Source of the DNA: Clostridiales bacterium
Lineage (GTDB): Bacteria; Bacillota; Clostridia; Lachnospirales; CAG-274
Reading direction: 5' to 3'
Assembly (NCBI GenBank): GCA_021201395.1
Contig: JAJQFB010000090.1
Coordinates: 1 to 43,418 of the forward strand
DNA length: 43,418 bases
Part shown: piece by piece, positions 1 to 43,418 of the stretch
Layout of the letters: each line of letters starts with the position of its first letter
How positions within the stretch are numbered: the first letter of the stretch is position 1
Notes under the pieces: generated by a model
What the model saw: the letters and a program-made list of their open reading frames with translations, nothing else
Databases searched by the model: none
Told to the model about the DNA's origin: nothing
Program-made: the position numbers and the translations under genes

Positions 1-50
1 GCACTTTCATCACTATTTGTGCCGGCGTGTGCGGCGGAATGGAGATTATT

Positions 51-671
51 ATGAACGTTAAAGAAATTCTCTCTGTCCTCGATGAGGTTTTCCCCACCGA
101 GGACAAATGTTATCTTCACTATGAAACCCCCTGGCAGCTTCTCTTTGCCACAATCCTGTCCGCCCAGTGTACAGACGACAGGGTGAATACGGTTACAAAG
201 ACGCTTTTCAAAAAATACACAAGTCTTGAGGACTTTGCCGAAGCGGACATTAAAGAGCTTGAAAACGACATAAAATCAACGGGCTTTTATCACAACAAGG
301 CCAAAAACATAAAAGCCGCCGCAAAACAGCTCCTTGAGAAATACGGCGGAGAAATGCCCTCCGAGGTGGAAAAGCTTACGGCTCTTCCCGGAGTGGGCAG
401 GAAAACGGCCAACGTAGTCAGAAGCCACATTTTCAACCTGCCCAGCATAGTGGTAGACACCCACGTAAAAAGAATAAGCAAAAAATGGGGCTTTACGGAA
501 AGCGACGACCCTGTTAAAATAGAATTTGAGCTTATGAAGCTTCTTCCCGAAGAACACTGGATAAGATACAACACACAGGTTATAGCCTTAGGCAGGTCAG
601 TCTGCAAGGCAAGAAAGCCGGACTGCAAGGTTTGCCCTTTCGGAAAATACTGCCCCGGCAAAACCGTATAA
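51..671 (+). CDS. nth: Endonuclease III (DNA glycosylase/AP lyase)
   Basis: Base-excision repair enzyme that removes oxidised pyrimidines and nicks the abasic site. The ATG at 51 is chosen (206 aa) because GGAG lies at 41-44; a GTG at 27 in the same frame has no ribosome site. Visible features: helix-hairpin-helix LPGVGRKTANVV at residues 112-123 with the catalytic Lys118, catalytic Asp136 in VDTHVKR, and the 4Fe-4S ligands Cys185, Cys192, Cys195 and Cys201 in the family spacing C-x6-C-x2-C-x5-C. Full family length. Bases 1-50 probably hold the 3' end of an upstream gene; two frames are open there (one ends TGA at 52-54, overlapping the start codon), and I cannot decide between them. The next gene follows after 20 bp, so the two are probably co-transcribed. 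Confidence 0.96.
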   Translation: MNVKEILSVLDEVFPTEDKCYLHYETPWQLLFATILSAQCTDDRVNTVTKTLFKKYTSLEDFAEADIKELENDIKSTGFYHNKAKNIKAAAKQLLEKYGGEMPSEVEKLTALPGVGRKTANVVRSHIFNLPSIVVDTHVKRISKKWGFTESDDPVKIEFELMKLLPEEHWIRYNTQVIALGRSVCKARKPDCKVCPFGKYCPGKTV

Positions 672-691
672 CTGTATAGGAGAGCGGAAAA

Positions 692-1186
692 ATGGCTAAA
701 CACACAGAAAAACAGACAAAGACAAACGCAATGAGAATTTTGGACAGGGAAAAAATAAAATATGAAGTCCGTACCTATGAATACGATGAGGCGGATTTGT
801 CGGGAACCTCCGCCGCTGCCAAGTTAGGTACAGACCCCGGCCGCCTTTTTAAGACCCTTGTCTTAAGAGGTGAAAAAAGAGGCATAGTGGTCTGCATTAT
901 ACCCGTAAACCGTGAAATAAATCTAAAGGCCTTTGCCGCCCGAATTAAAGACAAAAGAACGGAAATGATTCACGTAAAGGAGTTTTTAGGTCTGACAGAC
1001 TATATAAGGGGCGGCTGCTCTCCCATAGGTATGAAAAAGCAGTATCCCACATTTATAGAGGCCTCCTGTCTTAATTATGAAACAATAGGCGTCAGCGGAG
1101 GCCAAAGGGGCGTTCAGATTATGCTCGCCCCCAAAGACCTTATAAAAGCCGCCAAAGCCGAAATTGCAGAAAACATAGTTATTTAA
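692..1186 (+). CDS. ybaK: YbaK/EbsC-type Cys-tRNA(Pro)/aminoacyl-tRNA deacylase
   Basis: Free-standing editing protein that hydrolyses mischarged tRNA (Cys-tRNA-Pro in characterised members) in the cytoplasm. 164 aa, a normal length. The motif RLFKTLVLRG at residues 51-60 contains the conserved Lys54 of the deacylase pocket; the Gly-rich GGCSPIGMKK segment and VSGGQRG near the C terminus are also family hallmarks. The ribosome site AGGAG is at 678-682. It lies 20 bp after nth on the same strand and converges with the exonuclease gene; the two 3' ends overlap by 8 bp. The exact substrate cannot be told from sequence. Confidence 0.93.
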   Translation: MAKHTEKQTKTNAMRILDREKIKYEVRTYEYDEADLSGTSAAAKLGTDPGRLFKTLVLRGEKRGIVVCIIPVNREINLKAFAARIKDKRTEMIHVKEFLGLTDYIRGGCSPIGMKKQYPTFIEASCLNYETIGVSGGQRGVQIMLAPKDLIKAAKAEIAENIVI

Positions 1187-1787
1187 GATTTTTATAGTGA
1201 CTGGAACAGAATATTTTAAGCGGTACAGCCTGAGGCTCTGTTATTTGGAATATTTTAGCCGTATAATAGGCATCGTAAAGGGCGTCGTGAAAGTGTTCGT
1301 CCGCCTTAATTTCAAGGGCTTCTATGGCTCTTTTAAGGCTTATCTGCTGGCCTGCTTCCTTATTTAAAAGGCGGCTTATATAGGGCTGAATATTTATATA
1401 TTTCAAAATAAGGGGTTCCGAATTAAGCTTATAAAAGCTTATGTTTTCGTAAAGCACGGGCAGGTCAGAATCGCCCCAAACCACAAAGACAGCCTCCTCT
1501 CCGCCCAAAAAATTTCTAAATTTCCTGAAATTGGTTTTAAAACTGCCTGCGTCTTTAAAGTCCTCTGTTTTCATATTTATAACGTCGGTTATAAAGGGGT
1601 TCAGCCTCGGATAAATAACAGGCTTTATATAGGCGTTAAACCTGTCTTTAATTTCTCTGTTTTCGTCCATTTTTACGGCTCCGATTTGTATAATCTCGTG
1701 ACGGCAGGCGTTGTTTGTCTTTATCTGCTCCCCTCTTTCAAAATCAAAGGCTCCGTTAAATTCAAGATCAAGTGAAATGTAATTCAT
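1179..1787 (-). CDS. DEDDh-family 3'-5' exonuclease (DnaQ/KapD-like)
   Basis: Stand-alone exonuclease of 202 aa in the RNase T/DnaQ fold. The DEDDh residues can be read: Asp7 and Glu9 (LDLEF), an Asp in VVWGDSDLP around residue 106, and His167-x4-Asp172 (HDALYD). This fold degrades DNA or RNA 3' ends with two metal ions; the length and lone domain resemble KapD/ERI-1-like proteins rather than a replicative epsilon subunit, but the substrate is unknown. It starts 3 bp after the LysR stop codon, so the two genes are almost certainly one transcript. Confidence 0.85.
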   Translation of the reverse strand: MNYISLDLEFNGAFDFERGEQIKTNNACRHEIIQIGAVKMDENREIKDRFNAYIKPVIYPRLNPFITDVINMKTEDFKDAGSFKTNFRKFRNFLGGEEAVFVVWGDSDLPVLYENISFYKLNSEPLILKYINIQPYISRLLNKEAGQQISLKRAIEALEIKADEHFHDALYDAYYTAKIFQITEPQAVPLKIFCSSHYKNLK

Positions 1788-1790
1788 AGC

Positions 1791-2714
1791 TCACCTCATA
1801 TATCCCTGTAATACCGTATCTCTTACAATATCCGCAAAAGCGTTCGACGCCTTTGACCTGTGAGAGTTCTTTTTGTATGCAATAACCATTTTCCACGTCA
1901 AAGGCGGATTTCCTATGGTAAAAAACTTAGGCCTGCTGTTGCCCGTTGTATAGCCCATAGCGGAACGGGGAACGAAACAGAAGCCCAGACCCGAGGCACA
2001 AAGCCTTAAGGAGGTCTCTATGCTTCTTGTTTCAAGAATTATCTTGGGCTTAATAGAGCTTTTCGTAAACACATAGACTGAAACCTGTCTGAGCCTCTGC
2101 TCCTGCTTAAGAAGAATAAAGGGCTTATCGTTTAATTCGCTCATCTTAACCTCAGGGTATACCGCCGTAGAGGGCTTGGCGGGAACCAAAAAATCACTCG
2201 GCGCCGCCAAATATATCTCTTCCTCGTAAAAGGGCTCATACTCAATCTCATAGGGAGATTTTTCAATAGGCATATTCATAAGGCAGAGATCAACCATACC
2301 CTTTCCCAAAAGTGTTTCAAGCTCCGCCGAGGTTCCCTCGGAAATTTTAATTTCTATTCCGGGATATTTATTCTTAAAAATAGGCAGTATTGTAGGAAGA
2401 TAATAATTAGCCTTAGAGGGAGTAAGCCCTATCTTGAGAAAGCCCGTCTTTAAATCCTCTATGTCCTCAAGCTTATTCATCATTTCAGACTGGAGAGCCT
2501 TTATTTTAAGAATTGTTTCAAGATAAATTTCCCCTGCATATGTCAGTGTAAGGGGGGATGTGCTTCTGTCAAAAAGGGTTGTGCCCAAAGATGTTTCAAG
2601 CCTGTTTATGTACTGGCTCAGAGAGGGTTGGGAAATATACAAAAGCTTGGCCGCCTTTGATATGCTCTTTTCTTCCGCAACCTTTACAAAATAGTCAAAT
2701 TGTCTGTTATCCAT
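1791..2714 (-). CDS. LysR-family transcriptional regulator
   Basis: 307 aa with the classic layout: N-terminal winged helix-turn-helix (residues 1-60, including SISKAAKLLYISQPSLSQYI) and a C-terminal periplasmic-binding-protein-like effector domain. It is divergent from the sodium-pump decarboxylase operon and separated from it by 178 bp. That gap holds a perfect 15-bp palindrome of the LysR type (2777-2791). By the usual rule for divergent LysR genes it probably controls that operon and itself; the inducer may be a carboxylic acid or acyl-CoA, but nothing in the sequence identifies it. Confidence 0.93.
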   Translation of the reverse strand: MDNRQFDYFVKVAEEKSISKAAKLLYISQPSLSQYINRLETSLGTTLFDRSTSPLTLTYAGEIYLETILKIKALQSEMMNKLEDIEDLKTGFLKIGLTPSKANYYLPTILPIFKNKYPGIEIKISEGTSAELETLLGKGMVDLCLMNMPIEKSPYEIEYEPFYEEEIYLAAPSDFLVPAKPSTAVYPEVKMSELNDKPFILLKQEQRLRQVSVYVFTKSSIKPKIILETRSIETSLRLCASGLGFCFVPRSAMGYTTGNSRPKFFTIGNPPLTWKMVIAYKKNSHRSKASNAFADIVRDTVLQGYMR

Positions 2715-2776
2715 AAATTCACCCCGTATGTATGGAAACGGTGATTAATCAACCCGCCGTCCCCATAGGAAAAAAG

Positions 2777-2791
2777 TTATAACTGTTATAA
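2777..2791. promoter_or_regulatory. Predicted LysR operator (T-N11-A palindrome)
   Basis: TTATAACTGTTATAA is a perfect inverted repeat around one central base and fits the T-N11-A rule of LysR boxes. It ends 12 bp before the predicted -35 of the decarboxylase operon, the usual place for activation by this family, and lies between the regulator and that operon. Confidence 0.6.
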
Positions 2792-2803
2792 AAAAAATAA
2801 TCC

Positions 2804-2831
2804 TTGAATATTTTTATATTTATAGTACAAT
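2804..2831 (+). promoter_or_regulatory. Predicted sigma-A promoter of the decarboxylase operon
   Basis: -35 TTGAAT at 2804-2809, 16-bp AT-rich spacer, -10 TACAAT at 2826-2831. Transcription would begin near 2838, about 55 nt before the first start codon, which has GGAGG at 2881-2885. Confidence 0.55.
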
Positions 2832-2892
2832 AAAATTGAGTAAATTTCAACTGTTTTATAGAAGATTTTTAAGAATTTTTGGAGGTATATAA

Positions 2893-4266
2893 ATGGATAC
2901 ACCCGGAAAAATCGAAGAACTGCTAAATATTAAAGCGGCAGCCCCCACAACCGCAAGGCTCCGTCTGGAAATGCTCTTTGACGAGAGCAGCTTCGTAGAG
3001 CTTGAGGGCTTTACAAAGGGCGCCAACGTAATAACGGGCTACGGCTCTGTAAACGGCAAGCTCTGCTTTGCCTATTCCCAAGACGGCCCCGTAAACAAAA
3101 AGCACGCAAACAAGATAGCCAATGTATACGACAAGGCCATAAATATGGGGGCTCCCATAGTAGGTATTTTGGACTCAACGGGCATAGAAATAAAGGACGG
3201 CCAAAAGGCCCTTGAAGCCTATGGCATTCTCTTCCAAAAAATAGCCAGCGCCAGCGGCCTTGTGCCCCAGATTGCCATTGTTTTGGGCAAGTGTCTCGGA
3301 ACGGCGGCCTATATCCCCATGCTTTCGGATATAAGAATAATGAAGGACGAAAACTCAAATATGTTCTTAAAAAGCCCTGCTGCTTTAAAGGGTGCGGACG
3401 AAATTGCCTTAAACTATGACGATTTCTGCTCCGGCGAAGCCCACGCCACAAAAACCGGCCTTGTACACAGAAGCTACAAAACCGAGAAGGACTGTTTAGA
3501 AGCCGCAAGACACCTTGTAGACCTTCTCCCCTCAAATAATGTGGATATGGCCTATTCCCCCACAAACGCAGACCTTAACAGAGAGGACGAGGCTCTCAAC
3601 TCTGTAATTACGGATTACGACTCCCCTATCGATATGCACTATATAATAAGCAGTCTTTCCGATGACTACACATATTTTGAAATTCAGCCCCGTTACGGCA
3701 AGGAAATGATTTGCGCTTTCCTGAAAATAAACGGCTATACCATAGGCGTTATGGCAAATAACGGCCCTATGGGCATAAGCGGAACCCACAAGGCCAACAG
3801 GTTTGTAAAGCTCTGCGACGCTTTTAACATTCCCCTTGTAAGCCTTACTGACATAAAGGAATATGAAAAAATAAACATTACAGACCAGAATAATCTTATG
3901 ATACAGTCCTCACAGCTTCTTGCAAAGCTTGCGGAAAGCTCTATTCCCCGTGTAAACGTAGTCATAAGAAACGGCATAGGCTCCGGCTTTATGCTTATGA
4001 ATTCAAAATATATAGGGGCGGATATTGTCCTTGCCTGGCCTACGGCGGAAATTTCCTTTCTCAACAGAACGGGTTATGTAAAAATTATGCACAAATATAC
4101 GGACAAAACCTATGACGAGGCCTGCTCCGCCTACCGTTCCGCCGAGGACGGCTATATTGACGATATTATAATCCCCTCGGCTACAAGAAAACGTGTTATA
4201 GCCGCCTTGGAGATGCTCTATACAAAGAGAGTGCAGACCGTAGCCAAAAAACACGGCAGTATGTAA
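2893..4266 (+). CDS. mmdA: Acyl-CoA carboxyltransferase subunit (MmdA/12S-like)
   Basis: Biotin-dependent carboxyltransferase of the crotonase-fold family used by methylmalonyl-CoA decarboxylase, glutaconyl-CoA decarboxylase and the 12S subunit of transcarboxylase. 457 aa, somewhat short against about 510 for typical MmdA. The N-terminal half carries GYGSVNGK and the VGILDSTG segment where other members have the oxyanion-hole region; the C-terminal half has NNGPMGISGTHKANRFVKLCD and GSGFMLMNSKYIGADIVLAWP. First gene of a five-gene operon that also supplies the gamma, biotin carrier and beta subunits. The acyl-CoA substrate (methylmalonyl, malonyl or glutaconyl) cannot be fixed from sequence. 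Confidence 0.85.
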   Translation: MDTPGKIEELLNIKAAAPTTARLRLEMLFDESSFVELEGFTKGANVITGYGSVNGKLCFAYSQDGPVNKKHANKIANVYDKAINMGAPIVGILDSTGIEIKDGQKALEAYGILFQKIASASGLVPQIAIVLGKCLGTAAYIPMLSDIRIMKDENSNMFLKSPAALKGADEIALNYDDFCSGEAHATKTGLVHRSYKTEKDCLEAARHLVDLLPSNNVDMAYSPTNADLNREDEALNSVITDYDSPIDMHYIISSLSDDYTYFEIQPRYGKEMICAFLKINGYTIGVMANNGPMGISGTHKANRFVKLCDAFNIPLVSLTDIKEYEKINITDQNNLMIQSSQLLAKLAESSIPRVNVVIRNGIGSGFMLMNSKYIGADIVLAWPTAEISFLNRTGYVKIMHKYTDKTYDEACSAYRSAEDGYIDDIIIPSATRKRVIAALEMLYTKRVQTVAKKHGSM

Positions 4267-4281
4267 CAGGCAGGTGAAAAT

Positions 4282-4689
4282 ATGAATATGACACTTTTAT
4301 CCGTTTCAACGGAAAGCTTTACCTTCTTCGACGGCATAGTCGTCGCCGCAACAGGCATACTTACGGTTTTGCTTATACTTTTTCTTATTTCCGTATGTAT
4401 ATCCATTGCCGCAAGAATAATATATTTCTTTGAACATAAGGGCGAAAGACAGATTATCCGCAAAAAGAAAACCCTGGCGGATACCGTTTCTTATCAAACC
4501 GCACCCCAGCCCGTCAACACCGTTGAACAACCGCCCGTACAGGAGGATTATGAGCTTGCAGCGGCCATAACGGCAGCCATAGCCGCAAGCCTTAACGTAT
4601 CCCCCGACAAACTGGTAGTAAGAAGCTTCAGACGCCCCCAAAACTGGCAGACAGAAGCAATTCAGGAACAGGTTTACCATAACTTATAA
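4282..4689 (+). CDS. oadG: OadG/MmdD-like gamma subunit of sodium-pump decarboxylase
   Basis: Small membrane anchor of 135 aa with one hydrophobic segment at about residues 15-37 followed by a basic, then Pro/Gln-rich cytoplasmic tail. OadG-family subunits hold the biotin-dependent carboxyltransferase onto the beta subunit. The C-terminal stretch ELAAAITAAIAASLNVSP followed by VVRSFRRPQNW is a conserved tail seen in this family in Firmicutes. It begins 15 bp after mmdA with a GCAGGTG ribosome site. Identification rests on this pattern and on its position in the operon. Confidence 0.82.
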   Translation: MNMTLLSVSTESFTFFDGIVVAATGILTVLLILFLISVCISIAARIIYFFEHKGERQIIRKKKTLADTVSYQTAPQPVNTVEQPPVQEDYELAAAITAAIAASLNVSPDKLVVRSFRRPQNWQTEAIQEQVYHNL

Positions 4690-4740
4690 AGCATAAAAGG
4701 CTAAAAAAACTTAAACAGCAAAAATCAGGAGGCAGTATAT

Positions 4741-5169
4741 ATGATTAACAATCCAAGAAATCCGGCATTAAAAACCTTTAGAGTAACCGTAAACGGCACA
4801 CCATATGAAGTAACCGTAGAGGAAATTGACAGCACTCAGGCTTCTGTTCATACGGCTCCCACAGCCCAAACGGCTCCTGCGGCTCCGAACCCCGCCCCGG
4901 CTCCTACACCGGCAGCAGCTCCTGCTCCCGCCCCGGTTTCGTCAGCCCCGGCAAGCGGAACCCCTGTTAAGGCTCCTATGCCCGGCACGATTTTGGACGT
5001 AAAGGTTTCAAACGGCGAAAAGGTAAACCAAAATCAGGTTGTAATAATACTTGAGGCTATGAAAATGGAAAACGAAATTGTAACCCCCGTAGGCGGAACA
5101 GTCACCTCCGTTGCGGTTTCAAAGGGTCAGTCAGTAAACACAGATGATATTCTTATAACCGTTGCATAA
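4741..5169 (+). CDS. mmdC: Biotin carboxyl carrier protein (MmdC/GcdC-like)
   Basis: 142 aa. A short N-terminal segment (1-30) leads to an Ala/Pro-rich flexible linker (about 38-72) and a biotinyl domain (75-142). The biotin acceptor is Lys108 in EAMKMEN, with the second hairpin ending in DDILITV. It carries the carboxyl group between the carboxyltransferases and the membrane beta subunit. The ribosome site is AGGAGG. It is the only biotin domain in the operon, so both MmdA-like and OadA-like transferases must share it, unless a carrier from elsewhere is used. Confidence 0.95.
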   Translation: MINNPRNPALKTFRVTVNGTPYEVTVEEIDSTQASVHTAPTAQTAPAAPNPAPAPTPAAAPAPAPVSSAPASGTPVKAPMPGTILDVKVSNGEKVNQNQVVIILEAMKMENEIVTPVGGTVTSVAVSKGQSVNTDDILITVA

Positions 5170-5187
5170 GAAACGGAGGTAATTTAT

Positions 5188-6348
5188 ATGTCATTTATAT
5201 CAAGACTTATAGAGATTTTCTCCGGTCTGCTTCAGGATTCGGGCTTTCTCCTGTTTTTTGAGGGGGACGGCTACAAATATATAATTATGATCTGCGTGGC
5301 GATTTTCTTTATGTATCTCGCCATAGCCAAAAAATATGAGCCTCTCCTTCTCCTGCCCATAGCTTTCGGTATGCTTCTTGCAAATCTGCCGGGAGCAGGG
5401 CTTATGGCGGAGCCTGCCGATGATGCAGTAGGCGGTCTTTTGTATTACATCTATCAGGGCGATGAGCTTGGAATCTTCCCTCCCCTTATTTTCTTAGGCG
5501 TAGGCGTTATGACAGACTTCGGCCCCCTTATAGCTAACCCCAAAAGCCTTATTTTGGGAGCGGCGGCTCAGCTCGGCATATTCGTAGCCTTTTTAGGCGC
5601 CCTCGCTCTGGGCATGACCCCCCGGGAGGCGGCCTCGGTAGGTATAATCGGCGGAGCGGACGGCCCCACGGCAATCTATACCGCAACAAAGCTTGCTCCC
5701 CATATCCTCAGTACGGTAGCCGTTGCGGCTTATTCATATATGGCGCTGATACCCATAATTCAGCCCCCCGTTATGAAGCTTCTGACCACCAAAAAGGAAA
5801 GAGCCATTAAAATGGAGCAGCTCCGCCCCGTTTCAAAAACGGAAAAAATAATCTTCCCCGTTATGGTTTCTATTTTGGTTATACTTATTCTCCCCTCAAC
5901 GGCATCTCTTATAGGTATGCTTATGCTGGGCAACCTTTTAAAGGTCTGCGGAGTTACGGAAAAAATAGCAAACCACGCTTCGGAAGCCCTTATGTATATT
6001 TTAAGTCTCTTTATAGGTGTTTCCGTAGGCGCAACCACAAACGCGGCCACCTTCTTAACCCTCGCCACCCTTAAAATAGTGGCTCTCGGCCTCTTTGCTT
6101 TCATAGTTTCAACGGCAGGCGGCGTTCTTTTGGGAAAGATAATGTGTAAGGCCACAGGCGGAAAGATAAATCCCCTTATAGGTGCGGCAGGCGTTTCGGC
6201 CGTTCCAATGGCGGCAAGAGTAGCCCAAAACGTAGGCAAGGAGGAAAACCCCAACAACTATCTCCTTATGCACGCAATGGGTCCCAACGTGGCCGGAGTT
6301 ATAGGCTCCGCCGTAGCCTCGGGAATATTCCTGACAATTTTTAAGTGA
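5188..6348 (+). CDS. oadB: Sodium-translocating decarboxylase beta subunit
   Basis: Integral membrane subunit (386 aa, about ten hydrophobic segments) that decarboxylates carboxybiotin and pumps sodium out of the cell. The diagnostic GGADGPTAIY at about residues 155-164 contains the Asp essential in Klebsiella OadB; GVSVGATTNAATF and AAGVSAVPMAARVAQ further on supply the polar and Arg residues of the conserved C-terminal membrane region. Spaced 18 bp after the biotin carrier with GGAGG at 5175-5179. It turns the free energy of decarboxylation into a sodium gradient. Confidence 0.95.
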   Translation: MSFISRLIEIFSGLLQDSGFLLFFEGDGYKYIIMICVAIFFMYLAIAKKYEPLLLLPIAFGMLLANLPGAGLMAEPADDAVGGLLYYIYQGDELGIFPPLIFLGVGVMTDFGPLIANPKSLILGAAAQLGIFVAFLGALALGMTPREAASVGIIGGADGPTAIYTATKLAPHILSTVAVAAYSYMALIPIIQPPVMKLLTTKKERAIKMEQLRPVSKTEKIIFPVMVSILVILILPSTASLIGMLMLGNLLKVCGVTEKIANHASEALMYILSLFIGVSVGATTNAATFLTLATLKIVALGLFAFIVSTAGGVLLGKIMCKATGGKINPLIGAAGVSAVPMAARVAQNVGKEENPNNYLLMHAMGPNVAGVIGSAVASGIFLTIFK

Positions 6349-6440
6349 TTCTTTGAAGTAATTCTCGCAGGAGATATTATTTATGGAAATTTTTGGGGAA
6401 AATTCCTTTAAACTCCCTGCCATAAACCGGAGCTCAGCCC

Positions 6441-6555
6441 GCAAGGCTCCCCTTTTAAGGGGAGCTGTCACCGTCGGAAGCTGATAAATTACAGCTTGTA
6501 TTCATTGATTAACGGAAGTAATTGCATTATTATATTACAACGGTGACTGAGGGGT
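6441..6555. repeat. MITE/REP-like interspersed element within the operon
   Basis: In the 266-bp gap between oadB and oadA, GCTCCCCTT-TT-AAGGGGAGC (6446-6465) forms a 9-bp hairpin. It is followed by TGTCACCG, and CGGTGACTGAGGGG lies at 6541-6554 so that GTCACCG/CGGTGAC are inverted ends about 70 bp apart. I recall similar ctcccct...gactgagggg repeats from gut Clostridia. Only one copy is in this window, so the family cannot be proven here. The operon is otherwise tightly packed. Confidence 0.5.
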
Positions 6556-6614
6556 ACTGAAAATTTGCACGCCCGACAATTAAACAGAGGATAATTATTA
6601 ACAGGAGGCAATAT

Positions 6615-8015
6615 ATGAGCAAAAAAATAAAAATCTGCGACTGCACTCTCCGTGACGGTCAGCAGTCACTTATAGCAACACGTCTTTCCACAAAGGATAT
6701 GCTGCCCATAGTAAGCGAAATGGACAAGGTTGGCTTCGGCGCAATGGAGGTCTGGGGCGGTGCAACCTTTGACGCCTGTTTAAGATATTTAAGCGAGGAT
6801 CCTTGGGAAAGATTAAGACAAATCCGCAAGGCAGCCCCCAAAACAAAGCTCCAGATGCTTCTTAGGGGTCAAAACATATTAGGCTACAGGAATTACGCCG
6901 ACGATGTTGTTGAAATGTTCGTAAGAAAGAGCATAGAAAACGGCATAGACATAATAAGAATTTTCGATACCTTAAACGATGCAAGAAACCTTGAAACGGC
7001 GGTAAAGGCCTGCAAAAAGGAAAAAGGCCATGTCCAGCTTGCAATTTCCTACACACTGAGCGATGTCCACACGGAAAGTTACTTTGTTAAGCTTGCGAAG
7101 CAGTTCAGAGACATAGGCGCAGACTCCATCTGTATAAAGGATATGGCCGGGCTTCTTCTGCCTGCCCCTGCTTACAATCTGGTTAAAGCCATAAAGGAGG
7201 AGGTTAAGCTCCCCTTAGAGATTCACAGCCACTACACAAGCGGCGTGGCCTCAATGACCTATTTAAAGGCCATAGAAGCCGGAGCCGACATAATCGACAC
7301 GGATATGAGTCCATTCTCAATGGGCACCTCACAGCCTGCCACAGAGGTTATGAACGCCGCCCTAAAGGGTACAAAATACGACCCTGAGCTTGACGAACAC
7401 CTTTTAAAATCCATAGGGGACTACTTTGTTCCCATAAGGGAAAAAGCCCTTGAAAGCGGCCTTTTAAGCACAAAGGTTCTCTCGGTGGATATAGCCACCC
7501 TCCTCTATCAGGTTCCCGGCGGTATGCTCTCAAATCTCGTTTCACAGCTTAAAACCGCCAACGCAGAGGACAAATACAGAGAGGTTTTAGAGGAGGTTCC
7601 CAGAGTAAGAGCGGACTTAGGCTATCCGCCCCTCGTTACCCCCTCAAGCCAAATAGTAGGCACTCAGGCGGTCTTAAACGTTCTTATGGGTCAGCGTTAT
7701 AAAATGACCCCCAAAGAAACGAAAGACCTTGTAAGAGGTATGTACGGCAAGACCCCCGTTCCTATTTCAAAGGAAATAAGAAAGAAAATAATAGGCGATG
7801 AAAAGCCCATCACCTGCCGCCCGGCGGATCTCTTAAAGCCGGAGCTCCCCGAAGCCGAGGCCAAAATAAAGGACTTCAAGGAGCAGGACGAGGACGTTTT
7901 AAGCTACGTTCTTTTCCCTCAGGTAGCCACAGACTTCTTTAAATTCCGTCAAGCCCAAAAATACGGCATAGACCCCAACTTAGCCCACGTAGAAAGCGGC
8001 GTATATCCCATATAA
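6615..8015 (+). CDS. oadA: Oxaloacetate decarboxylase alpha/transcarboxylase 5S-type carboxyltransferase
   Basis: TIM-barrel carboxyltransferase that moves CO2 between oxaloacetate/pyruvate and biotin. 466 aa. Motif TLRDGQQSL (residues 11-19) gives metal ligand Asp14; IKDMAG holds the Lys175 that is carboxylated in the family; EIHSHY supplies His204 and His206. The protein stops after the barrel and helical domain and has no biotin domain, unlike Klebsiella OadA, so it must use the separate carrier of this operon. Start is supported by AGGAGG at 6602-6607. With the MmdA-like subunit in the same operon, either two decarboxylation reactions feed one pump, or acyl-CoA:pyruvate transcarboxylation occurs. 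Confidence 0.93.
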   Translation: MSKKIKICDCTLRDGQQSLIATRLSTKDMLPIVSEMDKVGFGAMEVWGGATFDACLRYLSEDPWERLRQIRKAAPKTKLQMLLRGQNILGYRNYADDVVEMFVRKSIENGIDIIRIFDTLNDARNLETAVKACKKEKGHVQLAISYTLSDVHTESYFVKLAKQFRDIGADSICIKDMAGLLLPAPAYNLVKAIKEEVKLPLEIHSHYTSGVASMTYLKAIEAGADIIDTDMSPFSMGTSQPATEVMNAALKGTKYDPELDEHLLKSIGDYFVPIREKALESGLLSTKVLSVDIATLLYQVPGGMLSNLVSQLKTANAEDKYREVLEEVPRVRADLGYPPLVTPSSQIVGTQAVLNVLMGQRYKMTPKETKDLVRGMYGKTPVPISKEIRKKIIGDEKPITCRPADLLKPELPEAEAKIKDFKEQDEDVLSYVLFPQVATDFFKFRQAQKYGIDPNLAHVESGVYPI

Positions 8016-8023
8016 ACCAACGA

Positions 8024-8060
8024 CAAAAAGAGCGGCCCCGAAAAGCCGCCCTTTTTTATT
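8024..8060 (+). terminator. Rho-independent terminator of the decarboxylase operon
   Basis: Stem AAAAAGAGCGGC / GCCGCCCTTTTTT around the loop CCCGAAAA, followed by a T tract, 9 bp after the oadA stop. On the other strand it can also end leftward transcripts after the 48-residue peptide gene. Confidence 0.85.
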
Positions 8061-8074
8061 CCCCTGTCGGGTAA

Positions 8075-8221
8075 TTAATAATCCAATATAACATTAGTTG
8101 AAAATGTCTTTAAAGCTGAGGAAGCAAGTGTGCTTGATATTGTAACGCCATCGGCAATATCACCGGAGCTTTGAAACTTAACTACATCCATCTTAGGTTT
8201 TTCATAATTTTTCATTTTCAT
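8075..8221 (-). CDS. 48-residue peptide of unknown function downstream of pectinesterase
   Basis: Open frame of 48 codons and TAA, starting at ATG 8221 with GAGGAGGG directly upstream on the minus strand (a second in-frame ATG is at 8215). The N terminus MKMKNYEKPKMDVVKF is followed by a Ser/Thr/Ala-rich stretch and ends VILDY. It starts 14 bp after the pectinesterase stop codon, so it is co-transcribed with it, and precedes the terminator hairpin. Short peptides beginning M-K-x-Y-x-x-P-x-x-x-V-V-x-F occur in gut Firmicutes and some precede modified-peptide loci. I know of no proven function and see no modifying enzyme here. No signal peptide or transmembrane segment. Confidence 0.6.
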   Translation of the reverse strand: MKMKNYEKPKMDVVKFQSSGDIADGVTISSTLASSALKTFSTNVILDY

Positions 8222-8235
8222 CAGCCCTCCTCTGC

Positions 8236-10965
8236 TTAGCTGTTTATTGCCGTACCGGTTGAATACAATGTATCTCCGTCTACTGTTGTAATATATGTAT
8301 AAACATATATCGTATCACCGTTGTATGATGATATATCGCTTATAACAGCTCCGTAAACATAGCCGCCGTTGGAATCTGTGTAGCTTGTTTCACTCTCACC
8401 GAAAGTTATAGTGCTGTAAACAACAGTTGATGTATCGGTTGCGTCTGAGTTAAAGCTGCTGCTGAAATCGGTCTTGTCATCATCGGTTGTAAAGTAAATG
8501 CCTACTTCCGCCACATCATCTGTATATGTACTCGGAAGATTGCCGTAAACAAGCGGCTCATCGCTGTCCGTTGCCTTTGTGTAATAGTTAAATACATTTG
8601 CGGCAAATTTTGATTCATAGTTAGCAGGCTTCCAGTCTCCGAGGCAGTTTGTTATAATGTCATCGTTAATAACCTTTGCCAGTTCATCACTGCTGTTTGT
8701 CAAAATACCGCCCTTTGTTGAAGATGCTGCCGTTGATTCTATGGTCTTGCCATTTGATGTGTTTCCGTATTCGTAGAAATATGTTCCCGAAAGAGGATAA
8801 CTTGAACTTAAAGAATCGTTCCAACCGATTGAATTAATATATCCGTTTGTTTCACAGCCTATGAAATATGCCGTTGCGTCCGTATCCCACGATCTTCCGT
8901 AATAGCCCTGCAATGATGTAGTTTCATCGGAAACCGTAATCTTGCAGTTTCTGAAAACATATGGGTATGACTTGGGCGCTGTGATATAGCCGAGAGAGCT
9001 TGTCTGACTTGTCTGAACATACCACTGTAATGTACAGTCATCGAAAACCATATAGCCTGCACCGCAGATATAGTCTACATTTCCGCCTATGGTACAATTC
9101 TTGAAATAAGCGTGATTTGTAAGCTCGCCGTTATAGCCTAATGTATCCTGTGCGGAAAGTATGGAACAGTTATATAATTCCGCATAATCTCCCTTTATAC
9201 TGAGAGCGTTCGCCCTTTCCTTTTCAGAATAAGCCGTAACGTCAAGATTTTCTGTTCTGTCACTTACAGTGTAGCTTTTTGTTTCACCGGTGCTGCTTTC
9301 TGTATATGTGCCGCAAACAGCGCCGTCCTCAAGCTCTTTCGAGGTCACATAATAGTTGTATGTATTTTTAAAGGTAACGTCCTCGCCTCTGAAATAGTCG
9401 CCCGTAACTATAACAACACCACCCCAAAAAGCAGTCGCCGTACTCGACATTTCATATTTGTCCCTGAAGAGCGTTTCACTGTAATAGCCGTTTGAATCAA
9501 CAGAATAATATTTATTTGCTATGCCGTAATACCAGTTGATTTCGTGGCCGTTGCCGTTTATCGTAACATAGTCCGTGTCAACCAAAACCCGCTCCTGACA
9601 GTCAGCCGTAAAGTTAATTGTAACCCTGTAATCCTCGCTTGACTCTCTCTCCATAGCCTTAACAGCCGCTATAGCCTCCGTCACCGTGTCATAATCGCCG
9701 GGCACGCTTATTGAACTTGTATATTCGACTGTTGTTGGCGTTGTGGAAATTACTACAGTATTTATATAAGCCGACTGACTGCCGCTTGCAACATTTCCGA
9801 CAGCGGTCACTTCAATCGTAACATATTCGTCCCCTGAAACTGTGTAATATGTAGCTGTAAGGGAAGTCCCGCTGTCCGCTGCTGTGCCGCTTTCGCTGCT
9901 GCCGGTTATGGTAAACTCACCGTCATAATAGCCTGTAACAACAACTGTCTTTCCCGATGAAACAGGCACCTTGATAGTCGCCCCTACTCCGCCTGAAACC
10001 GTACTGCTGCTGTGCGCCGAAAAGTTTGTAAACGTAAGAGCCGTTGAGCTGTCCTGAATTTCGTCATAAAGAGTATATGTTGTAACTGCGGTGTCATCGC
10101 TTTCAAGGTAAACCTCGTTTGTCGTGTCGCTGTCCTCAACCAATACTCTGTCATAGGTAGTATAGCCGTCTGCACCGCTGACCGAGGTTTCATAGTCTCC
10201 TGCGGGAACATCAATTTCATATGTTGTTGTGCCGTCTGTGGTGGTAATGGTTCCGTCCGCTGTTGAAGCGGTATGAGTATCGTTGTATTCAACGTCTGTA
10301 AATGTTACAGATGTAACCGTACTTGCAACCCCGGAAGTATCGCAGGTAATCTCGCCGGAAAGTTTATATGTAGTTGTTGTATCCTTACTTGTTCCCACCT
10401 TTGAATTGTCGGCAACTATTGTACTGATATAATCGTTATATGTACATTCGACCTTGAGATATGTATAACTGACTTCATCGGTAAATGTCAGCGTAGTAAG
10501 CTCATCGCTGCTTCCTACAGTATATTCAATATACTTTGATGAAGCTGTATATGTTGTGGAATTTATGGAATATGTTGCACTTGCAGAATATGTATTTATT
10601 GTAATTTTAGTCAGTACGTCAGCCGGAAGATAAAGTATTGTTCCGCTGTTTATCTGACACCATTCGTCGCTTCTGGTATAATTAGTGAACTTGCCGCTTG
10701 AAGCATCAACATAGACAGCTCCGTAACCGCCGTTATCGGTATATACCCATCCTGCGGATGTGTAATCGGTAACACTGCTGTCTTTAAAGTAGTAGCGTGT
10801 TCCTGCGGTGCTGTAACCAAAATCCCAAGTGTAGCTTTCCGCTCTTGTCGAGGTGCTGTCGTCTGACGAGTCCTCATCATCGGCAAAGGCCGTAACCGAC
10901 AGGCTTGCCGCCGCCATAATAATTGCAAGAATCATCGCTGTTATCTTGCTTAGTTTCCGTTTCAA
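8236..10965 (-). CDS. Secreted pectin methylesterase (CE8), multidomain
   Basis: Removes methyl groups from homogalacturonan outside the cell. 909 aa from a TTG start with an exceptionally strong GGAGGAGGAA site at 10971-10980. Signal peptide 1-28 (cleavage about TAFA-DD). Residues 40-410 form Thr/Tyr-rich beta-sandwich regions (possible carbohydrate-binding and regulatory-like domains). The CE8 beta-helix runs from about 415 to 760 and keeps the catalytic set: QDTLGYN (about 604), GNVDYICG (about 628) and GRSW (about 689); DFIFG of most members is DYICG, with the Asp retained. A further beta domain (about 800-909) ends the protein. No dockerin, SLH or sortase signal, so it is probably released or non-covalently held. 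Confidence 0.9.
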   Translation of the reverse strand: MKRKLSKITAMILAIIMAAASLSVTAFADDEDSSDDSTSTRAESYTWDFGYSTAGTRYYFKDSSVTDYTSAGWVYTDNGGYGAVYVDASSGKFTNYTRSDEWCQINSGTILYLPADVLTKITINTYSASATYSINSTTYTASSKYIEYTVGSSDELTTLTFTDEVSYTYLKVECTYNDYISTIVADNSKVGTSKDTTTTYKLSGEITCDTSGVASTVTSVTFTDVEYNDTHTASTADGTITTTDGTTTYEIDVPAGDYETSVSGADGYTTYDRVLVEDSDTTNEVYLESDDTAVTTYTLYDEIQDSSTALTFTNFSAHSSSTVSGGVGATIKVPVSSGKTVVVTGYYDGEFTITGSSESGTAADSGTSLTATYYTVSGDEYVTIEVTAVGNVASGSQSAYINTVVISTTPTTVEYTSSISVPGDYDTVTEAIAAVKAMERESSEDYRVTINFTADCQERVLVDTDYVTINGNGHEINWYYGIANKYYSVDSNGYYSETLFRDKYEMSSTATAFWGGVVIVTGDYFRGEDVTFKNTYNYYVTSKELEDGAVCGTYTESSTGETKSYTVSDRTENLDVTAYSEKERANALSIKGDYAELYNCSILSAQDTLGYNGELTNHAYFKNCTIGGNVDYICGAGYMVFDDCTLQWYVQTSQTSSLGYITAPKSYPYVFRNCKITVSDETTSLQGYYGRSWDTDATAYFIGCETNGYINSIGWNDSLSSSYPLSGTYFYEYGNTSNGKTIESTAASSTKGGILTNSSDELAKVINDDIITNCLGDWKPANYESKFAANVFNYYTKATDSDEPLVYGNLPSTYTDDVAEVGIYFTTDDDKTDFSSSFNSDATDTSTVVYSTITFGESETSYTDSNGGYVYGAVISDISSYNGDTIYVYTYITTVDGDTLYSTGTAINS

Positions 10966-11220
10966 AGTGTTTCCTCCTCCTTATTTAAAAAAATTAAAAA
11001 ATGTTGCTAAATCCTTGTTTAAGTCATAAAGCTGCCGGTTTAATAATAAATTTAACCAATTATTGACTTCTCAAGGCTACATTCAGTATACTAAATTCCC
11101 CCCGTGTCAATTAATTTAACATTAAAAATGAAAATTTATGAAGAAAATAAAAAAAGATATATCACTCCCGGCATATCCAAATTTATTTGCTGTTTTTATT
11201 TAAAAAATCACCTTAAGTCC

Positions 11221-11249
11221 TTGACTTTCTCTCAGTTATATGCTATTAT
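11221..11249 (+). promoter_or_regulatory. Promoter of antisense RNA, unit 1
   Basis: -35 TTGACT (11221-11226), 17-bp spacer, -10 TATTAT (11244-11249). The same elements recur in unit 2 although the spacer sequence differs, so they are conserved under divergence. Confidence 0.7.
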
Positions 11250-11255
11250 AAAATC

Positions 11256-11362
11256 ACAAGAGGGAGCAACTGACGAGCAGTTGCTCTCCACCTAACTATT
11301 ATTTAATTGAAATAATTAAAGTAACTGTTTAGATTGGGCGTCAGAACGGTTACTTTTTCTTT
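11256..11362 (+). ncRNA. Predicted antisense (antitoxin) RNA, unit 1
   Basis: About 105 nt. It begins just after the promoter, folds a 5' hairpin GAGCAACTG-ACGAG-CAGTTGCTC, has an AU-rich linker, and ends in the terminator AGTAACTGTTT...AACGGTTACT followed by TTTTTCTTT. The terminator's right arm is complementary to the last codons and stop of the 28-residue peptide on the other strand, so the two RNAs overlap at their 3' ends as in txpA/RatA and bsrG/SR4 type I systems. The 5' and 3' positions are predicted, not measured. Confidence 0.6.
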
Positions 11363-11436
11363 ATGTATCGAATCACTTTGACAATTACCGCAACTGCCAA
11401 AGCAATCACATAAACGTCATGAATAATCTCTATCAT
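11350..11436 (-). CDS. 28-residue hydrophobic peptide, candidate type I toxin (copy 1)
   Basis: ATG at 11436, with AGGAGG at 11445-11450 eight bases upstream, and TAA at 11350-11352. It has an acidic N terminus (MIEIIHDVY), one membrane-spanning stretch (VIALAVAVIVKVI) and a basic tail (RYIKKK), the standard shape of type I toxins that insert in the membrane. The mRNA has a leader of about 120 nt with its own promoter (11561-11589). No homologue can be named with certainty. An in-frame GTG 15 codons upstream (11481) sits only 2 nt from an AGGAGG and is a less likely start. Confidence 0.65.
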   Translation of the reverse strand: MIEIIHDVYVIALAVAVIVKVIRYIKKK

Positions 11437-11560
11437 AAATATCACCTCCTCGCACCCAAGATTTTTGTAATGCCTCAGCACCACCTCCTGCGTGTTCGGA
11501 TAGGTGAAAAGAACCGCCCGTCAACCCCCTCAAGGGCATAAGCAAACTGCTTATGTAAAA

Positions 11561-11589
11561 AGTATACCACCCTTTCCCCAATAAAGCAA
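11561..11589 (-). promoter_or_regulatory. Promoter of toxin mRNA, unit 1
   Basis: On the minus strand: -35 TTGCTT (11584-11589), 17-bp spacer, -10 TATACT (11561-11566). The leader that follows contains the hairpin CATAAGCAGTTTGCTTATG (11538-11556) and a second AGGAGG at 11484-11489 before the true ribosome site. Confidence 0.65.
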
Positions 11590-11688
11590 CATTAATATTT
11601 TATTTTCCTAAAAAAAGCAATAAAAAACGCCCCTAACGGCATATCTGAAATTAATTTTGTCCTGTTTTCAAAAATTTACTTCCGCCTA

Positions 11689-11717
11689 TTGACTTTTCCC
11701 CAAACTTATGTTATTAT
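11689..11717 (+). promoter_or_regulatory. Promoter of antisense RNA, unit 2
   Basis: -35 TTGACT (11689-11694), 17-bp spacer, -10 TATTAT (11712-11717), the same hexamers as unit 1. Confidence 0.7.
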
Positions 11718-11723
11718 AATACC

Positions 11724-11823
11724 ACAAGAGGGAGCAACCGCCGAGCGGCTGCTTTTCCCCTAACATAACTAATAAATATTAGTAACCGTTTGGATTAGGC
11801 CTCAAAACGGTTACTTTTTCTTT
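11724..11823 (+). ncRNA. Predicted antisense (antitoxin) RNA, unit 2
   Basis: About 100 nt, same plan as unit 1. The 5' hairpin is AGCAACCGC-CGA-GCGGCTGCT and the terminator is a perfect 11-bp stem AGTAACCGTTT / AAACGGTTACT plus a T tract. Compared with unit 1 both stems have changed sequence while staying paired, which supports a functional RNA. Confidence 0.6.
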
Positions 11824-11897
11824 ATGTATCGAATCACTTTAACAATTATTGCAACTGCCAAAGCGGTCACATAAACGTCATAGATAATCTCTATCAT
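11811..11897 (-). CDS. 28-residue hydrophobic peptide, candidate type I toxin (copy 2)
   Basis: Second copy, ATG at 11897 and TAA at 11811-11813, same AGGAGG spacing. It differs from copy 1 at only three residues (His6 to Tyr, Ile11 to Thr, Val17 to Ile) and keeps the acidic-hydrophobic-basic layout. Conserved length and conservative changes between copies argue that the frame is translated. See copy 1 for the interpretation. Confidence 0.65.
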   Translation of the reverse strand: MIEIIYDVYVTALAVAIIVKVIRYIKKK

Positions 11898-12021
11898 AAA
11901 TATCACCTCCTCGCACCCAAGATTTTTGTAATGCCTCAGCACCACCTCCTGCGTGTTCGGATAGGTGAAAAGAACCGCCCGTCAACCCCCTCAAGGGCAT
12001 AAGCAAACTGCTTATGTAAAA

Positions 12022-12050
12022 AGTATACCACCCTTTCCCCAATAAAGCAA
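12022..12050 (-). promoter_or_regulatory. Promoter of toxin mRNA, unit 2
   Basis: -35 TTGCTT (12045-12050), 17-bp spacer, -10 TATACT (12022-12027) on the minus strand; identical to unit 1. Confidence 0.65.
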
Positions 12051-12319
12051 CATTAATATTTTATTTTCCTAAAAAAAGCAATAAAAAACGCCCCTACGGC
12101 ATATCTGAAATTAATTTTGTCCTGTAGTGAATTCCCAAAGTAAATTTCATAGTGGAAAAAGCTGAATTTAGCTTGAGAAAGAGCTGAAATAAATCTGAAA
12201 AAAGGGAACGGATTCGCAATAAAGTAAAAAAAGAAAGAAAAAATGACACAACAAAGAATCCTGAGAGGTAAAGCTTCTCAGACTAAATTCCATTGCGGCG
12301 GAATTTACTATGATCAGAA

Positions 12320-12360
12320 GTTTTCCTGTGGAAAACCGCCTTGCGGCGTCGGACGCCTTT
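12320..12360. repeat. GTTTTCC hairpin element, left of the IS30 remnant
   Basis: GTTTTCCTGTGGAAAAC (12320-12336) followed by CGCC-TTGC-GGCGTCGGACGCC. It resembles the hairpins at 12632-12652 and 21830-21848, which have a GGTTTTGCC/GGCAAAACC stem and nearby CCCGA or GCCTCAGA words. It may be one small repeat family. Confidence 0.35.
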
Positions 12361-12381
12361 CCGATTCTCGATGAAAATCGC

Positions 12382-12590
12382 TCAAAATTTAAGCAATCTC
12401 GGAGACTGAATTACCATATTCGCCGGAACAAAAGAAATGCCAAGAACATTGGCAAGTTCCTTTGAATAAGTAAAGACAAACATATCATATGCACTTTTAC
12501 AGTTAAATTGTTTTCGCTTAATTGCATTTATATGGGAAAAGATAAGATTGACCATGTCTTGGGTGAAGCTGTCAAACGATGTTCCGACAG
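12382..12590 (-). pseudogene. IS30-family transposase, C-terminal remnant
   Basis: The minus strand reads about 69 codons ending TGA at 12382-12384: GTSFDSFTQDMVNLIF, then HINAIKRKQFNCKSAYDMF, then LGISFVPANMVIQSPRLLK. This matches the C-terminal end of IS30-type transposases of Firmicutes (GTSFDxxTQxDxNxxxxHIN, KRxxLxxxxPYxxF, LLGxxxxPxxxxxLxPxLL). The catalytic DDE core is missing; upstream of 12590 the frame leaves the homology and enters a hairpin repeat. It is a dead fragment. The surrounding 12126-12850 holds no other gene that I can support. Confidence 0.72.
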
Positions 12591-12619
12591 AACAATGAAG
12601 AACTCAAAAGACGTTGGGC

Positions 12620-12660
12620 ACCCGACAGGGCGGTTTTGCCTAGGGCAAAACCTCTGAGGC
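12620..12660. repeat. GGTTTTGCC hairpin element, right of the IS30 remnant
   Basis: GGTTTTGCC-TAG-GGCAAAACC (12632-12652), flanked by CCCGACAGGGC and CTCTGAGGC. Its reverse complement shares GCCTCAGA-GTTTTGCC-GGCAAAACCG with the insert inside the MITE copy at 21.8 kb. Confidence 0.4.
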
Positions 12661-12851
12661 CTGTTGGCAGGAAAACCTGATACACGTATTACAGAGCGGT
12701 CAATGCCGAGAACTGTTGAGCCTTAGACTCTCCCTCTGTGTCCATATTAATAATTTTTAAGAAATAATGCGGCGATTTTTGTAATTTCCACTTGACAAGG
12801 GATCACTTCATAACAGCTTTGTAAAAAATTATTTAAAATATAAAAAATAAA

Positions 12852-12884
12852 TAAAAAAGACCCTTTCTTTTCGGAAAAGGTCTG
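12852..12884 (-). terminator. Terminator after the tRNA pair
   Basis: Minus strand: AGACCTTTTC-CGA-AAAGAAAGGGTCT hairpin followed by TTTTTTATTTATTTTTTAT, 15 nt after tRNA-Met. Confidence 0.75.
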
Positions 12885-12898
12885 AAATTTTAAAGAAA

Positions 12899-12972
12899 TA
12901 GCGGAAGGGGGATTTGAACCCTCGACACCACGGGTATGAACCGTGTGCTCTAGCCAACTGAGCTATTCCGCC
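12899..12972 (-). tRNA. tRNA-Met (CAT), elongator type
   Basis: 74-nt cloverleaf starting GGCGGAATAGCTCAG, anticodon loop TTCATAC (CAT), T arm GGGTTCAAATC. The acceptor stem pairs fully with one G-U at position 1-72 and discriminator A73; CCA is not encoded. A normal paired 1-72 end and resemblance to Bacillus elongator tRNA-Met argue against initiator type. Confidence 0.95.
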
Positions 12973-12976
12973 CCAG

Positions 12977-13049
12977 TGGGAACAATAGGGCTCGAACCTA
13001 TGACCTCCTGCTTGTAAGGCAGATGCTCTCCCAGCTGAGCTATGCTCCC
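12977..13049 (-). tRNA. tRNA-Val (TAC)
   Basis: 73-nt cloverleaf starting GGGAGCATAGCTCAG, anticodon loop CTTACAA (TAC), T arm AGGTTCGAGCC, acceptor GGGAGCA/TGTTCCC with discriminator A. It is transcribed first of the pair; four bases separate it from tRNA-Met. CCA is not encoded. Confidence 0.96.
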
Positions 13050-13113
13050 GAATGCTTTGCAAAAATTGTAAAACCATATAAATTATATCCGTCACATTTC
13101 AGAGACAAATAAA

Positions 13114-13142
13114 AGTATACCATTTAAATAACAAAAAGTCAA
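13114..13142 (-). promoter_or_regulatory. Promoter of the tRNA-Val/tRNA-Met operon
   Basis: -35 TTGACT (13137-13142), 17-bp spacer, -10 TATACT (13114-13119) on the minus strand, about 60 bp upstream of the first tRNA. Confidence 0.75.
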
Positions 13143-13190
13143 GGGCTTTTTTATATTTTTATGAAATTTTTTTGACGAGGTGGTTACAGT

Positions 13191-13619
13191 TCAGCCCAAA
13201 AGGGGCTCTATTATAAAGCAACGAGTCCTTTTGAAATTATTGTATTCACGCTCTGAAAGACACACAAGTGCTTTCTTTTTATGAACAGTAAATGATTCTA
13301 TTTGTATTTTTTTCAGCCGATTTAACAATGTGATTTCATTGGATTTTGCATATGTATTCTTTGTCTTTTTGTTTTGCCTGTATCCTTTGAGTATAATTTT
13401 ACCATAGTTTGTTTCAAAGTTTTTGACTTCTTCAAAATCAAACCATTCATTATGCTTAAGCTTTTCTTTGCATTTGTTATTAGCCTTTGTCAGCAATGTT
13501 CCGAGTTCTCCGCTCCAGCTGTTTCCTGTGTCCTCACTGTTCTTTTGAAAGTATCTGAGCAAATGTACATTACATTCCCCGTGTCCTTTGAATCTCATCG
13601 GCAGAGCAGACCCTGACAA
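13191..13619 (-). CDS. Unrecognised open frame, possibly part of a broken gene
   Basis: 142 codons from a TTG with no ribosome site; an internal ATG at 13598 would give 135 codons. It overlaps the signal-peptidase fragment by 50 bp in another frame. The product is basic and Lys/Asn-rich (NKKTKNTYAKSNEITLLNRLKKIQ) with no signal peptide or membrane helix. I do not recognise a family. Base composition is more AT-rich than the neighbouring genes. It may be the tail of a gene whose 5' part was replaced, or a decayed mobile gene; whether it is expressed is doubtful. Confidence 0.3.
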   Translation of the reverse strand: MSGSALPMRFKGHGECNVHLLRYFQKNSEDTGNSWSGELGTLLTKANNKCKEKLKHNEWFDFEEVKNFETNYGKIILKGYRQNKKTKNTYAKSNEITLLNRLKKIQIESFTVHKKKALVCLSEREYNNFKRTRCFIIEPLLG

Positions 13620-13860
13620 AAATCAGGTCGCCTACTGAGTAAGTCAGTTCCATAGAGCCCGTCAATACATCGTAATATCTGTAGCCGAATATTGATTTAT
13701 CCTGAGACCTTGAGTTTGCAAAAGCAACAGCCGCCGCTATTATAGCCACAAGCATAAGATAAAACAACACCTCAGACAGTATTCCGAATAAAGCGGAGCG
13801 TTTAACCGCCCTTTCGGATAGTGGATTAAAAATCCCCCGCTCATTTATCGAAAAAAGCAA
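13570..13860 (-). pseudogene. SipW-like signal peptidase I, truncated
   Basis: 96 codons resembling the N-terminal half of ER/archaeal-type signal peptidases (SipW family): a membrane helix (LFYLMLVAIIAAAVAF, about residues 33-48) and the catalytic Ser box YYDVLTGSMELTYSVGDLIFV. The frame ends soon after SADEIQ, so the second catalytic region (the His/Asp boxes following DVITY... in the family) is absent. The start is a TTG without a ribosome site. The missing half and poor start indicate a broken gene. The adjoining reading frame does not supply the lost part. Confidence 0.55.
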
Positions 13861-14096
13861 AGAGGAAAGTATTTTCGGAATAAAATTATTCGGGTCTTAA
13901 TAAATTTCGGCAAAACTCTTGTATCTTTTACACAAATAATTACTCCTAAAAGACACATATATTTGTATAAAAGCTATTTAAAAATTTTGCTTATTGATAA
14001 AATTATATCATATATCAGTGCAAGCATTTTTTAACAAAAAAGCCAATTTTTCCAATTAATATTTAATAAAAACGTATAAATTTTCGTTTTTTTTTA

Positions 14097-14136
14097 TAAA
14101 AAAACAAAGCCGAATCTGCTTCCTAAATTCGACTTT
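14097..14136 (-). terminator. Rho-independent terminator downstream of nadBC
   Basis: Minus strand: AAAGTCGAAT (14127-14136), 11-nt loop, ATTCGGCTTT (14106-14115), then a T-rich tract. It is the first good terminator after nadC, about 235 bp downstream. The 511-bp gap 13861-14371 otherwise holds only AT-rich sequence, the decayed MITE copy and the hairpin at 14304-14348. Confidence 0.6.
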
Positions 14137-14223
14137 AACAAATCAAAACCAACAGTGACTAAAATTTTATTAACAAGTCGTTTACATTTTAAGCCTCCGT
14201 TTCTCATCAACCATATATAAATT

Positions 14224-14275
14224 TTAAGTAAGCAGTGATTAATTCGATGAAGCAAATTATGCACTGATTTTTTGA
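14224..14275. repeat. Degenerate copy D of the MITE-like element
   Basis: TTAAGTAAGCAGTGATTAATTC is followed by GATGAAGCAAATTATGCACTGATTTTTTGAAC split over the element. It aligns with the terminal 50 bp of copies at 21736 and 25486 (TTAAGGAAACGATGATTAAT..., GAAGCAGATT, CGCTGATTTTTTCGA). The rest of the element is not recognisable. Confidence 0.55.
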
Positions 14276-14303
14276 ACATCAAATGCAGTACAGACGTATA
14301 AAC

Positions 14304-14348
14304 AGCAAAAAGCATATTCAATTCCCGAGAAAAGCTATGCTCTTTGCT
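14304..14348. other. Hairpin just downstream of nadC
   Basis: AGCAAAAAGCATA (14304-14316) and TATGCTCTTTGCT (14336-14348) form a 13-bp stem with one mismatch, 24 bp after the nadC stop. It has no T tract, so it may protect or process the mRNA 3' end rather than terminate it. Confidence 0.4.
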
Positions 14349-14371
14349 GCTTTGATATTTTGATGCTTTTA

Positions 14372-15220
14372 TTACAGCTTGCCGCCGCCTATGGTGTTGA
14401 AGCTTATGTCCATAGGGGTAACGGTGTGGGTCATGAAACCTGTGGATATTATGTGGGCTCCGCAGCCTCTGAATTTACCTATTGTTTCCGGGGTTATTCC
14501 GCCTGAAACCTCTGTTATTATGTTTTCGGGAACAAGCTTTACAAGCTCCTTTACCTCCTCCGGGGTTCTGTTGTCAAACATAATTATGTCGGCTCCGGCG
14601 GCGGCGGCTTCCTTAACCTGTGCGGCAGTCTCCGTTTCAACCTCTACCTTTACGGTGTGGCCTAAACTATCCTTTGCCTTTTTAACGGCCTCTCTTATGC
14701 CTCCGGCAAAGGCTATGTGGTTGTCCTTAAGCATAACTCCGTCGTAAAGCCCCATTCTGTGGTTATAGGCTCCGCCGCATATTACGGCATATTTGTCAAG
14801 CATTCTTAAGCCCGGCAAGGTTTTTCTCGTGTCAACAACCTTTATTGACGGGTCGTTCAAATTGTCAACAAGGGTTCTTGAAATCGTGGCTATGCCGCTT
14901 AGTCTCTGCATAAGGTTAAGTATAATTCTTTCACAGGAAAGGAGTGTTATAACGGAGCCTTCGCTTTCCGCCAAAAGCTCGCCTTTTTTTACCCTATCCC
15001 CGTCTTTAAAATAAAGTCTGACGGAAGCGTCATAATCTCCGTAAACCTCGTAAACCGTCTTTATGAGAAACAGGCCGCAGACAATGCCGTCGGTTTTGGC
15101 CGTAAAGCCGCCTTTTCCCCTTGCTTCCCTGTCAAAAATAAGGTTTGCGGATAAATCCCCCGTTCCGATGTCCTCGTTTAAAAAGCCCTTTGTCTGTTCT
15201 CTTAATAAAATTTCATTCAA
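14372..15220 (-). CDS. nadC: Quinolinate phosphoribosyltransferase (carboxylating)
   Basis: Converts quinolinate and PRPP to nicotinate mononucleotide, the last step of de novo NAD synthesis from aspartate. 282 aa, a full-length type II phosphoribosyltransferase. Visible blocks: DTRKTLPGLRMLDKYAV, CGGAYNHRMGLYDGVMLKDN, KVEVETE, IIMFDNRTPEEV and the phosphate-binding EVSGGITPE. It starts 3 bp after the nadB stop codon, so it is co-transcribed with it. The gene itself is intact even though nadB is frameshifted. Confidence 0.96.
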   Translation of the reverse strand: MNEILLREQTKGFLNEDIGTGDLSANLIFDREARGKGGFTAKTDGIVCGLFLIKTVYEVYGDYDASVRLYFKDGDRVKKGELLAESEGSVITLLSCERIILNLMQRLSGIATISRTLVDNLNDPSIKVVDTRKTLPGLRMLDKYAVICGGAYNHRMGLYDGVMLKDNHIAFAGGIREAVKKAKDSLGHTVKVEVETETAAQVKEAAAAGADIIMFDNRTPEEVKELVKLVPENIITEVSGGITPETIGKFRGCGAHIISTGFMTHTVTPMDISFNTIGGGKL

Positions 15221-15223
15221 GGT

Positions 15224-16704
15224 TTATTCCTCCCCTATATAGTGGGCGCCGAAGCTCTCTTTTCTGTTATAGGCTGCCTTGGCTATGAGCCAACCCGTAG
15301 TGAGCATATTGTAAATTTCAAGCTCGCCGTCTGTTACGCTTAAGGGATTTATTCTTCCGAAGTCCCTTTCATCGGGCATATAGCCCTCAAAAAATTCTAT
15401 AGCTTTCTTCATTTTCTCTTTCGTTCTTATGATTCCCACACAGTCCATCATAATCCTTTTAATCTTTCCCTTTTCGGGGAAAGGCCGTTTAGGCTCAAGA
15501 GTGGGAAATTCATATTCACAGGGCTTTAGCTCTCTGTTTGAGGAAATAATGTTATCGGCGGTAAGCCTGCCGAAAACAAGCCCCTCAAGGAGGGAGTTGC
15601 TGGCCAAACGGTTCGCCCCGTGGACGCCCGTACAGGCGGCTTCCCCTACGGCGTAAAGACCTTTTACGGTTGTTTCCCCCGTAGGCTTTGCCTTAACCCC
15701 TCCCATATGGAAATGGGCACCTGGGGCTACGGGGATTAGGTTTTTGCTTAAATCAAGACCGTTTGTTTCGCAGATTTCCGAAACATAGGGGAACCTTGTC
15801 TTAAAGTCGGATATTTCGGAAATATCAAGATAAATTTTCTCTCCGGCAAGGGTGTGCTTATAGACCGCCCTTGAAACAACATCTCTGGGGGCTAAGTCCT
15901 TAAGAGGGTGAACCCCCTCCATAATTTTTTTGCCCTTTTCATTTATAAGAATACCTCCGTCCCCTCTGACGGCTTCGGTTATAAGGCCGTAATTTTTGCC
16001 TCCGAAGGTCAGAAGAGTTGGGTGAAACTGTACAAACTCCATATTTTTAAGCTCTGCGCCGCACCTATACCCCAAAGCGGCACTGTCGCCGGTTATGGTA
16101 TGGTCGTTTGAGGTTCCCGGGTAGAGGTTGCCTATGCCCCCTGCCGCTAAAACTATGTATGGGGCGAAGTAGCTGTGATATTTTCCGTCGGCTGTTCTTG
16201 TTAAAACACCTGCGGCCTCTCCCCCGTTCATAATTATGTCTATAACAGGCTCGTTTTCGTGAAGCTCCGCCCTATCCGCCATATTTACATAGAGCTGTTC
16301 CATAACCTTAAGCCCTGTTCTGTCGCCTCCTGCGTGTATAACACGGGCAAGCTTGTGGGCGGCTTCCTTTCCGAAAGACAGAGAGCCGTCGGGATTTTTG
16401 TCAAAGTTCATTCCCCTGTCTATAAAATCTCTTATAACAGAGGGAGCCGTTTTGACAAGCTCAAGAGCTGCGGCCTTGTTGTTTAAGCCGTAGCCTGCCG
16501 TCAAGGTGTCCTCATAGTGGAACATATAGCTGTCGTCGTCTCTTAAGGCAACGGAAATTCCCCCCCCTGGGCAAGGGTTGAGTTACAGCTTCGTTTTTCT
16601 GATTTTGTAAGCATTATTACACTCTTACCATTATCGCAAAGCCGGCAGGCCACCGAATAGGCGGCTATGCCTGCTCCGATAATGATAACGTCTGTTGAAA
16701 TCAT
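15224..16704 (-). pseudogene. nadB: L-aspartate oxidase, frameshifted at a G8 tract
   Basis: Flavoprotein that oxidises L-aspartate to iminoaspartate for quinolinate synthesis. The true start is ATG 16704 with GGAGGAATTTAA upstream. The first frame gives the Rossmann FAD motif DVIIIGAGIAAYSVACRL and NSTLAQGG, then runs into TAA. The second frame resumes at ISVALRDDDSYMFHYEDTL and continues intact for over 430 residues (FAD/substrate blocks FVQFHPTLLTFGG, GANRLASNSLLEGLVFG). The break lies in eight G residues (plus-strand C at 16560-16567); six would restore AQGGISVA. No nadA is in the window. Either a real or phase-variable mutation, or a homopolymer error. Confidence 0.9.
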
Positions 16705-16786
16705 TTAAATTCCTCCATAAGGATTTATATTTAAGGTTCCTTAAGAGAACAGAAGCTTATAAGACCCTATCCTCTTTTGCGGTTTC

Positions 16787-16953
16787 TTAAGGAAGCACTG
16801 ATTAATTAGCTCTCGCATCTTCACCGCTGATTTTTCCGATTGCAGCGTCAGTCGCTTTTGACATAGACTCCGACTATGCCTGCAAGCGACTTCCTTGCCC
16901 TCGAAAAAATCAGCAATGAATCTGCTTCGGCGAATTAATCATCACTTCCTTAA
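16787..16953. repeat. MITE-like element, copy A
   Basis: 167 bp with inverted ends TTAAGGAAG...TGATTAATT. It is in the opposite orientation to copies B and C (TCTTCACCGCTGATTTTTCC at the left, CTGCTTCGGCGAATTAATCA at the right). No coding capacity. It lies between nadB and the aminopeptidase gene, about 85 bp upstream of nadB, where the operon promoter would be expected. Confidence 0.75.
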
Positions 16954-17042
16954 TTGTGTGTAAAATTTCCTGTTTATATCATTACACAAAATCATAAATA
17001 AATCAAGTCTTTTCGGGAATTTGTTAAAGGTTTTTTATAAAC

Positions 17043-18152
17043 TTATACAAGATTTTCGGGGTTAAGACAGAGAAGCTCGGGTATTACGAAGATGCCGTCT
17101 TTTCTTATTAGCTTATCGTCAAAGTAAATTTCTCCTCCGCCGTATTCCTTTGTCATAATAAGAACCAAATCCCAGTGTATGGCGCTTCTGTTTGTGTTGT
17201 CTGCGTCGTCGTAGGCATTTCCGGGGGTAAAGTGTATGGAGCCTCTTATTTTTTCGTCAAAGAGAATATTCTTCATTGGGCTTGTTATAAAGGGATTTAC
17301 GCCTATTGCAAACTCTCCCACATACCTTGCACCCTCGTCCGTGTCTAAAATTTCGTTTATTTTGGCGTTGTTGTTGGACGTTGCTTCAATTATTTTTCCG
17401 TCTTTAAAGGTCAGGCTTACGTCTTCGAAATTGAAGCCGTGGTAGGGGCTTGGGGTGTTGTAGGTTATTTTGCCGTTTACGCTGTTTTTAACGGGGGCTG
17501 TGTAAACCTCTCCGTCGGGTATATTCATTGTTCCGTCGCATTTTATGGCAGGTATATCCTTAATGGAAAATGAAATATCCGTATTCTTTGCCGTAAGCCT
17601 TACCCTGTCGGTTTTGTTCATAAGCTCTGCGAGGCTGTCCATAGCCTTTGACATTTTCGAGTAGTCAAGGTTGCATACCTTATAGAAAAAGTCCTCAAAG
17701 GCCTCCTGACTTGTTCCCATACACTGGGCAAGAGAAGCGTTGGGGTATCTCAAAACCACCCATTTTTTCTTAAGCCTTACGTCCGTAACGGGTCTTTGGT
17801 AAAATTTTGTGTAAAGCTCCATCTTATCCGAGGGAACGTCGGAAAGCTCCGCTGTGTTTACGTTTCCGCCTATGCCTATGTAGGCGTCCATACCTTTCAT
17901 TTTCGCCGTATCTATTTCGGCCGAAAACTTCCACTGCTCCTCGCTGCCGCCTAAAAGAAGCTCCCTCGTAACCGCCGCTTCGGTAATGTCGCAGTAGGGA
18001 ACGCCCCCGGCCTTATAAACCTCCTTTATAACCGCTCTCACAAAAGGCAGACAGGTAAGCCCTCCCGAGCTTACAAGAACCTTTTCCCCTTCCTTTACCT
18101 TTATAGAATAATTAACAATATTTTCCGCTAATTTTAAAGTCCTGCTGTCCAT
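17043..18152 (-). CDS. M29-family metallo-aminopeptidase
   Basis: Cytoplasmic aminopeptidase of 369 aa, similar to AmpS/PepS and aminopeptidase T. The two-metal site residues of the family can be read: Glu in DGEVYTAP (about 214), Glu in GEFAIG (about 279), His in SIHFTPGNAYDDA (about 306), and His and Asp in AIHWDLV (about 325). The N-terminal domain (1-180) has the KVKEGEKVLVS opening seen in the family. It stands alone, with copy A of the MITE downstream. It likely trims peptides for amino-acid supply; specificity is not predictable. Confidence 0.9.
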   Translation of the reverse strand: MDSRTLKLAENIVNYSIKVKEGEKVLVSSGGLTCLPFVRAVIKEVYKAGGVPYCDITEAAVTRELLLGGSEEQWKFSAEIDTAKMKGMDAYIGIGGNVNTAELSDVPSDKMELYTKFYQRPVTDVRLKKKWVVLRYPNASLAQCMGTSQEAFEDFFYKVCNLDYSKMSKAMDSLAELMNKTDRVRLTAKNTDISFSIKDIPAIKCDGTMNIPDGEVYTAPVKNSVNGKITYNTPSPYHGFNFEDVSLTFKDGKIIEATSNNNAKINEILDTDEGARYVGEFAIGVNPFITSPMKNILFDEKIRGSIHFTPGNAYDDADNTNRSAIHWDLVLIMTKEYGGGEIYFDDKLIRKDGIFVIPELLCLNPENLV

Positions 18153-18254
18153 AAAATCTGTCCTTTCCGTAGGTTATTTGATTATTAATATAATTATACC
18201 ACAGTTTGTCAATATAAATCCATAAAATAATTTTTAAAATATGTATAAAATGTC

Positions 18255-18283
18255 TTGAAATTGTTTTAAAACTGTAATATCAT
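18255..18283 (+). promoter_or_regulatory. Promoter of the CorC-like gene
   Basis: -35 TTGAAA (18255-18260), 17-bp spacer, -10 TATCAT (18278-18283), about 60 bp before the start codon. Confidence 0.6.
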
Positions 18284-18344
18284 AATCCTAAATCAGTGAA
18301 ATTTATATCATAAATCAGCCTTTCACTAAGAGGAGGAAAATTTT

Positions 18345-19727
18345 TTGCTGTACTACATAATTATTATACTGATGGTTATACTCAGGTTCCTGATTAAAAC
18401 CGTCTCTTCATCTATAAGCTTTTTGGAAGTCGGAAGGCTTGCTTACGATATAGAGGACGAAAAAATAAGGAAAAAAGTTGAGGTCTATAAAAATAAGGGC
18501 AGCTTCTATATTTCAGCCGCCAGTCTTATGAGTGTTATTATACTTCTCTTTTCGGGTATAATGACCTATGCCAATGTTATAAGTATATTCAGAACCTATC
18601 CGGAAATATTTTATACGGCAGGCACCCCCGGCACGGGAATTGCCCCTGCGGGCTATATTGCCTTTTTGGTTATTATAGTTATTCTTGCCTTTATATTCGC
18701 TCTTTTCAGCGGTACAATCCCCAGAAACATAGCCATTAAAAACCCCATATGGTATATTATTACTTTCGGTATCGTTTTAAAGGTTGCGTCCGTTCTGCTC
18801 TGTCCCCTTGTTAAAATAATATATAATATAAGCTTAAAGCTTTCAAAATATGACTTAGACCCGGACGATTTTGAAATAGAGGAGGATACTCAGGACGAAA
18901 TTCAGCAGCTTCTTACAACCGGCGAGGAAACGGGAACCATAGACGAAAACGAAAGGGAAATGATTGAAAATGTTTTCGCTATGGACGACACCGCGGCGGA
19001 GGATATTTTTACCCACAGAAAGGAAATTGTGGCTCTGCCCATAAGCTGTACCCTTGAGGATATTAAGAAAGTTATACTCTATAAAAAATATACGAGAATC
19101 CCCGTTTACGAGGATAATATAGACAACATTATAGGAATACTCAATACCAAAGAGTTTATGAGATATTATCTCAAAAGGACTCCCCGTTCGAAGTTTAATT
19201 TAAAGCGTCTTTTAAAGCCTACTTTTTTCGTTCCCACCAACAAAAAGATAGATGAAATTTTTGAACAGATGCAGGAGGAGAAGATTCACCTTGCGGTTGT
19301 GGTTGACGAATACGGCGGAACCTTAGGTATTGTCACAATGGAGGACATTGTGGAGGAAGTTATGGGGGACATTTTAGACGAATACGACGTAGACGAAATT
19401 CCCGACATAGACAAAAACTCCGACGGAACCTTTACAATAGACGGAACAGCCCTTTTGGAGGATGTTTCAGACGAGCTTGAAATCGAAGAGTTCGATGAGG
19501 AGGACGTTGACACCATAGGGGGCTATATGATAGCCCAAATGGGTTATATCCCCGAGGACGACGCCGAAAAGTTCAGTGTTGAATATGGCGGCTGGCTTTT
19601 TGAAACCGAAAAAATAGAGGGCAAAAGAATTGTATCAATAAAAGCGTCAAAAATATTGAGCAGGCCGGATAATCGCACCGATTCAGGTGAGGAAAGTCCG
19701 GGCTCCGCAGAGCAGGATGCCGGATAA
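18345..19727 (+). CDS. CNNM/CorC-HlyC family membrane protein with CBS pair
   Basis: 460 aa from a TTG with AGGAGG at 18331-18336. Residues 1-160: DUF21 domain with four hydrophobic segments (about 2-18, 54-76, 103-126, 135-158). A Q-E-E-x-L-like acidic linker (DEIQQLLTTGEETGTID) leads to a CBS pair (about 220-340; FTHRKEIVALP, VVDEYGGTLGIVTMEDIVEE) and a CorC_HlyC transporter-associated domain (about 355-440; DGTFTIDGTALLEDV, TIGGYMIAQMG). The family takes part in magnesium or other cation export. The last 25 residues are encoded by the 5' part of the RNase P RNA gene, so this C terminus (SRPDNRTDSGEESPG...) is unlikely to be under protein selection. Confidence 0.9.
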   Translation: MLYYIIIILMVILRFLIKTVSSSISFLEVGRLAYDIEDEKIRKKVEVYKNKGSFYISAASLMSVIILLFSGIMTYANVISIFRTYPEIFYTAGTPGTGIAPAGYIAFLVIIVILAFIFALFSGTIPRNIAIKNPIWYIITFGIVLKVASVLLCPLVKIIYNISLKLSKYDLDPDDFEIEEDTQDEIQQLLTTGEETGTIDENEREMIENVFAMDDTAAEDIFTHRKEIVALPISCTLEDIKKVILYKKYTRIPVYEDNIDNIIGILNTKEFMRYYLKRTPRSKFNLKRLLKPTFFVPTNKKIDEIFEQMQEEKIHLAVVVDEYGGTLGIVTMEDIVEEVMGDILDEYDVDEIPDIDKNSDGTFTIDGTALLEDVSDELEIEEFDEEDVDTIGGYMIAQMGYIPEDDAEKFSVEYGGWLFETEKIEGKRIVSIKASKILSRPDNRTDSGEESPGSAEQDAG

Positions 19728-20019
19728 TGTCCGGTGGAGGCGACTCTAAGGAAAGTGCAACAGAAATAAACCGCCTTTTTAAAAAGGTAAGGGTGGAAAG
19801 GTAAGGTAAGAGCTTACCGCTTTTTCGGCAACGAAAGAGGCTCTGTAAACCCCATTCGGAGCAAGATCGAAAAGAAACAGAGGGCTTTTGCCTAAGGCAG
19901 GGCTCTCAGGGGCTGCTCGTCCCGTTTCAGGTACAGATCGCTTTAGTTTATCGGTGACGATAATTCAAGACAGATGATTGTCCAAGACAGAACCCGGCTT
20001 ACAGACCTGCTCAATATTT
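19651..20019 (+). ncRNA. rnpB: RNase P RNA (class A)
   Basis: Catalytic RNA that cuts 5' leaders from pre-tRNAs. Conserved blocks: GAGGAAAGTCCGGGCTCC, GGTAAGGGTGGAAAGGT, GGTAAGAGCTTACCGC, AAACCCCATTCGGAGCAAG and ACAGAACCCGGCTTACAGACC. Helix P1 is a perfect 14-bp pairing of AAATATTGAGCAGG (19651-19664) with CCTGCTCAATATTT (20006-20019). It overlaps the 3' end of the upstream coding region by about 77 nt on the same strand, so it must be processed from, or independently initiated inside, that gene. Confidence 0.96.
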
Positions 20020-20033
20020 AAATATAAAAAATA

Positions 20034-20080
20034 AAACCGCTGAGAAGCACAAAAATGCCTGTGTCTCAGCGGTTATTTTT
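20034..20080 (+). terminator. Terminator of rnpB
   Basis: AACCGCTGAGA...TCTCAGCGGTT stem followed by ATTTTT, 15 nt after helix P1. Confidence 0.85.
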
Positions 20081-20094
20081 CGGCTTATTATAAA

Positions 20095-20256
20095 CTACAT
20101 AATATCCAGCTTGTCGAGAATCTTCCCTGCGCCCTTTCGCATAATCCTGCCGTCTTTGACTACTCTGCGGCGGGTCTGTCTGTCGCTCATTGCCATTGAA
20201 ACGCCTATAATTCCCAAAATGCTTCCGGCTATAAGCCCTGTTCTGAATCTGCCCAT
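20095..20256 (-). CDS. 53-residue small membrane protein (YtxH/DUF3918-like shape)
   Basis: ATG 20256 to TAG 20095. An N-terminal glycine-rich hydrophobic segment (TGLIAGSILGIIGVSMAM, residues 6-23) is followed by a very basic stretch (DRQTRRRVVKDGRIMRK) and an amphipathic C terminus. Similar small proteins are common in Clostridia, but no function is known to me. The frame is preferred over an overlapping 66-codon frame because its product has a sensible membrane-protein pattern. AGGAG is close to the ATG, so the ribosome site is not ideal. Convergent with rnpB. Confidence 0.6.
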   Translation of the reverse strand: MGRFRTGLIAGSILGIIGVSMAMSDRQTRRRVVKDGRIMRKGAGKILDKLDIM

Positions 20257-20352
20257 TCTCCTGCACTTCCTTTATAATATATTTAATAAATTGAGATATA
20301 TTGAGAAAACCTCAAGCTTATTATTTGCGGGAGATAAAAAATTTAATCATCC

Positions 20353-21600
20353 TTAATCTTCCAGTTTATGTATAAATAAACCGGAGCGGAGCTTAGGCTC
20401 AAACCATGTGGACTTCGGGGACATAATTCTGCCGTTGTCGGCTATATTCATAAGCTGCTCTATAGACGTGGGATACATCGAAAAGGCAACGGTCATCTCT
20501 CCCGAATTTACACGTTTTTCAAGCTCTCCCAAACCTCTTATTCCCCCTACAAAGTCTATGCGCTTGTCTGTTCTGGGGTCGTGGATTCCCAAAACAGGGC
20601 CCAAAAGATGGTTTTGAAGAATGGAAACATCGAGGCTCTTAACCGGATCTGAGGTGTCTATAGCGTCGGCTGAAAGAAGATACCACTTTTTGTTTAAATA
20701 CATACCGAAAGTAAGAGGCTTTTTGGGTCTTAAGCTTCCCTCTCCCTTATATTCTTCGATTTTGAAAACCTTTGAAACCCTGTCCAAAAATTCCGCCTCG
20801 GTATAGCCGTTTAAGCCCTTTACAACCCTGTTGTAGTCGAAAATTTTAAGCTGGCTTTTGGGGAAAGCAACGGATAAATAGAAGTTAAATTCTTCCTCTC
20901 CCGTATAGTCGGGCTTTTCCTTTCTCCTCATTAAGCCCACTCTTACGGCGGAAGCGTTTCTGTGGTGGCCGTCGGCTATATACATAGCGTTTACCTTTGA
21001 AAAAGCCGCTGCAAGGGCGTCAATAACCTCTCTGCTGTCGATTACCCAAACGGTGTGGCCTATTTTATCCTCTGAAACAAAGTCATAAACGGGGGCGTGA
21101 TTATTTATCCAATTTTCAACGGCTTCGTTTATTTCCTTTCTGTCCGTATAGGTCAAAAATATAGGGCCTGTGTTGGCGTTGCAGGTGTCAACGTGTTTGA
21201 TTCTGTCTACTTCCTTTTCGTAGAGCGTATGCTCATGCTTCTTTATTTTATTCTGTCTGTATTCGTCTATGGAAGCGCAGCCCGTTATGCCCGTTTGGCT
21301 CCTGCCCTCCATAGTCAGTCTGTAGATGTATAAAACAGGGTCTTTGTCCTGAATAAAAATACCCTTTTCTATCATATTGTTCAGATTTTCCGCCGCTTTT
21401 AAATATACCTCATCGGCGTGTTCATCTGTACCTAAGGGCAGGTCAATCTCGCCCCTGTCAATATGGAGAAAAGAATAGGGATTGTCTTTAACCTCTTCTC
21501 TCGCTTCGTCACTCGTCATAACGTCATAAGGCAAAGCCGCCACCCTTGCGGCAAGCTTCGGAACAGGTCTGTAGCCTTTAAAAGGACGCAAAACCGACAT
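20353..21600 (-). CDS. DUF1015 family protein
   Basis: 415 aa, the usual length. It opens with the family signature RPFKGYRPVPKLAARVAALPYDVMT and carries HEHTLYEKEVDRIKH, the YIADGHHRNASA motif (about residue 206) and NPYSFLHIDR. No biochemical function is established for DUF1015; in several anaerobes it sits beside serine biosynthesis genes, but no such gene is here. It has its own promoter and stands as a single gene between small ORFs and a MITE. Soluble, with no signal peptide. Confidence 0.92.
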   Translation of the reverse strand: MSVLRPFKGYRPVPKLAARVAALPYDVMTSDEAREEVKDNPYSFLHIDRGEIDLPLGTDEHADEVYLKAAENLNNMIEKGIFIQDKDPVLYIYRLTMEGRSQTGITGCASIDEYRQNKIKKHEHTLYEKEVDRIKHVDTCNANTGPIFLTYTDRKEINEAVENWINNHAPVYDFVSEDKIGHTVWVIDSREVIDALAAAFSKVNAMYIADGHHRNASAVRVGLMRRKEKPDYTGEEEFNFYLSVAFPKSQLKIFDYNRVVKGLNGYTEAEFLDRVSKVFKIEEYKGEGSLRPKKPLTFGMYLNKKWYLLSADAIDTSDPVKSLDVSILQNHLLGPVLGIHDPRTDKRIDFVGGIRGLGELEKRVNSGEMTVAFSMYPTSIEQLMNIADNGRIMSPKSTWFEPKLRSGLFIHKLED

Positions 21601-21643
21601 AAAATCACCTCAAAATCAAATTAGAATAAAAAATCGTATTTCT

Positions 21644-21672
21644 ATAATACCTCAATTCAAGAAAAATATCAA
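21644..21672 (-). promoter_or_regulatory. Promoter of the DUF1015 gene
   Basis: Minus strand: -35 TTGATA (21667-21672), 17-bp spacer, -10 TATTAT (21644-21649), about 45 bp before the ATG. Confidence 0.6.
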
Positions 21673-21735
21673 CTGTTTTTGTCAATTATTTCGTAAAAAA
21701 ACACTTTAAGCATTAAAAAGTATTTTAGGGCGGAA

Positions 21736-21960
21736 TTAAGGAAACGATGATTAATTCGCCGAAGCAGATTCGCCGCTGATTTTTTCGAGGGCAAGGAAAG
21801 TACTCGCCGGCATAGTCGGAGCCTCAGAAGTTTTGCCGCAGGCAAAACCGGCTCTGCCGCCCGATGTCTTTCGGGTTCTCTATGTCAAGAGTGCTTGACG
21901 CTGCAATCGGAAAAAGCAGCGGTGAAGATGCGATGAGCTAATTAATCAGCGGTTCCTTAA
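21736..21960. repeat. MITE-like element, copy B with internal insert
   Basis: 225 bp, starting TTAAGGAAACGATGATTAAT and ending ATTAATCAGCGGTTCCTTAA. It matches copies A and C at both ends but has about 58 extra bp in the middle that contain the GTTTTGCC-GCA-GGCAAAAC hairpin (21830-21848). It lies 17 bp beyond the stop of the CotH-like gene. Confidence 0.75.
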
Positions 21961-21977
21961 GATAACGCCGCGCTGTA

Positions 21978-23729
21978 TTATTCCGTTTGTATATTTTCCC
22001 GTGTATTTTCAGAGGGGAAGCCGTCCTGCATATCGGAAATATCGGGCATACTTCCCCGACCGCCGCCGAAGCCGCCTGCTCCGCCCATATTCATACTGCC
22101 CATAACGTTTATGTCAATGTTCCCTGCCTCTATGAGAGAAGAACTGTCCTCCTTTTGAGCTTCCTCCGTAGAGGGAATTGTTCCCTCAAGCTGGCCTCTT
22201 ACGCTTTCTGTGCGGAGCAGACAGAAGCTCTTAAGGGTTTCAACCGCCGCGTCAAATTCATCAGCCGTATAAAATGCCGTTGGGTCGTCCTCTACATAGG
22301 GGCGGATCATTTCATAAACAGTATCGATTTCTTCTTCAAAATCTCCCGATTCAAAGTAAGAGGTTAAAAGCCCGTCCAAATAGCTGTGGTAAAGCTCCAA
22401 ATACTCCTCGTTGGCCGCAAGCATACTCCACATAGGCCTCTCCTCTTCGGAAACACCGCTTGCAAGAGGTGAATCTATGGGGTAGTTTATGCACTCCTCA
22501 GCCGTTCCGCCGCCGAAGCCGCCGAAAGACAGGTTATAGTCCCAGGGGAGCATAGTCAAAATACCGTCCTTCTCATAGAGGTAATAATTGTGGAGCATAT
22601 TTCCGGTATAGCTGTCGTAGTTGATTACAAAATTGTGGGCTGCAAAGTAGCGAAGCACGGCCTCAGCGTCAAGACAGGTTTCCAAATCCTCTCCCGTTGA
22701 AAGCTGCTTTAAAGCTTCTATAACCCTCTGATAATCCTCTTCGTCGGCGTCTGTTTCTGCATTGTCGAATATATCGGAGTAGCTGTCGGTTTCATCGTCT
22801 GTATAAACCAAATCGGCGCCCTCAGAGCTTCCGCCCATACCCCGGCCGCCGAAGCCGCCCCCACCGTTTTCGGACATTTCAGGCGTTTCGGGCATTTCAG
22901 ACATATCCGTCATATCCGGCGTTTCTCCGTTAAAATCAGGTGTTTCCGCCGCTGCATTTTTTTCGTCGTTTGTGTTCTCCGAGGGCATTCCGGGCATATT
23001 GCCCCCGAAGCCGCCCTGAGGCATTTGGGGCATAGCTCCGCCATCTTCACCTGTTGTCATTTCAGTCATTTCGCCTGCATTTTCCGGAAATTCCGGGTTT
23101 TCTCCGCCGCCGGGCATCTCTCCGCCGCCTACACTGTCACTTTCGGGTTTATAAAGCTCACCGTAGTCCTCGCCGTAGTTCCGCTCTAAAAATGATTCTC
23201 CTACTTCTTCAACGGCCAAATATAAACCGTAAACCTCGCCGTTTACCGACAGGGAAACAAAGCTTACCAAAGGCGCCGCAACTCCTGCCTCCGCCATAAT
23301 ACGGTAGCATATATAGTCCTTTAAATATGTTGCATCGCCGTAAATATTGTTAAGGTTCAGCTTGTCAAGACCCTTATAGGTCTGACCGTCAACGAATTTG
23401 CCGAAGTTAAGCTTAAAGCTGTATCTGTCGGAATCGGAAGCCGCTACCTGCGAAAGTGAGGTGTTGCCCTTTGTGGCAAAGGATACACTTTCTATAACCT
23501 CTCCGTCTATAGTTACCGTAGTTTCATATTTTGTCTTGTCCGTAGGGTTGGCAAGCAAATCCGCCCAGTCCTCCTCGGAAATTTCAACATTTATATTGTG
23601 AACATAGCTTCTGTCAAAAATAGTTGAAGTATAGTCCTCGGAAGCGAATACGGTATGTACTCCCATAACCCCGACGGCAAGCACCGCCGAAACAATAAGA
23701 GCCAAGGCTCTCTTAAATTTTATACTCAT
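21978..23729 (-). CDS. Secreted CotH-family kinase-like protein
   Basis: 583 aa with a signal peptide (1-29). CotH-family segments: DRSYVHNINVEISEEDW, SFATKGNTSL, LDKLNLNNIYGDATYLKD, EVYGLYLAVEEVGESFLE, and, after a long insert, NYDSYTGNMLHNYYLYEKDG with LTMLPWDYNLSFG. In spore-coat CotH this fold phosphorylates proteins; many homologues, like this one, are extracellular and uncharacterised, often beside polysaccharide-degrading genes. The insert (about 200-300) is low complexity, rich in Gly, Met, Pro, Glu and Asn, and a second Gly/Met-rich tail ends the protein. Transcribed alone; MITE copy B follows. Confidence 0.85.
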   Translation of the reverse strand: MSIKFKRALALIVSAVLAVGVMGVHTVFASEDYTSTIFDRSYVHNINVEISEEDWADLLANPTDKTKYETTVTIDGEVIESVSFATKGNTSLSQVAASDSDRYSFKLNFGKFVDGQTYKGLDKLNLNNIYGDATYLKDYICYRIMAEAGVAAPLVSFVSLSVNGEVYGLYLAVEEVGESFLERNYGEDYGELYKPESDSVGGGEMPGGGENPEFPENAGEMTEMTTGEDGGAMPQMPQGGFGGNMPGMPSENTNDEKNAAAETPDFNGETPDMTDMSEMPETPEMSENGGGGFGGRGMGGSSEGADLVYTDDETDSYSDIFDNAETDADEEDYQRVIEALKQLSTGEDLETCLDAEAVLRYFAAHNFVINYDSYTGNMLHNYYLYEKDGILTMLPWDYNLSFGGFGGGTAEECINYPIDSPLASGVSEEERPMWSMLAANEEYLELYHSYLDGLLTSYFESGDFEEEIDTVYEMIRPYVEDDPTAFYTADEFDAAVETLKSFCLLRTESVRGQLEGTIPSTEEAQKEDSSSLIEAGNIDINVMGSMNMGGAGGFGGGRGSMPDISDMQDGFPSENTRENIQTE

Positions 23730-23905
23730 AAAAAACTCTCCTTTCCGAATTTTATTTCAGCACTATTGTTTTATTTGATTTTACAGTATTATACCGCAAA
23801 AAATTAAATCCATAAAGAGTTTTTATTTTAATTCAGGCTAAAATATTATTAAAAAAATATTATCAAATTTTAATCGTATGAAAATCGTATAAAGCATTTC
23901 CCACC

Positions 23906-24031
23906 CTAAAATACGGACTTTTCATCGTCCTCATAGGCTTCAAGCTTAAATATAACGGGTCTTACATCATTGTTGCAGCAGGCAATATGTACGGTGCTGC
24001 GGCCGAAAACAAGTCCTCCTTCGACCGCAGT
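23906..24031 (-). pseudogene. Possible gene remnant, about 42 codons
   Basis: A short open stretch on the minus strand ends TAG at 23906-23908 with FGRSTVHIACCNNDVRPVIF and KLEAYEDDEKSVF. Its composition looks protein-like but it has no start codon or ribosome site and is closed upstream by TAG. It may be the end of a lost gene. The remainder of the 358-bp gap 23730-24087 is AT-rich, plus the GGCAGCC/GGCTGCC hairpin at 24046-24069 that probably ends the next gene. Confidence 0.25.
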
Positions 24032-24087
24032 GACGGCCTATAAACAGGCAGCCAAATTGCTTCGGCTGCCCAAATTGTATGTCATAT

Positions 24088-25467
24088 TTATCTGTAGTTA
24101 TAGCTGCTGTCGTAGTAATCTTCATCGTTTACATAGAGTATATGGGCATAATAAAGTGTATTTGAAACCTCGTTGTAGCTTAAGCCTCTGTCAATTTCAT
24201 AAAAACCGCCGTAGATTAAGTCTTGATATGCACTGTCATTTGAAAGAACCGCATCTAATATATCGAAATAGAATACTGCCGACTGGCCTGTTTCAAAAAG
24301 TCCGTAATCAGGCATATTAAGATATACATTTGTATTTACCATTCTCTGGGAAAGTGAAACGGAAGCATTTCCGTTATTTACGCTTAAGTCGTCTGTGTGC
24401 TGCTGAGAAACCGTATATTTTGAAAATTCAAGCTTGTCAACCGCTCCCTCGTTTGCTCTGAACGCCGACATCATAAGATAAAGCTGTTCCTTAACATTTG
24501 CCAAAACATCATCGCTGTAATTTACATTTTTAATATAACTGTCATCACATACAAACAGGGCGTAGAGCCTGCCGTCAAGCAATGAGTTGCTGCTGCTTCT
24601 TACATAATATTTTATTGTATAACCGTCTATAGAAGGTACATTTTTTATTTTCTGCTGACCCTTTGTCAGGTTTTCAAAGGAAAATTCAGCGGTCTGAGTA
24701 TAAAAAGCCACTATTTCTCCTACAGAATTTATGCCCAGCATATAATATTGGTAAACATTGGGATTGTATATGTACCATGTAAAGCCGAAAGGACTTTCCT
24801 GCTTCATTGTGGGGTTTGGAATTTTTGTACTCTGACCGAAACGGTAGCTTACGCCGTTTATTGTAAAGTTAATAAACGAGGTTTCGGTTTCCGCCTCTGT
24901 TTCCGCTTCAACAGCCGCCTCTGTTGTGGTTTCCGTTGCTGCTTCCGTTGTGGTCAAAGCCGCCGTATTTTCAATATCATAATTTATGGTAATTATCTTT
25001 GTGTTGTGGTTATAGCCTACAACGGCTCCTATAGCTTCCGCTACGGCTCTTATGGGAATCATAAAAGACTTGTTGAGTATAAACTGGGGAACTTCGGGGT
25101 AAACCTCTCTGTCGTCTACGGTAAAATATTCATTGCCTAAGGTCATTTCTATAAAATGACGGTCGTTTGCCAAATAAGCCGTCTTTGTCTCCGGGTCGTA
25201 GTCCACCTCAAAGCCAAGCTCCTCAAAAACACCTCTTACGGGCACAAAAACCCTGCCCTCAATGTTTACGGGCTGCTGAGCGGTAAAATTAATAAAGCCG
25301 CTGTTGTTGAGCAAGACGGAATAATTGTCCTCATCTTCTTCATCGTCCTGAGCTTCTTCTTCATACTCATACTCGTATTCGCTTTCATATTCGTAGGCAT
25401 ACACAGGGCACACCGTACCCGCCGCAGTCAAAACCGCCGCCAAAAATAAAGCCAAGCTTCTTTTCAT
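24088..25467 (-). CDS. Secreted protein with copper-amine-oxidase stalk domain and CAP-associated-like region
   Basis: 459 aa from ATG 25467, with AAGGAG eight bases upstream. Signal peptide 1-24, then a Glu/Tyr-rich repeat (YEYESEYEYEYEEE). Residues 60-160: Cu_amine_oxidN1-type stalk (FVPVRGVFEELGFEVDYDP, SFMIPIRAVAEAIGAVV), a common cell-surface module in Clostridia that is not an oxidase by itself. A Thr/Glu linker leads to a region resembling a CAP-associated N domain (YRFGQSTKIPNPTMK) and then a poorly conserved CAP/SCP-like tail (LMMSAFRANEG). Function unknown. MITE copy C begins 19 bp upstream of the start codon. Confidence 0.7.
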   Translation of the reverse strand: MKRSLALFLAAVLTAAGTVCPVYAYEYESEYEYEYEEEAQDDEEDEDNYSVLLNNSGFINFTAQQPVNIEGRVFVPVRGVFEELGFEVDYDPETKTAYLANDRHFIEMTLGNEYFTVDDREVYPEVPQFILNKSFMIPIRAVAEAIGAVVGYNHNTKIITINYDIENTAALTTTEAATETTTEAAVEAETEAETETSFINFTINGVSYRFGQSTKIPNPTMKQESPFGFTWYIYNPNVYQYYMLGINSVGEIVAFYTQTAEFSFENLTKGQQKIKNVPSIDGYTIKYYVRSSSNSLLDGRLYALFVCDDSYIKNVNYSDDVLANVKEQLYLMMSAFRANEGAVDKLEFSKYTVSQQHTDDLSVNNGNASVSLSQRMVNTNVYLNMPDYGLFETGQSAVFYFDILDAVLSNDSAYQDLIYGGFYEIDRGLSYNEVSNTLYYAHILYVNDEDYYDSSYNYR

Positions 25468-25485
25468 ATCAATCACTCCTTATTT

Positions 25486-25653
25486 TTAAGGAAACGATGA
25501 TTAATTCGCCGAAGCAGATTTGCCGCAGATTTTTTCGAGTGCGAGGAAAGCATTTGAGAGCGCAGCCGGAGCCTATGTTGAAAATGCATGGCGAAACAAT
25601 CGGGAAAATCAGCGGTGAAGATGCGAAGAACTTTTTAATCAGCGGTTCCTTAA
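25486..25653. repeat. MITE-like element, copy C
   Basis: 168 bp, starting TTAAGGAAACGATGATTAAT and ending AATCAGCGGTTCCTTAA, same orientation as copy B and opposite to A. It lies directly upstream of the stalk-domain gene's ribosome site, so that gene's promoter is probably inside or beyond the element. Confidence 0.75.
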
Positions 25654-25734
25654 GTTTTATTTGTAAAAAATATTTATTCTGTTATTATTTTATCATATAC
25701 AACAGCAAAATACTATTTAAAAATAATTAAAATT

Positions 25735-26751
25735 TTATATTTTTTTGTTTTTCATTTTAAAGGCATAATAAACAATAAATAAGATATTTAAAAGCCCCAA
25801 AAAGCCGAAAATAGGATAAATAATCGAAATTATTCTTGAAAAGCCCATAAGGGAACAGACATAGCCCAAAATTAACACAAGGACTTTTAAAATATTTTCA
25901 CTCTTTTCCCTGAAAACACTTTCCGTAAAGCCGAAAAAATTTCCTGCGGCGGTGGTTAAAACGGCAGCGAACAAAACTCCGCCGTAAATTCCATAGAGCA
26001 GCCCGCCCTTAAGCTTCTTTATAATTACAAGAACGGGCAGAGCCGCCCCCTCGGATATTTTATAATATTTAACAATAAGGGGAAAAAGACAAAGCCCCAA
26101 AATAAACATCATAAGGCTTCCTGAAAAACTGCTCCAAAGTCTTATGCTTCTCTCTTTAAAAGCCTCCTTAAAGGGAAGCATAACCGCCCCTAAGGACAAA
26201 ATATTGTAGGAAACGTATATAAGCCCCGAAGCTAAAACGCCTATTATTCCGCCGCCGTAATAAGCCGTCTGTTCCGCTTTCCAAAAGGGGCAGACAGCTG
26301 CTGTGCAGGCTATCCCGAACAAAATAAGAAAGGGCGTTAAAACAATATTTGCCCTCAAAAAGCCGTCCTTGCCCTCAAAAACACAGAAATATACCGCAAG
26401 GCAAAATATAAGAGAGCCTATCTCCCGCTTAAGCCCCAAAACTTCATAAGCCATAGCCCCTGCCGCCGCCGTCATAGACACAAACAAAACAAACATAAAG
26501 CACAAATTCAAAACCATAACAGCCCTGCCCTTACTGCCGAAAAGGTCAAGGGCTTTTTCTTCGCGGCTTTTTCCTATAACCGAAAACATAAAATATCCCA
26601 AAATAAAATAAAGAATAAAAGCTGCCGTAAGCCCTGCGAACCCGCCGGAGCCGAACCGCCCGAAAAACTGCCACAGCTCACGCCCCGAAGCAAAGCCTGC
26701 CCCTATAACCGTCCCTGCGTATACAAGGCCTATTTCAAACCCCTTTTTCAT
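25735..26751 (-). CDS. YkvI-family membrane transporter
   Basis: 338 aa, about ten transmembrane segments, with the opening YAGTVIGAGFASGRELWQFF typical of YkvI proteins, distant members of the APC/LeuT-fold superfamily. The second ATG (26751) is chosen because GGAG lies eight bases upstream; the first ATG (26757) directly abuts it. TTAAGNFFGFTESV near residue 270 is another conserved loop. Substrate unknown; the fold suggests an ion-coupled amino acid or similar transporter. No neighbour points to a substrate. Confidence 0.85.
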   Translation of the reverse strand: MKKGFEIGLVYAGTVIGAGFASGRELWQFFGRFGSGGFAGLTAAFILYFILGYFMFSVIGKSREEKALDLFGSKGRAVMVLNLCFMFVLFVSMTAAAGAMAYEVLGLKREIGSLIFCLAVYFCVFEGKDGFLRANIVLTPFLILFGIACTAAVCPFWKAEQTAYYGGGIIGVLASGLIYVSYNILSLGAVMLPFKEAFKERSIRLWSSFSGSLMMFILGLCLFPLIVKYYKISEGAALPVLVIIKKLKGGLLYGIYGGVLFAAVLTTAAGNFFGFTESVFREKSENILKVLVLILGYVCSLMGFSRIISIIYPIFGFLGLLNILFIVYYAFKMKNKKI

Positions 26752-26889
26752 AAACATCTCTCCGAAAGCCCTTTTTACAGCTTATTCATAAAATTCGGTT
26801 TTTACGCAGTATTTTTTAAAAATAAATCCTATGCAGGGCTTAAAAAGTAAAAAGCAGCAAATTTTCGGGGCCGAAGTTAAACTATTGTT

Positions 26890-27050
26890 AAAAGAGGTGT
26901 TTGCCCTGCGGCAAACGCAAAACCTTTTAAACAGCACAAACCGAGGGAGATGTCAAGGGTCCGGAGGACTTGCGAAGCCCTTGACATCTCCCTCGGTTTG
27001 TGCTACCCCCCCCCGGCGTCTATCAGCAGGACAGGCAGCACCTCTTTTTT
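26890..27050. repeat. Long perfect inverted repeat with nested hairpins
   Basis: Arms 26934-26959 and 26978-27003 are 26 bp each and exactly complementary (GCACAAACCGAGGGAGATGT...), with an 18-nt loop. They are enclosed by AAAAGAGGTG (26890-26899) and CACCTCTTTT (27040-27049), a second inverted pair. TTTGCC-CTGC-GGCAAA is at 26900-26915 and a C9 run at 27006-27014. It lies between the transporter start and the esterase stop and fills the 306-bp gap 26752-27057. Confidence 0.85.
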
Positions 27051-27057
27051 CTATAAT

Positions 27058-29118
27058 TTATATCGGCTTGTAAACAACCTCTCTTTTGTTTCCCTCTCTG
27101 TCTGTTACGGTTAAAGAGCTGCCGTCCTCTAAAACATCATGACCCAAAACCCACAAAAACCAAAGCTCCTTTGTAGCCTTTGCCCTTGTCACGGTTTTCT
27201 TCGGTTCAAGAAGCCTTCCGTTTATCAGCTTTCCTCTTTCAATGTCTCTCTCGCTCCTCATAAGCCCCAAGTCATAGACTGTATGAAAGGCTTTAAAATA
27301 TTCAGGTAAAATTTCGTCTTTATCAAGTATTTCCTCCCACTTTACTATGGGATAGTAACCCGTTTCTTCTCCCGTCAGGTTAGGGTCGTAATTCGGGTCG
27401 TCAGGGGAAACATTTGAGCCGTTATAGTCTGTCATATAGGGTGGTCTGTTAAGACGGCCTTTTTTATCACAGCCGAAGCGGAGCCTGTAAGCCTCAAAAA
27501 TAACCGCCGCCATCTCCTCTCTCCTCATACAGCCCCTCGAAAAATGAGGCTTTAAGGCTGCCTTTATATCCTCCTCGCAGGTATCAAGCCCCCAAAGAGC
27601 ACAAAGAGCGGCAATAAATTCATTTTTGACAATATACTCCTCAGGCCTGAATTTTCCTGCTTCGTCCTTAAACATAACTCCGAGCTGTAAAAGCTTTTCA
27701 ATCTGGTTTCTGTAATATCCGCCCTCTTTTGTGGGCTTAAAACTTACGTCCTCCGCTTGTTCGGGATAGATTTTGTCCCAATTCTCCGTCCTTGCGGCTT
27801 CTTTTATATCCTCTTTAAGATATGAGGCAAGGTCTTTCATATTTTTACTTGCGGCCTCCTCCTGCCCCTGCCTGTAAATCTGCTCCGCTATAAGCCTGCA
27901 CCAAACCTTAGAGGCTGCTTCTTTAAAGTGTGTTCCGTCTATTCTGTTGTCCGGGTGACCGTTTGCGTATGAGCCTGAGTTGGTTTTTCCGGGGGTTTCC
28001 CCTGCTTCTATGCCCATAAAAACGGCCTTTACTGCATCGGCTCCTATCTCAAGAAGATACTCCCTTGCCCCCTCAAAAAGATTTATACATTCCACATCGG
28101 CATTTTCCGAAGCCGCCTTTTTCATAAACCCTACGGAATCGGGATTAAAACCTTTCCTCGGAATACCGCCGTCAGTTCTGGGCATAGCCGTCACCAAAAC
28201 AGGCTTAAGACCTCTCGTTCTCATAGAGGGAATGAACACATTATTTAACCACCTGCAATAGCCCTCCGCCGTTGTTCCCCTGCCGAATCTGGCCTCAGGC
28301 CCCTCTATGCCGTCGTTTCTTTCGTCGTTATGGGCGGAGTGGAGAAAGACAAAATCCCCCTCTTTTGCGGTCAAAAGCAGGTCGTTAAATCTGTTTTCGT
28401 TATACATTGCCCTCATAGACCTGCCCCCGGCGGAAAAATTTACAATATTCACCCTTTCACTGTCAAACATATTGTGAATAAGCTGACCCCAGCCCGACAT
28501 AGGCGCCTCTTCAAAGGTATAGGTTTTTTCGGTGAAATCTCCCAAAACATAAATAGTGGGAATTTTGCCGATTTCCTTTTTGTTTTCCTCAAGCTCTGTT
28601 ATTTCTATATAGGAAAGCCCCACAGTACAAGGCGCTTTTTCCGTCGGAAGCTTTTTAGGCTCTGCTTCTGCTTCTATATAGCCCTCCGCCGAGACAAAAT
28701 CATATTCAAAGGTCGCGGCGTCTGTCCACAGAGCGTGATTTTTTACTCTGACCTTTCTTGCCGCGTCCCAAAAACCGCTGTCGGTTATTCTGTTTGGATT
28801 CATTCCGTTTACGGAAATATTAACATTCTCACGGGAACAGCCCGTCACCCCAACCTTTATTTTATAAGCCCCCGGTTTTACATTGTCTGTTCTGAAAACA
28901 AGGCCGCCGAAGCTGTAGTGAAAGGGACTTACTTCAAAAATATGGCCGCCCGTACCATTTTCATTAATAAAAAAGCCGTCTATGCCGCAAAAAATATCAT
29001 CTGTGTTTAGCTTCCTTGAGGGCAGAGCCGCCGTTTCCGAAACAAAGCCGAAGCCTGTTTCCCTGCTATACAGGGGAACCTGATCCATCGCCTTAAAATC
29101 AAATGTTTTACTGTCCAT
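27058..29118 (-). CDS. SGNH/CE12-like esterase paralogue lacking the nucleophile serine
   Basis: 686 aa from ATG 29118 (GAGGG six bases upstream; a GTG four codons earlier is less likely). N-terminal beta domain (about 1-175) like that of rhamnogalacturonan acetylesterases of the YxiM/YesT type, then an SGNH domain (about 185-420), then degenerate SLH-like segments (about 470-680; LLQLGVMFKDEAGKFRPEEY). Block I reads YVLGDFTEKTY: the catalytic Ser of GDS is Phe195 (TTC at 28534-28536). Later blocks remain (SAHND, DGTHF). No signal peptide, so cytoplasmic unless exported otherwise. Either inactive, or a binding or regulatory paralogue. The complete CE12 enzyme is encoded next door. Confidence 0.8.
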   Translation of the reverse strand: MDSKTFDFKAMDQVPLYSRETGFGFVSETAALPSRKLNTDDIFCGIDGFFINENGTGGHIFEVSPFHYSFGGLVFRTDNVKPGAYKIKVGVTGCSRENVNISVNGMNPNRITDSGFWDAARKVRVKNHALWTDAATFEYDFVSAEGYIEAEAEPKKLPTEKAPCTVGLSYIEITELEENKKEIGKIPTIYVLGDFTEKTYTFEEAPMSGWGQLIHNMFDSERVNIVNFSAGGRSMRAMYNENRFNDLLLTAKEGDFVFLHSAHNDERNDGIEGPEARFGRGTTAEGYCRWLNNVFIPSMRTRGLKPVLVTAMPRTDGGIPRKGFNPDSVGFMKKAASENADVECINLFEGAREYLLEIGADAVKAVFMGIEAGETPGKTNSGSYANGHPDNRIDGTHFKEAASKVWCRLIAEQIYRQGQEEAASKNMKDLASYLKEDIKEAARTENWDKIYPEQAEDVSFKPTKEGGYYRNQIEKLLQLGVMFKDEAGKFRPEEYIVKNEFIAALCALWGLDTCEEDIKAALKPHFSRGCMRREEMAAVIFEAYRLRFGCDKKGRLNRPPYMTDYNGSNVSPDDPNYDPNLTGEETGYYPIVKWEEILDKDEILPEYFKAFHTVYDLGLMRSERDIERGKLINGRLLEPKKTVTRAKATKELWFLWVLGHDVLEDGSSLTVTDREGNKREVVYKPI

Positions 29119-29141
29119 ATTTTCCCTCACCGTAAATATAT

Positions 29142-29179
29142 AAACCGGGCTGCAAGCCCGTTCGCTCGCCGCCCGGTTT
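29142..29179 (-). terminator. Hairpin after the CE8-CE12-dockerin gene
   Basis: AAACCGGGC (29142-29150) and GCCCGGTTT (29171-29179) form a 9-bp stem, 38 bp after the stop at 29217 on the minus strand, followed by TATATATTTA. It probably ends that transcript before the esterase gene starts. Confidence 0.6.
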
Positions 29180-29216
29180 TATATACCTTAGTTTATATTA
29201 TTGTATTTTTTTACTC

Positions 29217-32200
29217 TCAGCCTGTATAGCTGTAGGAGCTGTTGAGAACCTTGCAAAGTATCTTAGCTGCGTCTGTTGCGTCAATATCTCCGCTTTCGTC
29301 TACGTCCGAAATGTTCCAGTCCTCTTTTGCTTCGCCTGTAAGAACATAGTGAAGCAGGCAGGCCGAGTCGTTTGCCGTAAGAACGCCGTTGTTGTCAACG
29401 TCTCCTGTTACGGAATCGTCATCGTCATCATCGTCATCATCATCAGAGGAGCCGCTTAAGGAATCGAAAAGTGCCTGACCCAATTCAGACCAGTATGTAT
29501 ATTCAACAAGGTTTTTGTCCTTTGCGGTAAATATTGTATCCTTGATTGTGAATATGTATTCGCCGCTTGTTTCCTCGCCGTATACGGTTACAGGCTGAAT
29601 AACATAGGGTGAAATCGTCATACCGGCGTCCTGTATAACCTTAGCGATTAAGCCGGCCTGAATAACGCCGCCGGTCTTGTTGCTGTGGGTTGAGTCGCCC
29701 GTGTCCATAAGAGCATAGCCGTATTCATCGCTGCCGCAGGCTTCGTAAGCCGCTTCGTAAAGGTCAACCGTAAGCTGGAAGCCGTCTATATAATAAACGT
29801 TGTTTCCTGCCGCAATATTTTCCTCATAAAGCTCTTCACAAGCCGTAACGTAAGCATTGTTTGTTGTGTAATAGTCAGCCGTAAGAGCATAGCTTGTTCC
29901 TGCGTCATGGTGTGTTCTTATTTTTCCGCTTGAGTAGTAAAGTCTTGAAACGGGAGAAACAATAACGGGAACCGCACCGACAGCCAAAGCCCTGTCTATA
30001 TATTCCTGCAAATACCCTTTATAGGTTGCGCCGCAGTCCCAGGAATAGGTTCCGTCTGAGGACTGCATATCCTCTGTAGGCTTGATGGTGGGGAAGCCGC
30101 TGCTTCTGTCGCTTGATGTGGGAAGGCTGTCCTGTGTATAGAGAGGAACGAACCTGTCCTCATAATAGGAGGCTCCGTTAGCGCAGTCATTGTGGCCGAA
30201 CTGCATGAAGAGATAATCTCCCTCTTTTATGCTTGCCATAATGGTGTCAAGCTTGCCCTCGTTAAGGAAAGAACGGGAAGCTCTTCCGCCCTGGGCATAA
30301 TCGATTACGGTTACATAGTCCTCATCAAAGAACTCCTGTAAAAATTCTCCCCAGGAGCCTGCGGACTGTGTAACGCCGCTGTTATACATACCTGCCGCAG
30401 AATAGTCCTTAACGGTTGAGTCTCCGGCAAGGTAGATGTTAATTCCGGTGCCGGGGGCAATACTTGACGGATTGTCGGGGTCTGTCCATGTGTCGCTTAC
30501 GGGATTTTCGTCAACAAGAACGTATCCTGCTTCGCCCTCAAGGCCGTAGTTTGTAATGGGAGTTACAACAACAAGGAGATAAAGCCCTGAACAGTCCGTG
30601 GGAATCTGATAGCTTGTTGTACTTGCTGCCGAGGTTGTATAGAGAAGTGCTGCGCTTTCAAGAATTGTATCAAGGCTCGCTGCGTCATAGCCCTCCGAAA
30701 CTCCGTACCATGAAATTCTCGAAGCGTCGCCGTCTTGGTCAAGCTCATAGCTTACCGTAACCGTTTCGCCGGGGTTGGGCTTATTTAAGTCGCCGTTTGA
30801 GGAAAGCGTAGGTGCCGCTGCAAAGGTCGGAGCTGTTGTTGAATCCGTCACATAATAGTAAGGTGTCCAGCCGTTTGCAATAAATACGCTTTCTACTGAA
30901 TAATCAGCTAAATCAACTGTATCAAGAACCTGAGCCTTAGCTGCTCTTCCGCTTGTGTCAACGGCTTCTCCGTCACAGGTTGTGTTGTATTCAACAAGCT
31001 GCGCCGTTTCGCTTGTGTCCGGATCGTTAGAGCCCATTGTCGTCCAGCCCTTTGCGGAAATCATATCAGCCTCCTGAAGCTGAGTATTTATAAAGGCAAC
31101 CGTTGCATGTGTTCCCCAAAGTCTGCCGAAAGTGCCGGCCGTTACGTCTCTTTCGCTGCTGTAGGAAACATAGCAGCTTCTGAAAATATAGCCGTCTGAA
31201 GCAGGGTAGTCTGCACTTGCCGACTGTGCTGTCAAATATCCCGAAGCTTCCGTTCCGTCATAGCCGCAGAAATTAATCTCGCAGCCGTCGAAAATAACGT
31301 CGCCGTTGCCGTAGATGAAGTCTGTCTGACCCTCAATGTAGCAGTTTCTGTAGTATGAGTCATAAGCTCTGTTGCAGGTGTAGAGTGTATCCTGACTGCC
31401 TATAAAGGCACACTGATTAAACTCAACCTGGTCTGCGTAGTTTACATAAGCCGCCGCTCTCTCTGTAGCCGCTCTTGTGTCTGCGTTTGTAGTTTCCTTT
31501 CTTACAACCGTTATGGACTGGAGGCCGTTTACCTCTACTCCGTCCTCAATTTCTTCATCGGTCATATATTTGTTAAAGGAATTTTCAAATTTAATATTTT
31601 CCGCTCTGAAGCCCGTTGCCGCACTTGATGTAATAACGGCGGAGCCCCAGTAGCTTACAACATCGCCTTTTTCAAATTGGTCATAGTCAGCGTAGGGGTC
31701 GTAAAGGCTGTTTACGCAGCTGTAATATTTATAGCCTATGCCGTAATACCATGTAATAACCGTGTCGTCGTATGTGCCGCCGTTGCTCTCGAGAGTTATG
31801 TTGGGGCTTGTTATGTAAAGCTGTTCACGGTAGGTTCCGGGGTCGATTTTTATAGTTACTCTTGCGTTATCCGTTCTCGTCATATTTGAAACGGCTTCTA
31901 TAGCGGAGCCTACGGACTCATAGTCCCTGCCCTCGCCTACATATAATGTGTCGGAATAAGCAACGCTCTTTGCCGTTTCGTCCTTTAAGAGAAGGTCTCT
32001 TGAAACAGCACTGCCGTCAACAACAACGTGGGTCGAGGTTGAATAGTCGGAGCTTGTAATAGAAGCAAGATAGGAGCCGTCTCTTAAGGAAACGCTGTAG
32101 CTGCCTGCGGAAGCTGTTCCCGAATAAACATAGCCATCATCTACATTTGTAAATGTAATAGCCGAGGGAGCAGCGCTCAAGGCTTCATATTCCCCTCTTA

Positions 32201-33386
32201 CCTGAGTAAGGCCTAAGAATCCGCCGCTTACAGGGTAGGTTGAAACAGCCGTAAGGGCTATGTCCTGAGTTACACCGCTGCCGCTGTCGTTTGTAACTGT
32301 GTAGGTTTGGCTCAGTTCATAGTCATAGGCTCCCTCAAGGGAAACCGTATAGGTTTCGTTTGCGGAAAGCTGAACGGAATAGGTTAAGGCCGTCTTGTCA
32401 ATTTCCGCACTTACTTCTTCAAAGCTTGTCAGATCGCTTGGTGTAAAAACAAGGCCTAAATCGCTTACGTCATAGCCATCGGCAAGGCCTGTAATGCTTC
32501 CCGCCGCATAGTAGGAAACACTTTCCTCTATCTCAAGGTCGGCGGTCTGTGTATGGTCGTCTGTGGCCGTAACGGAAACTGTCTTTGTGGCCGTGCTTAT
32601 TGCGTAGGATGTAGCATAACTTCCGTAAAGAGAAGCTATATAGTCATAGCCGGGCTTTAAAACAACGGTATAGCTCGTTCCGGAAACCTCGGCTTCCGTT
32701 GCCGTGCCTGTTGTTTTGTTTGTGAATCTTAAGTTATATTCGCTTAAGCCGTAGCTGTCGGAAATTGTTCCGCTTAAAGTTGTATAGGGAACAAAAGCCG
32801 CACCGTAATTTGTCATCTTTGAGCCTGTTACGGTAACATAATATGTATAGCCCTCTTCCGCTTCAACGTCTACGGTAATTATAGAGCCGGAGATAGCTGC
32901 GGCGTAGGTTTCTTCCTCAAGAGGAAGCTCGCTGCCGTCTGCTATAATGGTACAAATAGACTCGCTTGTGCTGTCTGAAAGAGATGTCCTGCTGACAACA
33001 ATAGTCTTTGTGTTGGCTGCGGTTCCTATATAAAGTGAAAGGGTACCGTCTGTCGCAGGTGTGTAATCGCAGTAAGATCTGCTGTCTGTTGTAACGATGC
33101 CGTTTGAGGCGGCGCCGTTTGTATTGTTGGATCTTACACCATAAAGACTTCCGCTTGTGGTGTATTCAACAATCTGGGTTGTGGGGCTGTAGTATGTGAA
33201 ATCGGAACCGTCCACGTCCATAACAGCCGTTCCGCTTGAGTTATCGTCTGCGTTTGTAATCGTCCAGTAGCCGTAGGTCGATGTCACATCGGCAAACACA
33301 GTCAAATTCAAAACGGAAAGAACCATCAAAACGGACAAAACAAGAGAAACTCCTCTCTTAAGCCCGTTTCTTTTAAAGCTTACCAT
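29217..33386 (-). CDS. Secreted pectin methylesterase-acetylesterase with dockerin (CE8-CE12-DocI)
   Basis: 1389 aa from ATG 33386 (GGAGGAATTTAATT upstream; an 81-bp in-frame extension would run through the promoter region). Signal peptide 1-33. N-terminal beta-sandwich and regulatory-like repeats (35-470). CE8 beta-helix (about 475-860) with SQDTLYT (663), GQTDFIYG (683) and GRLWG (754). CE12 SGNH domain (about 980-1250) with complete blocks AGDSTVKDY (987), FGHND (1064) and DSTH (1230). Asp-rich linker (about 1312-1324), then a type I dockerin (1325-1385) with two calcium loops, DVDNNGVLTANDSA and DVDESGDIDATDAA. It would strip methyl and acetyl esters from pectin and dock on a cohesin scaffold. 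Confidence 0.93.
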   Translation of the reverse strand: MVSFKRNGLKRGVSLVLSVLMVLSVLNLTVFADVTSTYGYWTITNADDNSSGTAVMDVDGSDFTYYSPTTQIVEYTTSGSLYGVRSNNTNGAASNGIVTTDSRSYCDYTPATDGTLSLYIGTAANTKTIVVSRTSLSDSTSESICTIIADGSELPLEEETYAAAISGSIITVDVEAEEGYTYYVTVTGSKMTNYGAAFVPYTTLSGTISDSYGLSEYNLRFTNKTTGTATEAEVSGTSYTVVLKPGYDYIASLYGSYATSYAISTATKTVSVTATDDHTQTADLEIEESVSYYAAGSITGLADGYDVSDLGLVFTPSDLTSFEEVSAEIDKTALTYSVQLSANETYTVSLEGAYDYELSQTYTVTNDSGSGVTQDIALTAVSTYPVSGGFLGLTQVRGEYEALSAAPSAITFTNVDDGYVYSGTASAGSYSVSLRDGSYLASITSSDYSTSTHVVVDGSAVSRDLLLKDETAKSVAYSDTLYVGEGRDYESVGSAIEAVSNMTRTDNARVTIKIDPGTYREQLYITSPNITLESNGGTYDDTVITWYYGIGYKYYSCVNSLYDPYADYDQFEKGDVVSYWGSAVITSSAATGFRAENIKFENSFNKYMTDEEIEDGVEVNGLQSITVVRKETTNADTRAATERAAAYVNYADQVEFNQCAFIGSQDTLYTCNRAYDSYYRNCYIEGQTDFIYGNGDVIFDGCEINFCGYDGTEASGYLTAQSASADYPASDGYIFRSCYVSYSSERDVTAGTFGRLWGTHATVAFINTQLQEADMISAKGWTTMGSNDPDTSETAQLVEYNTTCDGEAVDTSGRAAKAQVLDTVDLADYSVESVFIANGWTPYYYVTDSTTAPTFAAAPTLSSNGDLNKPNPGETVTVSYELDQDGDASRISWYGVSEGYDAASLDTILESAALLYTTSAASTTSYQIPTDCSGLYLLVVVTPITNYGLEGEAGYVLVDENPVSDTWTDPDNPSSIAPGTGINIYLAGDSTVKDYSAAGMYNSGVTQSAGSWGEFLQEFFDEDYVTVIDYAQGGRASRSFLNEGKLDTIMASIKEGDYLFMQFGHNDCANGASYYEDRFVPLYTQDSLPTSSDRSSGFPTIKPTEDMQSSDGTYSWDCGATYKGYLQEYIDRALAVGAVPVIVSPVSRLYYSSGKIRTHHDAGTSYALTADYYTTNNAYVTACEELYEENIAAGNNVYYIDGFQLTVDLYEAAYEACGSDEYGYALMDTGDSTHSNKTGGVIQAGLIAKVIQDAGMTISPYVIQPVTVYGEETSGEYIFTIKDTIFTAKDKNLVEYTYWSELGQALFDSLSGSSDDDDDDDDDDSVTGDVDNNGVLTANDSACLLHYVLTGEAKEDWNISDVDESGDIDATDAAKILCKVLNSSYSYTG

Positions 33387-33668
33387 AATTAAATTCCTCC
33401 TTACTTTTATATCATAATATATTATAATGATATACCTTATAATTTTTGCACAAAAACGGCAAATCAAAAAGGCCTATATAGGTTATTTTACACCATTTCT
33501 CTTTTTTTGTAAAGCCCCTGTTTGTTAATTTTTGAGAAGTTTGAATTGTCCGCTGTGATTTCAGCGGCCGGCTGCCGGCGTTGTCAAGGGCAAAGCGGAA
33601 ATTTTCTCAGAAAAATCCTCTGCAATTTCACCAAAATTTCATTTGTTTTTTTTAGCAATTTTTACAAA

Positions 33669-33697
33669 TTGTTTATTTGGTAAAATAAGTGTATAAT
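33669..33697 (+). promoter_or_regulatory. Promoter of the purine permease gene
   Basis: -35 TTGTTT (33669-33674), 17-bp spacer, -10 TATAAT (33692-33697), 44 bp before the start codon. The gap 33468-33741 holds the hairpins CCGCTG...CAGCGG and GCCGGCTGCCGGC but no purine riboswitch core that I can see. Confidence 0.7.
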
Positions 33698-33741
33698 AGA
33701 TAAGTAACATAATTACTTTACTTTCCTATAAGGAGGACATT

Positions 33742-35070
33742 ATGGAAAATTTTTTTAAACTTAAGGAACACAGCACTGACGTAAAAACCGAAATCATTGC
33801 CGGTATTTCAACCTTTTTGGCTATGGCCTACATACTTGCCGTAAACCCGTCATATCTTTCGGCGGCAGGCTTAGACGCAGGCAGCGTTTTTACAGCCACG
33901 GCAATTTCCGCCGCTATAGCGACTCTCTGTATGGCCTTTATAGCAAACTACCCCGTAGCTCTTGCTTCGGGTATGGGTCTTAACGCTTTCTTTGCTTTTA
34001 CGGTCTGCGGAAGCATGGGCTATTCTTATCAGGTTGCCCTGACGGCCATTTTAGTTGAAGGTATTATATTTATAATCCTCTCTTTCTTTAAATTCAGAGA
34101 AGCTCTTGTAAATAAAATCCCCTCAAACCTTAAATTCGGCATCTCCGCCGGAATCGGTCTCTTTATCACACTGGTTGCTTTAATCAACTCAGGCGTAGTT
34201 GTTGCAAACGAATCCACAGTTGTGGGAATGGGCGATTATAAGTCGGTGGCTTTTGTACTTTCTATTCTCGGTCTTATAATTATTGCCGCCCTGCAGCACT
34301 ACAAGGTTCCGGGAGCTATTCTCTTAGGTATAATTATTACTTGGATATTGGGTATTTTTGCCCAGCTCATAGGCTGGTATGTTCCCGCAGAGGGCACGTC
34401 TTTAATACCCTCCCTCTCTCTTTCAAGTTTTTCCGCTCCTACATTCTTTGCCTTTGACTTCGGCTTTATAGTCCAAAACTTTGCAAGCTTCACTCTTATA
34501 ACCTTTATCTTCCTCTATACGGATATTTTTGACACGGTAGGCACTCTTATAGGCGTAGCAAGCAAGGCCGAGCTTCTTGATGAAAACGGCGAGCTTCCCA
34601 ACGCTAAGGGCGCCCTTCTTTCAGATGCTGTAGGTACTGTTGTAGGCGCTTGCTTGGGTACGTCAACCGTAACAAGCTATGTTGAATCAACCGTAGGTGT
34701 TGCTTCAGGCGGAAAAACAGGTTTAACGGCAGCCACAACAGCCGTTCTCTTCCTTGTTTCAATTATATTTGCGCCTATTTTCCTTGCGATTCCTACCTTT
34801 GCCACAACTCCCGCTGTTGTTTATGTTGGTCTGCTTATGCTTACCTCAGTTAAAAACATAAACTTCGAGGGCGATATTGCCGATTCTGTTTCGGCTTTCC
34901 TTGCTATCGTTATAATGCCCCTTACCTACTCCATAGCAAACGGCATTATGTTCGGCGTTATAGCTTGGGTTCTCCTCAAGATATTAACAGGCAAAATCAA
35001 GGACATTAATCCCATTATGTGGATTTCCGTTGCTCTTTTCATAATTTACATAATCGTTCAGGTTATCTGA
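33742..35070 (+). CDS. NCS2/AzgA-family guanine/hypoxanthine/adenine permease
   Basis: 442 aa, 12-14 transmembrane segments. Family blocks: TFLAMAYILAVNPSYLSAAG (17-36), ASGMGLNAFFAFTVC (about 75-89), GISAGIGLFITLVALINSG, DIFDTVGTLIGVASKAELLDE (carries the substrate-binding Asp and Thr region) and GTSTVTSYVESTVGVASGGKTGLTAA. This matches the purine:proton symporters PbuG/PbuO/AzgA. It starts with AAGGAGG eight bases upstream. Single gene, convergent with the heme operon. Confidence 0.94.
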   Translation: MENFFKLKEHSTDVKTEIIAGISTFLAMAYILAVNPSYLSAAGLDAGSVFTATAISAAIATLCMAFIANYPVALASGMGLNAFFAFTVCGSMGYSYQVALTAILVEGIIFIILSFFKFREALVNKIPSNLKFGISAGIGLFITLVALINSGVVVANESTVVGMGDYKSVAFVLSILGLIIIAALQHYKVPGAILLGIIITWILGIFAQLIGWYVPAEGTSLIPSLSLSSFSAPTFFAFDFGFIVQNFASFTLITFIFLYTDIFDTVGTLIGVASKAELLDENGELPNAKGALLSDAVGTVVGACLGTSTVTSYVESTVGVASGGKTGLTAATTAVLFLVSIIFAPIFLAIPTFATTPAVVYVGLLMLTSVKNINFEGDIADSVSAFLAIVIMPLTYSIANGIMFGVIAWVLLKILTGKIKDINPIMWISVALFIIYIIVQVI

Positions 35071-35075
35071 TAAAT

Positions 35076-35128
35076 AAAAAAACCGAGCCCCTTATGATTC
35101 GTATGAACCGTATCGGGGCCGTTTTTTT
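35076..35128. terminator. Bidirectional terminator between permease and heme operon
   Basis: A-rich tract, ACCGAGCCCC, 23-nt loop, CGGGGCCG and a seven-T run. The GCCCC/GGGGC core is paired and there are T runs on both strands, placed between two convergent genes. Confidence 0.7.
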
Positions 35129-35888
35129 ATACCGTTATTACAAAGCGTCTGTTGTTAAATTTTTCTATGGCAAGCTCAAGGCCGTAAGTTTCCTTTATTG
35201 TTTCCGTTGTTATAACCTCTTTCGGCTCGCCGTATTTTATGATTCTGCCCTCTTTCATAGCCACAATTCTGTCGCTGTAATAGGCGGCCTGATTTATGTC
35301 GTGGAGAACCATTATTATTGTTATGTGATATTCCCTGTTGAGTCTTTTAATAAGGCGGAGAGTTTCAATCTGGTGTTTAATGTCAAGATAGGTTGTCATT
35401 TCGTCCAAAAGTAGGATTTTGGTGTTCTGGGCCAAGGCCATAGCTATCCATACTCTCTGGCGTTCGCCGCCGGAAAGGTTTGCTATTCTCTTTTTGCGGA
35501 ATTTCTCTATTCCCGTAGCCTCAAGGGCAAAATTTATACACCTTTCGTCCTCGTTGCGGTCTCTTTTTAAGCCGTTTGCGTGGGCAATTCTGCCGTAGCT
35601 TATAAGCTTTTCCACCTTTAAATCTCCCGGGGCTGTGTTATGCTGGTGAACAATGGCAAGCTCCCTTGCGAAGCGTTTTAAGGGAATTTTGTCTATATCC
35701 TCCCCGTTAAGAGTTATAATACCCTTTTGGGGCTTTAAATTTTTGGACATTACATTAAATAAGGTGGATTTTCCTCAGCCGTTTGCCCCTATTATGGTTG
35801 TTATTTTGTCCCTTTCCACCTTAAAGGAGATATCGTTAAGCACCTTTCTTGTGTTGTCGTATCCGAAATCAACGCCTTTAATTTCCAT
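35127..35888 (-). pseudogene. Heme/iron ABC transporter ATPase with TGA in Walker A
   Basis: FecE/HtsC-type ATPase that would power heme import. ATG 35888 overlaps the permease end by 11 bp. The frame gives MEIKGVDFGYDN and TTIIGANG, then TGA at codon 38 (35775-35777), then GKSTLFNVMSKN and the rest intact: Q-loop VHQHNT, signature NLSGGERQR, Walker B ILLLDEM, switch His in VLHDINQA. The family has Cys, Ser or another residue at the TGA site (GANGxGKST). Translation restarting downstream would lack Walker A and be inactive. About 253 codons in all. Confidence 0.88.
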
Positions 35889-36865
35889 AGGTCTTATCAC
35901 TCCTTTTAAGAAGAATAATAAAGAAGGGTCCGCCTGCGACAGCCATAATTACCGCCGGGGAAATTTCGTAGGGGTAGGCTATGAGCCGCCCCACAGTATC
36001 CGCAAGAAGCATTGTAAAGGCACCCAAAAGGGCTGAAAAGGGAATTAAAAGCCTGTGTTCGCTTCCCACGAGGATTCTGCCCATATGGGGAACAATAAGC
36101 CCCACAAAGCTGACAGCTCCGGCTACGGCTGTTGTTATGGAGGCCAAAAGCACAGCCACCACCGACACAACAAGCCTTAAAGCTGTTACGTTTACGCCAA
36201 GACTTCTGACGGTTTTGTCCTCAAGGGACAACAGATTGCACCTGCCGGCAATAACAAGAGCCAAAACAAGACCTATAATAACATATATGGCAAGAAGCCT
36301 TACGTCCGACCATGTTTTCATAGATATGTTTGCCTCTATAAGCTCCGAAGCACTTGTATAGCTTTGACCGCTCATAGAATTAAAGGCACTTGAAAGACCC
36401 GAAAAAACAGCGTCTATAGCCACGCCCACAAGAATAATTCTAAGGGGCGAAAAGCCGTTTTTATAGGAAAGGCTGTAAACAAGAACGCAGGCCGCCATAC
36501 CGCCCATAAATGAAAACACGGGGGTAAAGAAGAAAAGCGTGGGAAAATAGGCTACTATAAGGGCGCTGACGAAGCTTGCGCCGGAGGATATACCTATTAT
36601 GCCCGGGTCCGCAAGGGGGTTTTTCAAAACCGCCTGAAAAAGAACGCCGCTGACCGCCAAAGCCGCCCCTGCAAGCATAGCTATTATAATTCTGGGGAAT
36701 CTTAAGTCGTAAATTATAGCCACAGTATCGTCATAGGCCACAAAAAGCCCTCTGAAAAAGCTGACCGTAGCTGACTTTAAGGCTTCCCGAATTGACGGAA
36801 AATATAAACAGCCCCCAAAGCAAAACAATAATTACAACAAAGCTTATAATTTTTTTACCCTTCAT
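35878..36865 (-). pseudogene. FecCD-type heme permease with one-base frameshift
   Basis: Membrane subunit of the heme transporter. The true start is ATG 36865, two bases after the lipoprotein stop. The first frame (MKGKKIISFVVIIVLLWGLF...SLKVSYGQLF) is the first membrane helix, then it leaves frame in a run of five T (plus-strand A at 36755-36759) and stops at TGA. Removing one T joins it to RGLFVAYDDTVAIIYDLRFPRI and the remaining eight or so helices, including PLADPGIIGISSGASF and AGAVSFVGLIVPH, the classic FecCD loops. Otherwise full length (about 328 aa). Confidence 0.88.
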
Positions 36866-36867
36866 AA

Positions 36868-37962
36868 TCAGTCACCGTAAAGCATTGGCTCTAAAGCCGC
36901 CAAAGCCTGAGGATAGTCAAAGGTTGCGCTCATACCGAAAAGCATATAGTCAACGTCGTAAACCTTTCCTTCCGAAACGGCTCTGAAATGCTTCCATATA
37001 TCGTTTTCGGAAAATTCCTTTTCAGACATTTCAAGAGCCTCTTTAGGCAGACCGTGGGCCGTTCTTATAATAACGTCAGGGTCTCTCGCAAGCATTTCCT
37101 CAGGGCCGATTGTAAGAAAGTCCTTTTCCTCGTCACTGAAAACGTTTACTCCCCCTGCTAATTCCACAAGAGAGCCTGCGTAGGAGTTGCCCGTCGCCAC
37201 AAGATAGCTTCCCGGCAGACCCATAAGAACCAAAACCTTGGGGGCTTCCCCTGTGTGCTTGCTTGAATAGCTTGACATAAATTCGTTATATTCGGCCACT
37301 ATAGCCGCCGCTTCCTCCGACTTTCCGTATTTGTCCCCTATGAGCTGAACGCTGTCATAGAGACCCTTTACGGAGCGGAGATTTAAGAAGGTATAGTTTA
37401 CGCCCATGTTCTCATACTGAACCTTAAGGTCTGTTTCGAGAGTGTCGGGGCTTAAAACGTCTGTGGGGTTTAAGCTCTTTATAATTTCAACGTCGGGAGA
37501 CATAGGAGAGCCAACAGTTGTAACTCCGTTATAGCGTGAAGCTATGGCCGTTACGGTGGTTTCGGGAACGCCTACAAGGCTTAAACCCAGTCTGTCTGTA
37601 ATATCGCAGATAGAGGCCGAGGTCGCTATTATTCTCGTACCCTCAGGGGCAGTGGTTTCCGCGGGCTTATCTGCGTTTGCTGCGGCTTGGCTGTTGGCCT
37701 GCTTTTCTCCGCTTTCCGCTTTCGCCATTATGTCGGAATCAACCTCTTCTCCCGATGAACCCGAGGCCGTTGTTTCCTCCGCCTCTGCTTCAGTGCTTTC
37801 CGTTTCGCCATCAAGGGTTTCGTCCTCCGAAGCCTTGTCATCTTCCGCTTCCGTTGTTTCCTCTGTTTCACTTTCGGGGGCGTTTTTGGAGCTTGAAGCA
37901 CAGCCCGCAAAGAGAGCTATAGCTAAAACAACAAGTGTCAGTAAAAATAATTTCTTTTTCAA
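36868..37962 (-). CDS. isdE: Heme-binding lipoprotein of ABC importer (IsdE/HtsA-like)
   Basis: 364 aa, type III solute-binding fold. Lipobox ALFAGC with Cys21, then an 85-residue Glu/Thr/Ala-rich spacer. From residue 109 it follows staphylococcal IsdE closely: IIATSASICDITDRLGL, VGSPMSPDVEIIKSLNPTDV, VLVLMGLPGSYLVATGNSY, FSENDIWKHFRAV and LFGMSATFDY. The two axial heme ligands known for IsdE/HtsA, Met and His, align with Met154 (MSPD) and His303 (AHGLP). It receives heme at the outer membrane face and passes it to the permease. Twelve bp after the Shp-like gene. Confidence 0.92.
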   Translation of the reverse strand: MKKKLFLLTLVVLAIALFAGCASSSKNAPESETEETTEAEDDKASEDETLDGETESTEAEAEETTASGSSGEEVDSDIMAKAESGEKQANSQAAANADKPAETTAPEGTRIIATSASICDITDRLGLSLVGVPETTVTAIASRYNGVTTVGSPMSPDVEIIKSLNPTDVLSPDTLETDLKVQYENMGVNYTFLNLRSVKGLYDSVQLIGDKYGKSEEAAAIVAEYNEFMSSYSSKHTGEAPKVLVLMGLPGSYLVATGNSYAGSLVELAGGVNVFSDEEKDFLTIGPEEMLARDPDVIIRTAHGLPKEALEMSEKEFSENDIWKHFRAVSEGKVYDVDYMLFGMSATFDYPQALAALEPMLYGD

Positions 37963-37974
37963 GCCCTCTCCCCC

Positions 37975-39087
37975 TTAATTTCCGTAATATTCCGTATAGT
38001 TGCAGAGCATAGAAGCTACGTCCGCCCTCGTTGCGCTTGAGGTATAGTCATAGCCGTTTGTGTTCTGCTTTGTTATTATGCCGGCCTTTCCTGCCGAAAC
38101 AACGCTTTCCTCAGCCCATGAGCTTACGCCTGTTGTACCGGGGGAAATGCTCTTTGTTTCAAAGCTGACACCCTTATAAGCCGCATATTTTACGAGAATA
38201 ACCGCCGCCTGTTCACAAGTAACCGCCGTGTCGGGGCTGAAAAGGCCGTTTCCCGTTCCGTTTACTATGCCGTTTGCGTTAGCCCAGGCTATATAGGGGG
38301 CGTAGTACATAGAATTGTCAACGTCCGTAAATTCCGCCGTGCCGGAGATTTCCTCGCCGCTCATTCTGCCTAAAACAGTAACGAACATACCTCTTGTCAT
38401 ACTGTTCTCGGGGCTGAATGTGTCGGCTGAGGTTCCGCTGAAAAGACCTGAGTCAACAGCTTTTATAATTTCGCTTTCCGCCCAGTGGCCGTCAATATCC
38501 GTAAAGGCCGCCGCTGCACTGTCGTTTGTTTCCTCTGTTTCTTCTGCTTCCGCCTCTGTCTGTGTGTCCTCTGCTTCTGTTTCGTCAAGGCTTGTGCCTG
38601 AAACGGCTGTTGACATATCACAGTTCATATAGAAGCAGACGTCTCTGCCCATAGGAGCAACATACATTGTTATTCTTATATAGCTGTCCCCTGCCGGGGC
38701 AGAAAACCTAAGGTCTGCGCTGTCTGTTGAGGAGCTTTCCTTTATAACATTATATGAAACGTCCGAATAGCTTCCTCCCGGCTCGTCCTGTACGGCAAGC
38801 CTTATGTCGGATAAATTGCTGTAAAGGAGCATACGCATTGTTATAATAACTCCCTCATCTGTTTCTTCTATAACGGCCTTTTCATAAACCGCACTTCTGC
38901 ACATTCCCTCGCCTAACTCTGCATTTGCTGTTCCGCCGTCGTCTGTCTCCCCTGTGTCGGGGTTTAAATAACTCGTCACCGTGTCGGCCACATAGCTTTC
39001 CGCCCCTAAGGCAGTCACGCCGAAAATTCCCAAAACAAGGCTTAAGGCCGTTGCCGCCGCTATAATTCTTTTCGATAAATTCTTCAT
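37975..39087 (-). CDS. SLH-anchored Shp-like heme-binding surface protein
   Basis: 370 aa. Signal peptide 1-29. Residues 35-165 resemble the streptococcal Shp heme-binding domain: YLNPDTGETDDGGT, GEGMCRSAVYEKA, SNLSDIRLAVQ and MYVAPMGRDVCFYMN. Shp binds heme through two methionines; Met62 and Met146 lie in the matching segments. An acidic linker is followed by three SLH repeats (about 196-368; AFTDIDGHWAESEI, FTDVDNSMYYAPYIAWA, GVSSWAEESV) that tether it to the cell wall polymer. Position between receptor and IsdE-like lipoprotein supports a heme-relay role. The Shp assignment is from motif memory, not a search. Confidence 0.75.
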   Translation of the reverse strand: MKNLSKRIIAAATALSLVLGIFGVTALGAESYVADTVTSYLNPDTGETDDGGTANAELGEGMCRSAVYEKAVIEETDEGVIITMRMLLYSNLSDIRLAVQDEPGGSYSDVSYNVIKESSSTDSADLRFSAPAGDSYIRITMYVAPMGRDVCFYMNCDMSTAVSGTSLDETEAEDTQTEAEAEETEETNDSAAAAFTDIDGHWAESEIIKAVDSGLFSGTSADTFSPENSMTRGMFVTVLGRMSGEEISGTAEFTDVDNSMYYAPYIAWANANGIVNGTGNGLFSPDTAVTCEQAAVILVKYAAYKGVSFETKSISPGTTGVSSWAEESVVSAGKAGIITKQNTNGYDYTSSATRADVASMLCNYTEYYGN

Positions 39088-39117
39088 AAAAACCTTACTC
39101 CTTTCAAAAACGGAATG

Positions 39118-39142
39118 AGGGAAGGCAGATTTTGCCCTCCCT
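39118..39142 (-). other. Intercistronic hairpin
   Basis: AGGGAGGGCA-AAATC-TGCCTTCCCT on the minus strand, a 10-bp stem with one G-U pair, between the receptor and Shp-like genes. No T tract follows, so it looks like an mRNA-stability or attenuation hairpin rather than a full terminator. Confidence 0.5.
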
Positions 39143-39164
39143 AATTCTTATATTTTACTTACTT

Positions 39165-42100
39165 TTAAGCCTCAGCTTCTTCTGTGTCGGTTTCAGCCTC
39201 TTCTTCGGTTTCTTCCTCGGAATTCTCTTCTTCGGAAGTCTCTTCTTCATCGCTTTCGGAAGCCTCGGCTTCTTCCTCATCGTCCTCCGCTGTTCCTGCT
39301 GCTTCGGCTGCCGCTTCTTCTAAGGCTTCAAGCTTTTCGGGCATATATTCGCCTGTAAAGTTTACAAGCACAGTGGCAATCTCGGCTCTTGTGGCTGTTC
39401 CCTTGGGGTCAAAGCCGCCGTCGGTTCTGCCGTTTATAACGCCTGCCGCCGCAAGTCTGTCTACGCCGTCCTTAGCCCGGCTTCCTATATTGGCTTCGTC
39501 GTTAAATGAGGGCTTGTAAACCGTCTTAAATTCAACTCCCATACTGTCTGCAAGTCTCGTGATTATAGCCGCCATCTGCTCTCTCGTTATATTTTCATAG
39601 GGAGCAAACTCGGTTTCGCTCATACCTGCTACAACGCCGTTGTTATAAGCCCAAACAACATAGGGGTAGAAGTAGTCGTCGCTGTTTACATCCTCAAAGC
39701 CCGTTTCGCCGGATGTTGTTTCACTAACGTCCATAAGTCTGCCTAAAACAGTTACAAACATAGCTCTTGTGGCTGAAACGTTGGGACCGAACTGTGTATC
39801 GGTCATTCCGTTAAACAAGCCGAGTTCAAGGGCTTTAATAATGCTTTCTTCCGCCCAGTGGCCTGAAATGTCCTCAAAGCCCATAATGGAAATAACTTCA
39901 TCAGCCGCTTCTTCAAGGTCTATTTCTTCGACAACTTCTTCTGCCGTTTCGCCTGTTACGGCTATGGCAAAAAGCCCGAATTCCTTTACGGCAATTACAT
40001 AATAGGCCTTGTCGTCGGAAAGAGTATATTCAATCTCAGTCTTTGAGCCGTCATCGTTTATTCTGTAAATAGTGACGTCCTTGCCCTTTGTATCGCCTAC
40101 GGGGAAATAAACCGTAGCCGTTCCCGAAGGCTCTACCTCAACGGAGCCTAAAACCGCCTTTATGCTGTAAAGTATAAAGCTTGCTGCCTCATCGCCTAAG
40201 GCCGTCTCTGTGTTGTCGTAAGACTCGCCCTCGGTTATGATCTCAATCTCAAATTCCGTTCCGTCGTCGAATACATATTCGTCTGCATAAATCTTAACAC
40301 ACGTATCTGTATTCGTAGAGCTTACGGAGCTTCCGCCGGAACTTGAGCTTCCCGATTTAACCGTGGAATCCTGTGTCAGGGTTGCGTCGCTGTCGGCTTC
40401 TGTCATACCCGAGAAGTTAAGCTTAAGCCTTGCTGCAATCCAGCCGCCGGTATTTTCTGTTATACCGTCCATAGGCGTATAGGGTACGCTGATTTCAACG
40501 TCTGCATATTCTGTAGTCAGGTCTGAGATTTCAAATGAAAACATTGTTACGTATGTAAAGGTATGCTCTGAGCCGTCATATTTGGTGTTTGTTGTAAATT
40601 TGTCGGTAGAGAGATAGCTTATTGAAACCTCATCGCTCTGAATGCCCTGTAAAGTTGAGGTGTATCCGCTTACGGAAACGGGGTTTGTAGCAACCTGAAC
40701 GGTGGCTGTTCCTCCGCTTACTGTTACAAGGGCTTCCCTGTTGTTTGCAAAGGCTGCGTCTCCCATAGAAGCCTGGTCAAGGTTTGCGTTCCAGAGATAA
40801 ATATCCATCCAATACTTGCCGTCTGCAATATCGTCGTCATCATCGCCGCTGCTGCTTGATGAAACCGCCGTAAATCTTATGTCGGCGGAGCTTACTGCCG
40901 AAGAAACACCGTCCTTAATCGCCACAGCATATACCGTTATTGTTTCGCTTGAGCCCGTTACGGTAAATTCGCCGCTGTAGGCATTGGAGCTTTCAGAGGG
41001 AACAGAACCGTCTGTTGTGTAGTAAATTGCCGCTCCGTCCTCAGCCGTAATCGTTACGGTTACCGTCTGATTGTTCTTGGGAGATGAATCGGAAAGTGTA
41101 ATTACAGGCGAGTCTGTTTCTTCCTCGTCGTCTGCGTCCTCGATAATTACTGCGTTTGCCCAGTCAAACTCAAGTCTTGCGGCCTGATCGAAGCCTTCCA
41201 TAGCGTCTGAGCTTATGCGGATGTAAATAACGTCCTCCTGTTCCGAATCCCTGCTCATTCTGAAAATTCTCGGAAATTCGGAAGTGGTTTCGTCGCCGCT
41301 TGTGTAGTTAAGACCGTAGTCTGTGAAATATTCAACTATATCAGCGGAAATTTCATATTCAGAATCATTCCACCAGTCATAATTCATTTCGCCGGCCTCG
41401 GGATAACTCCAAAGCTTTATTAAATGTCCGTAAAGACCGGCATAATATACAGCCTTAACCGTAAGCTCAACTGTACTTGAACCATTCTTAACCGTAACTA
41501 TGGCGTTGCCGTCAAGAGCGGCGTTGCCCATAGACTCGGAGCCTTGATTTACCTCGCTCATCATAACGACGGGAACGCTGTATACAACAGCCTCGGAATC
41601 ATCTTCAACCGCCGTCAGTGTGTCAACGTCTATGGCAAGCCTTACAATGTGGGTCATTGTTCCCACAGGCGTGTTTACAACAAGCCGAACATTTTCTATA
41701 TCGTCAACGTTTTCAAGCTCTACGGTTACATAATAATAGCCGTCCTCATCGGTTGATACTTCAAGGACTTCATAGGTTTCGCCGTCAAGTGCCTGAGAAA
41801 TATCCCCTATCATTGAATTTGTGTAGGCAAGCTTTACATAAGCCTTGCCGTCGGAAACAGTGATAGGAACATCTGTTGTTGTAAAGTAGTTTCCTGCACT
41901 TGAGGTTTCGTCCGAATCCTCCTTGAGGATAGAGATGTCTGCCGTATACTCGCCGTCATCAGCCTCTGTTACGTTTGTATCGTCATCGTCATCATCATCG
42001 CTGTTGTCATCGTCGCCGTCGTCAACCGCAAGAGAAAGAGCTGAAAGAACAGCTTCAACGATTGCGTCCGAGGAATGTGTTGCTCCGCTGACCCCGTCTA

Positions 42101-42929
42101 CAGCGTAAATCGCCGCTGCGTCCGTTGCCGAAAGACCCACAAGCTACTCGGAAAGCCCCTCAGCAGCCGATTCAAGCTTTGACTGTGAGGTCGTGTTTCC
42201 TGCCTCGCCCTCAACACTGACTGCGGTTATAACATCGTCCGCAACTGTCACCGTAACGGTAACATCATAGCCGAAAACAGCCACAGCAGCCGTGCCCGTG
42301 TAGGTGGTTTCGGTTGTTTCGCCGTCGTCAGTGTCATCGCTGCTGTCGTTTGCATAGTCAAAGGCCAAATAAGCATTTGTCGACATATCCATAACGGCAA
42401 TGTACATATTTACATATACTCCGTCATAGCTGTTATCCGGCAGGTCAAACTCGATTTCCGATATGTTTCCGTCGGAATTTTCCGTTCCGTCCGCTGCAAC
42501 AATGTCGCCCGAAGCCGAAGTCCCCTGATAAATTACCCAGTCGGAAGCCCAGCCCGTTATCGTACCCACGGTTACAGAGGTAAGCTCAATCTTAACCCTT
42601 GCCGTGCCGTCGTCGCTTACAATAAGCTGACCGCCCACAATACGGCTTGCCGCCATAGAGTCGTTCGCCGTGTTGCTCACGTTTTTAAGGGAAACGCCTA
42701 TGTCATAGGTTCCCGGTGCATAAGCAACACCGCTTGAGCCGAAAGAATATTCTGTTTCGTCCGCAAGCTCCGCAGAGACTGTCTCCGTTAAGGAAAGAGC
42801 ACTGTCGGAAGTCGCCGCTTCTTCAATATTTTCGGCCTTATCATTCGTTTCGGCCCATGCCCCTACGCTTAAGCAGGACGCCGCCATAACGGCGGAAAGT
42901 GCAGCCGAAAGAATCCTTTTAAACTTCAT
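39165..42929 (-). pseudogene. SLH-anchored multi-NEAT, FMN-binding surface receptor, interrupted by TAG
   Basis: Predicted heme receptor of 1254 codons from ATG 42929 (GGAGG upstream). Signal peptide 1-26; NEAT-like 1 (72-193); FMN-binding domain (about 210-305) with acceptor motif DGVSGAT (Thr284); acidic linker; NEAT-like 2 (323-438), 3 (449-593) and 4 (701-843); a chitobiase-type beta domain (607-688; AIYYTTDGSVPS); an unassigned beta domain (875-995); three SLH repeats (1017-1193); a Glu-rich tail. NEAT 1, 3 and 4 carry SMxxxA and a late Met (VMDM, DAMEG, TPMDG). Codon 262 is TAG (42144-42146) inside the FMN domain; frame and homology continue after it. Without suppression only NEAT 1 is secreted. 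Confidence 0.8.
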
Positions 42930-43005
42930 TCTTTTATCCTCCTGTCTTTATTAAATTATAAGTTGTTTATAAAATATCCTCCTTTCGGATATAAACAGAT
43001 TTTGA

Positions 43006-43019
43006 TTAGTTTAGGCTAA
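43006..43019. promoter_or_regulatory. DtxR/IdeR-like iron box 1
   Basis: TTAG-N6-CTAA core. The 19-mer starting at 43006 matches the IdeR/DtxR consensus TTAGGTTAGGCTAACCTAA at 16 of 19 positions. It lies about 80 bp upstream of the receptor ATG. Confidence 0.65.
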
Positions 43020-43072
43020 CTCAAATCCGAAAAAAATTACTGCCGCATACTTTAAAACCTGTAAATTATCAG

Positions 43073-43086
43073 TTAGTCAAGCCTAA
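43073..43086. promoter_or_regulatory. DtxR/IdeR-like iron box 2
   Basis: TTAGTCAAGCCTAA, same TTAG-N6-CTAA core, 13 of 19 to the IdeR/DtxR consensus. A TTGACT on the minus strand (43075-43080), a possible -35, lies within it. Confidence 0.55.
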
Positions 43087-43283
43087 CCAATTTCAAATTG
43101 CTCCCTTTATAAATATAAGGATCAATCTGCCCTCAAAGCTTTTGTTTGGGTTGAACCGTTCCTTAAGGTTAAATATATAATTATTAAAGGAGAACAACTT
43201 TAAGCCCGTCATACAGGTTAAAAAGCCTGTCGGCAGTAAAATGTTTTCAAGTCCGCCAAATTATCAGTCTCAGCTAACTTAAA

Positions 43284-43297
43284 TTAGCATTAGCTAA
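43284..43297. promoter_or_regulatory. DtxR/IdeR-like iron box 3
   Basis: TTAGCATTAGCTAA, same core, 13 of 19 to the consensus, with another GCTAA/TTAG pair at 43273-43287. It lies at or just after the expected start point of the minus-strand promoter at 43309-43337, a position suited to repression. Confidence 0.55.
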
Positions 43298-43308
43298 CCC
43301 ATAATTAA

Positions 43309-43337
43309 AGTATCATAAATTTTAATATTTGTCAAGG
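43309..43337 (-). promoter_or_regulatory. Candidate promoter of the heme operon
   Basis: Minus strand: -35 TTGACA (43332-43337), a perfect hexamer, with a weak -10 (TACTTT at 17 bp or GATACT at 15 bp). It would give a leader of about 370 nt. The 489 bp from 42930 to the window end contain no gene that I can support; a 39-codon frame beginning at ATG 43213 (minus) lacks a ribosome site. Confidence 0.4.
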
Positions 43338-43418
43338 CAATTTTTAAATTTTTTTATTTATTTTGAATCAATGTCATTTAGTTAACATAACAAGATGAAT
43401 AGCAAATTCTTCCATTTA

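Follow-up and report, generated by a model that had tools for sequence, protein, structure and literature searches.

Described heme relays and the layout of the locus

NEAT domains are known as extracellular heme carriers. In the Shr-Shp-HtsABC system of Streptococcus pyogenes, the receptor Shr contains HID (hemoglobin-interacting) domains and leucine-rich repeats, and the streptococcal proteins have C-terminal hydrophobic tails. A Shp/HtsA-like clostridial pathway has been proposed earlier from ChtE and ChtA of Clostridium perfringens (PMC5026354). As described there, the Cht locus (ChtD, ChtE, ChtA and Srt) comprises a NEAT receptor, the Shp-like ChtE, the HtsA-like ChtA with its conserved Met and His, and a sortase, ChtD carrying an LPQTG signal. 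In Bacillus anthracis, NEAT is found on an SLH-anchored protein, BslK, which has a single NEAT domain and whose description includes no SLH-anchored Shp partner (PMC4143258).

The window, i.e., the whole 43,418-nucleotide stretch of DNA analysed here, from an uncultured gut clostridium, belongs to a genome (G000) assembled in 138 contigs; the relatives with which it was compared carry the labels G001, G002 and so on. On its minus strand, five genes follow one another in the order receptor, Shp-like protein, lipoprotein, permease and ATPase, which is also the order of the S. pyogenes Shr-Shp-HtsABC genes. The first-pass annotation had read the same leftward order, with which the Pfam and TIGR matches agree. 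Its span of 35127-43337 does contain the five genes, but coding starts at 42929 and 42930-43337 is upstream DNA. The receptor gene is grouped with Shp, lipoprotein and importer genes in G001, G002, G025 and G036 as well, and the operon is also present in G009 and G016.

The locus shares with S. pyogenes a Shp domain with both ligand methionines, an HtsA/IsdE-type lipoprotein and a receptor domain matching Shr (9w5y), and differs from it in its SLH anchors, in a receptor that lacks HID and leucine-rich-repeat domains by Pfam and has gained an FMN_bind domain, and in its interrupted permease and ATPase genes. The NEAT receptor, the Shp-like protein and the HtsA-like lipoprotein are likewise shared with the Cht locus, whereas sortase and LPQTG signal set the latter apart and neither SLH nor FMN appears in the main text of PMC5026354. 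The locus is best read as a relay of the Shr-Shp-Hts type anchored by SLH domains. The earlier view of a clostridial counterpart is supported in part: domain B of the receptor matches a Shr chain, but the receptor architecture differs and a clostridial precedent exists. We put at about three in four the probability of the full account, that is, an operon for taking up heme in the manner of Shr/Shp/Hts (Isd), with a flavin-aided receptor and iron-box control, accompanied in relatives by a heme-sensing regulator and interrupted in the window's copy.

The receptor and its NEAT-like domains

The receptor gene (42929-39165, minus strand) is split by a TAG into two open pieces of the same frame, and its product has Pfam NEAT, CHB_HEX_C_1 and SLH matches above cut-off, with three SLH repeats in the Pfam scan. 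Four NEAT-like domains had been assigned to it at first; one of them (PF05031, 41966-41619, minus strand) exceeds the Pfam cut-off, with 51.4 bits against 32.8, and the other three are backed to differing degrees. Domain B (residues 449-593; 41588-41116, minus strand), with an SMG motif, is Shr-like: phmmer matches it to 9w5y, a Shr chain of known structure from Streptococcus (E 7.7e-5), and its model aligns on IsdX1 with Z 12.9 and an rmsd of 2.4 over 113 residues. The structural aligner ranked NEAT chains first for domain B; Foldseek, given a receptor model of B and C together, placed other folds on top and IsdX2 NEAT5 at rank 21. Domain C (residues 701-843; 40823-40401, minus strand), also with an SMG motif, is linked to domain B by profile comparison (hhalign 95.9%) and gave no NEAT match against PDB sequences. 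Domain A (residues 72-193; 42767-42321, minus strand), with an SMA motif, gives Pfam NEAT at E <= 1 in 8 of 11 aligned copies (best 3.1e-9), the window's own copy giving none at this threshold, and aligns to domain B with an hhalign probability of 90.6%.

No HID or leucine-rich-repeat domain was found by Pfam (E <= 0.1) in the window's receptor or in the SLH receptors of five relatives; as judged from these scans, the receptor is without Shr's domain architecture. The SLH domains suggest anchoring to the wall rather than the presence of an S-layer, and the passage of heme across an S-layer thanks to such anchors may be envisaged. In G002, one protein contains two FMN_bind and seven NEAT stretches.

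Heme-ligand positions and the nature of the ligand

The Shp-SLH protein (39087-37975, minus strand) reaches 144.9 bits for PF11545 against a cut-off of 26.4, together with 86.9 bits for SLH, and aligns to Shp (2q7a); its Met62 and Met146 coincide with the heme-ligand methionines of 2q7a. The IsdE-type lipoprotein (37962-36868, minus strand) scores 343.9 bits for TIGR03659 (IsdE), above the curated cut-off of 298.65, and its Met154 and His303 align with IsdE (2q8p) and Lmo2184 (5joq). All four residues are invariant in the nine sequences aligned (the window's and those of eight relatives), and the Met/His pair and the Shp-like Met pair pointed out in the first-pass annotation fall on ligand positions of solved structures. 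Neither of the two genes carries an interruption. The gene content and the ligand positions of a heme relay can be read from the sequence, heme binding by the domains is predicted, and we infer the relay itself by analogy with the streptococcal system.

The ligand could instead be another tetrapyrrole of the herbivore gut, for instance a product of chlorophyll degradation or a porphyrin without metal. NEAT domains are able to bind other porphyrins, and one of the relatives comes from roe deer rumen; chlorophyll is also mentioned as a possible nutrient in PMC4143258. We nonetheless consider such a ligand improbable, given the conservation of the metal-ligating Met/Met and Met/His pairs and a lipoprotein score above the IsdE equivalog cut-off.

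Interruptions in the receptor and importer genes

As assembled, three of the five genes are interrupted, which the first-pass annotation had missed. In the receptor, translation shows an in-frame TAG (42146-42144, minus strand) inside the FMN_bind domain. The FecCD permease gene (36865-35878, minus strand; PF01032, 273.4 bits for the frame 36828-35881) has a frameshift near its N-terminus, its ATG at 36865 being out of frame with what follows and residues 35-335 of a homologue aligning to 36783-35881. The ABC ATPase gene (35888-35127, minus strand; PF00005, 69.5 bits for the downstream piece) has a TGA at 35777-35775, within the Walker A motif, across which the uninterrupted homologues of three relatives align. 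With this frameshift and this TGA, the importer genes are not intact in the window as assembled; the permease and ATPase homologues of G001 and G002 are uninterrupted. Nine other window genes were aligned to relatives' homologues, and eight of them show neither a stop nor a frame change, the exception being 15224-16525, with one comparable break. Recoding of stop codons was rejected: the lesions are of mixed types (TAG, TGA and a frameshift) and eight of the nine other genes are clean, so that an alternative code does not explain the interruptions.

The interruptions may reflect real decay or assembly error. If they are real, the operon would be a decaying relic, its importer dead in this genome while relatives keep the operon, a reading that is plausible but less likely than not. 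Three lesions in five genes stand against one in the nine other genes compared, and the neighbouring regulator gene of relatives is not found in the G000 assembly. Yet the Shp and lipoprotein genes are intact with their ligand residues conserved, assembly errors may be present at some background level, as the break in 15224-16525 suggests, and the assembly is fragmented, the contig ending at 43418 with the expected place of the regulator just beyond. The assemblies of some relatives are also broken here, the G001 receptor lying in two frames and that of G003 in several.

The FMN_bind domain and a possible flavin step

The first account of the receptor left out an FMN_bind domain (42272-42036, minus strand; PF04205, 38.9 bits, cut-off 22), which sits directly behind a NEAT-like domain, bears an SGAT motif and spans the receptor's single TAG. 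Among 61 genomes searched, 10 were NEAT-positive, and 7 of these have FMN_bind and NEAT in one frame; G000 is counted among them by way of its TAG, and the six other genomes have stop-free FMN_bind matches with NEAT in the same frame. A further sample of 19 NEAT-positive genomes from the class contained the fusion in 2 cases. Its absence from 3 of the 10 NEAT-positive genomes indicates that the relay can do without flavin.

FMN_bind proteins act in extracytosolic electron transfer (PMC8238504, PMC10979944), [S/T]GA[S/T] is their flavinylation motif (PMC10979944), and flavinylation has previously been tied to iron assimilation (PMC8238504). The window's SGAT fits this motif; in all, 6 of the 11 FMN_bind copies read do so (the window's, that of G036 and one copy each in G001-G004), and the other five are the first copies of G001-G004, with TSAT, and the only copy of G025, with SSAT. 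One ApbE is encoded in G000 (PF02424, 282.4 bits, at G000:C119). The receptor thus shares domain and motif with ApbE-flavinylated FMN_bind proteins and is probably flavinylated by ApbE, as far as its sequence tells; it differs from them in the fusion to NEAT domains within a heme operon, NEAT being absent from the main text of PMC8238504. A supplementary table legend of PMC4143258 mentions FMN and SLH among the additional features that NEAT proteins carry, which means that the co-occurrence of NEAT and FMN had seemingly been catalogued by 2014. Beyond this legend, the literature searched gave no report pairing a NEAT domain with an FMN-binding domain, and among the literature matches listed none has a NEAT-flavin fusion as its topic, to judge by titles and abstract openings.

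The electron-transfer role of FMN_bind proteins (PMC8238504, PMC10979944), like the G002 protein with its many FMN_bind and NEAT stretches, would also suit a protein that is chiefly an electron conduit, in which NEAT-bound heme and flavin move electrons outward across the wall and uptake is secondary. This is unlikely in view of the genomic context: in G001, G002, G025 and G036 the FMN_bind/NEAT gene is grouped with the Shp, lipoprotein and importer genes, an uptake setting, and in G009 and G016 the same operon persists with a receptor devoid of the FMN_bind fusion.

Upstream boxes

Three exact TTAG-N6-CTAA boxes (43284-43297, 43073-43086 and 43006-43019) lie upstream of the receptor and are the only exact matches of the whole window. 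Three boxes per window are not unusual, being reached in 11 of 100 shuffles, but none of 5000 resamples places three within the 489-base upstream region. In four relatives selected for comparison, three such boxes also lie behind the gene for the regulator. When a stricter box, TTAGCNNNNGCTAA, was counted in 13 genomes with the reversed box as control, it was in excess in G000 (7:3), G001 (7:0), G002 (7:2), G004 (5:1), G016 (14:0), G036 (9:1), G028 (10:0) and G010 (2:0), with no excess in G005 (1:3), G008 (1:1), G009 (3:3), G012 (0:1) and G025 (1:1). Of the seven strict boxes of G000, one is the window's own; five lie between ORFs, one of these adjoining a flavodoxin-like gene, and two inside ORFs. 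In G028, 8 boxes were inspected: 7 are within ORFs, and the remaining one separates a feoB-like from a DtxR-like gene, these gene names, like that of the flavodoxin-like gene, coming from a look at the sequences. The idea that the box serves the NEAT regulator alone as its operator is not supported, G028 giving no NEAT match yet having 10 strict boxes against 0. It appears probable that iron shortage turns the operon on through the three boxes.

A winged-helix/NEAT regulator in relatives

In relatives, the neighbouring gene encodes a regulator in which a winged helix is followed, at the C-terminus, by a NEAT-like domain. The winged-helix part matches MarR_2 with 36.9 and 43 bits in G002 and G016 (cut-off 27) and with 24.7 bits, below this cut-off, in G025, and residues 1-93 of the regulator model align to MarR-family chains with Z up to 13.6. 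For the C-terminal part, Pfam NEAT is listed for 8 of the 12 regulators scanned (the exceptions being G025, G304, G345 and G192), with a best score of 29.9 and all below the cut-off of 32.8. Its profile has seven PDB matches, five of which are NEAT chains (best E 2e-5), a Shr chain appearing at E 0.044; the model (pLDDT 70.6, pTM 0.47) aligns on IsdX2-NEAT5 with Z 12.3 and an rmsd of 2.6 over 107 residues, and hhalign gives 77.6% against receptor domain B. Homology of this domain to Shp found no support (hhalign probability 0.3%).

The regulator set came from 16 of 392 genomes before removals. G076 and G095 were removed because their match was confined to the winged helix, and so was G345, a DtxR-type protein with no SMG motif; G374, G192 (which has no Pfam NEAT match) and G009, which keeps the first Met and not the second, are likely members only, and G019, matched over residues 2-117 only, was left uncounted. 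No match to the full-length regulator was found in G000 as assembled, the window's contig ending where this gene would follow. The protein is a possible heme sensor. Like the MarR-type heme sensors PefR and HsmR (PMC12670364), it has a MarR-like winged helix and lies near heme genes, and it differs from them by the added, separate C-terminal NEAT-like domain. As far as titles and the first lines of abstracts show, none of the literature matches listed has a NEAT-domain regulator as its topic.

A model for possible redox-assisted heme uptake

Altogether, these observations lead to a model in which the receptor, held at the wall and equipped with four NEAT-like domains, would take heme, the SLH-anchored Shp protein would relay it through a Met/Met site, and the IsdE-type lipoprotein would pass it, through its Met/His site, to the FecCD/ABC importer. 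The ApbE-flavinylated FMN_bind domain would probably supply electrons to the surface heme and so ease its anaerobic hand-over. Transcription would probably respond to iron shortage through the upstream boxes, and in relatives the winged-helix/NEAT regulator probably adds heme sensing. A stronger version, in which the NEAT fold works both outside, where the flavin domain reduces heme, and inside, where a Met/Met sensor of imported heme controls the operon, is tentative and, taken as a whole, doubtful. If true, it would mean that redox chemistry assists the heme relay and that a NEAT domain senses heme in the cytoplasm; no heme sensor of the latter kind, with NEAT attached to a DNA-binding protein, is known to have been described. 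With a flavin domain next to NEAT, the reduction of heme at the wall before import becomes testable, and the Shp/Hts relay would extend to uncultured Clostridia with SLH-anchored surface proteins.

Organization of the heme-relay operon

The five closely packed genes located on the - strand at 42929-35127 form a real heme-relay operon of a known kind, in a wall-anchored form and damaged as assembled. Their order and domain content, proposed in a first-pass annotation, hold by Pfam and by the curated IsdE cut-off. The first gene encodes an SLH/NEAT receptor with a signal-peptide-like N-terminus (by look), three SLH repeats, a CHB_HEX_C_1 domain and one NEAT domain above the Pfam cut-off. It is followed by genes for an Shp-SLH protein (Shp domain PF11545, 144.9 bits in Pfam, plus SLH repeats), an IsdE-type lipoprotein (343.9 bits, above the cut-off of 298.65), a FecCD permease and an ABC ATPase (both Pfam). 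In alignments, the Shp-like protein has Met62 and Met146 opposite methionines of Shp (2q7a), and the lipoprotein has Met154 and His303 opposite a Met and a His of IsdE (2q8p); all four residues are unchanged in the nine aligned sequences (the window and eight relatives). Heme ligands are Met66/Met153 in Shp and Met79/His229 in HtsA (PMC5026354), and by the alignments the ligand positions of both proteins are right for heme. SLH anchoring is in part precedented by BslK, and an Shp/Hts-like path had already been assigned to Clostridia with the Cht locus. The Shp profile retrieved 11 named loci, all metagenome-assembled and titled Clostridiales, Clostridia, Bacillota or Eubacteriaceae, one of them from roe deer rumen.

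Four NEAT-like receptor domains had been proposed, i.e., the Pfam NEAT domain and regions A, B and C (residues 72-193, 449-593 and 701-843), and this is a fair statement, the Pfam domain and region B being firm, A good and C weaker. Region B matches the solved Shr chain 9w5y in sequence (E 7.7e-5), and its AlphaFold model, in which B and C were folded jointly (pLDDT 75.5, pTM 0.44), resembles IsdX1 (Z 12.9, rmsd 2.4 over 113 residues). Region A is NEAT-like by family: eight of 11 aligned copies match Pfam NEAT at E <= 1, the window copy not being among them, and its profile matches region B (90.6%). The profile of region C also matches region B (95.9%), and its comparison with PDB sequences found no NEAT.

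The product of the gene adjoining the operon (29217-33467) is large and shows pectinesterase and dockerin matches above cut-off, together with a weaker GDSL-lipase match. In the relative G003, a pectinesterase protein (L041:1843-5982) carries an A-type NEAT-like stretch, then a dockerin-like stretch (by look); NEAT reached 36.1 bits in this frame in the genome search and was unlisted in the whole-protein Pfam scan. The window also contains a class A RNase P RNA (19657-20017) and two tRNA genes, for Met and Val (12899-13049).

Interruptions of the operon genes

Translation of the window reveals interruptions in three genes that the first-pass annotation had overlooked: a TAG at 42146-42144 in the receptor frame, a permease start codon in a different frame from the remainder of the gene, and a TGA at 35777-35775, within the Walker A motif of the ATPase. 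Uninterrupted homologues are found in the relatives G002 and G036 for the receptor, G001 and G002 for the permease, and G001, G002 and G004 for the ATPase. The breaks may reflect either real decay of the operon or assembly error, because some relatives' receptors are also split (that of G001 in two frames, that of G003 in several), because the gene at 15224-16525 is also broken, and because the window's genome assembly comprises 138 contigs. Set against its G004 homologue, the gene at 15224-16525 contains a stop and shifts frame close to the N-terminus, the one such case among nine other window genes compared with relatives' homologues, all nine lying between 14.4 and 35 kb. There, the G004 homologue aligned in two frames, a further possible frameshift.

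A flavin domain fused to NEAT

Absent from the first-pass description of the receptor, an FMN_bind domain (PF04205; 38.9 bits, cut-off 22) separates region A from the Pfam NEAT domain and has one TAG within. Its SGAT agrees with the flavinylation motif [S/T]GA[S/T] (PMC10979944), and the genome encodes one ApbE; FMN_bind matches it twice more, once in an open frame of 206 residues and once in one of 138. As judged from contig, position and frame length, FMN_bind and NEAT share a single open frame in seven of 10 NEAT-positive genomes (61 searched, the window's own included): the window's own, via its TAG, and G001, G002, G003, G004, G025 and G036, with no stop in the match. No such frame was found in the NEAT-positive G009, G010 and G016. 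In a wider draw of 391 genomes from the class, two (G447 and G137) of 19 other NEAT-positive genomes (E <= 1e-6) had both domains in one frame. An A-type NEAT-like domain stands immediately ahead of FMN_bind in G001, G002, G004, G025 and G036. The flavinylation motif is uneven, six of the 11 FMN_bind copies read agreeing with it (the window, G036 and one copy each from G001-G004); the misfits are four first copies with TSAT and the G025 copy with SSAT.

Where flavinylated, the FMN_bind domain would pass electrons to heme on the adjoining NEAT-like domain, and we infer such electron delivery to NEAT-held heme. Flavinylation has been linked to iron assimilation (PMC8238504), and in the legend of a 2014 table FMN is named as an additional NEAT-protein feature (PMC4143258); among the literature matches listed, none linked flavinylation to a NEAT relay. 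G025 encodes its FMN_bind protein in a separate gene (L037:9066-11981), with four NEAT stretches and, in place of SLH, a dockerin match below cut-off, hinting at another surface-attachment route.

A NEAT-bearing regulator and probable iron boxes

In relatives, the operon is flanked by a gene whose product, ~277 residues long, joins a MarR/DtxR-like winged helix to a NEAT-like domain at the C-terminus. None of these regulators reaches the Pfam NEAT cut-off; NEAT was listed for eight of 12 scanned (best 29.9 bits) and unlisted for those of G025, G304, G345 and G192. A profile of the C-terminal part alone matched seven PDB chains; five are NEAT domains, with a best E of 2e-5, and an Shr chain (E 0.044) is among the other two. 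In the structural model (pLDDT 70.6, pTM 0.47), residues 1-93 resemble MarR-family chains (Z up to 13.6), and the model matches IsdX2-NEAT5 (Z 12.3, rmsd 2.6 over 107 residues).

Among 392 genomes drawn from the order, 16 had regulator matches, 10 of these nearly full-length (G001, G002, G003, G016, G025, G036, G167, G194, G276 and G304); G374, G009 and G192 are likely members, and three matches were dropped. The G003 match contains a TAA, and those of G036 and G304 one TGA each, that of G036 at the frame end. Heme-receptor, lipoprotein or importer genes share the fetched stretch with the regulator in G001, G002, G016, G025, G036, G167, G304 and G374. The window's assembly yielded no full-length match, and the contig ends at 43418, where the regulator gene should come next. 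Several regulator loci also contain a pair of exporter-type ABC half-transporters, in some cases accompanied by a small DUF454-like protein (L032:14662-18046, L097:3911-7292, L036:10880-14669 and L100:14-4927; identified by Pfam in L032, for the pair, and L100, otherwise by look); the pair may be a second transporter, for heme or porphyrin. In L100, Pfam finds an importer-type ATPase fused to DUF454.

The window contains exactly three perfect TTAG-N6-CTAA sites, in itself no unusual number (shuffle mean 1.22; three attained in 11 of 100 shuffles). All three lie within 43006-43297, immediately upstream of the receptor; in 5000 first-order resamples of the 489-base region upstream of the receptor, three was never attained. 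The four relatives picked for the box test (G036, G016, G025 and G167; loci of 18-22 kb) likewise have three boxes between the regulator and the next gene, and 0 or 1 elsewhere per locus. A stricter box, TTAGCNNNNGCTAA, occurs seven times in the window's genome vs. three for the reversed control, five of the seven lying between ORFs, one of these adjoining a flavodoxin-like gene (by sequence look). In G028, which has no NEAT match, it occurs 10 times vs. 0; of eight inspected, seven are internal to ORFs, and the remaining one has a feoB-like gene on one side and a DtxR-like gene on the other (by sequence look). No excess over the reversed control was seen in five of 13 genomes. We take the box to be a general iron box rather than an operator private to the heme operon. 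In the window's own genome, two iron-box-like sites are adjacent upstream of a flavodoxin-like gene (L104:1974-2021).

Met160 and Met257 of the regulator are each conserved in 10 of 11 aligned rows, the exception being the dropped G345 row; outside this alignment, the G009 regulator conserves the first Met only. A 2014 survey reports no cytosolic NEAT proteins (PMC4143258). A heme-sensing role of the regulator seems plausible, and those with two conserved methionines beside heme operons (L049:217-1047, L051:425-1249, L056:6667-7503, L058:2388-3245 and L097:7671-8534) are candidate cytoplasmic heme sensors. The parts worth following are the fused flavin domain and this NEAT-bearing regulator of relatives.

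Follow-up and report, generated by a model that had tools for sequence, protein, structure and literature searches.

Receptors built from NEAT domains are regarded as passive carriers that move heme by affinity, and the locus described here raises the question of what a flavin-binding domain would do inside such a protein. The DNA analysed, referred to below as the window, is a stretch of 43,418 nucleotides from a Clostridiales genome (contig JAJQFB010000090.1). A first-pass annotation had placed an FMN_bind domain between the first two NEAT domains of a heme receptor encoded there, and had proposed that surface electrons passing through it could reduce heme iron or help to strip heme from host proteins.

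Domain architecture of the receptor

The receptor gene (39165..42929, minus strand) comprises 1254 codons if an internal TAG is read through. Read in this way, it encodes, in order, a signal peptide-like N-terminus (residues 1–26, 42852..42929, read from the sequence), NEAT domain A (about residues 61–195, 42345..42749), an FMN_bind domain (PF04205, residues 220–298, 42036..42272) that the TAG interrupts, NEAT domain B (residues 322–437, 41619..41966), NEAT domain C (about residues 457–586, 41172..41561), a chitobiase/hexosaminidase C-terminal-like domain (residues 620–681, 40887..41072), NEAT domain D (residues 700–840, 40410..40832, approximate, with boundaries set by eye), and three SLH repeats for cell-wall anchoring (39333..39878), all on the minus strand. 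Pfam detects NEAT (PF05031) in three stretches of the read-through protein (E 1.3e-18) and by itself misses NEAT A, whose NEAT fold is seen via the structural model described below, with the IsdH N2 domain as its match (Z 9.6); the closest counterparts of NEAT B are NEAT domains of Bacillus hemophores (IsdX1, Z 11.7, for the modelled domain), and NEAT C is related to NEAT2 of Shr. The protein is one of a family of heme receptors at the cell surface in which SLH-anchored NEAT arrays contain one or two FMN_bind domains.

Evidence for the FMN_bind domain

The profile search that the first-pass annotation had suggested bears out its domain call: PF04205 scored 38.9 bits (E 2.6e-9) in a six-frame search of the genome, with one TAG counted within the match, and 32.1 bits (E 1.8e-7) in the whole read-through protein, against a curated cut-off of 22, and the match depends on reading through the TAG. 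The flavinylation motif DGVSGAT (42078..42098, minus strand) runs from Asp278 to Thr284, the acceptor residue, which had been named correctly if the read-through numbering is used; it agrees with the published ApbE motif, D-x-x-[ST]-G-A-[ST] (PMC12052999). A seven-residue motif of this kind alone turns up in 4% of protein shuffles, and it is the profile score, the fold match and the conservation that exclude a chance occurrence of the domain.

The fold was examined in an AlphaFold2 model of NEAT A–FMN–NEAT B, built from the read-through sequence with relatives as the alignment. Across the FMN part, where pLDDT is about 75, the predicted order of elements is beta-beta-beta-alpha-alpha-alpha, with the motif just ahead of the last helix. 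Its best match among solved structures is domain 2 of SaFMN3 (8p2a; Z 11.9, rmsd 2.2, 88 of 89 residues aligned), in whose crystal FMN is bound to a Thr (PMC10339131), followed by domain 1 of CbFMN4 (Z 9.8; 8p2b also matches). The pTM of the model (0.37) makes the placement of its domains unreliable, and the relative positions of the FMN and heme sites were not used; a model of FMN2 with the module that follows it (A6) was poor (pLDDT 43), and no geometry was drawn from it. Judged by the read-through sequence, its predicted fold and intact relatives, on which its membership rests, the FMN_bind domain in this NEAT receptor is real.

Stop codons in the receptor and ATPase genes

The position, profile and fold of the domain thus stand as first proposed, but the frame is not open as had been assumed, an in-frame TAG at codon 262 (42144..42146, minus strand) having been overlooked. 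The stop lies between the beta part of FMN_bind and the SGAT motif. The actual first open reading frame (42144–42929) encodes 261 amino acids with no Pfam match, and the second (39165–42140) encodes 991 amino acids from a GTG, has no signal peptide, and keeps only FMN_bind positions 52–76, the last third of the domain; since the TAG falls inside the domain, neither frame encodes the whole of it. In four relatives, this codon specifies an amino acid, Lys in G001, G002 and G004 and Ala in G003. The operon contains a second stop as well, an in-frame TGA (35775–35777, minus strand) inside the Walker A motif of the ABC ATPase, where relatives carry Cys.

Recoding was considered for both stops and rejected. 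A changed code that reads TAG as a residue is at odds with the sense codons of the relatives, and a scan of the whole window for open reading frames with TAG read as Gln found no other case in which a TAG joined the parts of a real gene into a long open frame. As for a selenocysteine reading of the ATPase TGA, the genome gave no match to SelA, and Rfam showed neither a SECIS element nor any other match at the site.

Selection bears on the age of the interruption. Relative to G002 and G004, dN/dS is 0.14 before the stop and 0.15–0.17 after it, and the Shp-like gene downstream has 0.15; the FMN domain is itself under purifying selection (about 0.17). With relatives intact and selection after the stop not relaxed, either the stops arose recently or they are errors of the metagenome-assembled genome, and the allele here is either recently inactivated or misassembled. 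We regard as evenly balanced the view that it is a dead allele in a decaying heme operon, with receptor and importer both nonfunctional: two stops in one operon, the scarcity, in the 352 kb of this genome scanned, of further long frames that a single stop divides with no restart close by, and the failure to find SelA, which leaves no selenocysteine reading of the TGA, point that way, but dN/dS is the same on both sides of the stop, the Shp-like gene is intact and constrained, and the consensus of such a genome may contain errors. The equal dN/dS and the constrained Shp-like gene would make any decay very recent. Errors in the metagenome assembly, or the collapse of near-identical repeats, might instead account both for the stop and for an array as short as one FMN and four NEAT domains; the genome is in 138 contigs, the NEAT B repeats of same-genus relatives are near-identical and form longer arrays, and another genome of the genus has frame breaks and runs of N in the same gene. 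This origin is quite possible, if on the doubtful side, as the TAG lies in a unique part outside any B repeat and the second stop in a single-copy ATPase. Either account is compatible with the functional readings of the family given below. Unless the stop is an assembly error, Thr284 is probably neither displayed nor flavinylated in this organism, the TAG breaking the frame inside the domain.

Relatives and spread of the fusion

Intact counterparts are found in other genomes. A same-genus relative (G002) encodes an intact protein of 2081 amino acids with seven NEAT and two FMN_bind domains (motifs DGVTSAT in the first and DAVSGAT in the second), a further genome (G045) one of 2778 amino acids with five NEAT and one FMN_bind domain (EAVTGAT), and a third (G052) one of 972 amino acids (DMVSSAT). 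The fusion of NEAT A and FMN_bind occurs in 7 of the 48 genomes of the family (G000–G004, G045 and G052). A sample of the class (391 genomes) added one genome with the NEAT–FMN order, in which the gene itself is split (G255), and one with FMN plus NEAT (G354); in the family of the latter, full-length matches to the FMN module were seen in 4 of 299 genomes, and in three of them (G354, G699 and G476) the matching protein also has NEAT domains recognised by Pfam, with Shp-like, periplasmic-binding and FecCD genes adjoining the fusion gene of G699. A phylum-wide sample searched with A4 gave matches only in the present genome, and NEAT receptors are mostly without a canonical FMN_bind domain, as is the case in the related genomes G009 and G016. 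The survey of such fusions that the first-pass annotation had envisaged therefore finds them rare but recurrent, in at least three families. Among ten FMN domains of nine proteins from three families, the acceptor Thr is invariant; Gly is replaced by Ser in three copies (G002 domain 1, G052 and G255) and Asp by Glu in one (G045).

Two paralogues, one in the present genome (contig C55, L043:5093-6631) and one at L044:2690-4297, carry NEAT A, after it an FMN_bind-like stretch, and then copper amine oxidase N-terminal domains; most of the receptor is missing from them, and the flavinylation motif is lost. In most relatives, a beta-rich module with conserved HSL and VP(A/T)M stretches follows FMN_bind (second half of L036:7948-8757, minus strand; equivalents in L120, L121, L128 and L129). 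Neither Pfam nor the PDB gave it a convincing match, a PDB profile search with A4 returning weak, unconvincing ones, and it is possibly a NEAT-like heme site.

ApbE and candidate electron donors

The genome contains one copy of apbE (282 bits), a gene whose presence the first-pass annotation had named as a check, and of the 11 further genomes that carry the fusion, 10 also encode ApbE. In G255, the apbE gene lies immediately next to the NEAT–FMN gene and is transcribed divergently from it. Rnf genes, RnfG included, are also present in the genome. RnfG is likewise a substrate of ApbE, so the presence of ApbE alone says little. No membrane electron donor is encoded near the receptor, and searches of the genome for Ferric_reduct and DUF4405 found neither; to name Rnf, the quinone pool or a small FMN lipoprotein (L003) as the donor is guesswork.

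Met ligation usually gives heme a high potential, and if the heme of the receptor has a potential as high as that, a flavin at −184 mV would be low enough to reduce it. This value is the midpoint potential of an FMN_bind protein of the same type (PMC10339131).

Heme operon and candidate heme ligands

The receptor heads a heme operon, all on the minus strand, in which it is followed by a Shp-like heme-binding protein with SLH repeats (37975..39087; HemeBinding_Shp, E 2.1e-42), the heme ABC transporter lipoprotein IsdE (36868..37962; TIGR03659, 343.9 bits against an equivalog cut-off of 298.65), a FecCD-type permease (35878..36828) and the interrupted ABC ATPase (35127..35888). The same heme-import partners stand beside the receptor in relatives. 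Elsewhere in the window, a bacterial RNase P RNA of class A was identified at 19657–20017 on the plus strand (Rfam RF00010, 291 bits).

Aligned to Shr NEAT2 (9w5y), the sequence of NEAT C keeps both Met ligand positions (Met467 and Met577). In each of the four NEAT domains of the receptor, the lip helix contains a Met, as does the late hairpin region (Met722 and Met820 in NEAT D); the second Met of NEAT A is not conserved in all copies, and we therefore claim the ligand pair for NEAT C only. The Met ligands of Shr tolerate both Fe(II) and Fe(III) heme (PMC12796733). By eye, YxxxY, the Tyr ligand motif of Isd proteins, is absent from every NEAT domain of the receptor translation.

Upstream of the receptor, three TTAGN6CTAA boxes (at 43006, 43073 and 43284, spanning 43006..43297) form a candidate operator and are the only copies in the 43-kb window. 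In relatives, three copies of the palindrome GTTAGN6CTAAC, which has the same core, lie between a regulator gene and the receptor (L120 4401-4627; L121 10004-10257; L041 7628-7822), and either the NEAT regulator or an iron repressor of the DtxR type is a candidate to bind these boxes as its operator. The NEAT regulators, encoded beside the receptor operons of relatives (L041:7855-8694, L120:3515-4342, L121:10397-11257, L040:7168-8028 and L129:5979-6815), are fusions of two halves, the one a winged-helix part like DtxR/MntR or MarR and the other a NEAT domain in which the lip Met is conserved; the PDB profile matches are MntR, SloR and IdeR for the former half and IsdX2, IsdX1 and Shr for the latter. 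The fusion could possibly be a cytosolic heme-sensing repressor, and it was not found in the genome that carries the window. A 2014 survey of NEAT proteins reported no cytosolic members (PMC4143258). Pairs of fused permease-ATPase ABC transporters resembling CydDC adjoin the NEAT regulators (L121:11644-15031 and L129:7629-11035, with one of the pair in L120:1535-3265), and two transporters similar in kind are described for the cht locus of C. perfringens (PMC5026354).

Proposed function of the tethered flavin

For intact members of the family, we consider it a real possibility, falling a little short of an even chance, that the conserved Thr carries FMN and that this FMN passes electrons to heme on the neighbouring NEAT domains. 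ApbE would link FMN to the Thr outside the membrane, and the flavin would act as a tethered electron carrier, reducing heme that the neighbouring NEAT domains hold or are offered; one of them at least has the Met ligand pair of Shr, a pair that tolerates ferrous heme. Reduction might then ease the extraction of heme from ferric heme proteins, or its relay to the Shp-like protein and the IsdE–FecCD–ATPase importer. The Shr-type Met ligand residues of a neighbouring NEAT domain and the setting in a heme operon give circumstantial support to the proposal that FMN reduces heme iron or strips heme, and a flow of electrons from the flavin to heme on NEAT domains is plausible. In the present genome, the chain would be cut by the TAG in FMN_bind and the TGA in the ATPase. 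Shr and Shp transfer ferric heme without reduction, which counts against the need for such a step. We hold it somewhat unlikely that a class of Clostridia receptors performs reductive heme capture, in which covalent FMN at the surface would reduce the iron of Met-liganded NEAT heme and so drive its release from host or dietary heme proteins and its hand-over to the importer.

Electrons leaving the flavin could also serve ends other than heme uptake, passing, possibly with NEAT hemes as extra redox centres, to free Fe(III), quinones or organic acceptors, in the manner of PplA or of multi-flavinylated proteins. FMN_bind proteins usually serve extracytosolic electron transfer (PMC8238504, PMC11334425), and the presence of two FMN_bind and seven NEAT matches in the G002 chain would suit such a role; yet the gene stands with an IsdE equivalog, a Shp-like gene and FecCD both here and in relatives, and no Ferric_reduct or DUF4405 electron exporter was found in the genome; we consider this use of the flavin unlikely. 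More improbable again is that FMN_bind, a small alpha-beta module, acts to keep NEAT domains apart or to set their orientation, as the linker of IsdB and IsdH does, with the flavin incidental or absent. The NEAT–FMN–NEAT order does resemble the NEAT–linker–NEAT order of IsdB, which is the top Foldseek match, though only because the NEAT domains match, and the loss of the motif in both paralogues and the Gly-to-Ser changes in three copies would fit a spacer; but Asp or Glu and the acceptor Thr are kept in 10 of 10 receptor copies, whereas a spacer needs no invariant Thr, and an ApbE gene adjoins the fusion in G255. If electron transfer from FMN to NEAT-bound heme does occur, a flavin tethered in the NEAT chain would add a redox step to heme capture, and heme uptake in anaerobes would join free iron and respiration, the processes to which protein flavinylation has been tied so far.

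Comparison with known systems

The combination of NEAT and FMN domains has been noted before, in that the legend of Table S1 of the 2014 survey lists FMN among the additional features of NEAT proteins; the main-text passages that our search found discuss no function (PMC4143258). Surveys of flavinylation connect it with iron uptake, and a search of them for NEAT gave nothing (PMC8238504, PMC11334425); a review of NEAT proteins does not mention flavin (PMC7815599), and our literature search found no paper that treats NEAT domains together with FMN-binding domains.

A close parallel is the Shr–Shp–HtsABC system of Streptococcus pyogenes, which likewise joins a surface multi-NEAT receptor, a Shp-like protein and an ABC importer, and whose Shr NEAT2 is the relative of NEAT C with which the two Met ligands appear to be shared. 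Unlike Shr, the receptor described here has FMN_bind and SLH repeats and is carried by anaerobic Clostridia, and a general Pfam scan gave no match in it to the hemoglobin-interacting domains of Shr. With the Isd system (IsdB, IsdH and IsdE) and the Bacillus proteins IsdX1 and IsdX2, the locus has in common its NEAT domains, the IsdE lipoprotein and the structural closeness of NEAT B to IsdX1, but the receptor is without YxxxY and has a flavin domain in the place that a helical linker takes in IsdB and IsdH. Its likeness to SaFMN3 and CbFMN4 lies in the fold and in the D-x-x-[ST]-G-A-T motif; whereas those proteins consist of FMN domains only, the flavin domain here is fused to heme-binding NEAT domains and encoded in a heme operon.
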